NCBI GenBank assembly: GCA_013378335.1
Contig: CP040556.1
Span: forward strand, 992,001 to 1,056,000
Origin: Streptococcus sanguinis
Lineage (GTDB): Bacteria; Bacillota; Bacilli; Lactobacillales; Streptococcaceae
Direction of reading: 5' to 3'
Length of the DNA stretch: 64,000 bases
Made by a program: the position numbers and the translations under genes. The notes below the pieces were generated by a model. That model was not told the origin of the DNA. It saw only the letters and a list, made by a program, of their open reading frames with translations, and searched no databases. Of this stretch, positions 1-64,000 are shown in pieces (position 1 is the stretch's first letter; each line of letters starts with the position of its first letter).

Positions 1-1960
1 GCAGCATAATCTTGGTTGCCTGTGGCAGGATAATCTTGCGCATGGTCTTGGAGTAGGAAATCCCCAAGCTGCGGCTGGCTTCCATCTGTCCAACTGGAAC
101 GGCTTGGATACCCCCGCGGACAATTTCTGCGATATAGGCGCCGGCATTGAGAGAGAGAGCGATGGTTCCTGCAACGAAAGCATTGATTGGGCTCTGTTGA
201 CCAGTCATGGATTCGATTAAGTTAGGAATCCCCCAGAAGATAAAGGCTGCCACAATCATCAGTGGAATACCACGAATGACATCGACAAAGATTTCTGCAA
301 TCCAGCGCAGCGGTTTATAAGGGCTGACGCTGAACATACCGAAGATAATCCCGATGACCATAGCAATGGCAAATGAAATCAGAGCCAAAGCAATCGTCAC
401 TCCAAGACCTTTAAGAAGTTCTTGGTAGTTGTTTTGCAGCAAGCCCCAAATAGTGGACTCATCTACAGTGGATTCTTTTACCTCGCTAGCCAGATACTTG
501 TCTAAAATCTCTTGGTACTTGCCGCTTTCTTTCAGGTTGGCCAGTCCATTGTTAAACATCTCAATCAACTCAGGATTGCTGCCTTTTTTAACTGCGAAAG
601 CGACTTGACCACTTGGTGTACCTTCAATAGGTGTTTTAAGGTTCTTGCCTTGTTTGATAGCGTATTTGACAACAGGCTCATCATCCATCACAGCTGCGAC
701 AGAGCCAGTGTTGAGGCTGTCATACATGGAAGCTGCATCTGAGAATGTTTTAATAGAGTAGCCGTACTTGCTCTTGTTTTCCTCAAGGAAAGTCTGAGAA
801 GCGGTACCGGTTTTGACACCGACGGTTTTGCCCTTGAGTTCCTCGTAGGACTCGATATTGCTGCTGTCCTTGACTGCCAAGATAGAGTTGGCAGTATAGT
901 AAGGATCGGAATAGTCAAAAGTTTTCTTGCGGGCATCAGTGACAGACATGCCGGCGATAATTCCGTCAGCCTGACCGGTCTGAACGCTATTGATAGCTGC
1001 ATCAAAGCCAGGGTTGGTTACTTCCACTGTAAAGCCTTGGTCTTTGGCAATAGCCTTAATCAGCTCCATGTCAATACCAGTATATTGGTTGCTGTCATCT
1101 TGGAAGACAAAAGGAGCAAAAGATGAGTCGCTGGCAATAATGTATTTGTCTTTTTTCGGAGTAGCTTTTTGACCGGCAGGAGTAGAAGTCTCTGGAACAG
1201 CCGAGTCAGAGCTGCCTTTAGAAGCCGTCCATTTATTGATGATTTCTTCCAGACTGCCGTCTTCCTTCATCTGTGCCAAAGCCTCGTTAAACTCAGTAAC
1301 TAAGTGCTCGTGCTTGCCGCCTTTTTTGACACCAAAAGCAAAGCTTCCAACAGCCTCACCTTTCATAGAAATTTTCAGGTTTTGGCCTTGATTGATGGCG
1401 TACTCAATGACCGGCTGATCGTCCATCACTGCATCGACATCACCAGCAGAAAGGCTGTTATACATTAAGTCGCCCGTATCAAAGGTTTTTAGAGTGTAAC
1501 CATACTTATCCTTGTTCTTCTCAAGGAAGCGTTGGGCAGCCGTTCCAGTTTTGACACCGACTTTCTTTCCTTTCAGCTGTTCATATTTGCTGATGGTGTT
1601 TGCCTTGGTCGTCGCGATAACGACCTTGGTGTCATAGTAGGTATCAGACATGGTAAAGACTTTTTCGCGCTCGCTGGTCTTGGTCATACCAGCCATAATG
1701 GCATCCGCCTGGCCGGATTGGACCGCATTGACAGCTGCATCGAAGCCTGGGAAGCTCATGTCAATGTCCCACCCCTTGATTTCTGCGACCTTGTTGATGA
1801 TATCAACGTCAATCCCCTTGTAAGTCTGATCAGAATCTTTAAATTCAAATGGTGCGTAAGCAGTATCGGATACGATTTTGACCGTATCTGCCTGGGCTGT
1901 CGCCCCTAACGCAAAAAATGGAAATAATGTTAGCAAGACTGCTAAGAATTTTTTCTTCAT
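1..1960 (-). CDS. Amino-acid ABC transporter, two substrate-binding domains fused to a permease (GlnPH type), 3' end cut by window
   Basis: The protein reads from an ATG at 1960 down to the window edge, so the C-terminus is missing (about 653 residues visible). After a signal peptide (residues 1-25) come two similar periplasmic-type solute-binding domains, roughly 26-250 and 275-500. Both carry the polar-amino-acid signature: an AYAPFEF or SFAPFVF start, GQADAIMAGM or GQADGIIAGM, and VGVKTGTA. From about residue 520 the membrane permease domain begins with hydrophobic helices. In this family the binding domain is tethered to the membrane through its permease and works with a separate ATPase (GlnQ), here presumably outside the window. 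Substrate is likely glutamine or glutamate; this is inferred from family, not from residues. The RBS is a perfect AAGGAGG. Confidence 0.9.
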   Translation of the reverse strand, partial: MKKKFLAVLLTLFPFFALGATAQADTVKIVSDTAYAPFEFKDSDQTYKGIDVDIINKVAEIKGWDIDMSFPGFDAAVNAVQSGQADAIMAGMTKTSEREKVFTMSDTYYDTKVVIATTKANTISKYEQLKGKKVGVKTGTAAQRFLEKNKDKYGYTLKTFDTGDLMYNSLSAGDVDAVMDDQPVIEYAINQGQNLKISMKGEAVGSFAFGVKKGGKHEHLVTEFNEALAQMKEDGSLEEIINKWTASKGSSDSAVPETSTPAGQKATPKKDKYIIASDSSFAPFVFQDDSNQYTGIDMELIKAIAKDQGFTVEVTNPGFDAAINSVQTGQADGIIAGMSVTDARKKTFDYSDPYYTANSILAVKDSSNIESYEELKGKTVGVKTGTASQTFLEENKSKYGYSIKTFSDAASMYDSLNTGSVAAVMDDEPVVKYAIKQGKNLKTPIEGTPSGQVAFAVKKGSNPELIEMFNNGLANLKESGKYQEILDKYLASEVKESTVDESTIWGLLQNNYQELLKGLGVTIALALISFAIAMVIGIIFGMFSVSPYKPLRWIAEIFVDVIRGIPLMIVAAFIFWGIPNLIESMTGQQSPINAFVAGTIALSLNAGAYIAEIVRGGIQAVPVGQMEASRSLGISYSKTMRKIILPQATKIML

Positions 1961-1987
1961 TTTCTTCCTCCTTTTTAGCATTCTAGC

Positions 1988-2016
1988 ATTATAGCAAAAA
2001 AACATTGATTAGGCAA
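1988..2016 (-). promoter_or_regulatory. Promoter of the GlnPH-type transporter gene
   Basis: On the minus strand TTGCCT (2011-2016) is followed after 17 bp by TATAAT (1988-1993), shortly upstream of the ribosome binding site and ATG at 1960. Confidence 0.7.
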
Positions 2017-2090
2017 ATTTCTTCTGTTTTTATGTTAGGTTTTCTGACATATAAACTCTCTATTTTTGTAAGTTGAACCGCAAGTTTTCT

Positions 2091-2118
2091 TTGTTCTTAG
2101 CGTAAAGTCTGCTATACT
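2091..2118 (+). promoter_or_regulatory. Promoter of the first CPBP protease gene
   Basis: TTGTTC (2091-2096), 16 bp spacer, TATACT (2113-2118), 36 bp upstream of the ATG at 2155. Confidence 0.6.
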
Positions 2119-2154
2119 GGAAATAAATGAAAGCAAGGATAGAATGAGGTTCTT

Positions 2155-3099
2155 ATGAAAAAATCACGTATCTTGGACGGAGTTAATCAAGCTCGCTTTG
2201 TTCCTCCTTATATTTTGTCTCTTTTACTGGCAGTTGTTTTCGTGCAAGGAGGACAACAATTGGCCTATCTGGCTTTGGAGCCAATTTCGGCTGTCCTCAG
2301 TCTTATGCTAGGTTTCTTAGGGCAAGGAGGATTCTTTGAAATCTTCTTCAATTTTGCCCTGCCTTTTCTCTTATTTGGCTTTGTATTTATGATACTGGCT
2401 CTCTTTCTTTGGGTGCGCTGTGCTGAAGGACGACCGCTCGCGACTCTGGGCTTTGTTAAAAAAGGAAGCTTGGTGGAGCTAGTCAAAGGATTGGCAATAG
2501 GTTTTCTCCTCTTTAGTCTAGTCGCTCTGCTTATGCTGTTGAGCGGAGCTGGCTCTTTTGAATGGGGACAGCTGACGCTGGAACCTTTTCTCTATATCCT
2601 GATCTTGCTTCCGCTCTGGATGATTCAGGGTGGTGCAGAAGAGCTAGTGACACGAGCTTGGCTGCTGCCAGTTGCTGTCAAAAAGACCAACCTGCCCATC
2701 GGTTTGCTAACTTCGAGCCTGCTCTTTGCCCTCTTGCACCTAGGCAATCCAGATATTGGTATTCTTCCCATTCTTAACATTGCCTTATTTGGCCTCTTTG
2801 CAAGTCTCTATCTACTCCGGACGGACAATATCTGGGGGATTATTGGACTTCATGCTGCTTGGAACTTTACTCAAGGAAATATCTATGGTTTCAGTGTTAG
2901 TGGTACTGGTGTTGACGCGGCAGTCCTGAACTTTATCCCTAAGTCAGAATGGAGTTGGCTGACTGGAGGAGCTTTCAGCGCTGAAGCCTCTGTTTTCAGC
3001 TCGCTCATTCTCTTGCTGGCCGTGCTTTACTTGCGTTTCAGGATGAAAAAAGACGGCAGTTTGACAGATTTAGTGAGAATGGCTCAGAAACAGTATTGA
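2155..3099 (+). CDS. CPBP family intramembrane glutamic endopeptidase, first of a tandem pair
   Basis: This is a polytopic membrane protein of 314 residues with about seven or eight hydrophobic segments. The CPBP (Abi/CAAX-protease-like) signature is intact: EELVTR at 162-167, a His in LLHLGNP near 195, and HAAWNF at 233-238. These are the glutamate, arginine, histidine and asparagine positions expected in the membrane-embedded active site. Members process prenylated or membrane peptides; in lactic-acid bacteria several protect against the cell's own bacteriocins. No bacteriocin gene is visible nearby, so the substrate is unknown. The next gene is a close paralogue (MKKSRILD versus MFKSRMLD at the N-terminus), pointing to tandem duplication. 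Confidence 0.85.
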   Translation: MKKSRILDGVNQARFVPPYILSLLLAVVFVQGGQQLAYLALEPISAVLSLMLGFLGQGGFFEIFFNFALPFLLFGFVFMILALFLWVRCAEGRPLATLGFVKKGSLVELVKGLAIGFLLFSLVALLMLLSGAGSFEWGQLTLEPFLYILILLPLWMIQGGAEELVTRAWLLPVAVKKTNLPIGLLTSSLLFALLHLGNPDIGILPILNIALFGLFASLYLLRTDNIWGIIGLHAAWNFTQGNIYGFSVSGTGVDAAVLNFIPKSEWSWLTGGAFSAEASVFSSLILLLAVLYLRFRMKKDGSLTDLVRMAQKQY

Positions 3100-3109
3100 C
3101 AGCTAGCTT

Positions 3110-3138
3110 TTGCCCATCCTAAAATAATATGCTATAAT
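3110..3138 (+). promoter_or_regulatory. Promoter of the second CPBP protease gene
   Basis: TTGCCC (3110-3115), 17 bp spacer, consensus TATAAT (3133-3138). The second paralogue therefore probably has its own transcript. Confidence 0.65.
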
Positions 3139-3166
3139 AAATTCAAACAAGGAAAGGAATGTGTAT

Positions 3167-4114
3167 ATGTTTAAATCTCGTATGTTGGATGCTATCAAGC
3201 AATCGCGTTATATTCCGCCGATTTGGTTGGCTATCTTGATTGCTCTTGGTTTTGTTTATGGAGGTGGGATTTTAAGTTTTATTGGAATGTTACCGATTGG
3301 AATAATTATCGGACTCTTGATTGGTTTTGCAAATCCGACAGTTGATCCGAAAGAAGCAATGGCGGTGATTGGTCCCTATACGGTCTTTTTTCAGCTAGCT
3401 GGTTTCTTTTTTATCGCCCTAGCAGTCTTCCTCTGGGTTCGGTATCGTGAGAAGCGTCCTTTTTCTAGTTTGGGATTCTATAAACAAGACTGGTTCAAAA
3501 ATCTCCTCAAAGGCTTCCTTATTGGAGCAGTTCAGTTTTCAATGGTTGTGGTCTTGCTCTTGGTTACGGGGACAGGCAGTCTGAAATTAGGTCAGGTTAG
3601 CTTACAAGATTTTATTTTCGTCCTAGCTATCATTCCTTTCTGGATTCTCCAAGGTGGGACAGAAGAGCTAGTGACGCGTGGTTGGCTCTTTCCAGCAGTT
3701 AGCGCTAAGTCAAATATCTTCATTGGTATCTTGATTTCTAGCGCTCTATTCGGGGCTCTGCACCTTTTTAACCCTGGTGTGAGCATTCTTTCTATTGTCA
3801 ATATCATACTAGACGGTATCTTTGCTTGTTTCCTTATGCTCAAGTATGACAATATGTGGGTACTGGCTGGCATGCACGGCGCTTGGAATTTTGTGCAAGG
3901 AAATATCTATGGTATTCAGGTCAGTGGCCAAGGAGCATCTACCTCAATCTTGAACTACAGCTCACAATCTTCTGTGGATTTGCTATCCGGTGGGGCTTTT
4001 GGTGCTGAAGGATCTATTTTTGCCAGTATCGTCTTGATTGGCTGCATTGCCTATCTTTACTGGTCACTCAAAAAAGAAAATCGCCTGCCTCAGGCGCTGA
4101 TGTTTAAGAAATAA
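3167..4114 (+). CDS. CPBP family intramembrane glutamic endopeptidase, second of a tandem pair
   Basis: This 315-residue polytopic membrane protein parallels its upstream neighbour along its whole length. The catalytic signature is EELVTR at 166-171, with a downstream LHLFNP histidine and HGAWNF. I chose ATG 3167 over an in-frame GTG at 3161 because the ribosome binding site (3151-3158) is too close to the GTG, and because the paralogue starts at the equivalent residue. It is followed directly by a strong terminator. Function beyond probable membrane-peptide cleavage or bacteriocin self-immunity cannot be read from the sequence. Confidence 0.85.
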   Translation: MFKSRMLDAIKQSRYIPPIWLAILIALGFVYGGGILSFIGMLPIGIIIGLLIGFANPTVDPKEAMAVIGPYTVFFQLAGFFFIALAVFLWVRYREKRPFSSLGFYKQDWFKNLLKGFLIGAVQFSMVVVLLLVTGTGSLKLGQVSLQDFIFVLAIIPFWILQGGTEELVTRGWLFPAVSAKSNIFIGILISSALFGALHLFNPGVSILSIVNIILDGIFACFLMLKYDNMWVLAGMHGAWNFVQGNIYGIQVSGQGASTSILNYSSQSSVDLLSGGAFGAEGSIFASIVLIGCIAYLYWSLKKENRLPQALMFKK

Positions 4115-4121
4115 GTATTTC

Positions 4122-4147
4122 GCCCAGTTGAGCTGGGCCTTTTTTAT
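4122..4147 (+). terminator. Rho-independent terminator after the CPBP pair
   Basis: Stem GCCCAG/CTGGGC with a 5-base loop, followed by CTTTTTTAT. Confidence 0.85.
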
Positions 4148-4275
4148 GTCTTTTAACGAGAGGTGTGACAAGAGACAGACAATGGTAGAAACGTGGCCAT
4201 TCTACCTACACCCAAATCCAGAGAAAATAGGGCAAATATGGTAAAATGATAGAAGCACAATTTAAGGAATAAAAG

Positions 4276-6264
4276 ATGATTAACAGAATAACAGATAATA
4301 AATTTGAATTGGTTTCCAAGTACGAGCCTTCTGGTGACCAGCCTCAGGCTATTGAGCAGCTGGTGGACAATATCGAGGGAGGCGAGAAAGCTCAGATTCT
4401 CATGGGGGCGACTGGTACTGGTAAGACCTATACCATGAGTCAGGTGATTTCTCGAGTCAACAAGCCGACTCTGGTTATTGCCCATAATAAAACGCTGGCC
4501 GGCCAGCTTTATGGTGAGTTCAAGGAGTTCTTCCCCAATAACGCGGTGGAATACTTCGTTTCCTACTATGATTACTACCAGCCTGAGGCCTATGTGCCTT
4601 CCAGCGATACCTATATTGAAAAGGATAGCTCAGTCAATGACGAGATTGATAAGCTCCGTCACTCAGCGACATCAGCCCTCTTGGAGCGCAACGACGTGAT
4701 TGTCGTGGCTTCGGTCTCGTGTATCTACGGTCTGGGTTCACCTAAGGAATACTCTGATAGCGTGGTTAGCCTGCGTCCTGGACTAGAGATTTCCCGTGAC
4801 AAGTTGCTCAATGACTTGGTAGATATCCAGTTTGAGCGCAATGACATTGACTTTCAGCGGGGGAAATTCCGGGTTCGTGGCGATGTGGTGGAGATTTTCC
4901 CAGCTTCTCGGGATGAGCATGCCTTTCGGGTGGAGTTTTTCGGAGATGAGATTGACCGGATTCGTGAGGTCGAAGCCTTGACAGGTCGAGTTTTGGGTGA
5001 GGTGGACCATTTGGCCATCTTCCCAGCAACTCACTTCGTGACCAATGAAGATCACATGGAAGTAGCCATTGCCAAGATTCAGGCTGAGCTGGAGGAGCAG
5101 CTTGCTATCTTTGAGAAGGAAGGCAAGCTTCTGGAAGCTCAGCGCTTGAAGCAGCGCACAGAGTACGATATCGAAATGCTGCGCGAAATGGGCTATACTA
5201 ACGGTGTTGAGAACTATTCTCGCCATATGGATGGTCGAAGCGAAGGAGAGCCGCCTTATACCCTTCTGGATTTTTTCCCTGATGACTTCTTGATTATGAT
5301 TGACGAGAGTCACATGACCATGGGACAGATTCGGGGCATGTACAATGGCGACCGCTCTCGCAAGGAGATGCTGGTCAATTATGGTTTCCGCCTGCCGTCT
5401 GCCTTGGACAACCGTCCGCTGCGCCGAGAAGAATTTGAGAGCCATGTTCACCAGATTGTCTATGTATCGGCTACGCCGGGCGACTATGAAAATGAACAGA
5501 CGGATACTGTTATTGAGCAGATTATCCGGCCGACAGGGCTTCTCGATCCAGAAGTGGAAGTCCGCCCAACTATGGGGCAGATTGATGATCTCTTAGGCGA
5601 AATTACTGCGCGTGCAGAGAAGAATGAGCGGACCTTTATCACAACCTTGACCAAGAAGATGGCGGAAGATTTGACGGACTACTTCAAGGAAATGGGTGTC
5701 AAGGTCAAGTACATGCACTCGGACATCAAGACTTTGGAACGGACCGAGATTATCCGTGACTTGCGCTTGGGTGTCTTTGACGTTCTGGTTGGGATTAACT
5801 TGCTGCGCGAGGGAATTGACGTGCCGGAGGTTAGTCTGGTGGCAATTCTTGATGCTGACAAGGAAGGTTTCCTCCGTAACGAGCGTGGCCTGATTCAGAC
5901 CATCGGCCGGGCAGCCCGCAACAGCGAGGGTCATGTGATTATGTATGCTGACACCATGACTCAGTCCATGCAGCGCGCTATTGATGAAACTGCCCGCCGG
6001 CGGGCAATCCAGATGGCTTATAATGAAGAGCATGGCATTGTACCGCAGACCATCAAGAAAGAAATCCGCGATCTGATCAGCGTGACCAAGGCTGCCCTAC
6101 CAGACAAGGAAGAAACTGTCGAAATCGAAAGCCTCAACAAGCAAGAGCGCAAGGACATGATTAAGAAACTAGAAGGTCAAATGCAAGAAGCTGCCGGACT
6201 TCTGGACTTCGAGCTGGCTGCGCAAATCCGCGATATGATTCTGGAAATAAAGGCGATGGATTGA
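4276..6264 (+). CDS. uvrB: Excinuclease ABC subunit B (UvrB)
   Basis: UvrB is the helicase-like damage-verification subunit of nucleotide excision repair. It is loaded by UvrA and then recruits UvrC to incise. The 662-residue length is normal. Walker A GATGTGKT lies at 44-51. The beta-hairpin region that clamps DNA contains [12 protein letters not shown] at about 96-107. The Walker B-like IDESH motif and helicase motifs with the [11 protein letters not shown] stretch follow. A C-terminal UVR motif, which contacts UvrC, occupies about 620-660. The gene stands alone behind the CPBP terminator. A short AT-rich spacer and an accessory gene follow. Confidence 0.98.
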
Positions 6265-6375
6265 GGGATGTATGTAATAATAATTTAAATAAATTCAGAT
6301 AACCAAGGTTATGGATAATATGTTTATGAAATCGTGATAATGAGAACTTATCTATGGATGAGCAGGAATTTATAT

Positions 6376-6406
6376 TTGTTCAGAATTATAACTATTGTAC
6401 TATAAT
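6376..6406 (+). promoter_or_regulatory. Possible promoter of the PD-(D/E)XK-like gene
   Basis: TTGTTC (6376-6381), a long 19 bp spacer and consensus TATAAT (6401-6406). The -10 is convincing and the -35 is weak. Confidence 0.45.
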
Positions 6407-6442
6407 TGAGAATGTTGAGAAAAAAATTTGGAAAGTGAGATA

Positions 6443-7129
6443 ATGATGTCTAATAAAACTAACATAGTAGGGTTTGAAAAAGAGTTTGCCAATGAATTTA
6501 AGAAACAGTTATTGCAACAATATTCGGAAAAAAATGTGATACCAGAATGTAAACTTGGAAATTTTAGAACTGATTTCGCAATTATAAAAGAAGATACAAA
6601 AGAAATTATTGCCATTTTCGAATTAAAAATGAGTAAAGCGGACTCCTTTAACCAACAACAATTGTCTGGCTTTAATAGTAGAATTAAACAACTTATTCAG
6701 ACTAATGGTATGGACGTCCCAGTTTATTATGTTTTAAAAAGCAATGAGGATCAAGTACCATTTACAGTTAATAGACTATTTCAAGAAGAGGATGATGAGC
6801 ACAAGTCCAAATTTACTTTCAAAGAGACAGATTTACCAACTTATGAAGATTTGTTAAGACGAAATTCTACTGCTGAAAATTATGAAAATAAGAAAAGCTT
6901 AAGAGAAGCTTTTAATAGATTGAAATTCATAAGCCCAATTCTAGCATTAATTATATTTGCTATATGGTTAATTTGTAAAATTTGTAAAATTGAACTAACT
7001 TGGATTGATTTAGCATTTTTGTTGACTAGTTCTATATTTGCCGTATTTCCTTTTGTGAAGAGGATTGATATTACACAATTAGGCTCAGTGGAGTTTAGAA
7101 GCGATGAACAAAGTTCAAAAGAGAAGTAA
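6443..7129 (+). CDS. Membrane-anchored protein with a PD-(D/E)XK nuclease-like N-terminus
   Basis: I do not recognise a named family. The protein is about 228 residues and markedly AT-rich compared with uvrB. The N-terminal part carries D44, followed 16 residues later by E60-L-K62 in a hydrophobic strand (IIAIFELK). This D-(X)n-ExK spacing fits the PD-(D/E)XK nuclease fold, as in HsdR N-termini. Two hydrophobic segments near 165-183 and 188-206 place the C-terminal end in the membrane, leaving the nuclease-like part probably cytoplasmic. ATG codons at 6443 and 6446 are both possible, with GTGAG ahead of them; a TTG at 6428 is less likely. A role in defence or DNA degradation is inference only. 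Confidence 0.6.
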   Translation: MMSNKTNIVGFEKEFANEFKKQLLQQYSEKNVIPECKLGNFRTDFAIIKEDTKEIIAIFELKMSKADSFNQQQLSGFNSRIKQLIQTNGMDVPVYYVLKSNEDQVPFTVNRLFQEEDDEHKSKFTFKETDLPTYEDLLRRNSTAENYENKKSLREAFNRLKFISPILALIIFAIWLICKICKIELTWIDLAFLLTSSIFAVFPFVKRIDITQLGSVEFRSDEQSSKEK

Positions 7130-7190
7130 TAGAATATCATCAGATATAACTTACTATTTTAGCCTTACTGAATAGATAAAAGGAGCACAC

Positions 7191-7736
7191 ATGCGTTATG
7201 CACTTTTACTCCGCGGCATCAATGTCGGCGGAAAAAACAAGGTCGTTATGGCTGATTTGAAGAAGGATTTGGCTGGGTTGGGTTTTGAAAATCCAGTTTC
7301 CTACATCAATAGTGGCAATCTTTTCTTTGATAGCGAGGAGCAGGAGGATAGGATTCGGGAGATATTGTCGGCTTATTTCAGTCGGTCTTACGATTTTCCT
7401 CTGCCTTTTGTCCTTGTCAGCTCTGCCATGCTTGAAAAAGAAACAGCCAATCTTCCTGCTTGGTGGAAGGATGAAACAGCTTTTCGGCGAGATGTTCTCT
7501 TTTATCTGCCGGAGACAGATAGGGAGAGTGTTCAAGAGCTGGCTGGCAGTTGGGCAAATGACAAGGAGCAACTGCACTTTGGGCAGACGGCTTTCTTTTA
7601 TAGCAATGCTGACCAAGCGGACTATCTCAAGTCCAACTACCATAAAAAACTGCTCAAGTCCAGTTTCTATAAGCAACTAACTATCCGAAATGGCAAGACT
7701 TTCCAGAAGATTGTGGAGTTGGTGAATGAGAAGTAA
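7191..7736 (+). CDS. DUF1697 family protein
   Basis: This 181-residue cytoplasmic protein begins with the typical DUF1697 signature: YALLLRGINVGGKN, then the YINSGNLFF strand. The family is widespread in Firmicutes and has no established biochemical role. The start is supported by an AAAGGAG site 7 bases upstream. Its last 11 bases overlap the start of the next, disrupted gene, suggesting a transcriptional unit. Confidence 0.85.
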   Translation: MRYALLLRGINVGGKNKVVMADLKKDLAGLGFENPVSYINSGNLFFDSEEQEDRIREILSAYFSRSYDFPLPFVLVSSAMLEKETANLPAWWKDETAFRRDVLFYLPETDRESVQELAGSWANDKEQLHFGQTAFFYSNADQADYLKSNYHKKLLKSSFYKQLTIRNGKTFQKIVELVNEK

Positions 7737-8267
7737 GACCAAAAAGAAAAAGAAAAAGAAAAATAAAAGAAAAGTAAAAGTTCAGGGGAATAAGTTTAGT
7801 CTTTGGTTGGAAAAACATCGGGTAGTAGAAGCTTTTTTAAATTTTTAGTCTTAATAGTTGTTGCGATTGGTGTGGGATATTTAACTTTTGGTAATGAGAG
7901 CATTCCTGCTCCACTTCGTCATTTTAATTATATTAGTCCTTTATGTGTAAACTTGCTCCTCTTGGTGCTTATTCCTTATTATTCTCGATTTGGTAGCTTG
8001 AGAAAAGAAGGATTTACTTCTCTGAAGATTTTAGCGGAAGCATTTCTTTATCTGAACGGGCCGGTTTTCTTAATCCATTATTTTATAGGAATTCGATCAA
8101 AAGATGGAAAACATTTTGCACCACCTCTAATCAGTTTGGATTCTCGCTATGTTTGGTTTCCGATTGCTACCTATCTAATCTTTTTCTTTATACCAGCGTT
8201 GACGATGTTGATTTTGAAATATAATGAAATAAAGAGGAAAAAACATGACCAAAGAAAATCTCTCTAA
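7726..8267 (+). pseudogene. Lysine-rich N-terminus plus multi-pass membrane protein, frameshifted as read
   Basis: From ATG 7726 a frame with a run of lysines runs for 40 codons to a TAG at 7846-7848. The following frame, entered by one extra base, continues as a clean membrane protein (hydrophobic segments near FLVLIVVAIGVG, LCVNLLLLVLI and FPIATYLIFFFIPALTML) to 8267. Adding one T to the six-T run at 7833-7838 joins them into a single 180-residue protein with a basic cytoplasmic head and about four membrane segments. I do not recognise the family. The alternative short start (a TTG at 7803) has no ribosome binding site and reads through the same bases out of frame, so I regard it as false. 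Confidence 0.55.
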
Positions 8268-8687
8268 GTTATTTTCATTTAAAACACTCTATCTGGCCTT
8301 GCTAACCTTTGTCATTCTTCATTTGATTTTGTTAGCTTTTGGTCTATCCTTTACTCCGGTTTTGTGGAATAGCTGGTTTTTTATTCTTTGTTTGACCTTT
8401 TTTATCCATTCTTGGATAGTCTTTTTTAGGACAAGAGATTTTCATTGGTATCACCTCATTTTTGAATTATTCAGTGCACTAGTAGCACTTTATCTTTGGT
8501 TTTGGCATTCTTTGCTTTGTCAATCATTCCGAATCCAGCCATGCCTATCAATATAGACTATCATATACAAGATAAAGAAATCATCATTGTCAGAGGTTTT
8601 TTGGTCCATAGTACCTATGAACATCATGAATTGATTAATCCCTTTGTCATGAAGTCAGAAGTGAAATATAACGAAGATACGTTTTAA
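8245..8687 (+). pseudogene. Membrane protein of unknown function, frameshifted as read
   Basis: ATG 8245 overlaps the end of the previous gene and has a GAGGAAA site. Three hydrophobic segments run to about residue 84. After the three-T run at 8495-8497 the reading frame is lost and would stop at 8556. The next frame carries a further hydrophobic segment (LVLAFFALSIIPNP) and a soluble tail ending at 8687. One added T restores a 147-residue protein. It probably forms a pair with the preceding membrane gene. No family is recognised. Confidence 0.5.
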
Positions 8688-8710
8688 AAACTTAGAAAGC
8701 GAGTGAATCC

Positions 8711-9178
8711 ATGTCACGTTCCCAAGAAACAATCCTAACAAATATCTGCCTTGTTGAAGATGTGTCGCGCGGTCAACTTCTAATGCAATATCGCTCTCCT
8801 GAGCGCTATCGTTGGTCTGGATATGCCTTTCCTGGTGGGCATATTGAGAAGGGCGAGTCTCTCCATGATGCGGTTGTCCGTGAGATTTTAGAGGAAACGG
8901 GTTTGACTATTAGTCATCCAAAACTGGTCGGAGTTAAGAACTGGCATACGGATGAAGGGGTTCGCTACATCGTCTTTTGCTACAAAGCGACTGAATTCTC
9001 TGGTCAGATTCATTCGACAGAAGAGGGAGAGATTTCTTGGGTAGAAAAGGATAGCCTGCCACAGCTGGACTTGGCTTACGATATGCTTGAACTTCTGCGT
9101 ATGATGGAAGATGAGGAATTATCCGAATATTACTATCACGAGCACATCGAAGGTGGTTGGCGCAAGAGTATGTACTAA
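8711..9178 (+). CDS. NUDIX hydrolase (MutT/8-oxo-dGTP diphosphatase-like)
   Basis: This 155-residue protein has a complete NUDIX box near residues 43-65: GGHIEKGES, then REILEETGL, matching Gx5Ex7REUxEExGU. It should hydrolyse a nucleoside diphosphate linked to another group. The IVFCYKATEFSG stretch resembles streptococcal MutT-like 8-oxo-dGTP diphosphatases, but the substrate is inferred. A second copy of its last 345 bases lies at 10878-11222, beyond the FRG gene. Confidence 0.9.
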   Translation: MSRSQETILTNICLVEDVSRGQLLMQYRSPERYRWSGYAFPGGHIEKGESLHDAVVREILEETGLTISHPKLVGVKNWHTDEGVRYIVFCYKATEFSGQIHSTEEGEISWVEKDSLPQLDLAYDMLELLRMMEDEELSEYYYHEHIEGGWRKSMY

Positions 9179-9180
9179 AA
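8834..9180 (+). repeat. Direct repeat copy 1: 3' three-quarters of the NUDIX gene
   Basis: This segment matches 10878-11224 at a constant offset of 2044 bp with no gaps that I can see and roughly 15-16 substitutions, about 95% identity by eye. The match starts inside the NUDIX box coding region and ends just after the stop codon. Confidence 0.9.
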
Positions 9181-9619
9181 AGTGTTTCTTTTTGTGTCTG
9201 AAGTGCAAAGATAGAAAGGTAGATGGCTGTGATGATTTCACTATGAATTGCTATTGTTGCATTTTTTGGGGGGAGGTTAAACCATTTTTCCTTCTAGAAA
9301 TGCTTGTTTCGGTTCGAGATTTCCGTCTGCATTTTAAAAATAGCTTTATACTTTTATCACTGTTTTTGAGTTCTTTCTAGCAGTTGTTTATCATGCAATA
9401 GAAATAGGATATGAATAAGAATTTTCGACAGCATTCCTACTAATAATAGTAAGACCAGTAACCAAAGAAATAAAAAAATGTTGAAAGAGTTGTCGTGGAT
9501 CACTTGGAGCTATTTAGTATCATTTATAAAAAAATCAGAAGAGGATTTTTGAGTCTCTTTCTGTTAGAAAATGTGTTATAATGAATTTATTATAGCTATT
9601 CTAATGGAGAGGAAATTAG
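9179..9619. other. AT-rich spacer before the FRG gene
   Basis: About 440 bases with no convincing gene; an open frame at 9111-9380 only runs on from the NUDIX gene out of frame. A small terminator-like hairpin (AAAATC/GATTTT plus a T-run, 9529-9551) and the FRG promoter are at the right end. Base composition differs from the flanking NUDIX copies. Confidence 0.6.
9574..9582 (+). promoter_or_regulatory. Extended -10 promoter of the FRG gene
   Basis: TGTTATAAT is an extended -10 (TGn plus TATAAT at 9577-9582), 38 bases before the ATG. No good -35 is visible at the usual spacing. A strong GGAGAGGA ribosome site follows at 9606-9613. Confidence 0.6.
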
Positions 9620-10816
9620 ATGCAAAGACAAATGGATAAACCTTTTAAGGTAGAATCGGTTACTGAATTTCTGAATTGTATTATTGAAGGGACGAGAGAA
9701 GCTCAAACAAAATATAATTTCTATTATCGAGGGGAAAAGCAATATTATCCACTGCGATTGCCAAATTTTTATACGCATGAACATAGTGAAAAATTAGTAA
9801 GGCAAGGATCGGAGTTTTATTACCGTTCATTAATTAATGAGTTAGGTAGAGCTGATTATAGTGATAGCTTTTCATTATTTCAATTATTGTCTGAATTGCA
9901 ACACTATGAAGCTAAAACAAGAATGCTTGATATTTCTTCAAATCCGTTAGTTGCTTTATATTTTGCAACTGAGGAAAACAATGGTGTACAGAAAAATACA
10001 GAAGACTATGAATCAGATGGCCATATTTACATATTCGGTGAAGAAATTAATCATGAAAAATTTGATACTGGTCATACTGTAGCTATAAAAAGTGCTCTAA
10101 ATCTTATTTCTCAAGAGAAAATAAATACTTTCATAATCATTATGAGTAAGCTAATTGCAAATTTAGGTGACAGAGATGGTTTAATTCGCTATAAAAATGG
10201 TAGAAATAGATATTTTCTTTATGAAAGCATCAATGAATTATTAGATGAAGCATGTCTTTGGTCGGATTTTTTAGAACTAAAGAATGAAAATCAGTGGATT
10301 TTTTTTGGAATACCATTAGAGGTAATTTTAAAGAAAGATGAATATGATGCATTTTGTGCGGAAGTTAATGATTTAGATTCTAGTGATTCAAATAAAGTTT
10401 TGAGAAATGCTCTTCAGCAGATACTTGAAGAATTTTTAGAACTAATTAACCAAAGAGCGAAATTAAGTGAAAAATTGAGATATCCTGTTAGAATATATGA
10501 AGATTTAACAGATGCACATATTATGCTATCATCAAAAAGAACAGATCGATTAAGACAGCAACAAGGGGCGTTTATATATCCGCGCTTTACTAATGCAGAT
10601 ATTAGTAAAGCATTTGACGACATTAAAAAAGAAATTCATAATTCAATTATAGAAAAAGCAATGTCAATAAGGATAGGAGATAAAGAATATTCTCATATTG
10701 TGATTCCAAATGATAAGAAGAAAGTTATTCAGAACGAATTGTCTTTAATTGGAGTAGATGAAGGATTTATTTATCCTGATATTAGACATCGTTCCAGTGC
10801 ATTATTAAATCGATAA
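9620..10816 (+). CDS. FRG domain protein, accessory gene inserted in the NUDIX locus
   Basis: This 398-residue soluble protein is very AT-rich. The FRG domain is recognisable: YRGEK at 36-40, QHYEAKTRMLDISSNPL at 94-110 followed by VALYFAT, and RLRQQQGAFIYPRF near 310-323. FRG proteins are scattered through bacterial genomes, often in accessory and phage-defence regions; their biochemistry is not established. Sequence between the FRG blocks (about 150-300) is lineage-specific and I do not recognise another domain. The gene has its own promoter and ribosome site and is bracketed by two copies of the NUDIX 3' end, so it arrived as a unit. A defence role is inference. Confidence 0.8.
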   Translation: MQRQMDKPFKVESVTEFLNCIIEGTREAQTKYNFYYRGEKQYYPLRLPNFYTHEHSEKLVRQGSEFYYRSLINELGRADYSDSFSLFQLLSELQHYEAKTRMLDISSNPLVALYFATEENNGVQKNTEDYESDGHIYIFGEEINHEKFDTGHTVAIKSALNLISQEKINTFIIIMSKLIANLGDRDGLIRYKNGRNRYFLYESINELLDEACLWSDFLELKNENQWIFFGIPLEVILKKDEYDAFCAEVNDLDSSDSNKVLRNALQQILEEFLELINQRAKLSEKLRYPVRIYEDLTDAHIMLSSKRTDRLRQQQGAFIYPRFTNADISKAFDDIKKEIHNSIIEKAMSIRIGDKEYSHIVIPNDKKKVIQNELSLIGVDEGFIYPDIRHRSSALLNR

Positions 10817-10877
10817 GAAGAATGATTAATAATCACTATCTAGATTAACTGCATTAAATTACATTAACTTAAGAACA

Positions 10878-11222
10878 GGTGGGCATATTGAGAAGGGTGA
10901 GTCTCTCCATGATTCAGTTGTCCGTGAGATTTTAGAGGAAACGGGTTTGACTATTAGTCATCCGAAATTGGTCGGAGTTAAGAACTGGCATACGGATGAA
11001 GGGGTTCGCTACATCGTCTTTTGTTACAAAGCAACCGAATTTTCTGGTCAGATTCACTCGACTGAAGAGGGTGAGATTTCTTGGGTAGACAAGGATAGCC
11101 TGCCACAGCTGGACTTGGCTTACGATATGCTTGAACTTCTGCGTATGATGGAAGATGAGGAATTATCTGAATATTACTATCACGAGCGCATAGAAGGTGG
11201 TTGGCGCAAGAGTATGTACTAA
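10878..11222 (+). pseudogene. Truncated second copy of the NUDIX hydrolase gene
   Basis: The fragment lacks the first 41 codons and its own start, and begins inside the NUDIX box at GGHIEKGES. From there it is colinear with the intact gene to the same stop codon. An internal ATG at 10947 could start a 91-residue product, but that would lack the REUxEE catalytic helix. The original terminator of the locus follows this copy and not the intact one, so this is likely the resident 3' end. Confidence 0.85.
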
Positions 11223-11224
11223 AA
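10878..11224 (+). repeat. Direct repeat copy 2: 3' three-quarters of the NUDIX gene
   Basis: Second member of the pair with 8834-9180. Most differences are synonymous (for example GGC/GGT and TGC/TGT third positions), as expected of a related allele rather than a very recent exact duplication. Confidence 0.9.
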
Positions 11225-11225
11225 A

Positions 11226-11260
11226 GACTGACTAGGTTGGGGCCTAATCAGTCTTTTTTT
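11226..11260 (+). terminator. Bidirectional terminator between the NUDIX fragment and niaR
   Basis: An 11-bp stem (GACTGACTAGG/CCTAATCAGTC, one mismatch) with loop TTGGGG is followed by seven T on the plus strand. The minus-strand side has five T, so it can also serve niaR. Confidence 0.85.
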
Positions 11261-11265
11261 GTTCT

Positions 11266-11778
11266 TTATTCTTGTAAAAATCCTAGGTCTCTCAAGGCGG
11301 CTTCTACATAGTCCAAATCCTGCTGGGAGTCGGCTTGTACTAGGTGATAGTGGACTCCATCTGTTAGCTCAGATAAGGGGCGAAAGGCACAGGATGCGAC
11401 CTGTTGGAGAAAATGTTGGACATCGCGGCGGCAGGTCAGCTTCAGGTAAGTCTGGATTTCGCCGTAAACCGGGTGCTCAATCAAAATAGTCTGTACGCGT
11501 CCGCCATTATCCACGATAGCCAGCAGCTCAGCTTCCATATCCTCAGCCCTATGCTGAACCTTGAATAGCTGATGAACAGCAGTGCTTTCTTGGCGGTCTT
11601 TATAAAGATAGCCACGGTTGGTTGAGAGGATGGGTGCGCCGTCTGCCCGCAAGAGGGCGATATCTTGCACAATAATCTGCCTAGTCACATGAAAATGTTC
11701 CGCCAGTGACTGGCCATTGAGGGCAGTAGATGATGTTTTCAAAAGGTCTAATAGTTCTTCTCGTCTTTGCTTGGTCAT
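11266..11778 (-). CDS. niaR: Niacin-responsive transcriptional repressor NiaR
   Basis: The 170-residue protein has an N-terminal HTH_11 winged helix (QRREELLDLLKTSS, then LAEHFHVTRQIIVQDI) and a C-terminal 3H domain with the histidines typical of nicotinic-acid sensing (HPVYGE, HYHLV). NiaR represses niacin uptake and NAD-synthesis genes when niacin is plentiful. It lies 38 bases behind niaX on the same strand, so the sensor and its main target probably share one mRNA. I prefer ATG 11778; an in-frame TTG at 11796 is possible, and neither has a strong ribosome site. Confidence 0.9.
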   Translation of the reverse strand: MTKQRREELLDLLKTSSTALNGQSLAEHFHVTRQIIVQDIALLRADGAPILSTNRGYLYKDRQESTAVHQLFKVQHRAEDMEAELLAIVDNGGRVQTILIEHPVYGEIQTYLKLTCRRDVQHFLQQVASCAFRPLSELTDGVHYHLVQADSQQDLDYVEAALRDLGFLQE

Positions 11779-11816
11779 GGTTTCATTGTAAACCAAAAGT
11801 CAGGAATCTTCAAGCT

Positions 11817-12341
11817 CTAGCGAATCTTTTTCAGTGCTTGATAGATGAATTTAGCAATGACAAAGTCGACCATGCTATGGATGACCGTACCAAGTCCAAC
11901 CAGACCAAATAAGATATAGAAAGCATTAGCTGGATAGGCAGAAGTCGTGTAAAAGAGGATGCAGACGACCGCTTCGCCAAAGGCATGAATCAAGGCCAGT
12001 AGGAAATTAAATATCCAAGTCTTCTTCTGGCTGTCCAGTGTGTCCGGGTGCTTTTGCAGATAAAGAGCGCCGATGCTAGCGAAGAGCAAGTGGGATAGGG
12101 CTCTGAGCGTGATGATAAAAGGAAGTCCGGACATTCCAAACCCAATAGCAGAACCAATCACGACAATCACCGTCATGAGAGGGGAGATAAACATAGCCAA
12201 AAAGATAGCGACATGGCTGGCTAAGGTGAAGGAAGCGGGCGGAATGACAATTTTAATTGGCATAACCAGCGGGATAACAATAGCTAGTGCAGTCAAAAAA
12301 GCGGTCAGTGTCATAAACTGATTTTTAGATTTTGGTTTCAT
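11817..12341 (-). CDS. niaX: Niacin ECF transporter substrate-binding subunit NiaX
   Basis: This 174-residue integral membrane protein has about five or six hydrophobic helices and the streptococcal NiaX pattern (FMTLTAFLTALAIVIPL, then the IKIVIPPASFTLASH loop). It is the substrate-capture component of an energy-coupling-factor transporter for niacin and depends on the shared EcfA/EcfT module encoded elsewhere. The adjacent niaR supports the niacin assignment. The ribosome site AAAAAGGAG lies just ahead of the ATG. Confidence 0.88.
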   Translation of the reverse strand: MKPKSKNQFMTLTAFLTALAIVIPLVMPIKIVIPPASFTLASHVAIFLAMFISPLMTVIVVIGSAIGFGMSGLPFIITLRALSHLLFASIGALYLQKHPDTLDSQKKTWIFNFLLALIHAFGEAVVCILFYTTSAYPANAFYILFGLVGLGTVIHSMVDFVIAKFIYQALKKIR

Positions 12342-12362
12342 AGCGACTCCTTTTTATCTGTA

Positions 12363-12376
12363 TATACACTAGTATA
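12363..12376 (-). promoter_or_regulatory. Candidate NiaR operator upstream of niaX
   Basis: On the minus strand TATAC and GTATA form a perfect inverted repeat around TAGT. The site overlaps the niaX -10 hexamer by three bases and extends toward the transcription start, a position where a repressor would block initiation. Its identity as the NiaR site is inferred from position. Confidence 0.5.
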
Positions 12377-12402
12377 GTACACTGTTTTTGCAGAAAGGTC
12401 AA
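12374..12402 (-). promoter_or_regulatory. Promoter of niaX-niaR
   Basis: Minus-strand TTGACC (12397-12402), 17 bp spacer, TACTAT (12374-12379). Confidence 0.7.
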
Positions 12403-12428
12403 GACCTGTAGGAAATCCTAAAAGAGAT

Positions 12429-12457
12429 TTGTCAAAATCCTTAAAATAGCTTATACT
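12429..12457 (+). promoter_or_regulatory. Promoter of yjdM, with a long leader
   Basis: TTGTCA (12429-12434), 17 bp, TATACT (12452-12457). The leader to the yjdM start is about 150 bases. It holds only a 15-codon open frame at 12542-12589 without a good ribosome site. Confidence 0.7.
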
Positions 12458-12615
12458 AGAAAGGTGTGGAAATAGGAGTAAACTAGATTTTTAGAATTTA
12501 GTTGACCTTCACATCGATTAGTGTTCTGCTGGACTTGAAAAATGAAAGAAGAGCTTAATCATATAGAGAAGGCTGGTATGGAAATTTAGCAGCCTTGACT
12601 AGAAATGGAGAAAAA

Positions 12616-12954
12616 ATGAACAACTTACCAAACTGCCCCAAATGTAATTCAGAGTATGTTTACGAAGATGGAACGCTCTTGGTCTGCCCAGAGTGTGCCT
12701 ATGAGTGGAATCCAGCTGAGGTCCAAGAAGCAGAAGAAGGACCTGTAGCGATTGATGCTAATGGCAATAAGCTGACTGATGGGGACACAGTTACCTTGAT
12801 TAAGGATCTGAAGGTCAAAGGAGCACCCAAGGATCTCAAGCAGGGAACGCGCGTGAAAAATATCCGCATCGTGGAAGGCGACCATAATATTGACTGTAAG
12901 ATTGACGGCTTCGGTGCGATGAAGCTCAAGTCAGAGTTTGTTAAGAAAATTTGA
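12616..12954 (+). CDS. yjdM: Zinc-ribbon protein of the YjdM/PhnA family
   Basis: A 112-residue soluble protein. The N-terminal zinc ribbon has CPKC and CPEC pairs around residues 6-27, followed by a short acidic linker and the SH3-like YjdM domain ([20 protein letters not shown], then [17 protein letters not shown]). Despite the historic PhnA name it is not a phosphonatase in this context; no phosphonate genes are near, and the cellular role is not known. The ATG follows GGAG by five bases; an upstream in-frame TTG (12595) is unlikely. Confidence 0.88.
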
Positions 12955-12961
12955 GGTCTCT

Positions 12962-13594
12962 ATGAATCGTCGTTTTATCTTAATTTATCGAATTATTCTT
13001 TTTATTCTCGCCTTTTTGGGTGTGTATCTGGAAATCACTAAGTATGGCGTGGGCATGCTCATGTACTATACGGTTCTGTCCAATCTCTTGGTCCTGCTCT
13101 TTACGGGCTATCTTGTCTATCTGATGATGAGACCTGGCGATGCTTGGAAGGCTCCGAAAATCTTGCGAATCAAGGGCGGGGTGACCATGTCCATCATGAT
13201 TACTTGTGTCGTTTATCACCTCTTGCTAGCCCCAATTGCGACAGATTTTTACCGCCTAGAGAATTTTTTATGTCATTATATAGTACCCTTGGCGTTTCTT
13301 CTGGATACAGTAATCTTTGACAAATCGCGTCAGTACCGCTGGTTTGATCCGATTTCTTGGACAAGTGTGCCTTTGGTCTACATGGCCTTTGCTCTCTTTA
13401 ATGGCTTTTTCTTGAAAATAGATATTCCAAGATCCAAGGATAATCCATTTCCTTACTTTTTCCTCAATGTCTTTAAGAAAGGCTGGCCCTATGTCATCCA
13501 GATGTGTCTGATTATCTTTGCGGCCTATCTTATCTTTGGTTTTATCTTTTACGGGATAAAATCCATCTCTTTCTCAAAGAAGAAGACTTCTTAG
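12962..13594 (+). CDS. Six-helix integral membrane protein (Pr6Pr-like)
   Basis: A 210-residue protein with six predicted hydrophobic helices, conserved polar residues in membrane regions (YYTVLSN, YHLLLAP, HYIVPLAFLLD) and a short loop WFDPISW. This arrangement resembles the Pr6Pr family of bacterial membrane proteins, whose function is unknown. It starts 7 bases after the yjdM stop with GAGG ahead of the ATG, so the two are likely co-transcribed from the promoter at 12429. A terminator follows. Confidence 0.7.
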   Translation: MNRRFILIYRIILFILAFLGVYLEITKYGVGMLMYYTVLSNLLVLLFTGYLVYLMMRPGDAWKAPKILRIKGGVTMSIMITCVVYHLLLAPIATDFYRLENFLCHYIVPLAFLLDTVIFDKSRQYRWFDPISWTSVPLVYMAFALFNGFFLKIDIPRSKDNPFPYFFLNVFKKGWPYVIQMCLIIFAAYLIFGFIFYGIKSISFSKKKTS

Positions 13595-13613
13595 AGACAT
13601 GTACTTGTAGATG

Positions 13614-13641
13614 AAAAACAGATTTGCTCTGTTTTTTTTTA
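13614..13641 (+). terminator. Terminator after the yjdM operon
   Basis: Stem AAAACAGA/TCTGTTTT with loop TTTGC, running into a T-tract. Confidence 0.85.
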
Positions 13642-13659
13642 TATTGCTTCGATTTTTTC

Positions 13660-13688
13660 TTGCCAATATCAGATTTGTATGATATAGT
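13660..13688 (+). promoter_or_regulatory. Promoter of the histidine-triad/LRR lipoprotein gene
   Basis: TTGCCA (13660-13665), 17 bp spacer, TATAGT (13683-13688). The first AdcR-type operator begins on the last base of the -10. Confidence 0.65.
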
Positions 13689-13714
13689 TAACTAGTTAAT
13701 TATTAACTGGTTAA
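13688..13714 (+). promoter_or_regulatory. Two AdcR-type zinc operators
   Basis: TTAACTAGTTAA (13688-13699) and TTAACTGGTTAA (13703-13714) both match the streptococcal AdcR consensus TTAACYRGTTAA perfectly. Their centres are 15 bp apart. Zinc-bound AdcR would cover the transcription start, so the downstream gene should be induced by zinc shortage. Confidence 0.9.
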
Positions 13715-13731
13715 ACAAACAGGGGGAAAAA

Positions 13732-16272
13732 ATGAAACACAATCAGAAACTGTTAGGTCTAGCAGGAATCATTCTTGCTTGTAATCTTTGCTTGGCGGCT
13801 TGTCAGTCTCAGCCGTCTCAACAGGAAAGCAGTCAAGAAAAGGTGAAGACCAAGCAAGAAGTGAAGAAGAAAAGCAAGGCGACCAAAAAAGGACAAGTTC
13901 CTGGTGTTGATAAGCCGACGGATGATGGTTTTCTCTTCAAAAGCGAGTCTCAAATTAAAGCTAGAACTAGTGAAGGTTTGATTTTAGAGCATGATGGCCA
14001 TACGCACTTTATTTTTTATTCTGACCTAAAGAATAGTAAATGGGCCTATCTGATACCAAAAGATGGGCAAGTGCCTGCAGACTCCCCTCAGCTGGCAAAT
14101 CAAATGAGCATTGCTGATGATGGCTATGTTTTTAATCCTAGAGACATTGTTTCAGAAGACCAATACGGCTATGTTGTGCGCCACGGGGATCATTTCCATT
14201 ACATTTTGAAACAGTCTGTTGGTAATCTTGCACAAGCACCGAGCTATCGTCCAACGCCGTCTAGCAATACTACCGGACCTGTTTATCAGCCAACGCTTAG
14301 ACCGTCTGTTCCCCAGCAGCAAGGGACAACTAAACGCCAGTTTGCTGGGATTGATTATCCTACAAGTGATGGATTCTTATTTAAAGGTACCGGAGTAACC
14401 GGCAAGTTGGCCACTGGCTTGCTGGCAGATCATAATGGTCATACTCATTTCATCCCCTATGAGCAGCTGATTGCTTCACCTTGGGAGTCATTGATTCCAG
14501 CGAAACATAAGAAAGCTGCTGAGGATGCCTACTATGGCCGGCAAGTGCAAGCACAGCCTTCACCAGAACCGTCGCCAGCACCAGCTCCGACGCCTGATCC
14601 TGAGCCTAGCCCATCAAACGAGGAAGAAGAAATTGCCAAGAAAAAGGCCTATTTGGCTCAGCAATTAGGAATCGATGAAAGTCTGATTCAGGTGAGCGAT
14701 ACAGATAAAGGAAAGGTATTTATCTATCCACATGGTGATCATAGCCATTCGACTTTGGTCAGTGAGATTGATCCGAGCAAGCCTTTTGACCCTCATGGAA
14801 ATCCGCATGCTCATGACGCAGTTGGTATGGCAACCTTGAAAGCTCTAGGATTTGATGATGAAATCATTGAGGATATTTTACATGCTACGGCAGATACCCC
14901 ATTCCCATCAGATGAGACGGATACGGAAAAGATGAAAGCCTGGCTGGCAACTGTGAAGTATCTAAATATCGGCCAGCGCAAAGATCCGCTGGAAAGAAAA
15001 GGCTTGGAACTGATGCCGAATATTGAAGTTCTGGGAATTGGCTTTACTCCGATAAAGGACATCAGACCAGTGCTGCAATTTAAACATTTAAAACAGCTGT
15101 GGATGACAAAGACGGGCGTTACCAACTATGATTTCTTAAAAGAGATTCCGAACTTGGAAGGCTTGGACATTTCCCAGAATGGCATCACTGATTTATCTTT
15201 TTTGAAAGATTATCCGAACCTCAAAACAGTGGCAGCAGCGGGAAATGACCTTACCGATATCTCACCTTTGGCGAAGCTGAAAAATCTGGAGTCATTGAAC
15301 CTTGACTACAACAATATCTCAGATATTTCTGCTTTGACCAAGCTTTCAAAATTAAAAGCGGTAAGTTTAGAGCACAATCAGCTGCACGATATTTCTGCTC
15401 TGAGCCAAAAAGAAGATTTAACAAGGCTTTTCTTATCCAACAACCCAAACTTAAATCTCAATACCCTCAAAGCTTCCCATCTGGAAGAATTAACAGCTGA
15501 CAATTCCAATGTTGATAACTTGAACTTCTTGAAGTCTAATCCAAATCTGACAACTCTAAGCCTAAATGGCAATCGTCTGACTTCGCTGGTAGGAGTTGAA
15601 GCTGCTAAAAATTTAGTAACTTTGTCCGCAAGTCAAAATAAGATTACATCTTTGGACATTCCAGCCGCTCAGTCTTCCTTGAAGAATTTAAACTTGGCTG
15701 AAAATGAGCTGAAAAATTTGGAAGGAATTAATCAGTTTAGGTCTTTAGACAATCTTGCTGTCAACAAGAATAAAATCAATACCTTAGCGTTGCAGGAACC
15801 AAATAAAACGGTGACTTATATCAATGTCAGCGACAATCACATCCCTAAAGAAGAGCTTGAATTGAATGAAAATAAAATTCCGAAAGCCTTGGCGCAGCAT
15901 TTCCCAGATGTTCAGGGTGGCAGCATTGACAATAATAAGCCGGCCGATGCAAAGAACGAAAAGAAGGAAGAGCCTAAGCAAAGTGAGCCTAATAAGGCAG
16001 GTGTCCAAGGGAAGCCAGCATCCGATAAGCCAGCCTTATCTGAAGCAAGCGGCCAAGGAGCTTCAAATGATAGCGAGCATGCTGCTGGATCTTCTGAAGC
16101 AGAGTTAAACAATCAAGCTGAGAAACTAGAAAACTCTTCTAAACCATCATCAGAAGAAGCACCAACTGCTGAAAATCCTGCATTAAAATCTGAGTCAGCT
16201 CAAGCAGAAGGCAAAGAAAATCAAAAGGATTCAAAAGATAAGGAACAAGAAGAGAAAGAAGCTAATCACTAA
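13732..16272 (+). CDS. Histidine-triad and leucine-rich-repeat surface lipoprotein (Slr/Blr type)
   Basis: The 846-residue protein starts with a lipoprotein signal peptide ending LAAC; the lipidated cysteine is C24. Four HxxHxH zinc-binding triads follow at about 87, 151, 234 and 334 (HDGHTH, HGDHFH, HNGHTH, HGDHSH), with a proline-rich linker near 280-300. An internalin-like leucine-rich-repeat domain runs from about 405 to 730, built of units such as LKNLESLNLDYNNISDIS. The last 110 residues are a charged, low-complexity Ser/Glu/Lys tail. It resembles Slr of S. pyogenes and Blr of S. agalactiae, which are exposed on the surface and linked to host binding. The two AdcR operators show it belongs to the zinc regulon. 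Confidence 0.88.
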   Translation: MKHNQKLLGLAGIILACNLCLAACQSQPSQQESSQEKVKTKQEVKKKSKATKKGQVPGVDKPTDDGFLFKSESQIKARTSEGLILEHDGHTHFIFYSDLKNSKWAYLIPKDGQVPADSPQLANQMSIADDGYVFNPRDIVSEDQYGYVVRHGDHFHYILKQSVGNLAQAPSYRPTPSSNTTGPVYQPTLRPSVPQQQGTTKRQFAGIDYPTSDGFLFKGTGVTGKLATGLLADHNGHTHFIPYEQLIASPWESLIPAKHKKAAEDAYYGRQVQAQPSPEPSPAPAPTPDPEPSPSNEEEEIAKKKAYLAQQLGIDESLIQVSDTDKGKVFIYPHGDHSHSTLVSEIDPSKPFDPHGNPHAHDAVGMATLKALGFDDEIIEDILHATADTPFPSDETDTEKMKAWLATVKYLNIGQRKDPLERKGLELMPNIEVLGIGFTPIKDIRPVLQFKHLKQLWMTKTGVTNYDFLKEIPNLEGLDISQNGITDLSFLKDYPNLKTVAAAGNDLTDISPLAKLKNLESLNLDYNNISDISALTKLSKLKAVSLEHNQLHDISALSQKEDLTRLFLSNNPNLNLNTLKASHLEELTADNSNVDNLNFLKSNPNLTTLSLNGNRLTSLVGVEAAKNLVTLSASQNKITSLDIPAAQSSLKNLNLAENELKNLEGINQFRSLDNLAVNKNKINTLALQEPNKTVTYINVSDNHIPKEELELNENKIPKALAQHFPDVQGGSIDNNKPADAKNEKKEEPKQSEPNKAGVQGKPASDKPALSEASGQGASNDSEHAAGSSEAELNNQAEKLENSSKPSSEEAPTAENPALKSESAQAEGKENQKDSKDKEQEEKEANH

Positions 16273-16309
16273 TCCTTATCCAGTTGAGCAGAAAAAATAC
16301 AATTTTTTC

Positions 16310-16338
16310 TTGAAATAGTTTTGAAATTGTGATATAGT
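16310..16338 (+). promoter_or_regulatory. Promoter of the pyrimidine operon
   Basis: TTGAAA (16310-16315), 17 bp, TATAGT (16333-16338), leading into a 160-base attenuator leader. Confidence 0.75.
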
Positions 16339-16365
16339 ATAAAAAAATTAAATAATCCTTTAATT

Positions 16366-16390
16366 CTATCCAGAGAGATAGACAAGGAGC
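16366..16390 (+). promoter_or_regulatory. PyrR-binding anti-antiterminator in the pyr leader
   Basis: Hairpin CTATC/GATAG carries the loop sequence UCCAGAGAGA and is followed by GACAAGG, matching the conserved PyrR RNA site. UMP-loaded PyrR should stabilise it and let the downstream terminator form. Confidence 0.85.
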
Positions 16391-16458
16391 AAGTAAAAAG
16401 ATGGGTGGAGTGTAAGCAAGTGCGTCTTGTTTTAGTTTGCCTGACTAGATTTTTCTGA

Positions 16459-16486
16459 AGTCTCCTTGTATGAGGAGACTTTTTCT
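16459..16486 (+). terminator. pyr operon attenuator terminator
   Basis: Perfect 8-bp stem AGTCTCCT/AGGAGACT with a six-base loop, then TTTTCT, ending about 20 bases before pyrR. Confidence 0.85.
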
Positions 16487-16505
16487 GTTGTTTGAGGAGG
16501 AAAGA

Positions 16506-17024
16506 ATGAAAATAAAAGAAGTTGTCGATGACATTACCATGAACCGTGCGATTACGCGGATTACCTATGAAATCATCGAGCGCAACAAGGACTTGAACCA
16601 AGTAGTCTTGGCTGGCATTAAGACCCGCGGGGTTCACTTGGCACACCGGATTCAGAAGCGATTGGCTCAGTTGGAGAATATTGATATTCCAGTCGCAGAA
16701 ATAGACACTAAGCCTTTCCGAGATGATATCAAGGTTGAGGAAGATACGACAGTGATTCCAGTGGATATTACCGACCGTCAAGTAATCCTGATCGACGATG
16801 TTCTCTACACAGGCCGGACCATCCGAGCAGCTATCGACAATCTGGTCAGTCATGGACGGCCCTCTCGAGTTGGTCTGGCTGTCTTGGTAGACCGTGGTCA
16901 CCGCGAACTGCCGATTCGGGCAGACTATGTTGGCAAGAACATTCCGACTAGCCAAACTGAGGAGATTGTTGTTGAGGTGACTGAGACAGACGGTCAAGAT
17001 CGCGTGTTGATTATGGGGGAGTAA
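16506..17024 (+). CDS. pyrR: Bifunctional pyr operon regulator / uracil phosphoribosyltransferase PyrR
   Basis: This 172-residue protein binds the pyr leader RNA in the presence of UMP to cause attenuation, and has weak uracil phosphoribosyltransferase activity. The PRPP-binding motif is [13 protein letters not shown] near 96-108, and the N-terminal [16 protein letters not shown] helix is typical. Start at ATG 16506 is supported by GAGGAGG; the longer frame from 16470 runs into the attenuator hairpin. It is the first gene of pyrR-uraA-pyrB-carA-carB. Confidence 0.97.
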
Positions 17025-17032
17025 TAAGCTAA

Positions 17033-18315
17033 ATGAGTCAAGATGTTAAGTATGATGTGCATGATATGCCAAAGCCAGGTTTGCTTTTAGGACTATCCTT
17101 TCAGCACTTGTTCGCCATGTTCGGGGCGACAGTCTTGGTACCGATTCTGGTGGGAATTGACCCAGCGGTGGCCCTCTTTTCCAGCGGTTTGGGACACTGG
17201 CCCATCTGACTGTTACCAAGTATAAGATTCCGGCCTACATGGGTTCCAGCTTTGCTTATATCGCAGCCATGCAGATGCTGATGAAGACTGATGGCATCGG
17301 AGCGGTTGCACAGGGAGCCATCACCGGTGGTTTGGTTTATTTCATTGTAGCACTGATTGTTAAGTTTGCTGGCAATGCTTGGATTGACAAGGTGCTGCCG
17401 CCAGTAGTAGTTGGCCCCATCATCATGGTCATCGGTCTGAGCCTGGCTGGAACAGCTGTTAGCGATGTGATGAACAAGACTGCAGCTAATGGCGAAAAGG
17501 TTTATGATTTGACCTATTTCATTATCGGTATGGTTACTCTCTTGGCAGTCATCCTCTTTAATATCTATGGTAAGAAGATTGTGGGAATTATCCCAGTCTT
17601 ACTAGGCTTGATAGTCGGCTACATCTTTAGCTTGATTCTAGGGGCTGTGACTGGTCAGGAAATTGTGTCTTTTGCCAAGGTTGGGGAAGCTTCTTGGTTC
17701 CACCTTCCGCCTATGAGTCTGCCTTTCTTGGACTACGATGTGAAATTTTATCCTAGTGCGATTTTAACCATGGCGCCTATCGCCTTTGTAACCATGACAG
17801 AACACTTCGGGCATGTCATGGTACTGAATAGCTTGACAGGCAAGGATTTCTTCAAGGATCCAGGTCTAGACAAGACCTTGACTGGTGATGGTCTGGCTCA
17901 GATTATTGCAGGGCTTTTCGGAGCACCGCCCGTGACTAGCTATGGAGAGAATATCGGAGTCATGGCGCTCAATAAAATCTACAGCGTCTATGTCATTGCA
18001 GGTGCAGCAGTGCTGGCTATTGTCATGAGCTTTGTGGGCAAGGTCTCAGCCCTGCTCCAATCCATCCCGAGTCCTGTGCTGGGTGGTATTTCCATCGCTC
18101 TCTTTGGGGTAATTGCTTCGAGCGGTCTCAAAATTCTGATCGAAGCACAGACCAACTTTGACAATAAAAAGAATCTCTTGATTGCCAGTGTCATCTTGGT
18201 ATCTGGTATCGGTGGTCTGACCTTGCAGCTGTCGGGTCTGCAAATCTCAGGAGTTGCCTTGTCAACTATTCTGGGAATTGTCCTCTATCTTGTCCTGCCT
18301 GAGCCCAAGGATTGA
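17033..18315 (+). pseudogene. uraA: Uracil permease, frameshifted as read
   Basis: The N-terminus ([20 protein letters not shown], then [19 protein letters not shown]) starts 8 bases after pyrR. The frame breaks at the three-G run 17191-17193 and meets a TGA a few codons later. One added G gives [21 protein letters not shown] and continues cleanly to 18315. The restored protein is 427 residues with the nucleobase-cation-symporter-2 signature around AFVTMTEHFGHV. UraA imports uracil by proton symport, consistent with its place in a uracil-salvage and synthesis operon. As read only the 358-residue C-terminal part from ATG 17239 is open. Confidence 0.9.
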
Positions 18316-18422
18316 GCTAGGCGATAAATCATTAACTTTCGTACAAAAATAGCTTGCTCTCAGAGCGACTTTACTTGCAGCACTCTGGAAGCCCTCATTC
18401 TTTCATAAAGGAGAATTACATC

Positions 18423-19340
18423 ATGTCATCCAATCAAATCGCTCTTAAGAACCTTGTTTCTATGGAAACTCTGTCAAATGAAGAAGTTATGGCGCTGATT
18501 AAACGCGGAATCGAATTTAAAAATGGCGCTAAAGTCCATTATGATGAGCAGCATATCGTGTCTAACCTCTTCTTTGAACCTTCTACGCGGACACACAAGG
18601 CCTTTGAGGTAGCAGAGTTGAAGTTAGGCTGCGATCTTCTGGACTTTGATGTCAAGACCAGCTCGGTCAATAAAGGAGAAACCTTGTATGACACAATCCT
18701 GACTATGTCTGCCCTTGGCGTCGATGTTTGTGTCATTCGCCACCCAGAGGTGGACTATTACAAAGAGCTAGTTGAAAGCCCAACCATTACGACTTCTATC
18801 GTAAACGGAGGAGACGGTTCTGGTCAGCATCCTAGCCAGAGCTTGCTGGACCTGATGACCATTTATCAAGAGTTTGGTCGCTTTGAAGGACTCAAGGTTG
18901 CGATTGCTGGTGACTTGGATCATTCGCGCGTGGCTAAGTCAAATATGCAGATTCTCAAGCGCTTGGGAGCAGAGCTCTACTTTGCAGGTCCGGAAGAATG
19001 GCGGAGCCAGGAGTTTGCGGACTATGGTAAATTTGTCACCATTGATGAGGTGATTGATCAAGTGGATGTCATGATGTTCCTGCGCGTGCAGCATGAGCGC
19101 CATGACTACGAGTCCATCTTTTCTAAAGAAAATTACCACAGACTGCATGGTCTGACTCAAGAGCGTTATGACCGCATGAAAGATACAGCAATTCTGATGC
19201 ATCCGGCTCCAGTTAACCGTGATGTAGAAATTGCGGATCACTTGGTCGAAGCGCCAAAATCACGTATCGTTGAACAAATGACCAACGGCGTCTTTGTCAG
19301 AATGGCTATTATCGAAGCAGTTCTGAAAGGTCGTCAATAA
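18423..19340 (+). CDS. pyrB: Aspartate carbamoyltransferase catalytic subunit
   Basis: The 305-residue enzyme joins carbamoyl phosphate and aspartate, the committed step of pyrimidine synthesis. The carbamoyl-phosphate loop FFEPSTRTH is at about 49-57, [11 protein letters not shown] lies near 126-136, and [10 protein letters not shown] follows near 260. The start follows AAGGAG; an in-frame frame opening at 18354 is upstream of that site. No regulatory PyrI subunit is present, as usual in Gram-positive bacteria. Confidence 0.97.
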
Positions 19341-19356
19341 TCTCGGACAGTAGGCC

Positions 19357-19393
19357 GGGAGTGGGTGAAGCTATGTGAAGCAATCCCACTCCC
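19357..19393 (+). other. Intergenic hairpin between pyrB and carA
   Basis: A perfect 9-bp stem GGGAGTGGG/CCCACTCCC encloses a 19-base loop. The following sequence is TATTATTATATTTT rather than a clean T-run, so it may be a weak terminator or an mRNA-processing element that tunes carAB relative to pyrB. Confidence 0.6.
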
Positions 19394-19454
19394 TATTATT
19401 ATATTTTGATGTGGAGGGTCGACAGGCAGTCTGCATCTTGGACAGGAGGGAACA

Positions 19455-20531
19455 ATGGCAAAGAGACTTTTAATATTAGAAAATGGCATGATTTTTGAAG
19501 GGGAAGCTTTTGGAGCGGATCTTTTTGTAACAGGGGAAATCGTCTTTAACACAGGCATGACAGGCTATCAGGAATCGATTACGGACCAGTCTTACAATGG
19601 CCAGATTTTGACCTTTACCTATCCTTTGGTTGGAAATTATGGTGTCAACCGGGACGACTATGAATCCATTCTGCCGACCTGTAAGGGAGTGGTAGTCTAT
19701 GAGTATGCACGTCGTGCCAGCAACTGGCGCCAGCAATTGTCTTTGGATGAGTTCCTCAAAATCAAGAAGATACCAGGAATTTCGGGAATTGATACAAGGG
19801 CACTAACCAAGATTATCCGCCAGCATGGAACCATGCGGGCGACCATTGCTAATGCAGAGGATAGCATAGAGCATCTGCAAGACCAGCTGCAGGCGACTGT
19901 TCTGCCGACTGATAATATCAAGCAGGTTTCTACCAAGCAAGCCTATCCAGCTCCGGGAACGGGTCGCAGCGTGGTATTGGTGGACTTTGGTTTGAAGCAT
20001 TCTATCCTGCGGGAGTTAGCCAAACGCAACTGCAGCGTGACAGTGGTGCCTTATGATACCAGCGCTGAGGAAATTCTCCAGCTCAATCCTGACGGCGTCA
20101 TGCTCTCAAATGGCCCGGGCAATCCGGAAGATGTGCCGGAGGCTCTGGACATGATTCGTGGTGTTCAGGGCAAGATTCCAATTTTCGGAATCTGTATGGG
20201 ACATCAGCTCTTCTCCATGGCTAACGGTGCTAAGACGCATAAGATGAAGTTCGGCCACCGTGGTTTCAACCATGCGGTGCGTGAGATTGCGACAGGCCGA
20301 GTTGACTTTACCAGTCAAAATCACGGCTATGCAGTCAGCCGTGAGGATTTGCCGGAATGCCTGATTGTGACTCATGAAGAAATCAATGATAAGTCTGTCG
20401 AAGGTGTGCGCCATCGGGATTATCCTGCCTTTTCTGTGCAGTTCCACCCGGATGCTGCGCCGGGACCGCATGATGCAGACTATCTCTTTGATGAGTTTAT
20501 GGAAATGATGGATGCCCATCAGGCTTACTAG
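19455..20531 (+). CDS. carA: Carbamoyl-phosphate synthase small (glutaminase) subunit
   Basis: This 358-residue subunit hydrolyses glutamine and channels ammonia to CarB. The N-terminal CarA domain runs to about 170. The class I glutaminase domain follows, with the nucleophilic cysteine in IFGICMGHQ and the catalytic histidine in [10 protein letters not shown] near the end. AGGAGGG precedes the ATG. carB begins 24 bases after its stop. Confidence 0.97.
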
Positions 20532-20554
20532 GAAGCAAGATTGAGAGGTGCACT

Positions 20555-23500
20555 ATGCCAAAACGTAAAGATATTCAGAAAATTATGGTCATTGGTTCTG
20601 GTCCTATCGTCATCGGCCAGGCAGCGGAATTTGACTATGCTGGAACCCAGGCCTGCCTGTCTTTGAAAGAAGAGGGCTACAGTGTTGTCTTGGTTAATTC
20701 TAACCCAGCGACCATCATGACGGACAAGGAAATTGCAGACCGGGTTTATATCGAGCCTATCACGCTGGAGTTTGTTGCGAGGATATTGCGTAAGGAGCGG
20801 CCAGATGCTCTTCTGCCTACTTTGGGCGGCCAGACCGGACTCAATATGGCCATGGAATTATCCAAGTCAGGGCTTTTAGAAGAGCTGGGAGTAGAACTCT
20901 TAGGGACCAAGTTATCGGCCATTGACCAAGCGGAAGACCGAGACCTTTTCAAGCAGCTGATGGAAGAGCTAGGCCAGCCCATCCCTGAGTCAGAGATTGT
21001 CAATACAGTTGATGAAGCACTGGAATTTGCGGCTGGCATCGGCTATCCAGTCATTGTCCGTCCGGCATTTACACTGGGAGGAACTGGGGGCGGTATCTGT
21101 AGCAATGAAGAAGAGCTGCAGGAAATCGCAGAAAACGGCCTCAAACTTTCTCCTGTTACTCAGTGTCTGATCGAGCGCTCCATAGCAGGCTTTAAGGAAA
21201 TCGAATATGAAGTCATGCGGGATGGCGCCGACAATGCGCTGGTCGTATGTAATATGGAAAACTTTGACCCAGTTGGTATCCACACAGGGGATTCTATCGT
21301 CTTTGCACCTAGTCAGACTATCTCAGACTATGAATACCAGATGCTACGGGACGCCAGTCTCAAGATTATCCGTGCGCTGAAGATTGAGGGCGGCTGTAAT
21401 GTGCAGCTGGCTCTGGACCCGCATAGTTTCAAATACTATGTCATCGAGGTCAATCCGCGGGTTTCCCGCTCATCAGCTTTAGCCTCTAAGGCGACTGGCT
21501 ATCCGATTGCCAAGCTTGCGGCGAAAATCGCAGTCGGGCTTACATTGGATGAAATCATCAATCCGGTAACAGGCTCTACCTATGCTATGTTTGAGCCGGC
21601 TCTGGACTATGTGGTCGCTAAAATTCCACGCTTTCCATTTGATAAATTCGAGCAGGGTGAGCGCCGTCTGGGAACCCAGATGAAGGCGACAGGTGAAGTC
21701 ATGGCTATCGGCCGCAATATTGAGGAGAGTTTGCTCAAGGCTTGCCGTTCTCTTGAAGTTGGTGCAGACCACAACGAGCTGCCTGCTCTCAGTCAAGTAA
21801 GCGATGATGAGCTGATGAGGAAGATTGTCAAGGCGCAAGACGACCGGCTTTTCTATATCTCAGAGGCTATTCGCCGTGGTTACAGTCCGGATGAAATTGC
21901 CGAGCTGACCAAGATAGATGTCTTTTTCCTGGATAAGCTGCTCCACATTTACGAAATCGAACAGGAACTGGGCAGTCATATCGGAGATAGTTATGTGCTT
22001 AAGAAAGCCAAACAAAATGGCTTTGCGGATACTAAGATTGCTGCCTTGTGGGACATGACAGCTGAGCAGGTGCGTCGCATCCGGCAGGAGCAGAAGATTG
22101 TTCCAGTTTACAAGATGGTGGATACCTGTGCTGCTGAGTTCGAGTCTGCGACGCCATATTTCTACTCCACCTATGGTTTTGAAAATGAATCTGTCAAATC
22201 CAGAAAGGAATCAGTTCTGGTGCTGGGCTCAGGTCCTATCCGAATCGGTCAAGGGGTCGAGTTTGACTATGCGACCGTTCATTCTGTAAAGGCTATTCAG
22301 GCAGCTGGTTATGAAGCGATTATCATGAACAGTAATCCAGAGACTGTATCGACTGACTTTTCTGTCTCTGACAAGCTCTATTTTGAGCCACTGACCTTTG
22401 AAGATGTCATGAATGTCATTGAGCTGGAGCAGCCTAAGGGGGTTATCGTTCAGTTTGGCGGGCAGACAGCCATTAATCTGGCAGAGCCTTTGTCCAAGGC
22501 TGGTGTGAAGATTTTAGGCACTCAAGTAGCGGACTTGGATCGAGCTGAGGACCGGGATCTATTTGAGCAAGCTCTGAAGGAGCTGGATATTCCGCAGCCG
22601 CCAGGTCAGACGGCCACTAATGAAGAGGAGGCAGTAGAGGCTGCTCGTAAGATTGGCTTCCCCGTTCTGGTGCGGCCTTCCTATGTCTTGGGTGGCCGTG
22701 CCATGGAAATCGTAGAAAACGAAGCGGATCTACGCTCTTATATGAGAACAGCGGTCAAGGCCAGTCCAGACCATCCGGTTTTGGTCGATTCTTACATTGT
22801 TGGGGATGAGTGCGAAGTGGATGCCATTTCTGATGGCCGTCAGGTCTTGATTCCAGGGATTATGGAGCATATTGAGCGGGCAGGGGTTCACTCAGGGGAT
22901 TCAATGGCGGCTTATCCGCCACAAACTTTATCTCAGAAAGTCAAGGATACTATTGTAGACTATACCAAACGTTTGGCTCTGGGACTGAACTGTATCGGCA
23001 TGATGAATATTCAGTTCGTCATCAAAGATGAGCAGGTCTATGTCATTGAGGTCAATCCGCGTGCCAGCCGGACTGTTCCTTTCTTGTCCAAGGTGACCGA
23101 TATTCCGATGGCGCAAGTAGCGACTCGTTTGATTCTTGGGGAAGCTTGGCAGAGCTGGGCTATGAAGATGGTCTCCATCCAGAAAGTTCCATGGTTCATA
23201 TCAAGGCGCCGGTCTTCTCCTTTACCAAGCTAGCGAAGGTTGACAGTCTTTTGGGACCTGAGATGAAGTCTACCGGCGAAGTCATGGGCAGTGACCGCAC
23301 TTTGGAAAAAGCGCTCTACAAGGCTTTTGAGGCTTCCTATCTCCATCTGCCAAACTTTGGAAATGTCGTCTTTACTATTGCAGATGATAGCAAGGAAGAA
23401 GCCTTGCAGCTGGCTCAGCGTTTTGCCAATATTGGCTATGGTATCTGGGCAACAAAGGGAACAGCCTCTTATTTTGAAAATCACGGCCTACACGTCCGTC

Positions 23501-23733
23501 TGGTGGAAAAAATCGGCAGTGATGATCACAAGGACATCCCAGCCTATATCCGCAAGAGCAAGATTCAAGCTATTATCAACACAGTCGGAACCAAGCGGAC
23601 AGCAGATAAGCATGGCCAAATTATCCGCAGCTCAGCTATTGAGCACGGAGTGCCCCTCTTCACAGCCTTGGACACGGCCGATGCCATGCTGAAAGTGCTG
23701 GAAAGCCGTAGTTTCACTACAGAGGCGATATAG
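20555..23733 (+). pseudogene. carB: Carbamoyl-phosphate synthase large subunit, frameshifted as read
   Basis: The gene has the expected two ATP-grasp halves ([17 protein letters not shown] at the start and [17 protein letters not shown] in the second half) and the C-terminal MGS-like regulatory domain. The frame breaks at the two-A run 23142-23143 (GGGGAAGCTTGG). One added A gives [15 protein letters not shown] and a 1059-residue protein, the normal length. As read, the first frame ends at 23233 with a spurious tail, and the MGS part is in another frame. An organism with this operon is unlikely to carry a true carB null by a single homopolymer slip, so error is the better explanation. Confidence 0.95.
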
Positions 23734-23751
23734 AGCTGGAGTTTTCAGTTC

Positions 23752-23773
23752 CAGATTGTCATTTGACAGTCTG
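23752..23773 (+). other. Short hairpin after carB
   Basis: CAGATTGTC/GACAGTCTG with loop ATTT (one G-U pair). There is no T-run after it; it may stabilise the mRNA 3' end. Confidence 0.4.
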
Positions 23774-23886
23774 AAAAGTAATCTCATACAGTTAAGCTTG
23801 AAAAATGCATCTGTCCAATCTTATTCTATACTTGAATAGTCATAATAAATAACCGTTCAGATATATTGGAATTAAAAGCAAACAAA

Positions 23887-23926
23887 GGAAGTGGGAAAGA
23901 ATCCTACCTCCTTTTTTCTTTATTTT
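23887..23926 (+). terminator. Terminator of the pyrimidine operon
   Basis: A 10-bp stem GGAAGTGGGA/TCCTACCTCC (one mismatch, one G-U) with loop AAGAA, followed by TTTTTTCTTTATTTT. Confidence 0.75.
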
Positions 23927-23936
23927 CTTAAAAAAC

Positions 23937-23965
23937 TTGACAAAGAAGTTGACAAAGTGTATGAT
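23937..23965 (+). promoter_or_regulatory. Promoter of the adcAII-pht operon
   Basis: TTGACA (23937-23942), 17 bp, TATGAT (23960-23965). A second TTGACA at 23949 is too close to the -10 to be used. Confidence 0.8.
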
Positions 23966-23966
23966 A

Positions 23967-23990
23967 TTAACCAGTTAATAAACCGGTTAA
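23967..23990 (+). promoter_or_regulatory. AdcR-type zinc operators upstream of adcAII
   Basis: TTAACCAGTTAA (23967-23978) matches TTAACYRGTTAA perfectly and starts one base after the -10. TAAACCGGTTAA (23979-23990) abuts it with one mismatch. Confidence 0.9.
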
Positions 23991-24010
23991 TAATTAGTTA
24001 AGGAGATATT

Positions 24011-24949
24011 ATGAAACGAGCTTTAAAAATCTCAGCTTGTCTTAGCCTGCTGGCCCTGGCCTTGTGTCTCTGGGCTTGTCAGTCTCAAAAGGAATCCAGT
24101 CCATCCAGTTCGTCGCAAGGATTGAGGATTGTAACCAGCTTTTATCCTATTTACTCCATGGTTAAGGCTATATCGGGCGATCAGAATGATGTGCGCATGA
24201 TTCAGTCTAGCAGTGGTATTCATGATTTTGAGCCTTCAGCCAATGACGTGGCGGCCATCTATGATGCAGATGTCTTTGTCTATCACTCACGGACTTTGGA
24301 GTCCTGGGCTGGAGAGCTGAATCCTAGTCTCAAGAATTCCAAGGTTCAAGTCCTTGAGGCTTCACAGGGTATGGAGCTGGATCGAGTCGCTGGCTTAGAA
24401 GATGTCCAAGCGGGAGAGGGAGTGGATGAGAAGACGCTCTATGACCCCCATACCTGGCTGGATCCTCAGAAGGCTTCGGAGGAAGCCCAGATTATCGCCG
24501 ATAGGCTGTCAGAGTTGGATAGTGACCATCGGGATACTTATCAGACCAATGCCCGAAAATTTCAAGAAGAGGCCAAGGAGCTGACAGAACGCTATCAGAA
24601 GATTTTTGATAAAGTGCCCAACAAGACCTTTGTCACCCAGCATACAGCCTTTTCTTATCTAGCCAAGCGCTTCGGGCTGACTCAGCTGGGCATTGCTGGT
24701 ATTTCACCGGAGCAGGAGCCTAGCCCACGCCAGCTGACAGAAATAGAAGACTTTGTCAAGGAGCACCAGGTCAAGACCATTTTTGTGGAAAGCAATGCTT
24801 CTTCCAAAGTGGCTCAAACCTTGGTCAAGGCGACCGGTGTACAAATCAAGGAGCTGAATCCTCTGGAAGCAGACCCGGCCAATCAACTATCTTATTTAGA
24901 AAATTTAGAAAAAAATTTAGCCGTTTTAGCTAAAGATTTGAAAGGATAA
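24011..24949 (+). CDS. adcAII: Zinc-binding lipoprotein AdcAII (Lmb-like)
   Basis: This 312-residue cluster A-I solute-binding protein captures zinc for the AdcBC ABC transporter. The lipoprotein signal ends WAC with lipidated C23. Zinc-site residues are visible: His in SGIHDFEPSAND (about 73-75), His in YDPHTWLDP, His in VTQHTAFSYL, and a glutamate in FVESNAS. It lacks the long His-rich loop and C-terminal ZinT domain of AdcA, which identifies the AdcAII/Lmb branch. It is co-transcribed with the Pht-like gene 9 bases downstream, the standard streptococcal arrangement. Confidence 0.93.
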   Translation: MKRALKISACLSLLALALCLWACQSQKESSPSSSSQGLRIVTSFYPIYSMVKAISGDQNDVRMIQSSSGIHDFEPSANDVAAIYDADVFVYHSRTLESWAGELNPSLKNSKVQVLEASQGMELDRVAGLEDVQAGEGVDEKTLYDPHTWLDPQKASEEAQIIADRLSELDSDHRDTYQTNARKFQEEAKELTERYQKIFDKVPNKTFVTQHTAFSYLAKRFGLTQLGIAGISPEQEPSPRQLTEIEDFVKEHQVKTIFVESNASSKVAQTLVKATGVQIKELNPLEADPANQLSYLENLEKNLAVLAKDLKG

Positions 24950-24958
24950 AGGAAAACC

Positions 24959-27900
24959 ATGAAAAAGAAATATTTCCTTGCTTCAGCTGCCGTATTAGCT
25001 CTTGGTCTCGGAACTTACGGGCTTATCCAATGGCAAGCTCAGCCCCGACCTCAGACCAAAGATAACAAAGTAGCCTATATTGAGGATAAGACTTCGGGTG
25101 ACAAGACGGATAAAAATTTGACATCTGACCAAATCAATGATGAGGAAGGTATTGAAGCAGAGCAGATTGTCGTGAAAATCACGGATCAGGGCTACGTCAC
25201 TTCCCATGGAGACCATTATCATTACTTTGATGGGAAAGTGCCTTTTGATGCCATTATCAGCGAAGAGTTGATTATCCGAGATCCTAACTACACGCTGCAG
25301 GAAGCAGATATAGTCAATGAGGTCAAGGATGGTTATATCATTAAGGTGGAGGGGAAGTATTATCTCTACCTCAAGGATGCCAAGCATACCAGTAATGTCC
25401 GCTCGGTAGATGAGATTGCGCGGCAGAAGAAGCTTCATAAGACCAAGGAAGAAGGCGATAGTGGCAATTCTTTCACTACAAAATCAAGCAGGACTCGCGA
25501 TTTTAGCCAGCCTAGCAAGTCCTTAGCTGCGGGAAAGACGGCAGCAGATCTTGCAGGAGTTTCTTATCAAGGCCAAGGGGGATATAGGACGAATGATGGT
25601 TATACGTTTAGTCCCTCTGATGTCATCGAGGATACTGGCGATGCTTTTATCGTGCCGCATGGCGGGCATTTTCACTATATTCCTAAGAGCGACCTGTCGC
25701 CAGCAGAATTAGCTGCGGCTCAGAGCTACTGGAATAGCAGACGGGCTGGCGGAAGGGTGAATCCGCCTAACTACGGCAGGACGATTGCTTCTTCCAATAC
25801 TTGGAATCAGAATAGTGCTGGCAATCAGGGTGGAACAGTCTCAAATCCGACTCCACAGCTGCCAAATCATTCAAAGATTGAGCAGCCAAGTCCTGGCTTA
25901 GCGGTTATTCAGCCGAGTCCGTCCAATCCGTTCCAGCCGTCTCAACCATCGAAGCCATCCTTGCCAAGTCTGCTGCAGCAACTCTATGCCCTGCCTCAAT
26001 CTCAGCGCTATCATGAAGGGGACGGAGTGGTGTTTGACCCGCTGAAAATCAGCCGTCGGACAGAAAATGGGATTGTTATCCCCCACGGAGATCACCATCA
26101 TTTCATTCCTTATGACAAGCTGTCAGACTTGGAAGCGAAGATTGCCCGCTTGATTCCTATAGGTTATACCTATCAGCCGCTGGGAGATCCTCTGCAATCT
26201 TTGAAGCCTCAGCTACCATCACAGCCTGATCACGACCATGGTTTTCATGCGGAGGCTGTCATTGGCAAGGACGATCAAGGCTACATGGTATCGCATGGAG
26301 ATCATGCTCATTACTTTTACAAGAAAGACTTGACTGCTGAGCAGATTCAAGCAGCAGAGAAAGTCTTGGCCAAGCAGCAGCCCACAAAACCGTCTGTAGC
26401 AGTCAATGACGCTGAACGCTATTCACGCGATGCCAGCGATGAGGAAAAGATTGCTTATATCTCCCAAACCTATGGCGTTCCCAAGGAAGCGGTTCGCATC
26501 TCAAATGGCTTCTTTGTCTTTAATAACCCTGACCAAGCCTATGATCCGACTCATATCCACCCCTATGCTGTCCGCAAGGAGCATGTTCGCATTCCTCTGG
26601 TAACGGGCAATGCAGAGCTGGACTTCATGAATGAACTCTACACAACAGCCTTGCGCTCAGGTCTTTCGCCCTACAGTCTGCAGGTAGAAGATGGTCAGTT
26701 TGTCATTCCTCATGGCGACCACAATCACTATATCAAGATCCAGTCCAAGGGAGCTGCAGAAGCCCTGAAAAATCGTCTGCCTCAGATTCAATCTAAGTAT
26801 GAGCAAGGCGATTATGATGAGACTGCTATTTTGCGAAAAGTAGAAAGCCTGAAAGCAGACAGTCAGCGTCTCTATGCCGATGATCCTCTTATGCAGCGGC
26901 GGATTGAGCTTGCTTTGGGGCAGTTCGTGGAAACCATGAATAAGCTGCCTAGTAACTCAACAGCTGGTTATCTGAACAGTCTGGATAACTTTGATAAGCA
27001 GTTTATCCATGTGGATCAGACGGTCAAGCCAATCCAAGAGACCGAGCTAGACAAGACCTATCAAGGACTTTTGGAGAGAATGAACCGACTTGACACGGAT
27101 AGTTATGGAATGAAGAAAGCTGACTTGCTGCAGCGTCTGCAAAATGCTTATGCTGGCCAGAATCATGCTGAAATGGCAGAGCTTGGACAATTACTATCCG
27201 CTTTAGAAGATTATCATGATCGGACAGGTGTCACAGCGGTTGATTATATTCGTTATTTCTACCAAGCTTTAGAGGACGGGCGTTTGAGCCCTGAGCTGCG
27301 CAGAAAAGCAGCTGGGCTGACCTTGACTCTCTATAAGTCTCAAGCCTTTATAGAAGCGACCGATCTCCAACAGCTTTTCCCCGCTCTCTATCAGACTAAG
27401 AAAGAGATTGCAGCTGCCCTTGCTAGCGATCAGCCTTCTCCGTCTTCTGAAAAGACAGAGCTAGATCAGGGTGAGCCAGATCAGCCGACCTATAAGGCCA
27501 TGATTTATGACTTTTTGAAGGGCATTTATAACGATTTTGGAACGACAGATGATAGCGAAAAGAGCACTCAAGCCCTTGTCTTCCTTGGAAAAGCGCAGGA
27601 ACTGCTTGGAGAAGTAAAGGACCAGAACAGCCGGTCAGATTATGCAGCTAAAATCTTGGAATTAGGTAAGGAGTTAAAGAGCAGCAGCTCAGACAAGCAA
27701 GCTCTGCTGGCAGCCAGTCAGAAGCTTTTGGACCAGATGAGTCGGACCATTGCTGGGCAAAAGGAAGAGCCAGCTAATACGGAAAATCAGGAAGTTTATC
27801 AGCAGCTTTATAATCTGCTCATGTCTATCCATCAGTATCTGGAAAAGAATCAAGGAAGTGAGCAGCAATACCAGCAGCTGGACCAGCTTTTTGATAAGCT

Positions 27901-28504
27901 TGGACAGAGAGCTGCTGACAAGAAAGAGCTGCTTAAGGAAATCCTGGCCTTCCAGCAGTCACTCGTCCATCCTGAGGGGGTAAGCGAGTCTCATTCTCAG
28001 CATGGGGACGATGACGGCTATCACTTTAATCTGCAGGATATGGTCGGAGCGGATGAGCAAGGCTATCGGGTAGCCCATCTGGACCACGAGCACTATATTT
28101 ACCAGAAGGACTTGTCAGAAGCCGAGCGCCAAGCAGCAGATGCCTATGCGGTGCAAAAAGGCTTTCTGAAAGCACCGGCTGAACAACCTGCTTCTGGTCA
28201 GCCAGCCAGCAGCAGTGCTCTAGATACTGCGCAAAATGGCAATCTACCTTCCGAATCTGATGCTGCAGAAGCAGCTCAAAACCAAGCTGACAAACCAGCA
28301 GAAGCTTCGGCAGCTGCAGATCCAGCTGGTCAATCAAGCTTAGCAGCGAGTTTTGGAATGACAGAGGAAGCATTCAACCAGAAATTGCAGGAGCTTTCTC
28401 AGCTCTACGGTGTCAGCTCAGAGACTTTCAGCTACAATCCAGCAAGCAAAAGCATCAGCTTTACAGGAGCTGACGGCCAACTGAAAACTGTTCAGATTAG
28501 CTAA
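24959..28504 (+). CDS. Histidine-triad surface protein (Pht/Sht family)
   Basis: The 1181-residue exported protein has an N-terminal signal or anchor segment (residues 5-25). Six HxxHxH triads occur at about 83, 234, 376, 446, 585 and 1040, each in a GY-type beta unit such as YVTSHGDHYHYF or FIVPHGGHFHYI. Proline-rich linkers fall near 275-335. A long helical region without triads spans about 600-1000 before the last triad (HLDHEH). The C-terminus is Ala/Ser-rich and ends without an LPxTG anchor. Pht proteins bind zinc and hand it to AdcAII; several also bind complement regulators. It probably partners with the adjacent lipoprotein. Confidence 0.92.
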   Translation: MKKKYFLASAAVLALGLGTYGLIQWQAQPRPQTKDNKVAYIEDKTSGDKTDKNLTSDQINDEEGIEAEQIVVKITDQGYVTSHGDHYHYFDGKVPFDAIISEELIIRDPNYTLQEADIVNEVKDGYIIKVEGKYYLYLKDAKHTSNVRSVDEIARQKKLHKTKEEGDSGNSFTTKSSRTRDFSQPSKSLAAGKTAADLAGVSYQGQGGYRTNDGYTFSPSDVIEDTGDAFIVPHGGHFHYIPKSDLSPAELAAAQSYWNSRRAGGRVNPPNYGRTIASSNTWNQNSAGNQGGTVSNPTPQLPNHSKIEQPSPGLAVIQPSPSNPFQPSQPSKPSLPSLLQQLYALPQSQRYHEGDGVVFDPLKISRRTENGIVIPHGDHHHFIPYDKLSDLEAKIARLIPIGYTYQPLGDPLQSLKPQLPSQPDHDHGFHAEAVIGKDDQGYMVSHGDHAHYFYKKDLTAEQIQAAEKVLAKQQPTKPSVAVNDAERYSRDASDEEKIAYISQTYGVPKEAVRISNGFFVFNNPDQAYDPTHIHPYAVRKEHVRIPLVTGNAELDFMNELYTTALRSGLSPYSLQVEDGQFVIPHGDHNHYIKIQSKGAAEALKNRLPQIQSKYEQGDYDETAILRKVESLKADSQRLYADDPLMQRRIELALGQFVETMNKLPSNSTAGYLNSLDNFDKQFIHVDQTVKPIQETELDKTYQGLLERMNRLDTDSYGMKKADLLQRLQNAYAGQNHAEMAELGQLLSALEDYHDRTGVTAVDYIRYFYQALEDGRLSPELRRKAAGLTLTLYKSQAFIEATDLQQLFPALYQTKKEIAAALASDQPSPSSEKTELDQGEPDQPTYKAMIYDFLKGIYNDFGTTDDSEKSTQALVFLGKAQELLGEVKDQNSRSDYAAKILELGKELKSSSSDKQALLAASQKLLDQMSRTIAGQKEEPANTENQEVYQQLYNLLMSIHQYLEKNQGSEQQYQQLDQLFDKLGQRAADKKELLKEILAFQQSLVHPEGVSESHSQHGDDDGYHFNLQDMVGADEQGYRVAHLDHEHYIYQKDLSEAERQAADAYAVQKGFLKAPAEQPASGQPASSSALDTAQNGNLPSESDAAEAAQNQADKPAEASAAADPAGQSSLAASFGMTEEAFNQKLQELSQLYGVSSETFSYNPASKSISFTGADGQLKTVQIS

Positions 28505-28531
28505 GCTTACATTTTGATGTAAAACAAGAAT

Positions 28532-28584
28532 AAAACGAATGATGAAGACCAAGCCAAGTCTAAGACCATCATTCGTTTTTGATT
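28532..28584 (+). terminator. Terminator after the adcAII-pht operon
   Basis: A perfect 13-bp stem AAAACGAATGATG/CATCATTCGTTTT with a 22-base loop, followed by TGATTTT. Confidence 0.85.
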
Positions 28585-28705
28585 TTGACAACCCTATACT
28601 TATTTGATTGATATTGTGTTAAAATAAACAGAGAAAATAATAAGGATTGGCAAGGTATGCTTATTATTGGAATGATTTGACCATTGCTTGGAGAGGAATA
28701 TTAAA

Positions 28706-29503
28706 ATGAGATTATTCAATTATACATTTGAAGAAAGTCAATCTTTCGTTAATGAAGATATTGTAACTAAAGTAAAGACGAAAGGAAATTATAAAAGATT
28801 CATAGGATTTGCATTGTTTTCAATCTTGCTATATGTTTTATCTTTAGTAGTTCCTGTACTATTAAGCGGTGATACTATATATACTACGCAAAATTTCAGT
28901 TGGTTCAATGTACCTTTAATTCTTATGTTCCTTATGTTTTACATCATTTATATTATTTCCTCTATAAAATATAGAAACAATCCAATGATTTTAAAATATA
29001 TAACTTTTTGTTATATGCTTTTGTTAATATTCATAATGGAAATTTGTTTAACTTTATCAATAGCTTCACGAAGAAATCTTCTAGGAATTCTATCGGGATT
29101 TCTGTTTGTAATTGTCTGCTATTATCTCATGAGAACCGTTCCTAGAAAAATAAGAGAATCTATAGAAAATCGGGAACCATTTGTTCCTTTATCAGCTTTG
29201 TTTACGGAGAAAGTATCTGATGGCCTTATTTTTATAGGGGGAACGGGAATTACTGCTTTTTTAGCACTATTTGATCGTTCGACAGGAAGTGATACTAGGG
29301 GAGCAATTAATGCTATTGTCACACCTTTTGTGCCTGCGATTCTTTTATTTGCTATATATGTTTTTTCTATTGACATTCTGAGAGGATACTATCTCTTTAA
29401 ATATTCCGAACAATATCGGAAACAATTTGGCTACACAGTTAAGGACTGGTATGGAGAAAAATCGAAAGAATATAAGAAAACACAAAATAAGTTCACGGAA
29501 TGA
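28706..29503 (+). CDS. Polytopic membrane protein of unknown function
   Basis: A 265-residue protein with about six hydrophobic segments and a basic C-terminal tail; I do not recognise a family. The first 35 residues (NYTFEESQSFVNEDIVTKVK) and the loop between helices four and five are soluble. The ATG at 28706 follows GGAGAGGA at a good distance, whereas an in-frame TTG at 28688 overlaps that site. The gene is AT-rich and isolated between a terminator on each side, typical of an accessory gene in this window. A possible extended -10 (TGTTAAAAT) is at 28617-28625. Confidence 0.65.
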   Translation: MRLFNYTFEESQSFVNEDIVTKVKTKGNYKRFIGFALFSILLYVLSLVVPVLLSGDTIYTTQNFSWFNVPLILMFLMFYIIYIISSIKYRNNPMILKYITFCYMLLLIFIMEICLTLSIASRRNLLGILSGFLFVIVCYYLMRTVPRKIRESIENREPFVPLSALFTEKVSDGLIFIGGTGITAFLALFDRSTGSDTRGAINAIVTPFVPAILLFAIYVFSIDILRGYYLFKYSEQYRKQFGYTVKDWYGEKSKEYKKTQNKFTE

Positions 29504-29572
29504 TAGTTGATAAGAAATGTTTAGGAGTAAAGTGTTTAAATTATCCGAATATATTATTCTCTGCAAATCACG

Positions 29573-29611
29573 AAAAACCACAGAAATTCCTCGTGAACTT
29601 CTGTGGTTTCG
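29573..29611 (-). terminator. Terminator of pepT, possibly bidirectional
   Basis: A 10-bp stem AACCACAGAA/TTCTGTGGTT with a 13-base loop. The minus strand continues into TTTTTCG; the plus strand into TTCGTTTTTA, so it may also end the membrane-protein transcript. Confidence 0.8.
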
Positions 29612-29614
29612 TTT

Positions 29615-30837
29615 TTAATCTTGATAGGAAACAATGCCGATAATGGTATCGACAGCACGTTCCATGGTTTCTAGGCTGACATATTCGAAGCGGCCGTGCA
29701 TGTTTTCGCCACCAGCAAAGAGGTTAGGTGTCGGGATGCCCATAAAGGAAATTTTAGAGCCGTCAGTTCCGCCACGGATAGGCTCGATAATGGGCTGGAT
29801 GTCCAGACTTTCCATGACTGCTTTGGCGATATGGATAGGTGTCATGTCCTTTTCAATGACCTGCTTCATGTTGTAATACTGGTCTTTGAGGGTCAAGATA
29901 ACGCGCTCGCTGCCCAGCTCTTGGTTCATCGTTTCAGCAATGGTCCGCATAGCAGCTTTGCGATTTTCAAAAGCCTCTGTCTCAAAGTCACGAACAATGT
30001 AGCTAGCTTGAGCTTCTTCGACTGTACCAGTCAGGTTCATCAGGTGGTAGAAGCCTTGGTAGCCCTCGGTCTTCTCTGGTCGGTCGCTTTCTGGCAGTTG
30101 GTTGTGGAAGTCAATAGCCAATTGCAGAGCATTGACCATCTGGTCTTTGGCAGTTCCCGGATGGACATTGCGGCCTTGGAAGGTTAGTTCTGCTCCAGCA
30201 GCGCTAAAGGTTTCATACTGGAGTTCGCCTAGAGGTCCGCCATCTACTGTGTAGGCAAAGTCCACATCAAAGTCTTCAGCGTCAAACTTATCAGCACCGA
30301 TACCGATTTCTTCGTCTGGTCCAAAGCCAACTCGGATTTCTCCATGTTTGATTTCTGGATGGGCAGACAGGTATTCGATAGCTGTCATGATTTCAGCAAT
30401 ACCGGACTTGTCGTCTGCTCCCAAAAGAGTGGTTCCATCGGTCGTAATTAAGGTTTGACCCTTGTATTTATGGAGACTAGCAAAGTCAGCAGGATCTAAG
30501 TTAAAGCCAGATTGCCCCAGCGGAATCACACCGCCGTCATAATTCTCAATAACCTGCGGCTGGATGTTTTCTGCGTTGAAATCCGCCGTATCCATGTGGG
30601 AAATAAAGCCAATTTTCCGTGTAAAGCTAGGGTCGTTGGCTGGCAGAGTCCCAATAGCAAAGCCATTAGGCAAGTAGTAGACATTTTCCAAGCCAACCCG
30701 CTTCATCTCAGGGATGAGGACATTTTTGGCAAATCCACCTGACTCTGGGTGCTAGGTGTAGTAGTAGATGTCTCGTCTGAGCGCGTGTTGACCTTGACAT
30801 AAGTCAGGAAACGCTCTAAAAGATTGGGATATTTCAT
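29615..30837 (-). pseudogene. pepT: Tripeptidase PepT, frameshifted as read
   Basis: PepT is a dinuclear-zinc M20 aminopeptidase that releases the N-terminal residue of tripeptides in the cytoplasm. The start at 30837 ([20 protein letters not shown]) has an AAGGAG site. The frame breaks at the AAA run 30731-30733 on the plus strand; one added base gives [21 protein letters not shown] and a 407-residue enzyme, the family's normal length. Metal-site stretches [25 protein letters not shown] and [15 protein letters not shown] are present. As read, an intact 363-residue frame from ATG 30706 remains but lacks the first 44 residues. Confidence 0.92.
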
Positions 30838-30976
30838 AAATGCTCCTTGTTTCATTTCATTTAAGTCTATTTTAGCATATTCAGGGGCAGGTGAGAAATG
30901 TTTTTCGTTTCTTGAGGGCAAAGGTAAAATCTAGCAATTAGTTTTCTATCTTGTCAAAATCTGGTAAACTATATCT

Positions 30977-31747
30977 ATGCAAATGGAAAAAACAATTAGC
31001 AAAGCTGTGATTTTGGGGGCTTCGGGAGGTATAGGTCGTCAGTTGGCTAGTGAACTAGCTCAAAGGACAGACCATCTGGTCTTGGTCGGCAGAGATGGAG
31101 CGAAACTCACTCAGCTGCAAGAGGACTTGTCAGGAGCTAGAGCTAAGCTTTCCTGCAGAGTTTTGGATTTGCTGGATGCGACTGCTGTGGACGATTTTGC
31201 TCAGCAGCTAGAGGCGGATCTACTGATTAATTGCTGCGGTCTGGCTAATTTTGGTCCAGCGCTATCTCTTTCGGAAGCAGATGAAAATGCGATCTGGCAG
31301 GTTAATTACCAAGCAGCGATTCGGCTGATGAAGCAAGTTGTGGAGCGCAATCGCAAGATAAGACTTGTCCAACTTTCCTCTCTGGCAGCGCTTTGTCCCC
31401 ATCCTTATCTAGCGGCATACAGCGCTAGCAAGGCCGCTTTGCAGACTTACTGTCTAGCCTTGCAAGAAGAGCTGCGGCTCAAAGGCTCTGAGGCGAAAGT
31501 TTGTCTTTACATTTTAGGACCGGTTCAGACTGATATCTTTCCTCCAGAGCTGCAGGATGCTTTGGGTGGAAGTCAGTTGCAGATGAGCCCGGAGATAGCA
31601 GCACGACGCATCATCAGACTGCTCTATCAAGGCCGTTCCTATGCTATAGTGGGCAAGAGATATCGACTACTGGTTTGGCTCATGAAGCTACTTCCGCAAA
31701 GATGGATTATCCGTTTGATTGGCGCTTATCTACGAAAGGGGCTTTAA
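30977..31747 (+). CDS. Short-chain dehydrogenase/reductase
   Basis: This 256-residue Rossmann enzyme has the classical SDR pattern: GASGGIG near 14-20, NCCG in place of NNAG near 82, a catalytic serine in VQLSSLAAL, and YSASK with Tyr and Lys near 150-154. The C-terminal part is basic and hydrophobic and may touch the membrane. It starts close to a predicted promoter without a clear ribosome site. It overlaps or abuts the glycosyltransferase genes that follow and is likely the first gene of a four-gene operon. The substrate is unknown. Confidence 0.85.
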   Translation: MQMEKTISKAVILGASGGIGRQLASELAQRTDHLVLVGRDGAKLTQLQEDLSGARAKLSCRVLDLLDATAVDDFAQQLEADLLINCCGLANFGPALSLSEADENAIWQVNYQAAIRLMKQVVERNRKIRLVQLSSLAALCPHPYLAAYSASKAALQTYCLALQEELRLKGSEAKVCLYILGPVQTDIFPPELQDALGGSQLQMSPEIAARRIIRLLYQGRSYAIVGKRYRLLVWLMKLLPQRWIIRLIGAYLRKGL

Positions 31748-31749
31748 TC

Positions 31750-32891
31750 ATGAAACTTATTTTTTTCCTGTTGGCTGCTGCCTACCTGCTTATTTTTATC
31801 TTGCGTTGGCTCTTGTCTTTGGCTTATTTGAAAAAGGGCAGAGCTCTTCATCAGACTTTCAAGAGGAGCTTTATACGGTGGTCCAGCCCATCCTATCTGG
31901 TGACCCTCGTTTGGAAAATGACTTGCTAGCCAATCTCCAGCAGACAGACAAAGTAGAGTTTTATTGGCTGATTGATCAGTCTGACCCAGAGGCTCAGCGA
32001 GTGGCTGATAAGATTTGTCAAAATCCTTCTTATGCCCAGCGTATTCACATTTTTCTCATGGAGGATGTCCCTCAGGGGATTAATCCTAAGAGTTATAAGA
32101 TTGAGCAGATTATAGATGAGCTGACCCGGCCTTATCTGATTGTTCTCGACGACGACAGCGTCATTGATTTTTCAAAAATGGGAGAGTTGACGGATTATAT
32201 GGGAGAGAATGTTATTCTGACCGGCATTCCCTATAATCAGGAGCGAAGCAATTTCTGGTCCAAACTAGTAGCTGCTTTTGTCAATGGCAATTCTTTCATT
32301 ACCTATTTTACCATGGCAGAAGTCAAAGCCAATCACTCAATTAATGGAATGTTCTACATTTTACCGCTTGAACTGGCTAGGGGGCAGAAGCTTTTCAGTG
32401 TTATAAAGGACTACCTATGTGATGATTTGGCTGTAGCGGATTTTCTGCGCAGCAAGGGAGTGGAGATTATCCAGACGCGGGTAACCTGTAATGTTCGGAC
32501 TACTATCAAGGATGCCAAGCAATATTTGCTGCAGATGAAGCGTTGGCTGCTTTTTAGCTCTATCTATCTGAAGGAGCACTTGGACTGGAAAGTTATTATT
32601 TTAATTGCATTGCCTAGTTTCCTGCCTCTTACTGCCTTGCTCATTAGTTTCTTTCTTGGCTGGCGTTTTGTACTTCTGGCTTTGTTTTTGCTCTTGGTCA
32701 AGGCGGTTTGGATGCTGGCTTATCGTCGCCTTATCCTAACCGGCCGGCCGTATCTGGATGAGGTGTTTTACGAGGTACTGAATGACCTTGTCTTGCCTTG
32801 GCTTTTCCTCTATGTCTTGCTTAGTCCGCCTCTGATTAACTGGCGGGGAAGAAAGATTCGAGTGACGGATGGGAAAATCCGCTATGAGTAA
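31750..32891 (+). pseudogene. Membrane glycosyltransferase (family 2-like), frameshifted as read
   Basis: ATG 31750 follows the SDR stop by two bases and encodes an N-terminal membrane helix (LIFFLLAAAYLLIFILRWLL). The frame is lost at the three-T run 31857-31859; one added T continues as FQEELYTVVQPILSGDPRLENDLL to 32891, giving 380 residues. The body has a GT2-like core with the metal-binding VLDDDSVID, an ED-like DDLAVADFL, QMKRWLL resembling QxxRW, and at least two C-terminal membrane helices. This resembles processive or ceramide-type GT2 enzymes. An upstream TTG opening for the second frame has no ribosome site. Confidence 0.75.
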
Positions 32892-33531
32892 GATGAAGCA
32901 GTACTTGGATAAGTTGGATGCTCTGTCGCTAGGCCAAACCATGTTGAAATCTAGCAAGGTCTTGCTTTTTCTCAGTGGCAGCAGTCATTTGGACTGCGCT
33001 AGTCTCACTGCTGGACAGCTTGAGTTTCTTGAACAGATTTGTCCACCGGATTTCTCAGTGGTGGCTAGCAATTTTCCATTTAATCAGAAATTTGAGCATG
33101 AGCGACAAACCCAAGTTTCCTTGTTGACAGCATCCATTTCCAATATCCGTTACTATTGGCATACTCTCTGCAATCTTCGCTTTCAGGAGGCTTTACAGCA
33201 TCACTTGTCTCCTTTACTGGATGCTGAGGAGGCTGTCATTATCTGCAAAAGCTCTGGACTCAATATGCTAACCCAGTGGCTAGAGGGCTTGGGTGAGGAA
33301 AATCTGCCGTACAGACTGAGAGTGATTGCGCTGGGGCCTGTTTCACAGAGACTCCTAAATCGCAAGGATATTGACTTGCTGGTCATTAAGGGCAGGAATG
33401 ACATTTACAGCAGATTTCTAGATGGCCATCCAGCTGATGTGATGGTGGATAGCAACCATTTTGATTATGAATACAGGGAAGATGTGAAAGGATTAGTTTA
33501 TGACTGGATTAGAAAAAGTGATAAAGATTGA
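32884..33531 (+). CDS. Hypothetical protein in the glycosyltransferase cluster
   Basis: A 215-residue protein translated from ATG 32884, which overlaps the previous stop in the ATGAGTAA arrangement. It has alternating hydrophobic strands (SKVLLFLSGSSHLDC, EEAVIICKSSGLNML, LRVIALGP, DIDLLVIKG) that suggest an alpha/beta fold; the CKSSG turn could be a nucleophile elbow of an alpha/beta hydrolase, but a full catalytic triad is not evident to me. I do not recognise a named family. Overlaps on both sides show it belongs to the four-gene operon. Confidence 0.6.
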   Translation: MSKMKQYLDKLDALSLGQTMLKSSKVLLFLSGSSHLDCASLTAGQLEFLEQICPPDFSVVASNFPFNQKFEHERQTQVSLLTASISNIRYYWHTLCNLRFQEALQHHLSPLLDAEEAVIICKSSGLNMLTQWLEGLGEENLPYRLRVIALGPVSQRLLNRKDIDLLVIKGRNDIYSRFLDGHPADVMVDSNHFDYEYREDVKGLVYDWIRKSDKD

Positions 33532-34783
33532 TGTGATTAGTGTGCCTTTTAGTGGACATTTGCTGCCTACTTTGACCTTAGTCAAGCCTCTGCTAGCGGA
33601 TCCGCGTTTTCAGATTCGGGTTATCACTGGCTGTCAAAAGAAAGAGCTGGTAGAGGAAATCGGTTTTGACTGTCTGGCACTCTTTCCAGAAAGACCGACA
33701 GTGATGGAGGACATCGCCAATACACCGCAGCAAAGCAATCCCCTGATTACTTATCAGCAGTTTCGGGCTAATTCTAGACTAATTCCAGAAGTTATAGACG
33801 AATTAAATCGAATTTGGCAAGAGGGCAGCAAACCGGATTTGGTCATAGCGGACTTTGTTGCTTCGCCAGCAGGCTTGATTTCTGATCGCTTTGGCATTCC
33901 CTGGATAACTACGATTCCGAGTCCCGTTGCGATTGAGTGCCGGACGACAACTCCGACCTATTTGGGAGGTTGGAAACCTCATCAGGGTGTCTTGTACAAA
34001 TTCAGAGATGTCTTAGGCAGGCAAGCTATTCGTTGTGGAAAGAAAATGGCCTTTGCTTTAGTCCGGAAGAGTTTGGGAGATTATCAAGATTTTAAACTCT
34101 ATCGGGAAGACGGTACAGAAGCCATTTATTCGCCGTACTCTATCTTAGCTTTGGGCATGAAAGAGCTAGAGTTTCGAGACGATTTTCCTAAGCAGCTTCG
34201 CTGGGTTGGTTACAAATGCCTGTCCTTTGATCGTCTGCCTGCAGCTCATGAGTCTTATTTTGAGACCGAAAAGAAGCGGGTTTTAGTGACTTGCGGCACT
34301 CATTTGAAATGGGAGAAGGAGCGCATGGTGGAGCGGGCGAAAAAGCTAAGCCAGCTCTACCCAGATTACCTCTTTTACGTCACCTTGGGAGAATCTAGTG
34401 GCTTGGGCAATGCTCCGAAGAGACTTGCGGAAAACCTGCTGCTCTTTGACTATCTGCCCTATACCGATATTCTGGATAAGATAGATTTTGCCATTCAGCA
34501 CGCAGGAACGGGTATTATGATGGCCTGTATTGAGCATGAGATTCCCAGTCTCATTTTGCCGCAGGATTATGACCAGTTTGACAATGCCGTTCGTGCTGAG
34601 CTGGCCCAGGTGGGGTTGGTTGCTCGCAGAAAGACTGATGCAGAAGTGCTGCGGCTTTTTAAAGAATTGACGAATCGCGCGGACTGGTCTCAGTTGAAAA
34701 CTCTTGCCCAGCAAAGCAAAGAATATCAGCCTACAGAGATTCTCTATCAAGAGCTGGGGTGCCTGCTTAATATTGATTTATAA
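33500..34783 (+). CDS. UDP-sugar glycosyltransferase, GT1/MGT type
   Basis: This 427-residue enzyme has the GT-B architecture. The N-terminal acceptor domain begins VISVPFSGHLLPTLTLVKPL, with the HxxP-like catalytic-histidine region. The C-terminal nucleotide-sugar domain includes VTCGTH, LLFDYLPYTDIL and IQHAGTGIMMACIEHEIPSLILPQDYDQFDNA, which matches the GT1 donor motif with its HxGxG and terminal DQ pair. Such enzymes glycosylate lipids, macrolides or other small molecules. It overlaps its upstream neighbour by 32 bases. Together with the SDR and GT2-like genes it may make a glycolipid; the product is unknown. Confidence 0.85.
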   Translation: MTGLEKVIKIDVISVPFSGHLLPTLTLVKPLLADPRFQIRVITGCQKKELVEEIGFDCLALFPERPTVMEDIANTPQQSNPLITYQQFRANSRLIPEVIDELNRIWQEGSKPDLVIADFVASPAGLISDRFGIPWITTIPSPVAIECRTTTPTYLGGWKPHQGVLYKFRDVLGRQAIRCGKKMAFALVRKSLGDYQDFKLYREDGTEAIYSPYSILALGMKELEFRDDFPKQLRWVGYKCLSFDRLPAAHESYFETEKKRVLVTCGTHLKWEKERMVERAKKLSQLYPDYLFYVTLGESSGLGNAPKRLAENLLLFDYLPYTDILDKIDFAIQHAGTGIMMACIEHEIPSLILPQDYDQFDNAVRAELAQVGLVARRKTDAEVLRLFKELTNRADWSQLKTLAQQSKEYQPTEILYQELGCLLNIDL

Positions 34784-34848
34784 TTGGAGAATTCAACAAA
34801 CTATTAAAGTATGTCTCCAACATTAAAATATCTGAATTATTAAATTTC

Positions 34849-34877
34849 CCTATTCTTTTCAAGGAATAGGTTTTTTG
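34849..34877 (+). terminator. Terminator of the glycosyltransferase cluster
   Basis: Stem CCTATTC/GAATAGG with an eight-base loop, followed by six T. Confidence 0.85.
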
Positions 34878-34975
34878 GTCTATTCAAGTCTTTTTTAAGA
34901 TGTTAAAATGAAAGTGATTACAAACAAGTCATTGGAAAGTCTTCTTGGCTTTCTCGGAGTGACAGAAGAGGAAAG

Positions 34976-36073
34976 ATGATGAAGAAAGCAATTCTAATGA
35001 TGACTTTTGGCTCGCCAGAGGAGATTAGCTTTGAGGGAGTGGCTGAATTTTTCACCAATATTCGCCGCGGTGTCAGACCGCAAGACCATGAGATTCAGAC
35101 CCTCTATGATAACTATGTCCTCATCGGTGGAACGCCTCTGCAGCGTATCAGTCTAGAAGAGGTGGAAAAGGTTCGTCAGCGTTTGGCTGGTGAGTATGCG
35201 GTTTATTTTGCCAATAAATTTTCACGTCCTTTTATACCAGATGTGATTGAGCAGATGGAAGAGGATGGTATTGAGGATAGTATCTGTTTGATTCTAGAGC
35301 CTCATTTTTCTTACTATTCTGTCATGGGCTATGAGAAGTTTATCCAGAGTGATTCCATCCGCTTTAATATCATTAAGGAATGGTACCAGGAAGAAGCTAT
35401 TCTTGATTATTGGGCAGAGGAGCTGAGAAAGATTCTTACAGAAGAGGTTGGAGAAGAGACCTTCAAGATTTTCTTTTCAGCCCACAGTGTGCCTATTCTG
35501 GCCTTGGATTTCGGAGATCCTTACATTGATCAGATTTATGACAATGCCCGTTTGATTGCTGACAGGTTGGGTTTGACAGAGGAGGATTATCTCAATGTTT
35601 GGCAGAGTGAGAGTGACATTGGGCTCCCTTGGATCAAACCTGATGTACTGGACTACATGCGCCAGCAAGAAACACATCCGCAGCATTATATTTTTGTGCC
35701 GATTAGCTTTATCAGTGAGCATATAGAGGTCCTTTTTGACAATGACGTGGAGTGCAAGGAACTTTGCGAAGATTTGGGTGTTGCCTATCATAGACCGCCT
35801 ATGCCCAATGCAGATGACCGTCTAATTGATACCCTGATTCAAAGTATCCGCCGCCATGAGCATGAACCCTTCAAAGAATGTTTTCCAGAAGAAGAAACCT
35901 TCGATGAATTACAGCCATCGGAGGAGAGCAGCCAGATTCTTGCAGAGGATGCAGAGCTGAAAATGCCAGATTTCGTCAAGAAGCTAATTGAGAAAAAGGG
36001 GCGTGAGAATGTTAAGATGCCGTATTTTGTCAAGAAAATGCTGGAGAAAGCAGGAAAGCTGCCCAAGAGTTGA
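34976..36073 (+). CDS. hemH: Ferrochelatase with a C-terminal repeat tail
   Basis: The 365-residue protein has the ferrochelatase fold signatures: [17 protein letters not shown], the catalytic histidine H170 in FFSAHSVP, and [13 protein letters not shown] with the conserved glutamates. Ferrochelatases insert iron into coproporphyrin III or protoporphyrin IX, or can run as porphyrin-handling enzymes. No other haem-synthesis gene is in the window and streptococci usually lack the pathway, so it may act on scavenged porphyrin; this is inference. After about residue 315 there are two similar units, [11 protein letters not shown] and [11 protein letters not shown], that resemble the PCP_red helix motif and are not part of the core enzyme. 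GAGGAAAG precedes ATG 34976/34979. Confidence 0.88.
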
Positions 36074-36124
36074 TTGTTCATATTCGTTGATGACTTTATA
36101 AGATTATTCTAGAAGGAGAAAACC

Positions 36125-36490
36125 GTGAGACTTTGGCACCAAGATTTAATTGAAAAACTTCCGCGCCAGCAGCTTTTAGGCCAGCACCGAGAGTGTGCAG
36201 CCTTACGTGGTCGAGGGTGGGGCAAGCCGCATGCGACGGTCAACTATGTTTTTGAGCATAGCCCTTATTACCTGTGTGCTTATCATCTCTTGATTATGGA
36301 GGAGATGCAACGACGGGGCTATCAGCCGGATCCTCTTTGGCTGGATAAGGACTACCGTGGCAAGACCTGTCCACCTTACCAGCAGTTGCCAGCTGAGGAG
36401 CTCGAACATCCTATTTATCCGGAGCATGACGCAGCCTATCTGAAAGAATGCTTGGAAAATCTGAAGGATAAGGGAATAGATATTGTCTGA
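36125..36490 (+). CDS. Pyrimidine-dimer DNA glycosylase-like protein
   Basis: A 121-residue protein opening MRLWHQDLIEKLPRQQLLGQHRECAALRG (shown here in part by its motif LPRQQLLGQHRECAALRG), the hallmark of the small Pyr_excise/TIGR02328 family related to T4 endonuclease V. These are thought to act on UV photoproducts, but the bacterial members are little studied. The GTG start at 36125 follows AGAAGGAG. It is 51 bases behind hemH and is probably co-transcribed. Confidence 0.75.
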   Translation: MRLWHQDLIEKLPRQQLLGQHRECAALRGRGWGKPHATVNYVFEHSPYYLCAYHLLIMEEMQRRGYQPDPLWLDKDYRGKTCPPYQQLPAEELEHPIYPEHDAAYLKECLENLKDKGIDIV

Positions 36491-36531
36491 TTCCCAAGTG
36501 CCAAGATGGCATAGTATTAGAGATATAGAAC

Positions 36532-36563
36532 AAAAAAGGAAGAGACAGCGCTCTTCCTTTTTG
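36532..36563 (+). terminator. Bidirectional terminator between convergent genes
   Basis: A perfect 12-bp stem AAAAAGGAAGAG/CTCTTCCTTTTT with loop ACAGCG serves the hemH unit on the plus strand and the HAD gene on the minus strand. Confidence 0.85.
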
Positions 36564-36567
36564 CCTT

Positions 36568-37383
36568 TTATGAGTTCAAAATATACTTCTCAATAGCTGT
36601 AGCGACCCCATTTTCGTCACAGCTGTCTGTGACGGCATCGGCTAGGCTTTTGACATAGTCTGAAGCATTACCCATAGCAACACCGAGACCTGCATATTCC
36701 AGCATCTCGATGTCGTTGTTGGCATCACCGATTGCCATGATTTCCTGAGGCTTGACGTCCAATTGTTTAGCCAATCGCTCCAGGGCAAAGGCTTTGGTCA
36801 CACCAGACGGCATGGCCTCGTAAATGACTGACTGAGAGCGAACGCCGCTGAAACGCTGGCAGATTTCTTGACCAAAGTCAGCTTCAAAAGCATCTACCTG
36901 CTCTTGGCTGCCTAAAAACATAGCTTGAAACATTCTGTGTTGATCACTGCAAGCTTCTTCCAGACTAATCTCGGTTGGACTAGTAAAGACTAAGCTAGCG
37001 TCATTCACGACATAGGAACTGGCTTTTTCTCCGACGACGAAATAATGCTCTTCATCAAAGAGAGTCAGCTGGACAGGGCTATTTTCAGAAAGGCTATATA
37101 GATAGCGAATATCCTGACCGCTCAGCTCTTGCCAGTCTACCAGACTCCAGTCGCTGGTCTGGTGTGTAGCGCAGCCATTGTCCACGATGATATATTCATT
37201 TTCTTGTGTCAGGCCCAGCTTGTCATAATAAGGCTTGACGCCAACCAAGGGACGACCTGTGCAAAGAACCAATTTGACTCCTTTTTCAATAGCTTGGTGG
37301 ATAGCCTCAATGTGAGCCTGGGGAATTTCTTTTTTGCTGTTGAGCAAGGTGCCGTCCATATCAAGTGCAAGAATTTTAATCAT
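36568..37383 (-). CDS. Cof-type HAD-superfamily phosphatase
   Basis: This 271-residue hydrolase has motif I LDMDGTLLN (nucleophile D8, general acid D10), motif II LCTGRP, a lysine-bearing motif III in GVTKAFAL, and motif IV IGDANNDIEML. The C2B cap between motifs II and III marks the Cof/YidA subfamily, which dephosphorylates sugar phosphates and flavin or PLP precursors. The specific substrate cannot be told. It is divergent from lepA. Confidence 0.92.
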   Translation of the reverse strand: MIKILALDMDGTLLNSKKEIPQAHIEAIHQAIEKGVKLVLCTGRPLVGVKPYYDKLGLTQENEYIIVDNGCATHQTSDWSLVDWQELSGQDIRYLYSLSENSPVQLTLFDEEHYFVVGEKASSYVVNDASLVFTSPTEISLEEACSDQHRMFQAMFLGSQEQVDAFEADFGQEICQRFSGVRSQSVIYEAMPSGVTKAFALERLAKQLDVKPQEIMAIGDANNDIEMLEYAGLGVAMGNASDYVKSLADAVTDSCDENGVATAIEKYILNS

Positions 37384-37467
37384 AAAGTGTCTCCAAAATT
37401 ATTCTCTGACTAGTATAGCATAATTTATAGAGAAAGTCCGAGTCTATAGGAAAAATCACTGGTCTTG

Positions 37468-37476
37468 TGTTATAAT
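37468..37476 (+). promoter_or_regulatory. Extended -10 promoter of lepA
   Basis: TGTTATAAT, with TATAAT at 37471-37476, about 30 bases before the start. No clear -35. Confidence 0.6.
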
Positions 37477-37505
37477 AAATAGAATACCCTAAAAGGATGA
37501 GAAAA

Positions 37506-39329
37506 ATGAATTTAGAAGATTTGAAAAAACGTCAGGAGAAGATCCGCAATTTCTCCATCATTGCCCACATCGACCACGGGAAATCAACCTTAGCCGACCG
37601 GATTTTGGAGGCGACTGAGACGGTTTCCAGCCGGGAAATGCAGGCCCAACTCTTGGACAGCATGGACTTGGAGCGGGAGCGTGGTATCACCATTAAGCTC
37701 AATGCCATCGAGCTTAATTATACTGCCAAGGACGGCGAAACCTATATCTTCCACTTGATTGATACACCGGGACACGTGGACTTTACCTATGAGGTATCGA
37801 GGTCATTGGCAGCCTGTGAAGGAGCTATTTTGGTCGTGGATGCGGCTCAGGGGATTGAAGCTCAGACCTTGGCCAATGTTTATCTAGCGCTGGATAATGA
37901 CTTGGAAATCCTGCCAGTCATCAATAAGATTGACCTGCCAGCTGCGGATCCAGAGCGGGTGCGGGCAGAGATTGAAGACGTGATTGGACTGGATGCTAGC
38001 GAAGCCGTATTGGCTTCTGCCAAGGCTGGTATCGGAATTGAAGAAATCCTTGAACAGATAGTAGAAAAAGTTCCAGCTCCGACTGGAAATGTTGAAGCAC
38101 CGCTCAAGGCCTTGATTTTTGACTCAGTCTACGATGCCTATCGTGGGGTAATCCTGCAAGTGCGGGTGATGGACGGTGTGGTCAAGCCAGGAGATACCAT
38201 TCAGCTCATGAGCAATGGTAAGACCTTTGATGTGACTGAGGTCGGCATCTTTACTCCCAAAGCCATTGGTCGTGATTTCTTGGCTACTGGGGATGTTGGC
38301 TATATCGCAGCCTCTATCAAGACGGTACAGGACACTCGAGTCGGAGATACAGTGACCTTGGCGGACAATCCAGCTGCAGAGCCACTAGCTGGCTACAAGC
38401 AAATGAATCCTATGGTCTTCGCTGGTCTCTATCCTATCGAGTCCAATAAATACAATGACCTGCGCGAGGCTCTTGAAAAGCTCCAGCTAAACGATGCCAG
38501 TCTGCAGTTTGAGCCAGAAACATCGCAAGCACTAGGGTTTGGGTTCCGCTGTGGCTTCTTGGGCTTGCTGCACATGGATGTCATTCAGGAGCGTTTGGAG
38601 CGTGAGTTTAATATCGACCTCATCATGACGGCACCATCCGTTATCTATAAGGTCAATATGACAGATGGTGCCTCCCTTGATGTGTCCAATCCGAGCGAGT
38701 TTCCGGATCCGACCAAGATTGATTCCATCGAGGAGCCATATGTTAAGGCGCAGATTATGGTGCCCCAAGAATTTGTCGGAGCGGTGATGGAGTTGGCTCA
38801 ACGCAAGCGCGGTGACTTTGTGACCATGGACTATATCGATGATAATCGGGTCAATGTCATCTATCAAATCCCACTTGCTGAAATTGTCTTTGACTTCTTT
38901 GACAAGCTCAAGTCATCTACTCGTGGCTATGCTAGCTTCGACTACGAAATCTCTGAGTATCGCTCGTCCAAGCTGGTGAAGATGGATATTCTCCTCAATG
39001 GCGACAAGGTTGATGCTCTCAGCTTCATCGTTCACAAGGAATTTGCCTATGAGCGTGGTAAGCTGATTGTAGACAAGCTCAAGAAAATCATTCCTCGTCA
39101 GCAGTTTGAAGTACCCATTCAGGCCGCTATTGGTCAGAAAATCGTGGCTCGGACAGACATCAAGGCTCTGCGTAAGAATGTCTTGGCCAAGTGTTATGGT
39201 GGTGACGTTTCTCGGAAGCGCAAACTCCTAGAAAAACAAAAAGCCGGTAAAAAACGGATGAAAGCTATCGGCTCTGTCGAAGTCCCGCAAGAAGCCTTCC
39301 TCAGTGTTTTGAGCATGGATGAGGAATAA
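37506..39329 (+). CDS. lepA: Elongation factor 4 (LepA)
   Basis: LepA is a ribosome-associated GTPase that acts on stalled or mis-translocated ribosomes and in initiation. At 607 residues it has the usual length. G-domain motifs are G1 [10 protein letters not shown]2/RGITI, G3 DTPGH and G4 NKIDLP, followed by domains II, III and V and the LepA-specific C-terminal domain ([17 protein letters not shown]). I chose ATG 37506 over ATG 37497 because AAGGATG at 37492-37498 is then at proper distance and the family begins [10 protein letters not shown]. Confidence 0.97.
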
Positions 39330-39420
39330 AGTCCGATGAACTTTATTCGCCTGAGCCCTGAATTATAAAAGCGAAGAAAATTTCAGGTGATGTTATTCAT
39401 CCGAGCTTGGAAATAGGAGA

Positions 39421-39924
39421 GTGAGGCAAATCTTGGATAAAACGATTATCATGATTGTAGCCATAAGTTTCTTTATCGGTCTTACAAATTTGGTTTTATA
39501 CCTATTTTATCGACGGGAGAAGGATATTCAGAAAAAATGTACTTCTAAAATTGAAGGTCTTGTGGTTGACTATGACAACCGTAATGAAATGGCTATCCCT
39601 TTGCCTGTTGTAGAATATCTCGTGAATGGGACAACATACAGAAAAAAATTTGAATATGCTTATTATGTAGAAACTCCCAGGAAGAAAGAGCAAAAAGATG
39701 TCTTTGACAGGAAATATATTCTTAGCGCTGGAAAGAATTTACAGTTAAGAGAAATATTTCCAAAAGGCTCAGCCATGGCGGTTTATTATAATCCTGAGAG
39801 GCCTGAAAAAGCCTTTGTAGAACGTTATGCTAGCCATGATAGAATCATCTTTAAGTTGCTAATAATAATTTTTTCCATTATTGGTTTTGTTCTTATCGCA
39901 ATAGTTCTAGTAATTTCCTGTTAG
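39421..39924 (+). CDS. Small two-helix membrane protein (DUF3592-like)
   Basis: A protein of up to 167 residues with one hydrophobic helix near the N-terminus, an extracytoplasmic domain of about 100 residues, and one helix at the C-terminus. The middle contains VVEYLVNGTTYRKKFEY and AVYYNPERPEKAF, the pattern of DUF3592-type proteins (Y-NP-P near the second helix). Function is unknown. Start choice is unsure: GTG 39421 lies too near AGGAG, and TTG 39433 or ATG 39451 are alternatives. Confidence 0.6.
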   Translation: MRQILDKTIIMIVAISFFIGLTNLVLYLFYRREKDIQKKCTSKIEGLVVDYDNRNEMAIPLPVVEYLVNGTTYRKKFEYAYYVETPRKKEQKDVFDRKYILSAGKNLQLREIFPKGSAMAVYYNPERPEKAFVERYASHDRIIFKLLIIIFSIIGFVLIAIVLVISC

Positions 39925-39974
39925 AGTTGATACTTATTTGAAACTAGTTTGCTCATTATTCTGCATTTTCAGCT

Positions 39975-40167
39975 ATGAAATGCCTTAGTCTCAAAAATGT
40001 CTTCTAACTTTCCTGATAGTCTTGGTAGCTTTATCTCTTGTTACTTATAGTCTAATGAAAATTATAGCAATCATAAATCGTCAAATTTTAATGATGCATT
40101 TAATTATGCTTCACAAAAAGATAGTAACAAATCAGAAAAAAGTTCGGCTACTACCAAATTCAAGTGA
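39975..40167 (+). pseudogene. Hidden small membrane or secreted protein, frameshifted twice as read
   Basis: No long frame exists here as read. If one A is added to the five-A run 39993-39997 and one to the four-A run 40058-40061, a continuous 64-residue protein appears: MKCLSLKKC, a hydrophobic helix LLTFLIVLVALSLVTYSL, then a Ser/Asn/Lys-rich tail ending ATTKFK. The helix-plus-polar-tail organisation, the stop placed exactly at a terminator stem, and the same kind of error elsewhere in the window support a real gene. No ribosome site is obvious and no family is recognised. Confidence 0.4.
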
Positions 40168-40198
40168 AAAGACCTACAAAAACTTGTAGGTCTTTTCT
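40167..40198 (+). terminator. Terminator upstream of pnuC
   Basis: A perfect 13-bp stem AAAAGACCTACAA/TTGTAGGTCTTTT with a four-base loop, then CTTG. Confidence 0.85.
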
Positions 40199-40236
40199 TG
40201 AAATCCGAACGTTAGAAAATCTTTTTTTGATTTTAC

Positions 40237-40269
40237 TTGACATTTTCTGAAATAGGAATGTGATAAAAT
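40237..40269 (+). promoter_or_regulatory. Promoter of pnuC
   Basis: TTGACA at 40237-40242 and the extended -10 TGATAAAAT at 40261-40269. The 21 bp spacing is long, so the TGn element probably carries recognition. Confidence 0.55.
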
Positions 40270-40271
40270 GT

Positions 40272-40350
40272 GAACACTGTATAAGACAAATCTTGTACGT
40301 GTTCGAAAATAATAGAGCGTTGCATCCGTAAGTCAATTTGACACGGCTCT
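40272..40350 (+). ncRNA. Structured leader RNA of pnuC, candidate NAD+-II (pnuC motif) riboswitch
   Basis: Two hairpins lie between promoter and gene. The first (40272-40304) has stem GAACAC/GTGTTC closing an inner stem GTATAAGA/TCTTGTAC with loop CAAA. The second (40314-40350) has AGAGC/GCTCT closing CCGT/ACGG and GTCAA/TTGAC. It ends 12 bases before the ribosome site, so folding could affect initiation. Streptococcal pnuC genes are known hosts of the NAD+-II riboswitch; that this leader is one is inferred from position and structure only. NiaR control is the alternative. Confidence 0.5.
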
Positions 40351-40371
40351 TAAAAAACAAAAGGAGAAAGA

Positions 40372-41163
40372 ATGAATACTTATATCCAAAAGAAAATCGC
40401 AAACATGAAGCTGACGCTTTCTGAAATGTCTGGTGGCTACAAACGCATGGTGACTAGCATGAAGAAGCTCGGCTTTTCTGGTACCTTGAAGCTTATCTGG
40501 GACGATTTGTTTGCTCATCGCAGTCTAGGTCAATGGGTTTACCTCTTGATTCTAGGGAGTTTTCCGCTCTGGCTGGAGCTGATATATGAACATCGCATCG
40601 TGGATTGGACGGGGATGATTTGCAGTCTGACTGGGATTATCTGTGTGATCTTCGTTTCTGAAGGACGGGCTAGCAATTACCTCTTTGGTTTGATCAATTC
40701 TGTGATTTACTTGATTTTGGCTTTGCAGAAAGGCTTCTATGGCGAGGTCCTGACGACTCTTTACTTTACAATCATGCAGCCAATTGGACTCTTGGTATGG
40801 ATTTACCAAGGTCAGTTCAAAAAAGAAAAGCAAGAGTTTGTTGCTCGTAAGCTAGATGCTAAAGGATGGACAAAGTATCTATCGCTCAGTGTGCTTTGGT
40901 GGTTGGTCTTTGGCTTGATTTATCAGTCTGTTGGTGCCAATCGTCCTTATCGTGATTCAATCACGGATGCGACAAATGGAGTAGGGCAAATCTTGATGAC
41001 GGCTGTTTATCGTGAACAGTGGATTTTCTGGGCAGCAACCAATATTTTTTCTATCTACCTCTGGTGGGGTGAAAGTCTTCAAATTCAAGGGAAATATTTG
41101 ATCTATTTAATCAACAGTTTGGTCGGATGGTACCAGTGGAATAAGGCTGCTAAAAAAGCATAG
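40372..41163 (+). CDS. pnuC: Nicotinamide riboside transporter PnuC
   Basis: The 263-residue protein has about seven membrane helices after a 45-residue basic cytoplasmic N-terminus. PnuC family features include WTGMICSLTGIICV, the substrate-binding QPIGLLVW region, and WILWAATN-like IFWAATNIFSIYLWW near the end. It facilitates nicotinamide riboside entry for NAD synthesis by phosphorylation trapping through NadR, which lies elsewhere. The AAAGGAG site is 7 bases before the ATG. It complements niaX at 12 kb. Confidence 0.93.
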   Translation: MNTYIQKKIANMKLTLSEMSGGYKRMVTSMKKLGFSGTLKLIWDDLFAHRSLGQWVYLLILGSFPLWLELIYEHRIVDWTGMICSLTGIICVIFVSEGRASNYLFGLINSVIYLILALQKGFYGEVLTTLYFTIMQPIGLLVWIYQGQFKKEKQEFVARKLDAKGWTKYLSLSVLWWLVFGLIYQSVGANRPYRDSITDATNGVGQILMTAVYREQWIFWAATNIFSIYLWWGESLQIQGKYLIYLINSLVGWYQWNKAAKKA

Positions 41164-41273
41164 TCCTATAAACGGAACATTAATCGGACGTGACAATGTA
41201 TCTCTTTCCTTTCGTACTAAAAATATGGTAAACTAGTATTAGTAAAATTTATTAGATTTAGGAAGGAATGACC

Positions 41274-41912
41274 ATGAAAAAGAAGTACTTTCTGCTCTCA
41301 CTGACAATCTTAGCCGGTCTCTCTCTGTCTTCTTGTAGCCTTATTAAGAGCTATAGCAGTCGGAAACCATCTGATTCTTCCAGTCGGGTTTCCCTGAGAG
41401 ATGACAGCGATACAAGTAGTAGCAGTCGTAGAAACAAAGATTCGTCAAAGACTACTGGTACGCAGCGGGTTGGCTCTGATGATTATGGCTATATTAGTAT
41501 TCCTGATAATTGGATTAAGTTTACAGATGTAGATGGTGGCGACAGTGTCCAGTATACGGATGGAAGTGGCTATAACATTGTAACGATGAACGCTTATACA
41601 AAAGAAAAAGCTAACATCGGAGAAGGTGAAGAATTCAACGCTGAAACCATTGCCCAACGGATTGCTTACCACTGGAAGGATAATAAGGAAGTCGATGATT
41701 TTTGGGGTGCAAAGAGTACCGTAGCTGGAAATGAAGCCTTTCAGATTAATGTTGTTTTAAAATCCACTCAAAACCTAACGGTTTGGGTCTTCAAACAAGG
41801 CGATAAGGTCTATATGATGTCCTTTGAAGGCGATGAAGATACTCTGTATGAATTTATCCCCTATATCGAAGATACATGGAGTGTCAGCAAAGACGGCGGG
41901 ACAAGCATTTGA
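41274..41912 (+). CDS. Lipoprotein of unknown function
   Basis: A 212-residue exported protein with signal peptide and lipobox LSSC at about 18-21. A Ser/Arg/Asp-rich linker (residues 25-65) is followed by a compact domain (YGYISIPDNWIKF to EFIPYIEDTW) with alternating strands, reminiscent of PsbP/DUF-type lipoprotein domains, but I cannot name it. The ATG at 41274 has GGAAGGA seven bases upstream; an ATG at 41268 touches that site. It is a single gene with its own terminator. Confidence 0.75.
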   Translation: MKKKYFLLSLTILAGLSLSSCSLIKSYSSRKPSDSSSRVSLRDDSDTSSSSRRNKDSSKTTGTQRVGSDDYGYISIPDNWIKFTDVDGGDSVQYTDGSGYNIVTMNAYTKEKANIGEGEEFNAETIAQRIAYHWKDNKEVDDFWGAKSTVAGNEAFQINVVLKSTQNLTVWVFKQGDKVYMMSFEGDEDTLYEFIPYIEDTWSVSKDGGTSI

Positions 41913-41939
41913 TGATAACTCTCTAAGTTTATAAAAAGC

Positions 41940-41968
41940 AAATCTGGGACTCGTTCTCAGATTTTTTT
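41940..41968 (+). terminator. Terminator after the lipoprotein gene
   Basis: Stem AAATCTG/CAGATTT, loop GGACTCGTTCT (partly paired), then a T-run. Confidence 0.8.
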
Positions 41969-42026
41969 GTGAGGTGGAATATGTCATATTTTTGGGGTTT
42001 GACAACATTTAAGAGCGCTCATTTTA

Positions 42027-42035
42027 TGATATAAT
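42027..42035 (+). promoter_or_regulatory. Extended -10 promoter of the YkgJ-like gene
   Basis: TGATATAAT, with TATAAT at 42030-42035, 31 bases before the ATG. TTGACA at 41999 is too far away to be its -35. Confidence 0.55.
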
Positions 42036-42066
42036 AAAAACAATTTGAATACAGAAAGAAAAATAT

Positions 42067-42561
42067 ATGACTCAAGAAATCGACCTTGAAAAGTACCACC
42101 AATTAGCCCTGCAAAAGCAGAAAGAGCACCGAAAATTTTTAGCAAATCTCAAGAAAAAGCCACCAAAAGACCTCGATAAGATTGCCCAGCAAATCCATTA
42201 TGAGGTCTTTGAGGAGATTGACTGTACAGCTTGTGCCAATTGCTGTAAGACTTTAGGGCCAGACTTTAAGGAAGCTGATATTGTCCGTATTGCTAAGTAT
42301 TTCAAGATGAAGCTGCCGGCTTTTGAAGAGGAGTTTCTACAGGTGGACGAAGACGGTGACAAGGTTTTCAAGGCCATGCCTTGTCCTTTTTTAGGTGGAG
42401 ACAATCTCTGCTCAATCTACGATGTCCGTCCCAAGGCTTGCAGAGAATTTCCCCACACAGACCGCAAGAAGATTCATCAGATTAATCATCTGACAATCAA
42501 AAATACCCTGACCTGTCCTGCGGCTTATCTCTTTGTGGAGAAGTTGCGGGATAGGTTGTAG
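42067..42561 (+). CDS. YkgJ family cysteine-cluster protein
   Basis: A 164-residue soluble protein. The metal-binding cysteine pattern is CTACANCC near residues 55-62, CPFLGGDNLCSIYDVRPKAC near 103-122, and a last cysteine in TLTCPAA. This is the YkgJ (UPF0153) Fe-S or zinc cluster domain. The biochemical role is not established. Downstream lies a large inverted repeat rather than a simple terminator. Confidence 0.85.
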   Translation: MTQEIDLEKYHQLALQKQKEHRKFLANLKKKPPKDLDKIAQQIHYEVFEEIDCTACANCCKTLGPDFKEADIVRIAKYFKMKLPAFEEEFLQVDEDGDKVFKAMPCPFLGGDNLCSIYDVRPKACREFPHTDRKKIHQINHLTIKNTLTCPAAYLFVEKLRDRL

Positions 42562-42639
42562 AATCCCCCTCTAAATCTTGTACAAAAATTCTGGGGCGGA
42601 AGTATCTTATATCTGTTAGACTATAGTTAGAATTGAACA

Positions 42640-42728
42640 CGGCCTAAAAGCTTTGTGAAAAAGATAAAATTTCTCGGAGCAGGAGCCCCTCCGCCAATTT
42701 TCCTATTTTCACTTTGTTTTTAACGGCC
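42640..42728 (+). other. Large imperfect inverted repeat between the YkgJ and AraC genes
   Basis: Outer arms GGCCTAAAAG and TTTTTAACGGCC, middle arms GTGAAAAAGATAAAATT and AATTTTCCTATTTTCAC, and an inner GGAG/CTCC helix can form a long stem with a T-tract in its outer arm. It may be the YkgJ terminator or a leader element for the AraC gene. Confidence 0.5.
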
Positions 42729-42757
42729 TTAATATCTTTTGTGAGGTGAAAAAGAAT

Positions 42758-43591
42758 ATGATGCATCAATTCAATCAAACCATGGAATATCTGGAAAGTA
42801 AGTTGGATGCAGAAGTGGATTTGCAGAAATTTCAGCAGCTATCAGGCTATTCTTATGCTCTCTTTAGCAGGCTCTTTTCCATCCTTGCGGATATGACGTT
42901 AGCAGAATATCTACGCAATCGCAGGTTGTCAGAAGCTGTGACGGACTTGCGGGAAAGCTCTGAGAAAGTCATTGACATTGCGATGAAATACGGCTATGAG
43001 TCTGCGGATGCCTTCAGCGCAGCCTTCAAGAAATTCCATGGTGCGACCCCCTCAGAAGTTCGAAATGGAAAACCTTATCGGGTCTTTCCTAGACTTCAAT
43101 TATCCTTAAAGATTACAGGAGGAAAGAACATGGATATCAAGATTCAAAAGAAACCTGCTTTTACCGTAGCAGGCGTCCTATTGGAAGCTATTGACAATAG
43201 CCAGTGCCCGTATGCATGGGAGCAGCTCTATGCAAATCACAGTTTTGAAAGCCTAGAGAGTCTGGGAAGTGGCCAATCCTTTGGCGTCTGCTCGGATGTC
43301 AAAGAAGGCGAAATCATCAACTATATGGCTTCTTATGATGTGACGGATAAAGCGAAAGCAGAAGAACTGGGTCTGTCAATCAAAGAAATTGCAGAAGCTG
43401 AATATGCCATCGTACCAGTCAAAGGCGCTATACCAGCCAGCATCCACCATGCTTGGAAATATGTCTTGGAAGTCTTTTTCCCAGAAACTGGCTATCGCCA
43501 CTCAGGAGCACCAGATTTTGAAGTTTACACCGAGGGTGATATGTACTCCCCAGACTATCAAATGGAACTCTGGATACCAGTGGTGAAATAA
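42758..43591 (+). CDS. AraC family regulator with GyrI-like effector domain
   Basis: This 277-residue protein has an N-terminal two-HTH AraC DNA-binding domain (LDAEVDLQKFQQLSGYSYALFSRLF, seen in pieces, and IAMKYGYESADAFSAAFKKFHGATP) in residues 1-105. A GyrI/SOUL-type small-molecule-binding domain runs from about 125 to the C-terminus, ending YQMELWIPVVK. This is the Rob/BmrR-like arrangement seen in regulators responding to amphipathic drugs. ATG 42758 is preceded by GAGGTG; the in-frame GTG at 42746 overlaps that site. A duplicated C-terminal tail lies at 44631-44672. Confidence 0.88.
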   Translation: MMHQFNQTMEYLESKLDAEVDLQKFQQLSGYSYALFSRLFSILADMTLAEYLRNRRLSEAVTDLRESSEKVIDIAMKYGYESADAFSAAFKKFHGATPSEVRNGKPYRVFPRLQLSLKITGGKNMDIKIQKKPAFTVAGVLLEAIDNSQCPYAWEQLYANHSFESLESLGSGQSFGVCSDVKEGEIINYMASYDVTDKAKAEELGLSIKEIAEAEYAIVPVKGAIPASIHHAWKYVLEVFFPETGYRHSGAPDFEVYTEGDMYSPDYQMELWIPVVK

Positions 43592-43644
43592 AATGCCGAT
43601 TGCAAGTCATTTTTTAGCTATTGATTACAGAGGAGGGTAATGCT

Positions 43645-44571
43645 ATGCAGATGTATTTTGGGGACGTTTCTCTTTGCTATACATATTCACTTGCGATGGC
43701 GCTGCATTCGTATGGGTATGATGTTCGCCCTGAGTTTTTGGAAGCCATTATGGTGATGGGAAATGGCGCTAGTATTGTAAAGGAAGATGAAAAACACCCC
43801 TTAGTCTTCTTTGATAATGGGATGCCAGATAGTTCTATCAGCCATTCTTTAAACATTCTGGGTTTTACATATGATGAATACTATATAAAGGATTCAAATG
43901 CGGTGGATCTTCTCTCTATCAGAGAGATCTTAAGTAAGTTCTTGCTCAGCGGACCAGTTGTTCTTGGCCCTTTGGACATGGGGTATCTGACTTATAATCC
44001 CAATCATATTCATTTGTATGGGGTGGACCATTTTGTTTCGGTTTATGATCTAGATGATGAGTTTATCTATTTCCATGATCCAGCAGGTTTTGCTTGTATG
44101 AAAATGACTTTCTCAGAATTTTCGAATGCCTGGGAAGCTAAAAATATCGACTATAAAAGAGGTTCTTTCTCCATGTGGGGAAACTTCCAAAAAATCAAAT
44201 CTTCAACTTCCAAAGAGATTTATAAGAAAACATCTATACTGATGAAGCAACGATATGAGCACGGCGAGGAGAATGTGATAGCAAGATATGCTAAGTCGGT
44301 AGCGAACAATGGCTTGAATGAAGAACAAAAACATCTTCATCAATACTTTAGTTTCAAATTAGCTTCTATCAGAAATCTATACATGAGCAACTTCTTAAAA
44401 GAATACGATGCTGTCAGATCAGAAATAAAAGAAAATTTAGCAAGATTGTTCGGCCAAGCTCATCTATTTTGTATCAAGGAAGATTATCAGAAACTATCAG
44501 AAGTCTTGTATGATATTGCTGCGCTAGATAATAAATTTAGAGATTTGTGTATTCACTATAAAGAAGAGTAA
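43645..44571 (+). CDS. BtrH N-terminal-like cysteine protein, accessory
   Basis: A 308-residue protein. The N-terminal half resembles the BtrH_N/C39-like fold: C11 in CYTYSLAMAL, H129 in HFVSVYD and D145 in FHDPAG form a plausible Cys-His-Asp triad. The C-terminal half (about 185-308) is helical and charged with no recognised domain. BtrH-type domains are found in natural-product acyl-transfer enzymes and in poorly characterised peptidase-like proteins, so peptide cleavage or acyl transfer are both possible. GAGGAGG precedes the ATG. The gene is AT-rich and sits between the AraC regulator and a relic of that regulator's 3' end. Confidence 0.6.
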   Translation: MQMYFGDVSLCYTYSLAMALHSYGYDVRPEFLEAIMVMGNGASIVKEDEKHPLVFFDNGMPDSSISHSLNILGFTYDEYYIKDSNAVDLLSIREILSKFLLSGPVVLGPLDMGYLTYNPNHIHLYGVDHFVSVYDLDDEFIYFHDPAGFACMKMTFSEFSNAWEAKNIDYKRGSFSMWGNFQKIKSSTSKEIYKKTSILMKQRYEHGEENVIARYAKSVANNGLNEEQKHLHQYFSFKLASIRNLYMSNFLKEYDAVRSEIKENLARLFGQAHLFCIKEDYQKLSEVLYDIAALDNKFRDLCIHYKEE

Positions 44572-44581
44572 AAGAAGTGAG

Positions 44582-44672
44582 AAAAGCGAAGATACTGTTT
44601 GGTAATCCAACAGAATCAAAACAAGAGCAACCAAATTATCAAATGAAAGTCTGGATACCAGTAGTGAAATAG
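44582..44672 (+). pseudogene. Relic of the 3' end of an AraC/GyrI-type gene
   Basis: The last codons read YQMKVWIPVVK and stop, against YQMELWIPVVK at the end of the intact AraC/GyrI gene (43556-43591). Upstream of PNYQ the frame stays open for about 19 codons but shows no clear further similarity. The regulator's probable original terminator follows immediately. Confidence 0.65.
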
Positions 44673-44678
44673 ATTAGA

Positions 44679-44713
44679 AATCAGCCGTTCATTTTTGAGC
44701 GGCTGGTTTTTTT
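44679..44713 (+). terminator. Terminator after the AraC relic
   Basis: Stem AATCAGCCG/CGGCTGGTT with a 12-base loop, running into a T-tract. Confidence 0.85.
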
Positions 44714-44721
44714 GTAGCTTG

Positions 44722-44730
44722 TGGTATAAT
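44722..44730 (+). promoter_or_regulatory. Extended -10 promoter of the hsd operon
   Basis: TGGTATAAT, TATAAT at 44725-44730, 37 bases before hsdM. Confidence 0.6.
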
Positions 44731-44767
44731 AGAGAATAAATATTTTTTAAATTGATAGGATACAAAG

Positions 44768-47526
44768 ATGAATAAGCAACAATTAGCTGCAAAAATTTGG
44801 GAATCAGCCAATGAAATGCGTTCTAAAATAGAAGCCAACGAATATAAAGATTATATTTTAGGATTTATGTTTTACAAGTTTTTATCAGATAAAGAAGAAC
44901 AATTTCTTTTTCAAGAAGGATATGGTGATGATTTATCTGATTTATCAGAGTCTGATAAAGAAACTGTAAAATACATACAAGAAAAAATTGGTTATTTTAT
45001 CAGTTATGATAATCTCTTTTCTACTTGGATTAAAAAAGGGGTTGATTTCGATGTATCGAATGTTCGAGATGCCTTATCAGCATTTAATCGATTAATCGGT
45101 AAAGGACATAAACATGTTTTTGAAGGTGTTTTTGATACTCTACAGACGGGCCTAAGTAAACTTGGGGAATCAGCTGCTTCTCAGACAAAAGCTATTAGCA
45201 GGCTTCTTACATTAATAAAGTCAATTCCCATGGAAGGAAGAAGAGACTATGATGTTTTGGGCTTTATTTACGAATACCTGATTAGTATGTTTGCGGCAAA
45301 TGCTGGTAAAAAGGCAGGTGAGTTTTATACCCCTCATGAAGTCTCTGTGCTGATATCTGAAATTGTAGCCCATCATCTCCATGATAAAGATGAGATTAAA
45401 ATTTATGACCCGACTAGTGGATCGGGCTCTTTGCTCATCAACATCGGGCAATCGGCTTCAAAATTTATCCAAGGGGAAAATAAAATCCAATATTATGCCC
45501 AAGAATTAAAGAGCAATACCTACAATCTAACACGTATGAATTTGATTATGCGAGGGATTTTGCCGTCCAATATTATCACTCGAAACGGGGATACATTGGA
45601 GGATGACTGGCCTTATTTTAATGAAAACGATCCTGTCAATACTTATAATCCACTCTACGTTGATGCTGTTGTTTCAAATCCACCTTATTCGCAGAAATGG
45701 GATTCTGAACATAAGGGAGAGGATCCCCGCTATTTTGGTTTTGGTTTAGCTCCTCAAACCAAAGCAGACTATGCTTTTTTGCTTCATGATTTATACCATC
45801 TAAAGCCGGATGGTATTATGGCTATCGTCCTTCCTCACGGTGTCCTTTTCCGAGGGGTGAAGAAAAAGAAATTCGTAAGAATTTAATCGAAAAAAACAAG
45901 ATTGATGCAATTATTGGTTTGCCTTCAAATATCTTTTTTGGCACAGGGATTCCTACGATTATTATGGTGCTAAAACAGCATAGGGATCAAGATGATATCT
46001 TGATTGTCGATGCCTCTAAAGGCTTTATAAAAGTAGGAAAAAACAACCAACTTCGTGCTTCTGACATTAAGAAGATTGTTGATACCGTGAATAATCGTGA
46101 AAGGATAGAGCGATATTCTCGTCTGGTATCAAAAGAAGAGCTTCGCCAACAAGACTATAACCTCAATATTCCACGTTATGTTGATTCATCTGAACCTCAG
46201 GAATCTTGGGATATTTATGCCTCTATGTATGGAGGAATTCCTAAATCAGAGCTGGCCAAATTAGATTCTTTTTGGCGTACTTTCCCTAGTTTATTTTCTG
46301 ATCTTTTTGAAGATGATGGTTCCCCTTATGTCGTGGTTAAAAGTTCAGACTTAAGACAAGTGATTTTAGACAATAAGGATGTAAAAAAATTCTTATCTGA
46401 TTATCATCGGAGCTTTGAAAGATTTCCTGCATTTCTATATGATTATTTGGTGGTTCAGGCTTTATCTGTTCCTTTGCCCCAGGCCGAGTCTGTGATTAGT
46501 CAACAGCTATTCAAGAATTTACATAACTATCCTATAGTTGATCCTTACACTGCCTATCAACTTTTAGACGATAGATGGCAGGAAATTTCTCAGGATTTGG
46601 AGATGATTCAGACTGAAGGCTTTCAAACTGTTAAGCGCGTGGATCCCAATATTGTCATAAAGAAGAAGGGAAAAGAATCAGAAGAACAACAACAGAAAGG
46701 CTGGCTAGGTCGCATACTGCCTTTTGAGTTGGTTCAGGAAGTCTACCTTAAAGAAGAATTGGAACAGATAAAAGCGCAAGAAGCTAGGCTGCAGGACATT
46801 AAGGAGACATATGTTCAATTGATTGATAATCTTTCTGAAGAAGAAAAAGAACTTCAGATTTTAAATGAGGAGCAAGATGCTTTTATCACTAAGGAAGTCA
46901 ATCTGTTGCTGGAGGACATTTATGCCAATGTGGATAGCTTGGAAATTTCGGCTCTAAGAACTTATCTCGATCTGTTAGATAGGAAAGCTAAGAAAGTAGA
47001 AAAAATAGATTTTATAGCTGCTCACCCTGAAGTATCTTGGTCATCAATGGAGGCATTAAAAGACAAAACTTACGGAGTAGTTGGTGTGAGAAGCTATATT
47101 CGGTTGTTGCAGAGTCAAACAGTTTTTGAGGAAGGAAGCTTTGAGGCCACTTTACAGAATGTCATTGAACTTCAAGAAGAAGAAAAGTACCTAGCTGCTA
47201 CAGTTAAGGAAGCCGAGAAAGATCTCCATTTGAAAACGAAGCAAGTTATTGAAAACCTGTCAGATGAGGAGGCCAATGAACTGCTTGAGAAGAAATGGAT
47301 TGTTCCAGTCGTTGAGCAGCTGAAGCAATTACCAGATTCCTTATTTACTCAGCTGATAAAACATGTCACAGGAGTAGCGGATAAATACTCAGAAACTTTT
47401 GAAGATGTCAGCAAGGATCTAGCAGCTGTCGAGCAAAGTCTCTCTGATATGATTGACAAGTTGGTGGGGTCAGAATTTGATATGAAAGGATTGAGGGAGT
47501 TTCAAAATCTCCTAAATAGAAAATAA
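44768..47526 (+). pseudogene. hsdM: Type I restriction-modification methyltransferase subunit HsdM, frameshifted as read
   Basis: HsdM transfers methyl groups from SAM to adenine within the site chosen by HsdS. The SAM-binding motif DPTSGSGSLL is at about 214-223 and the catalytic NPPY at about 304. The frame breaks at the four-G run 45854-45857; one added G gives LFRGGEEKEIRKNLIEKN, and the protein continues through LPSNIFFGTGIPT to 919 residues. It is longer than classic HsdM because of a helical C-terminal extension of roughly 400 residues (about 510-919), rich in Glu, Lys and Leu. As read it would be split into 372- and 535-residue pieces. Confidence 0.9.
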
Positions 47527-47527
47527 G

Positions 47528-48649
47528 ATGACGGAAGAAAGAAAAGCACCTGCTATTCGTTTCAAAGAATTTTCAGGTCAAAATGCGGAAGCTTGGGAAC
47601 AGCGGAAGTTGGAGGAGGTCGTGGAAGTTAATAGTGGAAAAGATTATAAACATCTGTCTACGGGTACGATCCCTGTCTATGGTACAGGTGGGTACATGCT
47701 TTCTGTTTCAGAATCACTCTCAGATGTTGATGGCATCGGTATTGGTAGAAAAGGAACGATAGATAAACCATATATTTTAAAAGCTCCATTTTGGACTGTT
47801 GATACTTTATTTTACTGTATACCAAAAGATGCTAATAATCTTTATTTTGTTTATTCTGTTTTTAATAATGTTACTTGGAAAAATCTTGATGAATCGACAG
47901 GGGTTCCATCTTTGTCAAAAATTACTATCAATAATATTCAATCCTTTTTCCCCACCCCTCCTGAACAAAGGGTCATTGGTAGCTTCTTCCAAGAGTTAGA
48001 CCAGCTCATTACCCTTCAACAGCGTAAGCTCGAAAAAAGCCGTCGTATCAAAAAGGCCATGTTGCAAAAGATGTTTCCAGGGAATAAACAAACTGTTCCG
48101 GCTATTCGTTTCAAAGAATTTTCAGGTGTCGCTTGGAAAAAGTGGAAGTTGGAGGAAGTGGCAGATAGATTTGATAATTTGCGAATACCAGTATCTGCAA
48201 ACAAAAGAAAATCTGGTTCCATTCCATACTATGGGGCTAACGGAATACAAGATTATGTAGATGGTTATACTCATGATGGGGAATATGTTCTGATTGCTGA
48301 AGATGGTGCTAATGATCTAAAAGATTATCCGATTCAATATGTTAATGGGAAAGTTTGGGTTAATAATCATGCTCATGTAGTACAGGGACGAAGTAAAATG
48401 GTAGATACTAAGTTTTTGGCATTTGCAATGAAACAAATTAATTTTAAACCATATTTAGTTGGTGGCGGTAGAGCAAAACTTAATGCAGATATCATGATGA
48501 AATTACCTTTAAAACTCCCTACCCCTCCCGAACAAAGGGCTATTGGCAGTTTCTTCCAAGATCTGGACAAGTTCATTACCCTTCAACAGTGTAGACTGGA
48601 CAAACTGCAGAATATGAAAAAAGCTTTACTTGAACAAATGATGATGTAA
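47528..48649 (+). CDS. hsdS: Type I restriction-modification specificity subunit HsdS
   Basis: HsdS recognises a bipartite DNA target through two target-recognition domains. In this 373-residue protein TRD1 spans about 20-140 and TRD2 about 200-335. Each is preceded by a copy of PAIRFKEFSG and followed by a copy of PPEQRxIGSFFQxLDxxITLQQ, which begins the helical spacer. The repeats are also conserved at DNA level (around 47555 and 48103; around 47955 and 48525). The start is one base after the hsdM stop. No second hsdS or recombinase is seen. Confidence 0.93.
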   Translation: MTEERKAPAIRFKEFSGQNAEAWEQRKLEEVVEVNSGKDYKHLSTGTIPVYGTGGYMLSVSESLSDVDGIGIGRKGTIDKPYILKAPFWTVDTLFYCIPKDANNLYFVYSVFNNVTWKNLDESTGVPSLSKITINNIQSFFPTPPEQRVIGSFFQELDQLITLQQRKLEKSRRIKKAMLQKMFPGNKQTVPAIRFKEFSGVAWKKWKLEEVADRFDNLRIPVSANKRKSGSIPYYGANGIQDYVDGYTHDGEYVLIAEDGANDLKDYPIQYVNGKVWVNNHAHVVQGRSKMVDTKFLAFAMKQINFKPYLVGGGRAKLNADIMMKLPLKLPTPPEQRAIGSFFQDLDKFITLQQCRLDKLQNMKKALLEQMMM

Positions 48650-48660
48650 AGGAGTTACAG

Positions 48661-51600
48661 ATGACTGTTTTTAGCAAAGAAGCTGATTTTGAACAGGCCT
48701 TGATAGAGGTACTTTTTACCAAGGGCTGGGAAAAAGAAATCCTCTACTATCCCACTGAGCAGGATCTGATTGAGAATTGGGCTAAGATCCTCTTTGATAA
48801 CAACCGTGAACGCGACCGTCTCAATGACCAGCCTTTAACAGACGGTGAAATGGCTCAGATTTTAGAGCAGATTGAAAACCTCCGAACACCACTAAAGCTG
48901 AACGGTTTCATCAACGGAGGTTCGGTATCGGTCAAAAGAGACAATCCAGCAGATCCTGAGCATTTTGGAAAAGAGATTAGTCTCAAAATCTATAATCGTA
49001 AGGAGATTGCTGCAGGTTCAAGTCGCTATCAGATCGCAAGACAACCTCAATTTCCCACCAAATCTCCCATTCTCCATGACAGACGGGGCGATTTGATGCT
49101 TTTGATTAATGGCATACCAGTCTTTCACTTGGAGCTAAAACGCAGTGGTATTCCAGTTAGCCAGGCCACAACACAAATCGAAAAGTATGCCAGAGAGGGC
49201 ATTTTCACAGGCCTCTTCTCTTTGGTTCAAATCTTTGTGGCCATGGAGCCGAATGAAACTGTCTACTTTGCCAATCCAGGGCCAGATGGACGTTTTAATC
49301 CAGATTATTATTTCCATTGGGAAGATTTTAATAATGAGTTGATTAACAACTGGAAAGATATTGCTGTTTATCTTTTATCAATCCCGATGGCACATCAGCT
49401 AATTGGCTATTACACTATAGCTGATCAGTCGGATGGAATTTTAAAAGTTTTGCGTAGTTACCAATACTATGCAGTTGCTGCAATCTCTGACCGGGTAGCT
49501 GAAAATAAGTGGGCAGATCGCAATCAGCTTGGCGGTTTTATTTGGCATACAACTGGATCTGGCAAGACCATGACTAGTTTTAAAGCAGCCCAGCTAATTG
49601 CTAACTCAAAAGATGCAGATAAGGTAATATTTTTATTGGATAGAATTGAGCTAGGAACTCAGTCTATAAAAGAATACCGAGGTTTTGCTGAGGAGAGAGA
49701 ATCAGTTCAAGAAACAGAAAATACAGCTATGCTCAAGACTCGGTTGAAAAGTAAATCGCCTGAAAATACTTTGATTGTCACCTCCATTCAAAAGATGAGT
49801 AATATCAAAGAGGAGGACGGGATGACAGATGCAGAGCTGGAGGCGATGAGAAAGAACAGGATTGTATTTATCATCGATGAGGCCCATCGCTCTACTTTTG
49901 GCGAGATGATGATTACCATTAAAGAGGCCTTTCCGCAAGCTCTATTCTTCGGTTTTACTGGTACGCCTATTAAAAAGGAAAATGAGCGAAAAAAGAATAC
50001 AACGACTTCGATTTTTGGTCAAGAATTACATCATTACACCATTGCGGACGGAATTCGCGATAAAATGTTCTAGGGTTTGATCCTTATAAAATCCTAATCT
50101 ATAAAGATCGCGAAATCAGAGAAAAAGTAGCCCTTGATCAGGCGAAAGCGTCTAGTGTAGAAGAAGCACTCAGTAATCCAGAAAAGAGTGAAGTCTACTA
50201 TCACTTTATGAATGGTTCAAAAGTCAAGATGGCAGGCTTTATGAATAAAAAAGATAAGTACATCAAAGGAATTGAAGACTACTTACCAAAAAGTCAATAT
50301 CAGACACCTGACTATCAGAAAGCTGTTGTGAAGGACATCTGTGATAACTGGCTAACCTTGAGTCGTAACGGAAAATTCCATGCTATTTTTGCGACTAGCA
50401 GTATCCAGGAAGCTATTTCCTATTATCGATTGCTAAAAGCAACAAAGCCTGAGTTAAGAGTAACAGCATTATTTGATCCAAATGTTGATAATAATGACGG
50501 CTTTGATTTTAAAGAAGATGCTCTTGTAGAGATTCTAACTGATTATGAGAAACTGTATGGCCATCCTTACACTTTGGCATCTCATGACCATTTCAAAAAG
50601 GATGTTTCTAATCGCTTGGCGCACAAACACCAGCATAAATGGATTGAGAGAGAGCCAGAAAAGCAATTAGACTTACTTATCGTTGTAAATCAAATGTTGA
50701 CAGGTTTTGATTCTAAATGGATTAATACTCTTTATGTAGACCAGTTGATGAAGGATGAACTGATTATTCAAGCATTTTCTCGGACCAATCGGATTTTTGG
50801 AGAGGACAAACCATTTGGTACCATCCGTTATTATCGTAAGCCTCACACTATGGAACGGAATATTGAAGATGCAGTTCAGCTTTATTCAGGCGACAGTCCT
50901 GTAGAGCTTTTTGTCAATAAGCTAGATCAGAATTTAGAAATGTTAAATGTTCTTTTTTATCAGATTCAGGACATTTTTGAAAGTGCAGGTGTAGAAAATT
51001 TCGAGAAACTCCCTGCTGAGAGAAGTGAAAAAGCAAAATTTGCTAAACTATTTAATTCGTTTAACGATTATCTTGAAGCAGCTCGGATCCAGGGCTTTAA
51101 ATGGTCTAAATTACACTATGAAATTTCAAAAGGTGCTGGAAAGAGAAAGTCAGTTGTGAATGTAGTCTGCGATGAGATGACTTATAACATTTTAGTTATT
51201 CGTTATAAGGAACTGATGAGTAATGGTGGTGGAGGCAATGGTCCAGATGATGTACCATTTGATTTATCAACCTCTATAATTGAAATTGATACTGGAATTA
51301 TTGATGCTGATTATATGAATTCTCGTTTCCAAAAGTATATTAAAGCTTTGGGAACGGAGGAATCTGAAAGTCTTTTGAATGAACTGCACAAAACCTTTGC
51401 AACATTGACACAAGAAGAGCAAAAAATTGCAAATTTAATCTTACATGATATTCAAAATGGTGAGATAGAGGTAGATAGTGCGCTGACACTTCGTGACTAC
51501 ATTAATGATTATCAGGTTCGAATTCATTATGATCGAATTAAACGTTTGACCGATACCTTTGGTCTTGATGAAGAACTGTTAAGACAAATGATGTCTATGA

Positions 51601-51785
51601 AGTTGACTGAAACAACATTGAATGAATTTGGTCGTTTTGATCTTTTAAAAAATTCTGTTGATAAACAGAAAGCTAAGTCATATTTTGAAAATATAACTGG
51701 AGAAACACTGGCACCGTTTAAGGTAAATGTAAAAACATCAAATTTACTCAAGAGATTTATTCTTGAAGGCGGTTTTGAAGTCTAA
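48661..51785 (+). pseudogene. hsdR: Type I restriction endonuclease subunit HsdR, frameshifted as read
   Basis: HsdR translocates DNA and cuts at a distance. The PD-(D/E)XK nuclease region is DRRGDLMLLINGIPVFHLELK (in pieces, D near 144 and ExK near 157-159), Walker A is TTGSGKT near 297-303, and the DEAH box is IIDEAHRS near 405. The frame breaks at the four-A run 50062-50065; one added A gives IRDKNVLGFDPYKIL and a 1041-residue protein. The C-terminal helicase motifs (QMLTGFDSKWINTLYVD, QAFSRTNR) and helical tail are intact. AAAGGAG precedes ATG 48661, 11 bases after hsdS. Confidence 0.92.
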
Positions 51786-51865
51786 TTAATTTGCTTTCAT
51801 CCTGATATTCTTAGTTCAAATATTTTATCATCGTGAATATCAATTCATTTCAGAAAGGCCATTAA

Positions 51866-52555
51866 ATGTCATACAAATTTCTACTTTTCGACCTTGACCA
51901 TACGTTGCTGGATTTTGATACGGCAGAAGATATTGCCTTGACTAATTTTTTGGAGGAGCAGGGCGTGACAGAGATTCAGACCTACAAAGACTATTATATT
52001 CCCATGAACAAAGGGCTTTGGCGAGACCTGGAGCTGGGTAAAATTACCAAGCCAGAGCTGGTCAATACTCGTTTTTCTCGTCTTTTTGCCCATTTTGGCA
52101 TTGAGAAGGATGGCGCCGAGTTAGCCTTCCTTTATCAGCAGCATATTGCTCAGCAAGGGCAAACTTACTCTGGTGCAAGCGAGCTTTTGGACAGTCTGAC
52201 AGAGGCTGACTATGAGATTTACGGAGCGACTAATGGCATCACGGCTATTCAGACCGGCCGCATGGCCCATTCCGACATTTCTCCTTATTTTAATCATATT
52301 TTTATCTCGGAAAAGATGGGGACTCAGAAGCCTGAAGCTTTATTTTATGAAAAAATAGCAGAGCAGATACCAGATTTTGACCTGTCTCAGACTTTGATGA
52401 TTGGAGACTCCTTGACAGCTGATATTGCTGGCGCTAATAATGCCGGACTGGACTCTATCTGGTACAATCCCAAGCAGCTAGAAAATGAAAGTCTTTTTCA
52501 ACCGACCTATACCGCCTATTCTTACGACGACATTATTAGACTCTTGGTTCCATAA
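51866..52555 (+). CDS. YjjG-type HAD nucleotidase
   Basis: This 229-residue HAD hydrolase has motif I FDLDHTLLDFD, motif II YGATNG, motif III lysine in GTQKPE, and motif IV MIGDSLTADIAGA. The helical C1 cap and the LDHTLLDF start match YjjG/YfnB proteins, which dephosphorylate non-canonical pyrimidine nucleotides and so clean the nucleotide pool. AGAAAGG precedes the ATG. Confidence 0.9.
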   Translation: MSYKFLLFDLDHTLLDFDTAEDIALTNFLEEQGVTEIQTYKDYYIPMNKGLWRDLELGKITKPELVNTRFSRLFAHFGIEKDGAELAFLYQQHIAQQGQTYSGASELLDSLTEADYEIYGATNGITAIQTGRMAHSDISPYFNHIFISEKMGTQKPEALFYEKIAEQIPDFDLSQTLMIGDSLTADIAGANNAGLDSIWYNPKQLENESLFQPTYTAYSYDDIIRLLVP

Positions 52556-52566
52556 GGAGACTGCAA

Positions 52567-52617
52567 ATGAAAAAAATCCTTGCCTTGTTTTCTCTTAAAT
52601 ATATTTTTATCAAGTAA
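52567..52617 (+). other. Sixteen-codon open frame with a strong ribosome site
   Basis: The frame MKKILALFSLKYIFIK starts 8 bases after AAGGAG and stops at 52617. It looks like the start of a signal peptide, so it may be the remnant of an exported-protein gene; a functional micropeptide is less likely. Confidence 0.3.
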
Positions 52618-52693
52618 GCTAGTAAAAACGCATTGTGTTTTTAAGACAAAAAGACTAATCTAAAAAATTTTTAACTCTGTCAAGAAAAAAAAC

Positions 52694-52721
52694 TTGACAG
52701 CTGTTTTTAATCTGCTATAAT
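52694..52721 (+). promoter_or_regulatory. Promoter of rpsP-khpA
   Basis: TTGACA (52694-52699), 16 bp, TGC plus TATAAT (52716-52721): a near-consensus promoter with extended -10. Confidence 0.85.
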
Positions 52722-52787
52722 AGAACATGTGCTTAATAGCTTTGCTATTTCACCAAAAGAAAAAAATAAAGAAAAGAGACCTTAATA

Positions 52788-53060
52788 ATGGCAGTAAAAA
52801 TCCGTTTGACTCGTATGGGTTCTAAGAAAAAACCTTTCTACCGTATCAATGTTGCAGACTCACGTTCACCCCGTGACGGACGTTTCATCGAAACAGTTGG
52901 TACTTACAACCCACTTGTAGCTGAAAACCAAGTAACTTTGAAGGAAGACCGTATCCTTGAGTGGTTGGGTAATGGTGCACAACCTTCTGATACTGTACGC
53001 AACATCCTTTCAAAAGAAGGCGTATTGAAGAAATTCCACGATTCAAAATACTCTAAATAA
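52788..53060 (+). CDS. rpsP: 30S ribosomal protein S16
   Basis: The 90-residue protein is a standard S16, beginning [20 protein letters not shown] and containing [14 protein letters not shown]. It is an assembly protein of the 30S body. The khpA gene follows after 19 bases in the usual Gram-positive order; rimM and trmD, often next, are about 9 kb away here. Confidence 0.98.
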
Positions 53061-53079
53061 TAGAAGCGTAGGTTGACAT

Positions 53080-53319
53080 ATGGACACGATTGAAAATCTA
53101 ATTATTGCGATAGTGAAACCTTTGATTTCACAGCCAGATGCCTTAACTATCAAGATTGAGGATACACCTGAATTTTTAGAATATCACCTGGATCTTGATC
53201 AGAGTGATGTTGGACGTGTAATCGGTCGTAAAGGTCGTACTATCTCCGCTATAAGGACGATTGTTTACTCTGTCCCAACCGAGTACAAAAAAGTTCGCAT
53301 CGTCATTGATGAGAAATAA
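53080..53319 (+). CDS. khpA: KH-domain RNA-binding protein KhpA
   Basis: This 79-residue protein has a single KH domain with the GxxG loop as [16 protein letters not shown] near 47-62. In streptococci KhpA pairs with KhpB (Jag) and affects cell elongation and division through RNA binding. It lies in the rpsP transcript. Confidence 0.93.
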
Positions 53320-53326
53320 GAAGCAG

Positions 53327-53352
53327 CGGGGCATGTGTCCCGTTTTTTTTCT
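53327..53352 (+). terminator. Terminator of rpsP-khpA
   Basis: Stem CGGGGC/GTCCCG (one G-U), loop ATGT, then eight T. Confidence 0.85.
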
Positions 53353-53571
53353 ATTTCTCTTAGCGAACTGAGTGCACAGCTCTCAAGTGAGCTTAGAGAA
53401 ATTGATGCCCAGCAAAGCGTGGGTACAAGCCCCTTAATGAAACAAGCCGTTAGGCGCAGTTGAATTTAGGGGAATTGATGCAGTTCGAGCGTATGTGAGA
53501 ACTAGACACTTCATTTAAGAGAAGAACGAAATGCAGGGGCGAGTTTAGAAAAATTCGAAACTGGAGGACAT
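53353..53571 (+). other. Structured spacer, possible leader RNA
   Basis: Several paired segments are visible: CTCTTAGC with GCTTAGAG near 53358-53399, CCCCTTAAT with ATTTAGGGG at about 53431-53473 enclosing GCC/GGC, and AGTTT with AAACT near 53543-53564. There is no open frame and no obvious promoter. It ends at the ribosome site of the next gene. It could be a regulatory leader of the ktr genes or a dispersed intergenic element. Confidence 0.35.
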
Positions 53572-54123
53572 ATGAAGCCAGAAGATTATGCTTGGAACGC
53601 TCATGAGCGCAAGTGTTATGAGAATAGCCAAGTGATTTTACCGAGTCCATACAAGCTGAAAATCCTGGATGATGGTGAGGAGAGATTGGAATTGGAGCTT
53701 GTTTTGGAACAGCTTCCTCAGGGGCAACTGGCTCGATGGGCTATGAAAATAGCGTCAAGCTTTATACTTCTGATTGATGCGAAAGATGAGTCTGAAAAGC
53801 AGAGGATTTTGCCTCAGATAGGAGCGATTTTTCAGGCTCGACTTGATGGGAGGGCATCTGCCTATGAACTAAGGACGGCTGGTTTCTTGGCTAACAAACT
53901 GTCTCGACAAGCCCAATCACAAATCGGTAAATATGCTGCGCGTGTCTTTGCCCAAGCGGTTGCAACAGCCCACATGCGGGGCCATGCTATTGTCGCAGCG
54001 GATTATGCCATCAAAGTCAGAAACTTGCAGAGTCCAGATGATTTGCAGCGGGCTGTCAAGGAAAGAGAAGGGCAGATAGAGCTGGCCTCTGCTTTTATTA
54101 GATCAGGAAAGGAAACTTTATGA
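53572..54123 (+). CDS. Putative immunity-protein-like helical protein
   Basis: The 183-residue cytoplasmic protein is mainly helical. Its second half has the alanine-rich unit ARVFAQAVATAHMRGHAIVAADYAIK, which resembles the repeated AAxAxGQAxATAHxxxHA units of Imm5-type putative immunity proteins. I see no toxin gene adjacent, so the role is unknown. The stop overlaps the ktrB start (TATGA), implying translational coupling to potassium uptake. CTGGAGG precedes the ATG. Confidence 0.5.
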   Translation: MKPEDYAWNAHERKCYENSQVILPSPYKLKILDDGEERLELELVLEQLPQGQLARWAMKIASSFILLIDAKDESEKQRILPQIGAIFQARLDGRASAYELRTAGFLANKLSRQAQSQIGKYAARVFAQAVATAHMRGHAIVAADYAIKVRNLQSPDDLQRAVKEREGQIELASAFIRSGKETL

Positions 54124-55469
54124 AGCATTTATTTTCACGCTTGTCACCAGCGCAAAAGATTATCTTGTCTTTTCTTCTGGTGATATTCTGTGGCTCCTTG
54201 CTACTCAGTCTGCCTTGGGTGCAGACGGCAAGTTCCCAAGCGGGCTATCTGGATCATCTTTTTACTGCTGTCTCGATGGTCTGTGTGACAGGGCTTTTTA
54301 CTCGATCGGTTGTGGATACATATAATGTCTGGGGACAGCTCCTTTGTATGCTGCTGATTCAGATTGGTGGTTTGGGCATCCTGACTTTTATCGGATTTTT
54401 CACCATGGAAAGTCGGAAAAAGCTCAGCCTCAAGGATCGCCGTATTCTGCGGGATAGTTTTAGTTATGGTCACAATCGTACCTTAGGTCAATTTGTCCGT
54501 TCGATTTTTATCACGACTTTTACTATCGAAGGACTGGGTGCGCTCCTTCTCATGATTCGCTTCATTCCCAAGTTTGGTCTGAGAAAAGGGATTTTTAATT
54601 CTATCTTTTTAGCCGTTTCTGCATTTTGTAATGCGGGCTTTGATAATTTTGGCAATGATAGCCTACTAGGCTTGCAGACAGATGTTTTGGTCAATATCAC
54701 CTTGGCTCTCCTCATCATTACTGGAGGACTGGGCTTTATGGTCTGGTTTGACTTGGCGACTAAATTGGGAGGAAAACAGAAGGGGCTGCACTTTCATACT
54801 AAGGTAGTCTTGCTGCTGACTGCTGGTCTCCTCGTTTTTGGGACGGTCACGAGTCTCTGGACGGAGTACAGTAATCCTGGAACGATTGGCAATCTTTCCT
54901 TTGGCGATAAGCTACTGGTCAGCTTTTTTCAGACAGTCAGTATGAGGACAGCTGGCTTTGCTTCCATTGATTATACAGCTGCTCGTCCAGTAACCCTGTT
55001 TATCTATCTGCTCCAGATGTTTCTGGGAGGGGCTCCGGGTGGTACAGCTGGCGGTCTGAAAATTACGACCTTCCTAGTTCTTTTGCTTTTTGCTCGAAAG
55101 GAAATCCTGGGCTTGCCTCATACCAATATGGGACGGAGAACGCTGTCTCCTCAGCTAGTGCAGAAGGCTTTTGGTGTGACAGTGATTTTTCAGCTGACAT
55201 TTCTGCTTGGTCTTTTGGCTCTTGGGCTAGTGACCGATAGCAGTCATCGTTTTATTTACCTGATATTTGAGACTGTGTCGGCATTGGCTACAGTTGGTGT
55301 CACGGCCAATATCACTACCAGCCTCAATACAGCTGGTATGATTGTGATTATGTTGCTAATGTTTATTGGACGGGTGGGGCCGCTGACTCTTATGGTCAGT
55401 CTCAACCATTATCAACCGAAGAAGGCTGCAACCTTGCATTACAGCAAGGCGGACATTATGATTGGATAG
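54120..55469 (+). CDS. ktrB: Potassium uptake channel subunit KtrB/TrkH
   Basis: This 449-residue membrane protein has four pore-forming repeats typical of the Trk/Ktr/HKT superfamily, with selectivity-filter-like segments at TAVSMVCVTGLF, SAFCNAGFDNFG, SMRTAGFASID and SALATVGVTANIT. The GAPGGTAGGLKITT stretch is the signature gate region of KtrB. It conducts potassium when opened by KtrA. Partner gene ktrA follows after 10 bases. Confidence 0.93.
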   Translation: MKHLFSRLSPAQKIILSFLLVIFCGSLLLSLPWVQTASSQAGYLDHLFTAVSMVCVTGLFTRSVVDTYNVWGQLLCMLLIQIGGLGILTFIGFFTMESRKKLSLKDRRILRDSFSYGHNRTLGQFVRSIFITTFTIEGLGALLLMIRFIPKFGLRKGIFNSIFLAVSAFCNAGFDNFGNDSLLGLQTDVLVNITLALLIITGGLGFMVWFDLATKLGGKQKGLHFHTKVVLLLTAGLLVFGTVTSLWTEYSNPGTIGNLSFGDKLLVSFFQTVSMRTAGFASIDYTAARPVTLFIYLLQMFLGGAPGGTAGGLKITTFLVLLLFARKEILGLPHTNMGRRTLSPQLVQKAFGVTVIFQLTFLLGLLALGLVTDSSHRFIYLIFETVSALATVGVTANITTSLNTAGMIVIMLLMFIGRVGPLTLMVSLNHYQPKKAATLHYSKADIMIG

Positions 55470-55479
55470 GAGAAAAGAA

Positions 55480-56151
55480 ATGGCAAATCAAACAGTTGGA
55501 ATCCTCGGCTTGGGGATTTTTGGACAGAGTATCATTGAGGCTTTGATTTCTCAAGATGTAGAAATCATTGCGATTGATAATCACGAAGAGACAATCAATC
55601 AGTATGAAGACATGATTGCCGTTGGTGTGATCGGGGACATTACCGATATGGAGCTTTTGGAGGCGGCAGACGTCGGTTCCTGTGATACGGTGGTCGTAGC
55701 GACGGGAGAAAGTCTGGAATCCAGCGTCCTAGCGGTCATGCACTGCAAGGCATTGGGCGTAAAAAATGTCATTGCCAAGGTCAAGGATGAAGTGACCCAA
55801 CAGGTGCTAGAAAAGGTAGGAGCTGATCTAGTTATCCTGCCTGAAGTGGAGGCTGGTATTTCATTGGCCAAGACCATTCTCTTTAACTATTCGATTGAGG
55901 TTTTCCAGCTGGATGATGATGTAGTGGTGGCTGAGTTTGAGTTGCCTGCTAGCTGGGTCGGGAAAACGGTCCGTGAAGTAGATGCTCGCAGGCTTTATCA
56001 TCTTAATATTATCGGCTATCGTCTGAAAAAAAATCAGCCTTTGGAAAGCCAGTTTACCCCAGACTTTGTCTGGCCAGCAGGCGTCAGCATTATGGTTGTG
56101 ACTGATAACCAGCATTTGGATAATTTACGTGAAATAGTGAGTAGCAGCTAG
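55480..56151 (+). CDS. ktrA: Potassium uptake regulatory subunit KtrA/TrkA
   Basis: The 223-residue cytoplasmic protein has an RCK-N Rossmann domain with the nucleotide motif GILGLGIFGQS near 7-17 and acidic D at the end of the second strand (IIAIDNHEE). An RCK-C domain follows from about 140. It forms the octameric ring that gates KtrB with ATP or ADP and, in many Firmicutes, c-di-AMP. ATG 55480 has AGGAG upstream. Confidence 0.93.
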   Translation: MANQTVGILGLGIFGQSIIEALISQDVEIIAIDNHEETINQYEDMIAVGVIGDITDMELLEAADVGSCDTVVVATGESLESSVLAVMHCKALGVKNVIAKVKDEVTQQVLEKVGADLVILPEVEAGISLAKTILFNYSIEVFQLDDDVVVAEFELPASWVGKTVREVDARRLYHLNIIGYRLKKNQPLESQFTPDFVWPAGVSIMVVTDNQHLDNLREIVSSS

Positions 56152-56236
56152 GATAATTCCTCTTCGCTGGGGGCCAACCGATTCTATCTAGGCATTCGGC
56201 ACCTTTCTATTATATGAAGAAAAAATGGATACATAG

Positions 56237-56259
56237 GAGCTCTTTCAGGGCTCTTTTTT
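56237..56259 (+). terminator. Terminator of the ktr unit
   Basis: Stem GAGCTC/GGGCTC (one G-U), loop TTTCA, then six T. Confidence 0.8.
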
Positions 56260-56309
56260 GAAACCAGTTGCAAAATTTCTTATACTATCACTAGAAAAGG
56301 AGTGATTTT

Positions 56310-56831
56310 ATGAGCTTAACCAGCCAGATCATTACAGCAGATTTTTCAGATTTGGATAAGGTAGAGTCCTTGAATAATGAAGCTTTCCCAGAAGGGGAAA
56401 GGATTGCGCTCAGTGAATTTTTACGATATGAGGAACAGAAAGATGCTAATTTTTTCGCCTTTTATCATGAAAAGGAATTTGTTGGTTTTGCCTTTGCCAT
56501 CTCCAACGCGCAAGCCTTTTATGTTAGTTTCTTTGCTATTATGCCCCACTTGCGCAGCCATGGCTATGGCGGTGAAATCATCGAAAAGATGGTCAATTTC
56601 TATCAGCGAACCATGCTTTTAGAAATCAAGCGCCTAGATGAGCCGTGTGATAATCTTGAACAGCGTCAGGCTCGCTGGGAATTTTATAAAAGCAAGGGTT
56701 TCCGCTCGTCGAATGCATTTCTGGAATATGAGGATCTTAGCTTTGAAATTCTTTATCGAGGGGATTCTTTTGACGAAGAATCTTTTTCGATGCAAAGTCC
56801 TTGCCAGCCTTCCACGCACTCATCCCAATAG
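56310..56831 (+). CDS. GNAT family N-acetyltransferase
   Basis: A 173-residue GNAT protein: the acetyl-CoA-binding motif A is LRSHGYGGEIIEKM near 83-96, preceded by the FYVSFFAIMP strand. The C-terminal WEFYKSKGFRSS matches motif B. Substrate unknown. The last 25 residues are atypical and overlap the opposite-strand VOC gene, suggesting the 3' ends of both genes were joined by a deletion. AAAGGAG precedes the ATG. Confidence 0.85.
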   Translation: MSLTSQIITADFSDLDKVESLNNEAFPEGERIALSEFLRYEEQKDANFFAFYHEKEFVGFAFAISNAQAFYVSFFAIMPHLRSHGYGGEIIEKMVNFYQRTMLLEIKRLDEPCDNLEQRQARWEFYKSKGFRSSNAFLEYEDLSFEILYRGDSFDEESFSMQSPCQPSTHSSQ

Positions 56832-57061
56832 AAAAAGCGCTCTAGATTTCTAGGCCTGCCAAATAGCTTAGTTATGATTTTGGCTATTACAGGAATGCCT
56901 GTATTTTCCAGTAGCTCAATATAGGGGCCTTGACTAAAGTATATTAAGGCATTGTTGGGTTTTTCCCTTCTGCCGTATTCGACGACAAAACCCTTTGCTT
57001 CCCATTCCTTGACCGCTTCTTGCAACTTTTTAACCTTGTAAATAAGATGCCCACTCCTCAT
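56753..57061 (-). pseudogene. VOC/glyoxalase-like protein, 3' truncated
   Basis: The 102-residue frame starts well (AAGGAGG site, then LIYKVKKLQEAVKEWEAKGFVVEYG) and shows a glyoxalase_3-like beta-alpha-beta-beta-beta unit with a metal-ligand-like IELLE. It ends a few residues after ECVEGWQGLCIEKD because the rest is antisense to the GNAT gene. Full-length relatives have a second module, so it is probably broken by a deletion. Confidence 0.6.
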
Positions 57062-57311
57062 CCCAGCAGTTCCTCCTTCTTATATTTTTCCTTTACCTTA
57101 GCATAGATTTTTAGGAAAAACAAGCCTTGAGATTAGCCTTCATTTACAGTGCAAGCAACTGCCTCTTGTAATACGGATCTTGGTTGAATATAAAAAATTT
57201 TTGGTATATAATTTTTGGTATTGGGGTGTCCTTATTCTGCTAGTAAAATAGCTAGCTCTCAGATAGTAGTGTGTGCCCGGATAATATTTGTAAGAATTGA
57301 TTGGAAACAAT

Positions 57312-58115
57312 ATGAGAGAAAAAATAATCAAAACGAAAGTAGGACAGCTATTTGTATCTTATCAACCTGCGGAAAAGATTGCTGTATTTTTAAGCGGTGT
57401 AGGGAGTCTGCCGACCTATGAAAATTTTTTGCCAGTTATTCGGAAGTTACCTAAAAATTGGGGTTATTTAACAATAGATTACCCTAATGCTGGCCAAAGC
57501 GCACTGGAAAATCAAGAAAATTTTGTTTTGGACGATTTGGTTCAATCTATTATAGAGGTTTTATCACATTTTAAAGTCCTCCAGTATGCTATTTGCGCGC
57601 ACAGTATTAGTGGTCTTGTAGCAGTTAAAGTTGCTGAATCAGAGCCGTTTTGTCAGGGACTAATCTTAATTGAGCCGACCACTTATTCTGTTCTATATGG
57701 CGAATTAGCTCAGAATCCTTATCCCGAATTTTTATCCTTACAGGAGAAAGTTCAGACGCTCGGTGGAGGATATGAATATCTGAAAAAAATAGGACAAAAG
57801 AGTTTTTCAGTAGCTGATTTTAAAATCTTATGGGCGAAGGCAGAAAGGAGTTCTGATAGATTAAAATCTGTACAAGAAGGATTTCAACATTATTGCAGTA
57901 TCGCAAAAAGCGATTTTCAAAACTTAGATATCTCTTTTCAATTCCCGATTTTTATTCTGAGTCAGGCCTATCGAGAACAAGAATATAAAGATTCCGAATT
58001 TGCTTCACAAAATACTCGGATTATTTTAGGAGGCAACCATCATTATTTACATTGGAGTCAGTCAGAAAAGATAGCTGAGCTTCTTTTGAAGTGTGATTGC
58101 GAAGCCAGCATTTAA
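57312..58115 (+). CDS. Alpha/beta hydrolase
   Basis: A 267-residue cytoplasmic hydrolase. The nucleophile elbow is AHSISG with Ser98; the catalytic histidine is likely the one in GGNHHYLHW near 243. The oxyanion-side motif LSGVGSLPTYENF replaces the usual HG. The helical cap lies at about 125-200. The substrate is not predictable. ATG 57312 has only a weak GGAAAC upstream; an in-frame TTG at 57297 is possible. Confidence 0.8.
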   Translation: MREKIIKTKVGQLFVSYQPAEKIAVFLSGVGSLPTYENFLPVIRKLPKNWGYLTIDYPNAGQSALENQENFVLDDLVQSIIEVLSHFKVLQYAICAHSISGLVAVKVAESEPFCQGLILIEPTTYSVLYGELAQNPYPEFLSLQEKVQTLGGGYEYLKKIGQKSFSVADFKILWAKAERSSDRLKSVQEGFQHYCSIAKSDFQNLDISFQFPIFILSQAYREQEYKDSEFASQNTRIILGGNHHYLHWSQSEKIAELLLKCDCEASI

Positions 58116-58196
58116 AAGCAAGATGATGGTATGTAGAGAAAGTTCAAAGTAATATAAAATATTCCTTGTTAATGAGAGATATTATCCTGTATTATT

Positions 58197-58225
58197 TTGT
58201 AATATCTTTGCAAAGACATTATAAT
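58197..58225 (+). promoter_or_regulatory. Promoter of the LXG toxin locus
   Basis: TTGTAA (58197-58202), 17 bp, TATAAT (58220-58225), 49 bases before the first gene. Confidence 0.75.
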
Positions 58226-58273
58226 AAAAATGCTACAGATAAATGTTAGTATATTTAATAAAGGAGAAAAAAG

Positions 58274-58546
58274 ATGTCTGAAATTAAGAGTAGTATGTCA
58301 GATGCCCAGAATTATGCAACCAAAATCAAACAAGGGAGTTCCAACTTATCAGGAATCGGACAGGCCCAACAGGATGATAAAACGACCGTTTCGGGGAATT
58401 CAAATGCTCATGAGGCTATGAAGGCATCCCAAGTTGCCAGACAAGGCATTTCCAATGCTCTCTCTGAAATGGTGACGAATATCCATAGTGTTGCTGGCGA
58501 ATTTGAAGCAGTGGATCAGCAGATAGCGGAGTCTGTAAATGGTTAA
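58274..58546 (+). CDS. Type VII secretion Lap1-like protein (SACOL2603/DUF3130 family)
   Basis: This 90-residue all-helical protein resembles the TIGR04197/DUF3130 family: an N-terminal SSMSDAQNYATKIKQGSSNL helix, a Ser/Asn turn, and a C-terminal helix with VAGEFEAVDQQIAESV. In LXG toxin loci these small WXG100-like proteins bind the toxin's LXG domain and are needed to target it to the T7SSb machinery. AAAGGAG precedes the ATG. It heads the four-gene locus. Confidence 0.8.
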   Translation: MSEIKSSMSDAQNYATKIKQGSSNLSGIGQAQQDDKTTVSGNSNAHEAMKASQVARQGISNALSEMVTNIHSVAGEFEAVDQQIAESVNG

Positions 58547-58598
58547 ATAAAGTTAAAGATACAACGCTTACCCAGAAATCAAGGAGAACAGACTGCTC

Positions 58599-59153
58599 AT
58601 GGAAGAAGAAAATACAGAGAAGAAGCCAATTAAGTTTATATATGATCCTGATATGACTCTGGCAGAGCGCTTGCGTGCGCAACGCGAGCAGCTGCAAAAT
58701 CTGCGGGAGCAGGAAGAGCTGAAGCGAATGCTGGCTAATCAAGATAAGGTTATGTATAAGATAAGCCAGCGATATCAGAAAGAGCAGGAAAAAATAAAGT
58801 CCCCAGAGGAGCAGATTGAGGACCTTTGCCGCAAAGAATCGGACTTACTGGAAAAGGAATACCAGATAGATGGTGATTTAAAAAAGGTTACTGAATATTA
58901 TGAGTCTGTAGAGTCTGATGCGCATCAAATGCATGCTTTTTTAGATGATCTGGCTTATCGCTACAGTTCTCAAAATGGCTTTGAGCATATGCGCGATGAT
59001 TTTTTTCAGAACTGGCAGAGCTTTCAGGGAAGTTTTGAAGAGGAAAGCGGTGCTTTAAAACAGCAAAGAAAAGAAGTCTCTGAGGAGCGTGATAAAATCC
59101 ATCATGAGCGCGTTCGAATGGTTAACAGTTTAGAAGATAAGGGGAAACATTGA
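58599..59153 (+). CDS. Type VII secretion Lap2-like protein (DUF3958-like)
   Basis: A 184-residue charged protein dominated by coiled-coil helices (LAERLRAQREQLQNLREQEELK and a long C-terminal helix). Size, position and composition match Lap2/DUF3958 proteins, which with Lap1 form a complex around the LXG helix bundle. The stop overlaps the toxin start (TGATG), so toxin and partner are translationally coupled. Confidence 0.7.
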   Translation: MEEENTEKKPIKFIYDPDMTLAERLRAQREQLQNLREQEELKRMLANQDKVMYKISQRYQKEQEKIKSPEEQIEDLCRKESDLLEKEYQIDGDLKKVTEYYESVESDAHQMHAFLDDLAYRYSSQNGFEHMRDDFFQNWQSFQGSFEEESGALKQQRKEVSEERDKIHHERVRMVNSLEDKGKH

Positions 59154-60802
59154 TGAGTATAGACATGTATTTAGGAGATTCGCAGTCTCAAGCGAACAGT
59201 ACCCAGACAATGATACAAGAGGAAATTAGAGCTTATGAAGAACTGGAAAGAAGTCTGACAGATTTTGAATCCAGTGCGGAATCGCTAAAGGGAAAAGCTT
59301 ATGATTCTGCTCGAAATTATTCTGCCAGAGTTCTTCGCCCTTTGGCCCATGGTGGAAAACTATTATCAGAAGCAGTCGGGAAGACAGTCAAGCAATTTCC
59401 AGAATTCTATGTCGTACAGGTTGCCAATGAAAGCCTAAAGGAGTCTGATTTAGAAGCTGATATTCAGAAACTAGATGCCTTGATAACAACCACTAAAGCT
59501 TCCATGCTTTCAAGCGCATTGGTAGCACCAGCATTAGTGGCTGGCCATCAGAAGATGCTTGATATTTTAAATGAGGCGCGACGAGTTCTCCAAGAAAAAC
59601 TACAGAAACTAAGAGCTTTCAATCTTTCATCGCCCCAAATTTTCTCAGAGATTGAAATTCTGAAAAATCTGCTTGATATCGGTCTTAGTCAACTGAGTAC
59701 TGGCTGGGATGCTAATAAGGGTGTTTATGTTTTACCAGCGAATTTGACTTGGGCAACTAAATTGATAAATTATAAACCAACAGACCTTTCGAATTTACAG
59801 CCAGAAGAGCGAAAATATGTCGAAAACCTTATGGAACAGTATGGTTTCAATCAAGAAACAGCTCTCAAAATACTCAAACTTAAAAAGGGGATAGATACAA
59901 AATACCCTGATAAGTCACAGGAAGAGAGAGATTATCTGCTCAACCGAGCTTTAGGAGCTCCAAACTATGATGGTTTTTGGTGGGATAATACTGCAGGTAA
60001 TCTTGAAGGAGATTCCCCTCAGGAGTTCTATAGAAAAATGGGGCTGACAGATGCTGAAGCTAAAATCTTGTATTATGAAATCAAAAAACAAAATGACTTT
60101 TCTGCTTTAGATCCTGGCGAGGTGGTAGATCCTACAGCAGATAAAGCGCGCTATGCTGAACGTTTAAAGCTATACAAGGAGAATCATGATACTTCAGGCA
60201 TGTCTGATTCTGAAATAGAAGCTGCCTTCCTAAAAGACTGGAGGGAACAAAATGAACGCTATGCTAATAAGACAGACTTTGCTCATCAGTCCATCACAAC
60301 AGCTACTCATCTGTATTCTGGTTGGGGCTTGGCAAGAATGTGGTTTTGGGGTAAAAAAGATCTTGAGGAAGTTTCAGGTTGGCGCGGAGATGTGACAAAA
60401 GATGCAGAAGCAAATCCTTCAATGGGGAATGCTGATTATAAAGCTGACTTAGATGCCGTAAATATTACAAATATTATGAAAGAAAAGAATGTTTCTTATG
60501 TTGCAGCATCTAATTATTATTACAATCAGCTGGAAGAAAAAGCAGATCCTAATACAGACAAGATGACTCGCTCAGAGCTCTTTCTTAAATCTACTGATAT
60601 CAATCACGTAAAAAAAGAAATTTTTGATATGGTTCCGCCAAAAACGGTACCTGCATCTAATAAAGATGGATTTCGATATGCCAGTCGGACTGATGAAGAA
60701 AAACTCGCCTATATTAAAGAACATTATCCTGACTCCTATAACTTCCTCAGAAGTTTAGAGGAACGTGATAATCAACTGGGAAATTATGCAGAAAGTGAAT
60801 GA
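59153..60802 (+). CDS. LXG-domain type VII secreted toxin, TelC-like
   Basis: The 549-residue protein has an N-terminal helical LXG domain (about 1-195, beginning SIDMYLGDSQSQANSTQTM), then a distinct C-terminal domain. Length, neighbours and an Asp-rich stretch in the C-terminal domain (five aspartates between about 413 and 435, plus FWWDNTAG near 276) match TelC of S. intermedius, a lipid II phosphatase that acts from outside on rival Gram-positive cells. I see no EndoU, NADase or nuclease signature. TelC identity is inferred from architecture and should be tested by alignment. The start ATG 59153 has AAGGGG upstream. Confidence 0.7.
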   Translation: MSIDMYLGDSQSQANSTQTMIQEEIRAYEELERSLTDFESSAESLKGKAYDSARNYSARVLRPLAHGGKLLSEAVGKTVKQFPEFYVVQVANESLKESDLEADIQKLDALITTTKASMLSSALVAPALVAGHQKMLDILNEARRVLQEKLQKLRAFNLSSPQIFSEIEILKNLLDIGLSQLSTGWDANKGVYVLPANLTWATKLINYKPTDLSNLQPEERKYVENLMEQYGFNQETALKILKLKKGIDTKYPDKSQEERDYLLNRALGAPNYDGFWWDNTAGNLEGDSPQEFYRKMGLTDAEAKILYYEIKKQNDFSALDPGEVVDPTADKARYAERLKLYKENHDTSGMSDSEIEAAFLKDWREQNERYANKTDFAHQSITTATHLYSGWGLARMWFWGKKDLEEVSGWRGDVTKDAEANPSMGNADYKADLDAVNITNIMKEKNVSYVAASNYYYNQLEEKADPNTDKMTRSELFLKSTDINHVKKEIFDMVPPKTVPASNKDGFRYASRTDEEKLAYIKEHYPDSYNFLRSLEERDNQLGNYAESE

Positions 60803-60807
60803 TAATT

Positions 60808-61401
60808 ATGAAAAAGAATCTAATTTTTATATCAGTTCTTGCCTTACTTTTGGTAGTTGTTTTTCTAGTCTTTTACTATCAGAGTAGTCAGTCTAGCAGT
60901 ATTTTTGATGAGATTTACAAGGATGTAATCCAATATGTGAGTTCTGGCGATAAGAGTCAGATGAAGCTCTTGAAAATAAAAGGAGCAGATCTTGTCACGG
61001 AAAAGGATAGTTCGGACTTTCAGGCTGGAACAGTGATGGTAATCTATAAATCAAAGGATTTCCCAAAAAACAGCAATCTCAATATTATCGCAAATAAAAA
61101 TCAGATGCTTATTTTTGACTATGAAGAGAAATGGGATGAGAACGTTCAGCTTTCCTTGACAGCTAGTTATGACATAAAGACGAAGTCTCTCACACAGGAA
61201 GCTAAACTGCTAGACTATGACAGCAAAGATGTTGTCATTCCTAGAGATAAGTTTGAAAGTTATGGCTTGACTCAAGCTAAGATTGAAGAAAAGTTTTCTT
61301 TGTTTGAGAAAGTTTTCCTCAAAGAATGGGAAGCTGTTTCAAGCGGCCGCTTCTCTCCCAGTGATAAAGGCAATGTAAAGGTTGTAAAAAAATGGAAGTA
61401 A
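60808..61401 (+). CDS. TipC-like immunity protein
   Basis: A 197-residue protein with an N-terminal membrane anchor (LIFISVLALLLVVVFLVFYY) and an extracytoplasmic domain rich in beta strands and lysine. Directly following a TelC-like toxin and overlapping or abutting it, it fits the TipC immunity family, which guards the outer face of the membrane where TelC acts. The start is ATG 60808 or ATG 60799. The locus ends at a terminator about 70 bases downstream. Confidence 0.6.
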   Translation: MKKNLIFISVLALLLVVVFLVFYYQSSQSSSIFDEIYKDVIQYVSSGDKSQMKLLKIKGADLVTEKDSSDFQAGTVMVIYKSKDFPKNSNLNIIANKNQMLIFDYEEKWDENVQLSLTASYDIKTKSLTQEAKLLDYDSKDVVIPRDKFESYGLTQAKIEEKFSLFEKVFLKEWEAVSSGRFSPSDKGNVKVVKKWK

Positions 61402-61471
61402 GAGAGGCATAGCTGTGATAATATGAATTACCTATCTAATAAAGAGGTAGTGGAAAAAATTTTTCAATAGT

Positions 61472-61524
61472 CAAAACGCATAAAATTAATGCTTCTGTGA
61501 ACATTGGTTTTATGCGTTTTTTAT
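61472..61524 (+). terminator. Terminator of the LXG locus, possibly bidirectional
   Basis: A perfect 13-bp stem AAAACGCATAAAA/TTTTATGCGTTTT with a 22-base loop, then TTATG. A 15-codon frame (61424-61471) just before it shows no ribosome site. Confidence 0.8.
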
Positions 61525-61652
61525 GTAAACTATTATCATATTTGAGTTTGAAATTGACGCTCTTTGAAATAAGTAAAACTTTCGTCGAGCTTGCCGTTTA
61601 TTTTTTAATGACTTCGTTTGTTTTAGCTGGTAATTTTAATATTAAGATGAGT

Positions 61653-62110
61653 CTACCCAAGAATCTCAGCAATAGCATCTCGAATCTCCTGAACAGTTGC
61701 GGATTTGCTATGGTTACTGGTATCAAACTCGATATATTGGCCATCATCATCAACAGTTCCCCCGACAGGCCCTTCGGATCCATCGATTGATGTTCCAATG
61801 GCAGGGGGATGCTTGTATCTGCATAGTCTATATCAATAACGATGATGCGCGTATTGGACTCCAGATCATCTATCATTGGAAGAGACGATGCGGAGGTCAT
61901 GTTCTGACTCGCATAGTATTCTAGAAAAGCCTTGATGGTTGGATTGTCAATTTGAGCAATTTTTTCGTCAAGAGCTGAAACATTTCTAGTTTCTCTCGTT
62001 TCATTTTCCATTGCTTGGCCTTTTTTGACCTGTGTCAAAGCAGTCAGACTGGCGGCTGTTGTGGCTAGAAGAGCAGTAGAGAGCAGGAGCTTGATTAATT
62101 TTTTTCCCAT
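61653..62110 (-). pseudogene. Small secreted protein of unknown function, frameshifted as read
   Basis: From ATG 62110 there is a clean signal peptide (MGKKLIKLLLSTALLATTAA, cleaved near residue 33). The mature part begins with MENETRETRNVSALDEKIAQ. The frame is lost at the five-G run 61804-61808 of the plus strand. One added base continues as IPPAIGTSIDGSEGPVGGTV, then YIEFDTSNHSKSATVQEIRDAIAEILG and a stop at 61653, giving 152 residues. The restored tail has better protein character than the frame read straight through to 61598. No family is recognised. Confidence 0.5.
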
Positions 62111-62248
62111 AGCTATCACCAACTTCTTTCTGGTTTTGCGTAAACACACTTGGGTATTTATAGTATTGAGGTTCTATATGTATAATTATACATTAAACAG
62201 TAACTTTAATCAAATAAATATAGGCAAGAGAATTCCCCCTTATCTCCC

Positions 62249-62277
62249 TTGTACATTCCCCTATATCATGATAAAAT
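62249..62277 (+). promoter_or_regulatory. Promoter of rimM-trmD
   Basis: TTGTAC (62249-62254), 17 bp, TGA plus TAAAAT (62272-62277). Confidence 0.65.
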
Positions 62278-62308
62278 ACTAGGCAGAGTATAATATGTTG
62301 GAGTCGAG

Positions 62309-62827
62309 ATGAATTATTTTAATGTTGGAAAAATTGTCAATACGCAAGGTCTGCAAGGTGAGATGCGGGTTTTGTCAGTGACGGATTTTGCAGAAGAGCG
62401 TTTTAAAAAAGGCAATACCCTTGCCCTGTTTGACAAGAAGGATCAGTTTATCATGGATGTGGAGATTGCCAGTCATCGCAAGGTCAAGAACTTTGATATT
62501 ATCAAGTTTAAGGGGATGTACCACATCAATGACATCGAGAAATTCCGTGATTTCATTCTGAAAGTCCGAGAGGAAGATTTGACGGACTTGGAAGACGGGG
62601 AATTTTACTACCATGAAATCATCGGCCTTAAAGTCTATGAAAATGACATTCTTCTTGGTACGATTAAGGAAATTCTGCAGCCAGGAGCCAATGATGTCTG
62701 GGTGGTCAAGCGTAAAGGCAAGCGCGACTTGCTGCTGCCTTATATTCCGCCAGTGGTGCTGGGGATTGACATTGAGCAAGGTCGGGTTGATGTAGAGATA
62801 CCGGAAGGACTGGACGATGAAAATTGA
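62309..62827 (+). CDS. rimM: Ribosome maturation factor RimM
   Basis: A 172-residue protein with the N-terminal RimM barrel ([20 protein letters not shown]) and a C-terminal PRC barrel ([17 protein letters not shown]). It helps mature the 30S head around S19. The stop overlaps the trmD start. Confidence 0.97.
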
Positions 62828-63530
62828 TATTTTGACTCTCTTTCCGGAGATGTTTGCGCCCTTGGAACACTCTATCGTCGGTAAAGCTCGGGAAAAAGGT
62901 CTCTTAGAAATCAACTACCACAATTTCCGAGAAAAGGCTGAAAAATCCCGGCATGTAGACGACGAGCCATACGGCGGAGGCCAGGGTATGCTGCTACGGG
63001 CCCAACCTATTTTTGATACCTATGATGCCATTGAAAAGAAGCAACCGCGTGTGATTTTGCTGGATCCTGCTGGTCGGACTTTTGACCAAGCCTATGCTGA
63101 GGAACTGTCTAAGGAAGAGGAACTCATTTTCATTTGTGGCCATTACGAAGGCTATGATGAGCGGATCAAGACTTTAGTGACAGACGAAATCTCGCTTGGG
63201 GACTATGTCCTTACTGGGGGAGAATTGGCGGCAATGACCATGATTGATGCTACCGTTCGCCTGATTCCAGAGGTTATTGGAAAGGAAGCCAGTCATACAG
63301 ATGACAGTTTTTCATCTGGACTCTTGGAATATCCTCAGTACACTCGACCTTATGACTATCGGGGTATGGTTGTTCCTGAAGTCCTTATGAGCGGCCATCA
63401 TGAAAATATCCGCAAATGGCGTCTCTATGAAAGTCTGAAAAAGACCTATCTAAGACGTCCTGACTTGCTGGAACGCTATCAAATGACGGCCGAAGAAGAA
63501 GCTATGCTAGAGGAAATAAAAAAATTATAA
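62817..63530 (+). CDS. trmD: tRNA (guanine-N1)-methyltransferase TrmD
   Basis: The 237-residue SPOUT enzyme methylates G37 of tRNAs to prevent frameshifting. Knot motifs are intact: [13 protein letters not shown] near 50-62, [11 protein letters not shown] near 108-118 and [11 protein letters not shown] near 128-138. It overlaps rimM by 11 bases, giving translational coupling. Confidence 0.97.
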
Positions 63531-63533
63531 ATA

Positions 63534-63569
63534 GAAGAAGCTTCGATGATTGCCTCACGAAGCTTCTTC
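63534..63569. other. Inverted repeat between convergent trmD and nitroreductase genes
   Basis: A perfect 12-bp stem GAAGAAGCTTCG/CGAAGCTTCTTC with a 12-base loop. There is no good T-run directly after either arm, so it is a weak terminator at best. Confidence 0.6.
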
Positions 63570-63579
63570 AATATGATGG

Positions 63580-64000
63580 CTATTTATGGATAAAAGTACT
63601 AAAATCTTCCACAGAGTAACGTATTTTGGGGAAACCTTCAGATAGTTTTTTTCCAATAGGCAAAAGAAGAATTGGATCTAATTCGGGATCAATTTCAAAT
63701 GTAGTCATGATGGCTTCAAAATCAACACCTCGCATGGGGACAGAGTCATAACCATACGCTTGGGCAACATACATTAAATTCATGGCAAATAGACCTAAAT
63801 CAAAGCGTAGTCCTTCTTTATCCTTATCCTCGGGATGTAAAGAAAAATAAGCTTCAATCCTTTTTTTACGACCTTCACCCTCAGAAGAGTCCATTATACC
63901 ATTTTGGATATAGAATGTTAGTAGTTTGTCAATGTCATAGGCCTTTTTATCACCAAGCAGTAGAAAGACAGCAGAAGCATCTGCTACTTGCTGTTGTTGA
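63580..64000 (-). CDS. Nitroreductase family protein, 5' end cut by window
   Basis: The frame runs from the stop at 63580 to the window edge without a stop, so about 140 C-terminal residues are visible. Features include QVADASAVFLLLGD, FDLGLFAMNLMYVAQAYGYDSVPMRG and ILLLPIGK, which match FMN-dependent nitroreductases (the second FMN-contact helix and the terminal IGY/IGK strand). Substrate unknown. The ATG at 63894 is internal, not the start. Confidence 0.85.
   Translation of the reverse strand, partial: QQQQVADASAVFLLLGDKKAYDIDKLLTFYIQNGIMDSSEGEGRKKRIEAYFSLHPEDKDKEGLRFDLGLFAMNLMYVAQAYGYDSVPMRGVDFEAIMTTFEIDPELDPILLLPIGKKLSEGFPKIRYSVEDFSTFIHK

Follow-up and report, generated by a model that had tools for sequence, protein, structure and literature searches.

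The NUDIX-niaR junction of streptococci as a probable cargo site bordered by repeated gene ends

The NUDIX locus in a Streptococcus sanguinis genome

In a stretch of 64,000 nucleotides of Streptococcus sanguinis DNA (the whole of which is called the window below), an FRG-domain gene lies between an intact NUDIX hydrolase gene and a second copy of the 3' end of that gene. The features of the locus are:

8711..9178, + strand: complete NUDIX hydrolase gene that bounds the cargo site on the left (ORF of 155 aa; Pfam PF00293, 4.8e-18)
8834..9178, + strand: left-hand copy of the repeat, formed by the NUDIX 3' end
9179..9334, + strand: degenerate start of a gene for an SdpI-like small membrane protein, left over from an earlier cassette
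9335..9619, + strand: AT-rich spacer 5' of FRG, possible promoter (31.1% GC over 9179-9619)
9620..10816, + strand: FRG-domain gene, the cargo (ORF of 398 aa; Pfam PF08867, 2.1e-13; PADLOC PDC-S15, 4.1e-34)
10817..10877, + strand: cargo segment reaching the right junction, unmatched in 12 sibling loci
10878..11222, + strand: second NUDIX 3'-end copy, 5'-truncated, right border (95.4% identical to 8834-9178)
11220..11262, no strand: native terminator hairpin between NUDIX and niaR (fold -18.8 kcal/mol)
11266..11796, - strand: niaR-type regulator (HTH_11 and 3H), convergent right flank (Pfam 3H, 9.4e-32; HTH_11, 1.5e-14)
11817..12341, - strand: niaX-type gene, used for the control interval (no Pfam match)

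We take the gene at 11266..11796 to be niaR and that at 11817..12341 to be niaX.

The initial annotation of this DNA stated that the last 345 bases of the NUDIX gene recur 2044 bp downstream at about 95% identity, with an AT-rich FRG gene between the copies, and both observations were confirmed. The two copies are offset by 2044 and show 16 differences per 345 bases, with the match extending a few bases beyond the NUDIX stop (NUDIX positions 124-472), and the FRG gene has a GC content of 29.6% compared with 42.2% for the window. No other direct repeat of such length and identity was found in the 64-kb window, and the only DNA matches of the NUDIX gene in its own genome at E <= 0.001 are the two copies. 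As had also been noted, the copies differ mainly at silent positions: 12 of the 16 differences are synonymous, and the other four fall in three codons, 54 (A/S, two differences), 112 (E/D), and 145 (H/R). The native-looking terminator proposed 3' of the second copy was recovered as a hairpin followed by a T-run, which is kept at the end of the lone NUDIX gene in eight empty sibling loci; a strict terminator scan did not list this hairpin. The promoter attributed to FRG is unproven: TAGAAA-17-TATTAT is present at 9565-9593 (9 of 12), and such hits are not clearly above background (20 promoter-like hits in 8500-11900 versus 11.4 expected). FRG is the sole ORF longer than 100 aa in the interval between the two copies, so neither an integrase nor a transposase gene can be seen there, in agreement with the annotated insertion.

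One part of the annotation, in which FRG would have been captured between NUDIX and the repeated end in a single event, had to be abandoned. Positions 9179-9334, at the left border of FRG, are 85-86% identical across 156 bp to DNA directly 3' of NUDIX in four sibling genomes (G185, G187, G190, and G191), where the matching DNA starts a 95-aa gene, and the reading frame is broken in the window. This gene had no Pfam match, and "SdpI-like" is a label given in this analysis; the initial annotation does not mention the relic. The presence of the relic to the left of FRG indicates that the window locus was assembled in at least two steps; an SdpI-like cassette would have come first and would later have been overlaid by an FRG-bearing segment.

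The FRG protein belongs to its Pfam family (51.4 bits, cut-off 25), and its best PADLOC match, to PDC-S15, scores 116.3 bits (no cut-off given). Its AlphaFold model has a pLDDT of 86 and a pTM of 0.85, and a Foldseek search with this fold yielded no match at E <= 0.001. Its Arg37 and Glu39 are conserved, being invariant across 32 aligned relatives, and there are FRG proteins 98-99% identical to it (P0002-P0005). Frg has been assigned to the ADP-ribosyltransferase superfamily (PMC9503650, excerpt), and an ADP-ribosyltransferase-like nature of the protein is weakly indicated. FRG is likely to be defence cargo; judging by family membership and a weak fold match, it probably works on its own as an anti-phage effector, whose action may be on NAD+ or through ADP-ribosylation.

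Cargo and empty loci across Streptococcus

A NUDIX match at E <= 1e-30 was detected in 256 of 284 Streptococcus genomes, and the locus was read in 147 genomes among the matches listed for these 256. Loci in which niaR follows NUDIX were designated niaR-type (n = 110). Two loci were left out of the counts (L049, on the second contig of G007, and L139, a shorter stretch of G109), and L106, which has masked bases inside niaR, was classed as empty by hand. Cargo was present in 32 niaR-type loci and 78 were empty. The filled loci hold at least six kinds of cargo: FRG, the SdpI-like membrane protein, a methyltransferase (MT), an rbs-type sugar operon, YSIRK surface proteins, and a lasso-peptide-like cluster. 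The rbs-type label rests on LacI-family, ABC, and sugar-binding matches (the best NCBIfam match, RbsA, is below its cut-off; RbsK, RbsD, and RbsC were assigned by eye), and the lasso-peptide-like label on matches to Asn_synthase and Transglut_core3/ABC (NCBIfam hits did not reach the cut-off). The proposal that the NUDIX locus is a landing site for accessory, possibly defence, cargo was thus upheld. Among 12 sibling genomes, eight are empty with one NUDIX copy and four carry other cargo, so the window arrangement is not common to all related strains. No cargo was found in the control interval between niaR and niaX (0-43 bp) at any of the 109 loci holding both genes.

A repeat of the NUDIX 3' end was detected in 32/32 cargo loci and 0/78 empty loci, nearly the same BLAST rule being used for both sets. 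It is about 25 to 349 bp long. Repeats start anywhere from NUDIX gene position 12 to 452 and end between 465 and 577. The presence of the repeat at cargo loci only bears on the idea that the NUDIX 3' end was duplicated in tandem long ago within one lineage, independently of FRG. The FRG arrangement is readable in one genome only, as such an event would allow. On the other hand, the duplication accompanies cargo throughout, none of the 12 sibling genomes has it without cargo, and, unlike an old pseudogene, the truncated window copy is open across 115 codons with no private amino-acid change relative to the 12 siblings. We therefore regard an old duplication as extremely improbable.

The variable repeat limits also speak against a site-specific element that used the NUDIX 3' end as its attachment site and then lost its integrase. 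The 3' ends of genes are common integration sites, and in SdpI-like loci the repeated part of the NUDIX end is short (25-33 bp). However, the scattered starts and ends leave no fixed core site, no integrase was seen among the cargo ORFs examined, and the window cargo had no DNA match in phage records. Site-specific integration was rejected as the main reading and appears very unlikely. Insertion-sequence traces were recognised in two cassettes (G063 and G109) in our own reading of the ORFs.

A second setting was observed in G063, where two copies of NUDIX (485-bp repeat, 83%) flank PDC-M12A/B (AbiLi-like) genes. In thio-type loci, an ABC pair of 2.1-2.5 kb is present without a detected duplication in 15/24.

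Among the niaR-type cargo loci, FRG is confined to the window, and its relatives occur in 16 of the 284 genomes. We read nine of the 15 other FRG-bearing genomes: seven have no flanking direct repeat, and two (G041 and G044) have one, around a distant FRG gene located at fba. A second fba end was present in G044 only among the 41 genomes around it, a sample that does not include G041. FRG as phage or plasmid cargo was considered and rejected, given the absence of a phage DNA match and a plasmid tblastn search in which all 214 records were <60% identical and none covered 80% of the protein. The adjacency of FRG and NUDIX could alternatively have been selected because they form a functional pair, an NAD-consuming effector and an ADP-ribose-type hydrolase. 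Both have PADLOC matches (NUDIX to PDC-S07, FRG to PDC-S15), an FRG gene lies directly after uvrB and upstream of NUDIX in G217, and a broken NUDIX-like gene is near FRG in G260. Yet NUDIX is far more widespread than FRG, 31 of the 32 niaR-type cargo loci hold something else, and FRG is at fba in G041 and G044, which makes such a pair hardly probable.

Exchange, inheritance, and the proposed route of insertion

Different extra genes at one site behind NUDIX, with no visible integrase, suggest that cassettes are swapped by ordinary recombination. We consider it quite likely, judging from comparison of the loci, that the NUDIX-niaR junction is a cargo site similar to minimal mobile elements with long target duplications, which is filled and reshuffled by homologous recombination. 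The rbs cassettes have a mean identity of 97.6% (36 pairs, nine genomes), compared with 92.3% for uvrB (21 pairs, those whose stretch includes uvrB) and 93.7% for niaR/X. On a niaR/X tree of 107 loci (L106 and the tandem loci of G104 and G227 were excluded here and from the flank-pair control below), 18 changes between empty and cargo states are required, and starred branches force at least 10 of them. The shuffled mean is 26.5, and the state is thus clustered on the tree, indicating that part of the pattern is inheritance.

Tandem MT+rbs arrays are present in two genomes, G104 and G227. A single clade was rejected for both MT (p-AU 1.4e-99) and rbs (p-AU 1.8e-79), and these arrays were assembled independently, without shared ancestry. 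One left border, with some variation, is common to all 15 rbs, three YSIRK, and one lasso-like loci. With up to two mismatches permitted, a 25-base motif from this border has a single occurrence in each of 16 genomes out of 279, always at the NUDIX-niaR locus. The border of the rbs loci in G088, G099, G101, and G168 exceeds this mismatch limit, so these four are not among the 16; G014 was not seen among them either. In addition, the right end of the rbs locus in G245 corresponds to that of the lasso-like locus in G109 (117 bases, 88.9%) and is absent from the other 12 rbs-only loci.

The initial annotation further suggested that the intact NUDIX gene and FRG were imported together from a related strain. 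In its favor, the divergence between the window copies resembles that between alleles of separate lineages (4.6%, versus 7.8% on average across 11 S. sanguinis-type genomes), and such a joint import is plausible. It is not established, since flank discordance is no larger at cargo loci than at empty ones: among all pairs with niaR/X >= 97%, median NUDIX identity is 89.3% for 49 empty-empty pairs and 92.5% for 12 empty-cargo pairs (p 0.72). Discordance between NUDIX and flank was accordingly dropped as proof of co-import. Pairs such as G122/G123, with niaR/X at 98% but NUDIX at 81%, had first seemed to show joint import.

Mouth streptococci of these species are naturally competent. Cassettes would move within chromosomal DNA that competent cells import and would enter by RecA-dependent crossing-over in the NUDIX and niaR arms or in a partial NUDIX copy. 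Founding insertions would stem from a less common event, a single crossover through which the end of the gene is duplicated. Cargo lies between the intact NUDIX gene and the second 3'-end copy, and both core genes therefore stay whole. As the gap between NUDIX and niaR is about 10 bp in most loci, an insertion would spare both genes only within the gap or by duplicating across it, which may explain the duplications.

The layout of a single (Campbell-type) crossover, that is, an intact gene, an insert, and a 5'-truncated copy in the same direction, is found in the window and in the 31 other niaR-type cargo loci. In Escherichia coli, circles missing part of a gene end gave partial duplications by single crossing-over (56/60 clones by PCR; 109-950 bp in 14 sequenced clones; PMC3240628, excerpt). 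A circular donor for the founding crossover is a guess, and transforming DNA enters cells as single strands (PMC3784515, excerpt).

Alternatively, in homology-facilitated illegitimate recombination, homology would pair one side of the donor, microhomology would join the other, and foreign DNA would be trapped by NUDIX. This route is known in S. pneumoniae, with 3-10 bp of microhomology at most junctions (PMC3240628, excerpt), and the left junction of the MT cassettes of G122 and G201 lies within TCAATT, common to niaR and the cassette. But microhomology is readable solely where both parents are known, and the event typically inserts DNA while deleting a comparable length (PMC3240628, excerpt), whereas duplication rather than deletion was found in 32/32 niaR-type cargo loci. 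This route is possible though doubtful, and for the first insertions a single crossing-over seems to fit the anatomy of the loci better.

It is also conceivable, and we propose it tentatively, that each cassette supplies a new NUDIX 3' end serving as a RecA landing pad for the next gain or clean loss. The locus would then resemble an integron array that lacks a recombinase, and its stock of defence, metabolic and competition genes would expand and contract. In integrons an integrase gene heads the array; here NUDIX does, and the ORFs examined include no integrase.

Related systems and significance

Minimal mobile elements of Neisseria were reportedly described by Saunders and Snyder in 2002; to our knowledge, they need no mobility genes, and a repeated border is not part of them. 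They are strain-varying cassettes between the same conserved genes and are horizontally exchanged (PMC2649163, excerpt). The NUDIX-niaR locus is similar in its varied cargo and empty sites between the same conserved genes (32 versus 78 of 110) and in its window cassette without integrase or transposase, with insertion-sequence traces elsewhere. It differs in two ways: a repeat of the left core gene's end borders each niaR-type cassette, and tandem cassettes have a partial NUDIX copy between them.

Restriction-modification systems insert with long target duplication (Nobusato et al. 2000, via PMC3031569, excerpt). Long, variable duplications found by comparing related genomes flank the cargo in both cases; here, however, one locus is reused and the cargo is FRG, a sugar operon, a methyltransferase, a surface protein, or a peptide cluster. 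Orphan immunity-gene arrays of the Vibrio cholerae T6SS arise by stepwise insertion without a known integrase and retain remnants of older modules (PMC5361080, excerpt). Stepwise, integrase-less insertion likewise leaves remnants and builds arrays at our locus, but effectors are displaced and immunity genes kept in V. cholerae, whereas here the core gene is intact and its 3' end repeated. Transformation also makes merodiploids in S. pneumoniae, that is, duplications without an active transposase (PMC3784515, excerpt); these are tandem duplications of ~100-900 kb between repeats, in contrast to the small cassettes described here. NUDIX-niaR was not named as a cargo site in the titles and abstract openings searched, a set mostly outside subscription journals.

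Cargo sites free of integrases are missed by integrase-based searches. We offer a search rule, namely to look within a few kb downstream of a core gene for a partial copy of its 3' end in the same orientation; the two genomes with a distant FRG gene at fba fit this rule. A testable question is also raised: do the repeated ends result from selection that keeps the neighbouring genes intact, or do they function as landing pads? At this reused site, genes for defence, sugar uptake, surface, and peptide functions appear to pass between commensal streptococci without a dedicated mobile element.

The NUDIX locus of the window and its close relatives

The window genome is a single Streptococcus contig of 2.35 Mb, whose uvrB, niaR and niaX genes are ~92–97% identical to those of S. 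sanguinis-type siblings (11 of the 12 close genomes used for locus comparison).

Gene order at the NUDIX locus of the window
uvrB
6428–7129, ORF
DUF1697 gene
two small ORFs (membrane-bound look)
8711–9178, NUDIX gene
9179–9334, relic
9620–10816, FRG gene (probable defence gene)
10878–11222, copy of the NUDIX 3' end
terminator
niaR and niaX, other strand

The repeated NUDIX end, initially annotated as ~95% identical, was confirmed as 345 bases with 16 differences, and the encoded amino acids differ at three codons (54, 112, and 145). At codons 112 and 145, the common residue is in the truncated copy, and the intact left copy differs from all 12 siblings; codon 54 varies among the siblings. The truncated frame is open, with no private amino acid change relative to the 12 siblings, and the repeat stretch has a mean identity of 92.2% (range 89.0–100) among the 11 S. 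sanguinis-type siblings. Thus, the two copies look like two alleles rather than a gene and an old pseudogene, and the open, unaltered frame argues against an old tandem duplication unrelated to FRG.

Strain comparison, proposed in the initial annotation, revealed both empty sites and other cargo. In 8 of 12 sibling loci, NUDIX is followed directly by the terminator and niaR. When the window flanks were joined across the copies, they aligned end to end with four of six sibling empty loci, and with the remaining two from base 73 or 201 on. The other four siblings (G185, G187, G190, and G191) carry a gene for a 95-aa membrane-like (SdpI-like) protein between NUDIX and a 25–33 bp copy of its 3' end. 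The 156 bp behind the window NUDIX gene are 85–86% identical to the start of this gene, with a broken frame. On this match, the left junction is common to both cassettes, and FRG was placed on top of or inside an older SdpI-like cassette.

The intact NUDIX gene had also been suggested to have arrived with FRG by recombination. Such import seemed to be suggested by close-flank pairs, for example filled G122 and empty G123, whose niaR/niaX genes are 98% and NUDIX genes 81% identical, but empty–empty pairs are just as discordant: among pairs with niaR/niaX identity of at least 97%, median NUDIX identity was 89.3% in 49 empty–empty and 92.5% in 12 empty–filled pairs (P-value = 0.72). Because NUDIX recombines anyway, discordance with the flanks is unusable here, and the proposed joint import loses this support.

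A second variable spot is the uvrB–DUF1697 interval (window 6265–7190). Its ORF 6428–7129 has a match only in G195 (88%) among the 12 siblings; the others showing both genes have ~0.56–1.9 kb of different DNA between them. Further direct repeats in the window are 47949–48057/48516–48624 (77%) and 744–847/1482–1585 (71%).

Occupancy of the locus in Streptococcus

NUDIX matches were detected in 256 of 284 genomes (E-value ≤ 1e-30), and one locus each was read in 147 of these, among the matches listed. niaR follows NUDIX in 110 loci, of which 78 are empty (gap 9–52 bp; one, L106, with masked bases in niaR, was entered as empty by hand) and 32 contain cargo.

Cargo of the 32 filled niaR-type loci
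FRG, 1
SdpI-like, 4
methyltransferase (MT), 8
rbs-type sugar operon, 13
MT + rbs, 2
YSIRK surface protein, 3
lasso-peptide-like cluster, 1

A repeat of the NUDIX end was found by blastn in 32/32 cargo loci and 0/78 empty ones (same strand, score > 35, start no further than base 500 of the NUDIX region). The control interval niaR–niaX measured 0–43 bp in all 109 loci holding both genes. Family matches were obtained for at least ten cargo proteins. With six or more types of cargo in 32/110 loci, the view of the NUDIX locus as a landing site for accessory cargo holds.

In 24 loci a thioesterase-like gene (labelled by eye) lies downstream instead: 7 are empty, 15 contain an ABC pair without detected repeat, and the others are G234 (7-kb insert) and G063. 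The remaining 13 of the 147 were left unclassed (contig end, or a stretch without either anchor gene).

Related arrangements were also observed. In G063, AAA/RloB-like genes (PDC-M12A/B) lie together with an insertion-sequence fragment between two nearly full NUDIX genes (L047 6522–10794), and G007 has NUDIX copies near contig ends (L048, L049), one followed by the same fragment. In G054, NUDIX is followed by a gene for the streptosactin maturase GggB (NCBIfam match above cut-off; L046 5158–6468, minus strand), accompanied by regulator-like and ABC-like ORFs; the NUDIX end region is repeated ~4.1 kb downstream (63–65 bp, 87.7%). In G217, an FRG gene directly follows uvrB, upstream of NUDIX, a neighbourhood shared with the window FRG gene (L290 7451–12161). 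In G041 and G044, a distant FRG gene lies directly behind an aldolase-like gene (fba, by eye), whose 3' end and terminator are copied behind FRG (37–60 bp; L291 8901–8937/10351–10387 and L292 9183–9242/10633–10691, respectively), the NUDIX-type architecture at a different core gene.

Borders and spread of the cassettes

Extent of the repeats, relative to the NUDIX gene (1–468)
window, 124–472
SdpI-like loci, 439/447–471
MT loci, 295/318–465/469 (G122 and G201, 318–577)
rbs loci, 325/327–530/534 (G245, 370–533)
tandem loci, start 316–327, end 469 (limit of likeness to the first NUDIX region)
YSIRK loci, 271/280–533/534
lasso-like locus, 366–533

Repeats ending near 533 span the NUDIX stop, the gap, and ~54 bases of the niaR end. 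The following 30–45 bases are common, with some variation, to rbs, YSIRK, and lasso-like loci. A search with a 25-base motif of this border, tolerating two mismatches, gave one site per genome in 16 of 279 genomes, always at this locus (two of them, G102 and G159, stop at a contig break). These shared bases indicate that one border came to hold different cargo behind it. Directly upstream of the right copy of G109 (lasso-like), a 120-base stretch aligned with G245 (rbs) over 117 bases at 88.9% identity and with G169 (YSIRK) over 49 bases; the other 14 loci compared gave no match. Such likeness is what border shuffling would leave. A second left-junction form of the MT cassette lies ~100 bases past the NUDIX stop in G122 and G201 (L141, L146), where the cassette joins the niaR end at a common TCAATT.

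In a subset of 9 rbs and 10 MT genomes, rbs cassettes had a mean identity of 97.6% (uvrB, 92.3%), and MT cassettes were 91–97% alike across species groups whose niaR/niaX are only 82–85% alike. A niaR/niaX tree of 107 loci requires at least 18 empty/cargo changes, 10 of them forced by starred branches. The empty/cargo state is still clustered on this tree (18 changes vs. a shuffled mean of 26.5), while the MT cargo alone is not (8 vs. 7.8). One clade has 36 rows, of which 21 are filled.

The tandem loci of G104 and G227 share the order NUDIX, MT, partial NUDIX, niaR end, rbs, partial NUDIX, niaR. MT and rbs cassette trees rejected shared ancestry of these arrays. The order is exactly what would result if a partial NUDIX copy in one locus crossed over with the NUDIX end in a second locus.

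Possible origin and loss of the cassettes

Minimal mobile elements, which place cargo between conserved genes, are already known, as are long target duplications. In the open-licence papers searched, no description was found for this locus of both features combined at one reused site, where different cargo follows the same border and cassettes stand in tandem.

According to PMC3240628, homology-facilitated illegitimate recombination, known in S. pneumoniae, generally deletes about as much as is inserted, and in E. coli single crossing-over by circles lacking part of the gene end produced partial duplications (56/60 clones by PCR; 109–950 bp in 14 sequenced clones). The anatomy of the cassettes at NUDIX is of the single-crossover type, which fits them better than illegitimate recombination, and a circle is a putative donor. 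Founding insertions may have occurred by such a crossing-over, after which cassettes would spread by ordinary recombination in the flanking arms. Selection would then act, as NUDIX and niaR stay whole only when an insertion falls in the gap or duplicates across it. The two genes are convergent with a gap of ~10 bp in most loci, and the gap is 103–122 bp in the seven empty thioesterase-type loci, which would explain why duplications accompany all niaR-type cargo read and are not needed in the other type. Recombination between two NUDIX copies would give back a clean empty site, so cargo could also be lost.
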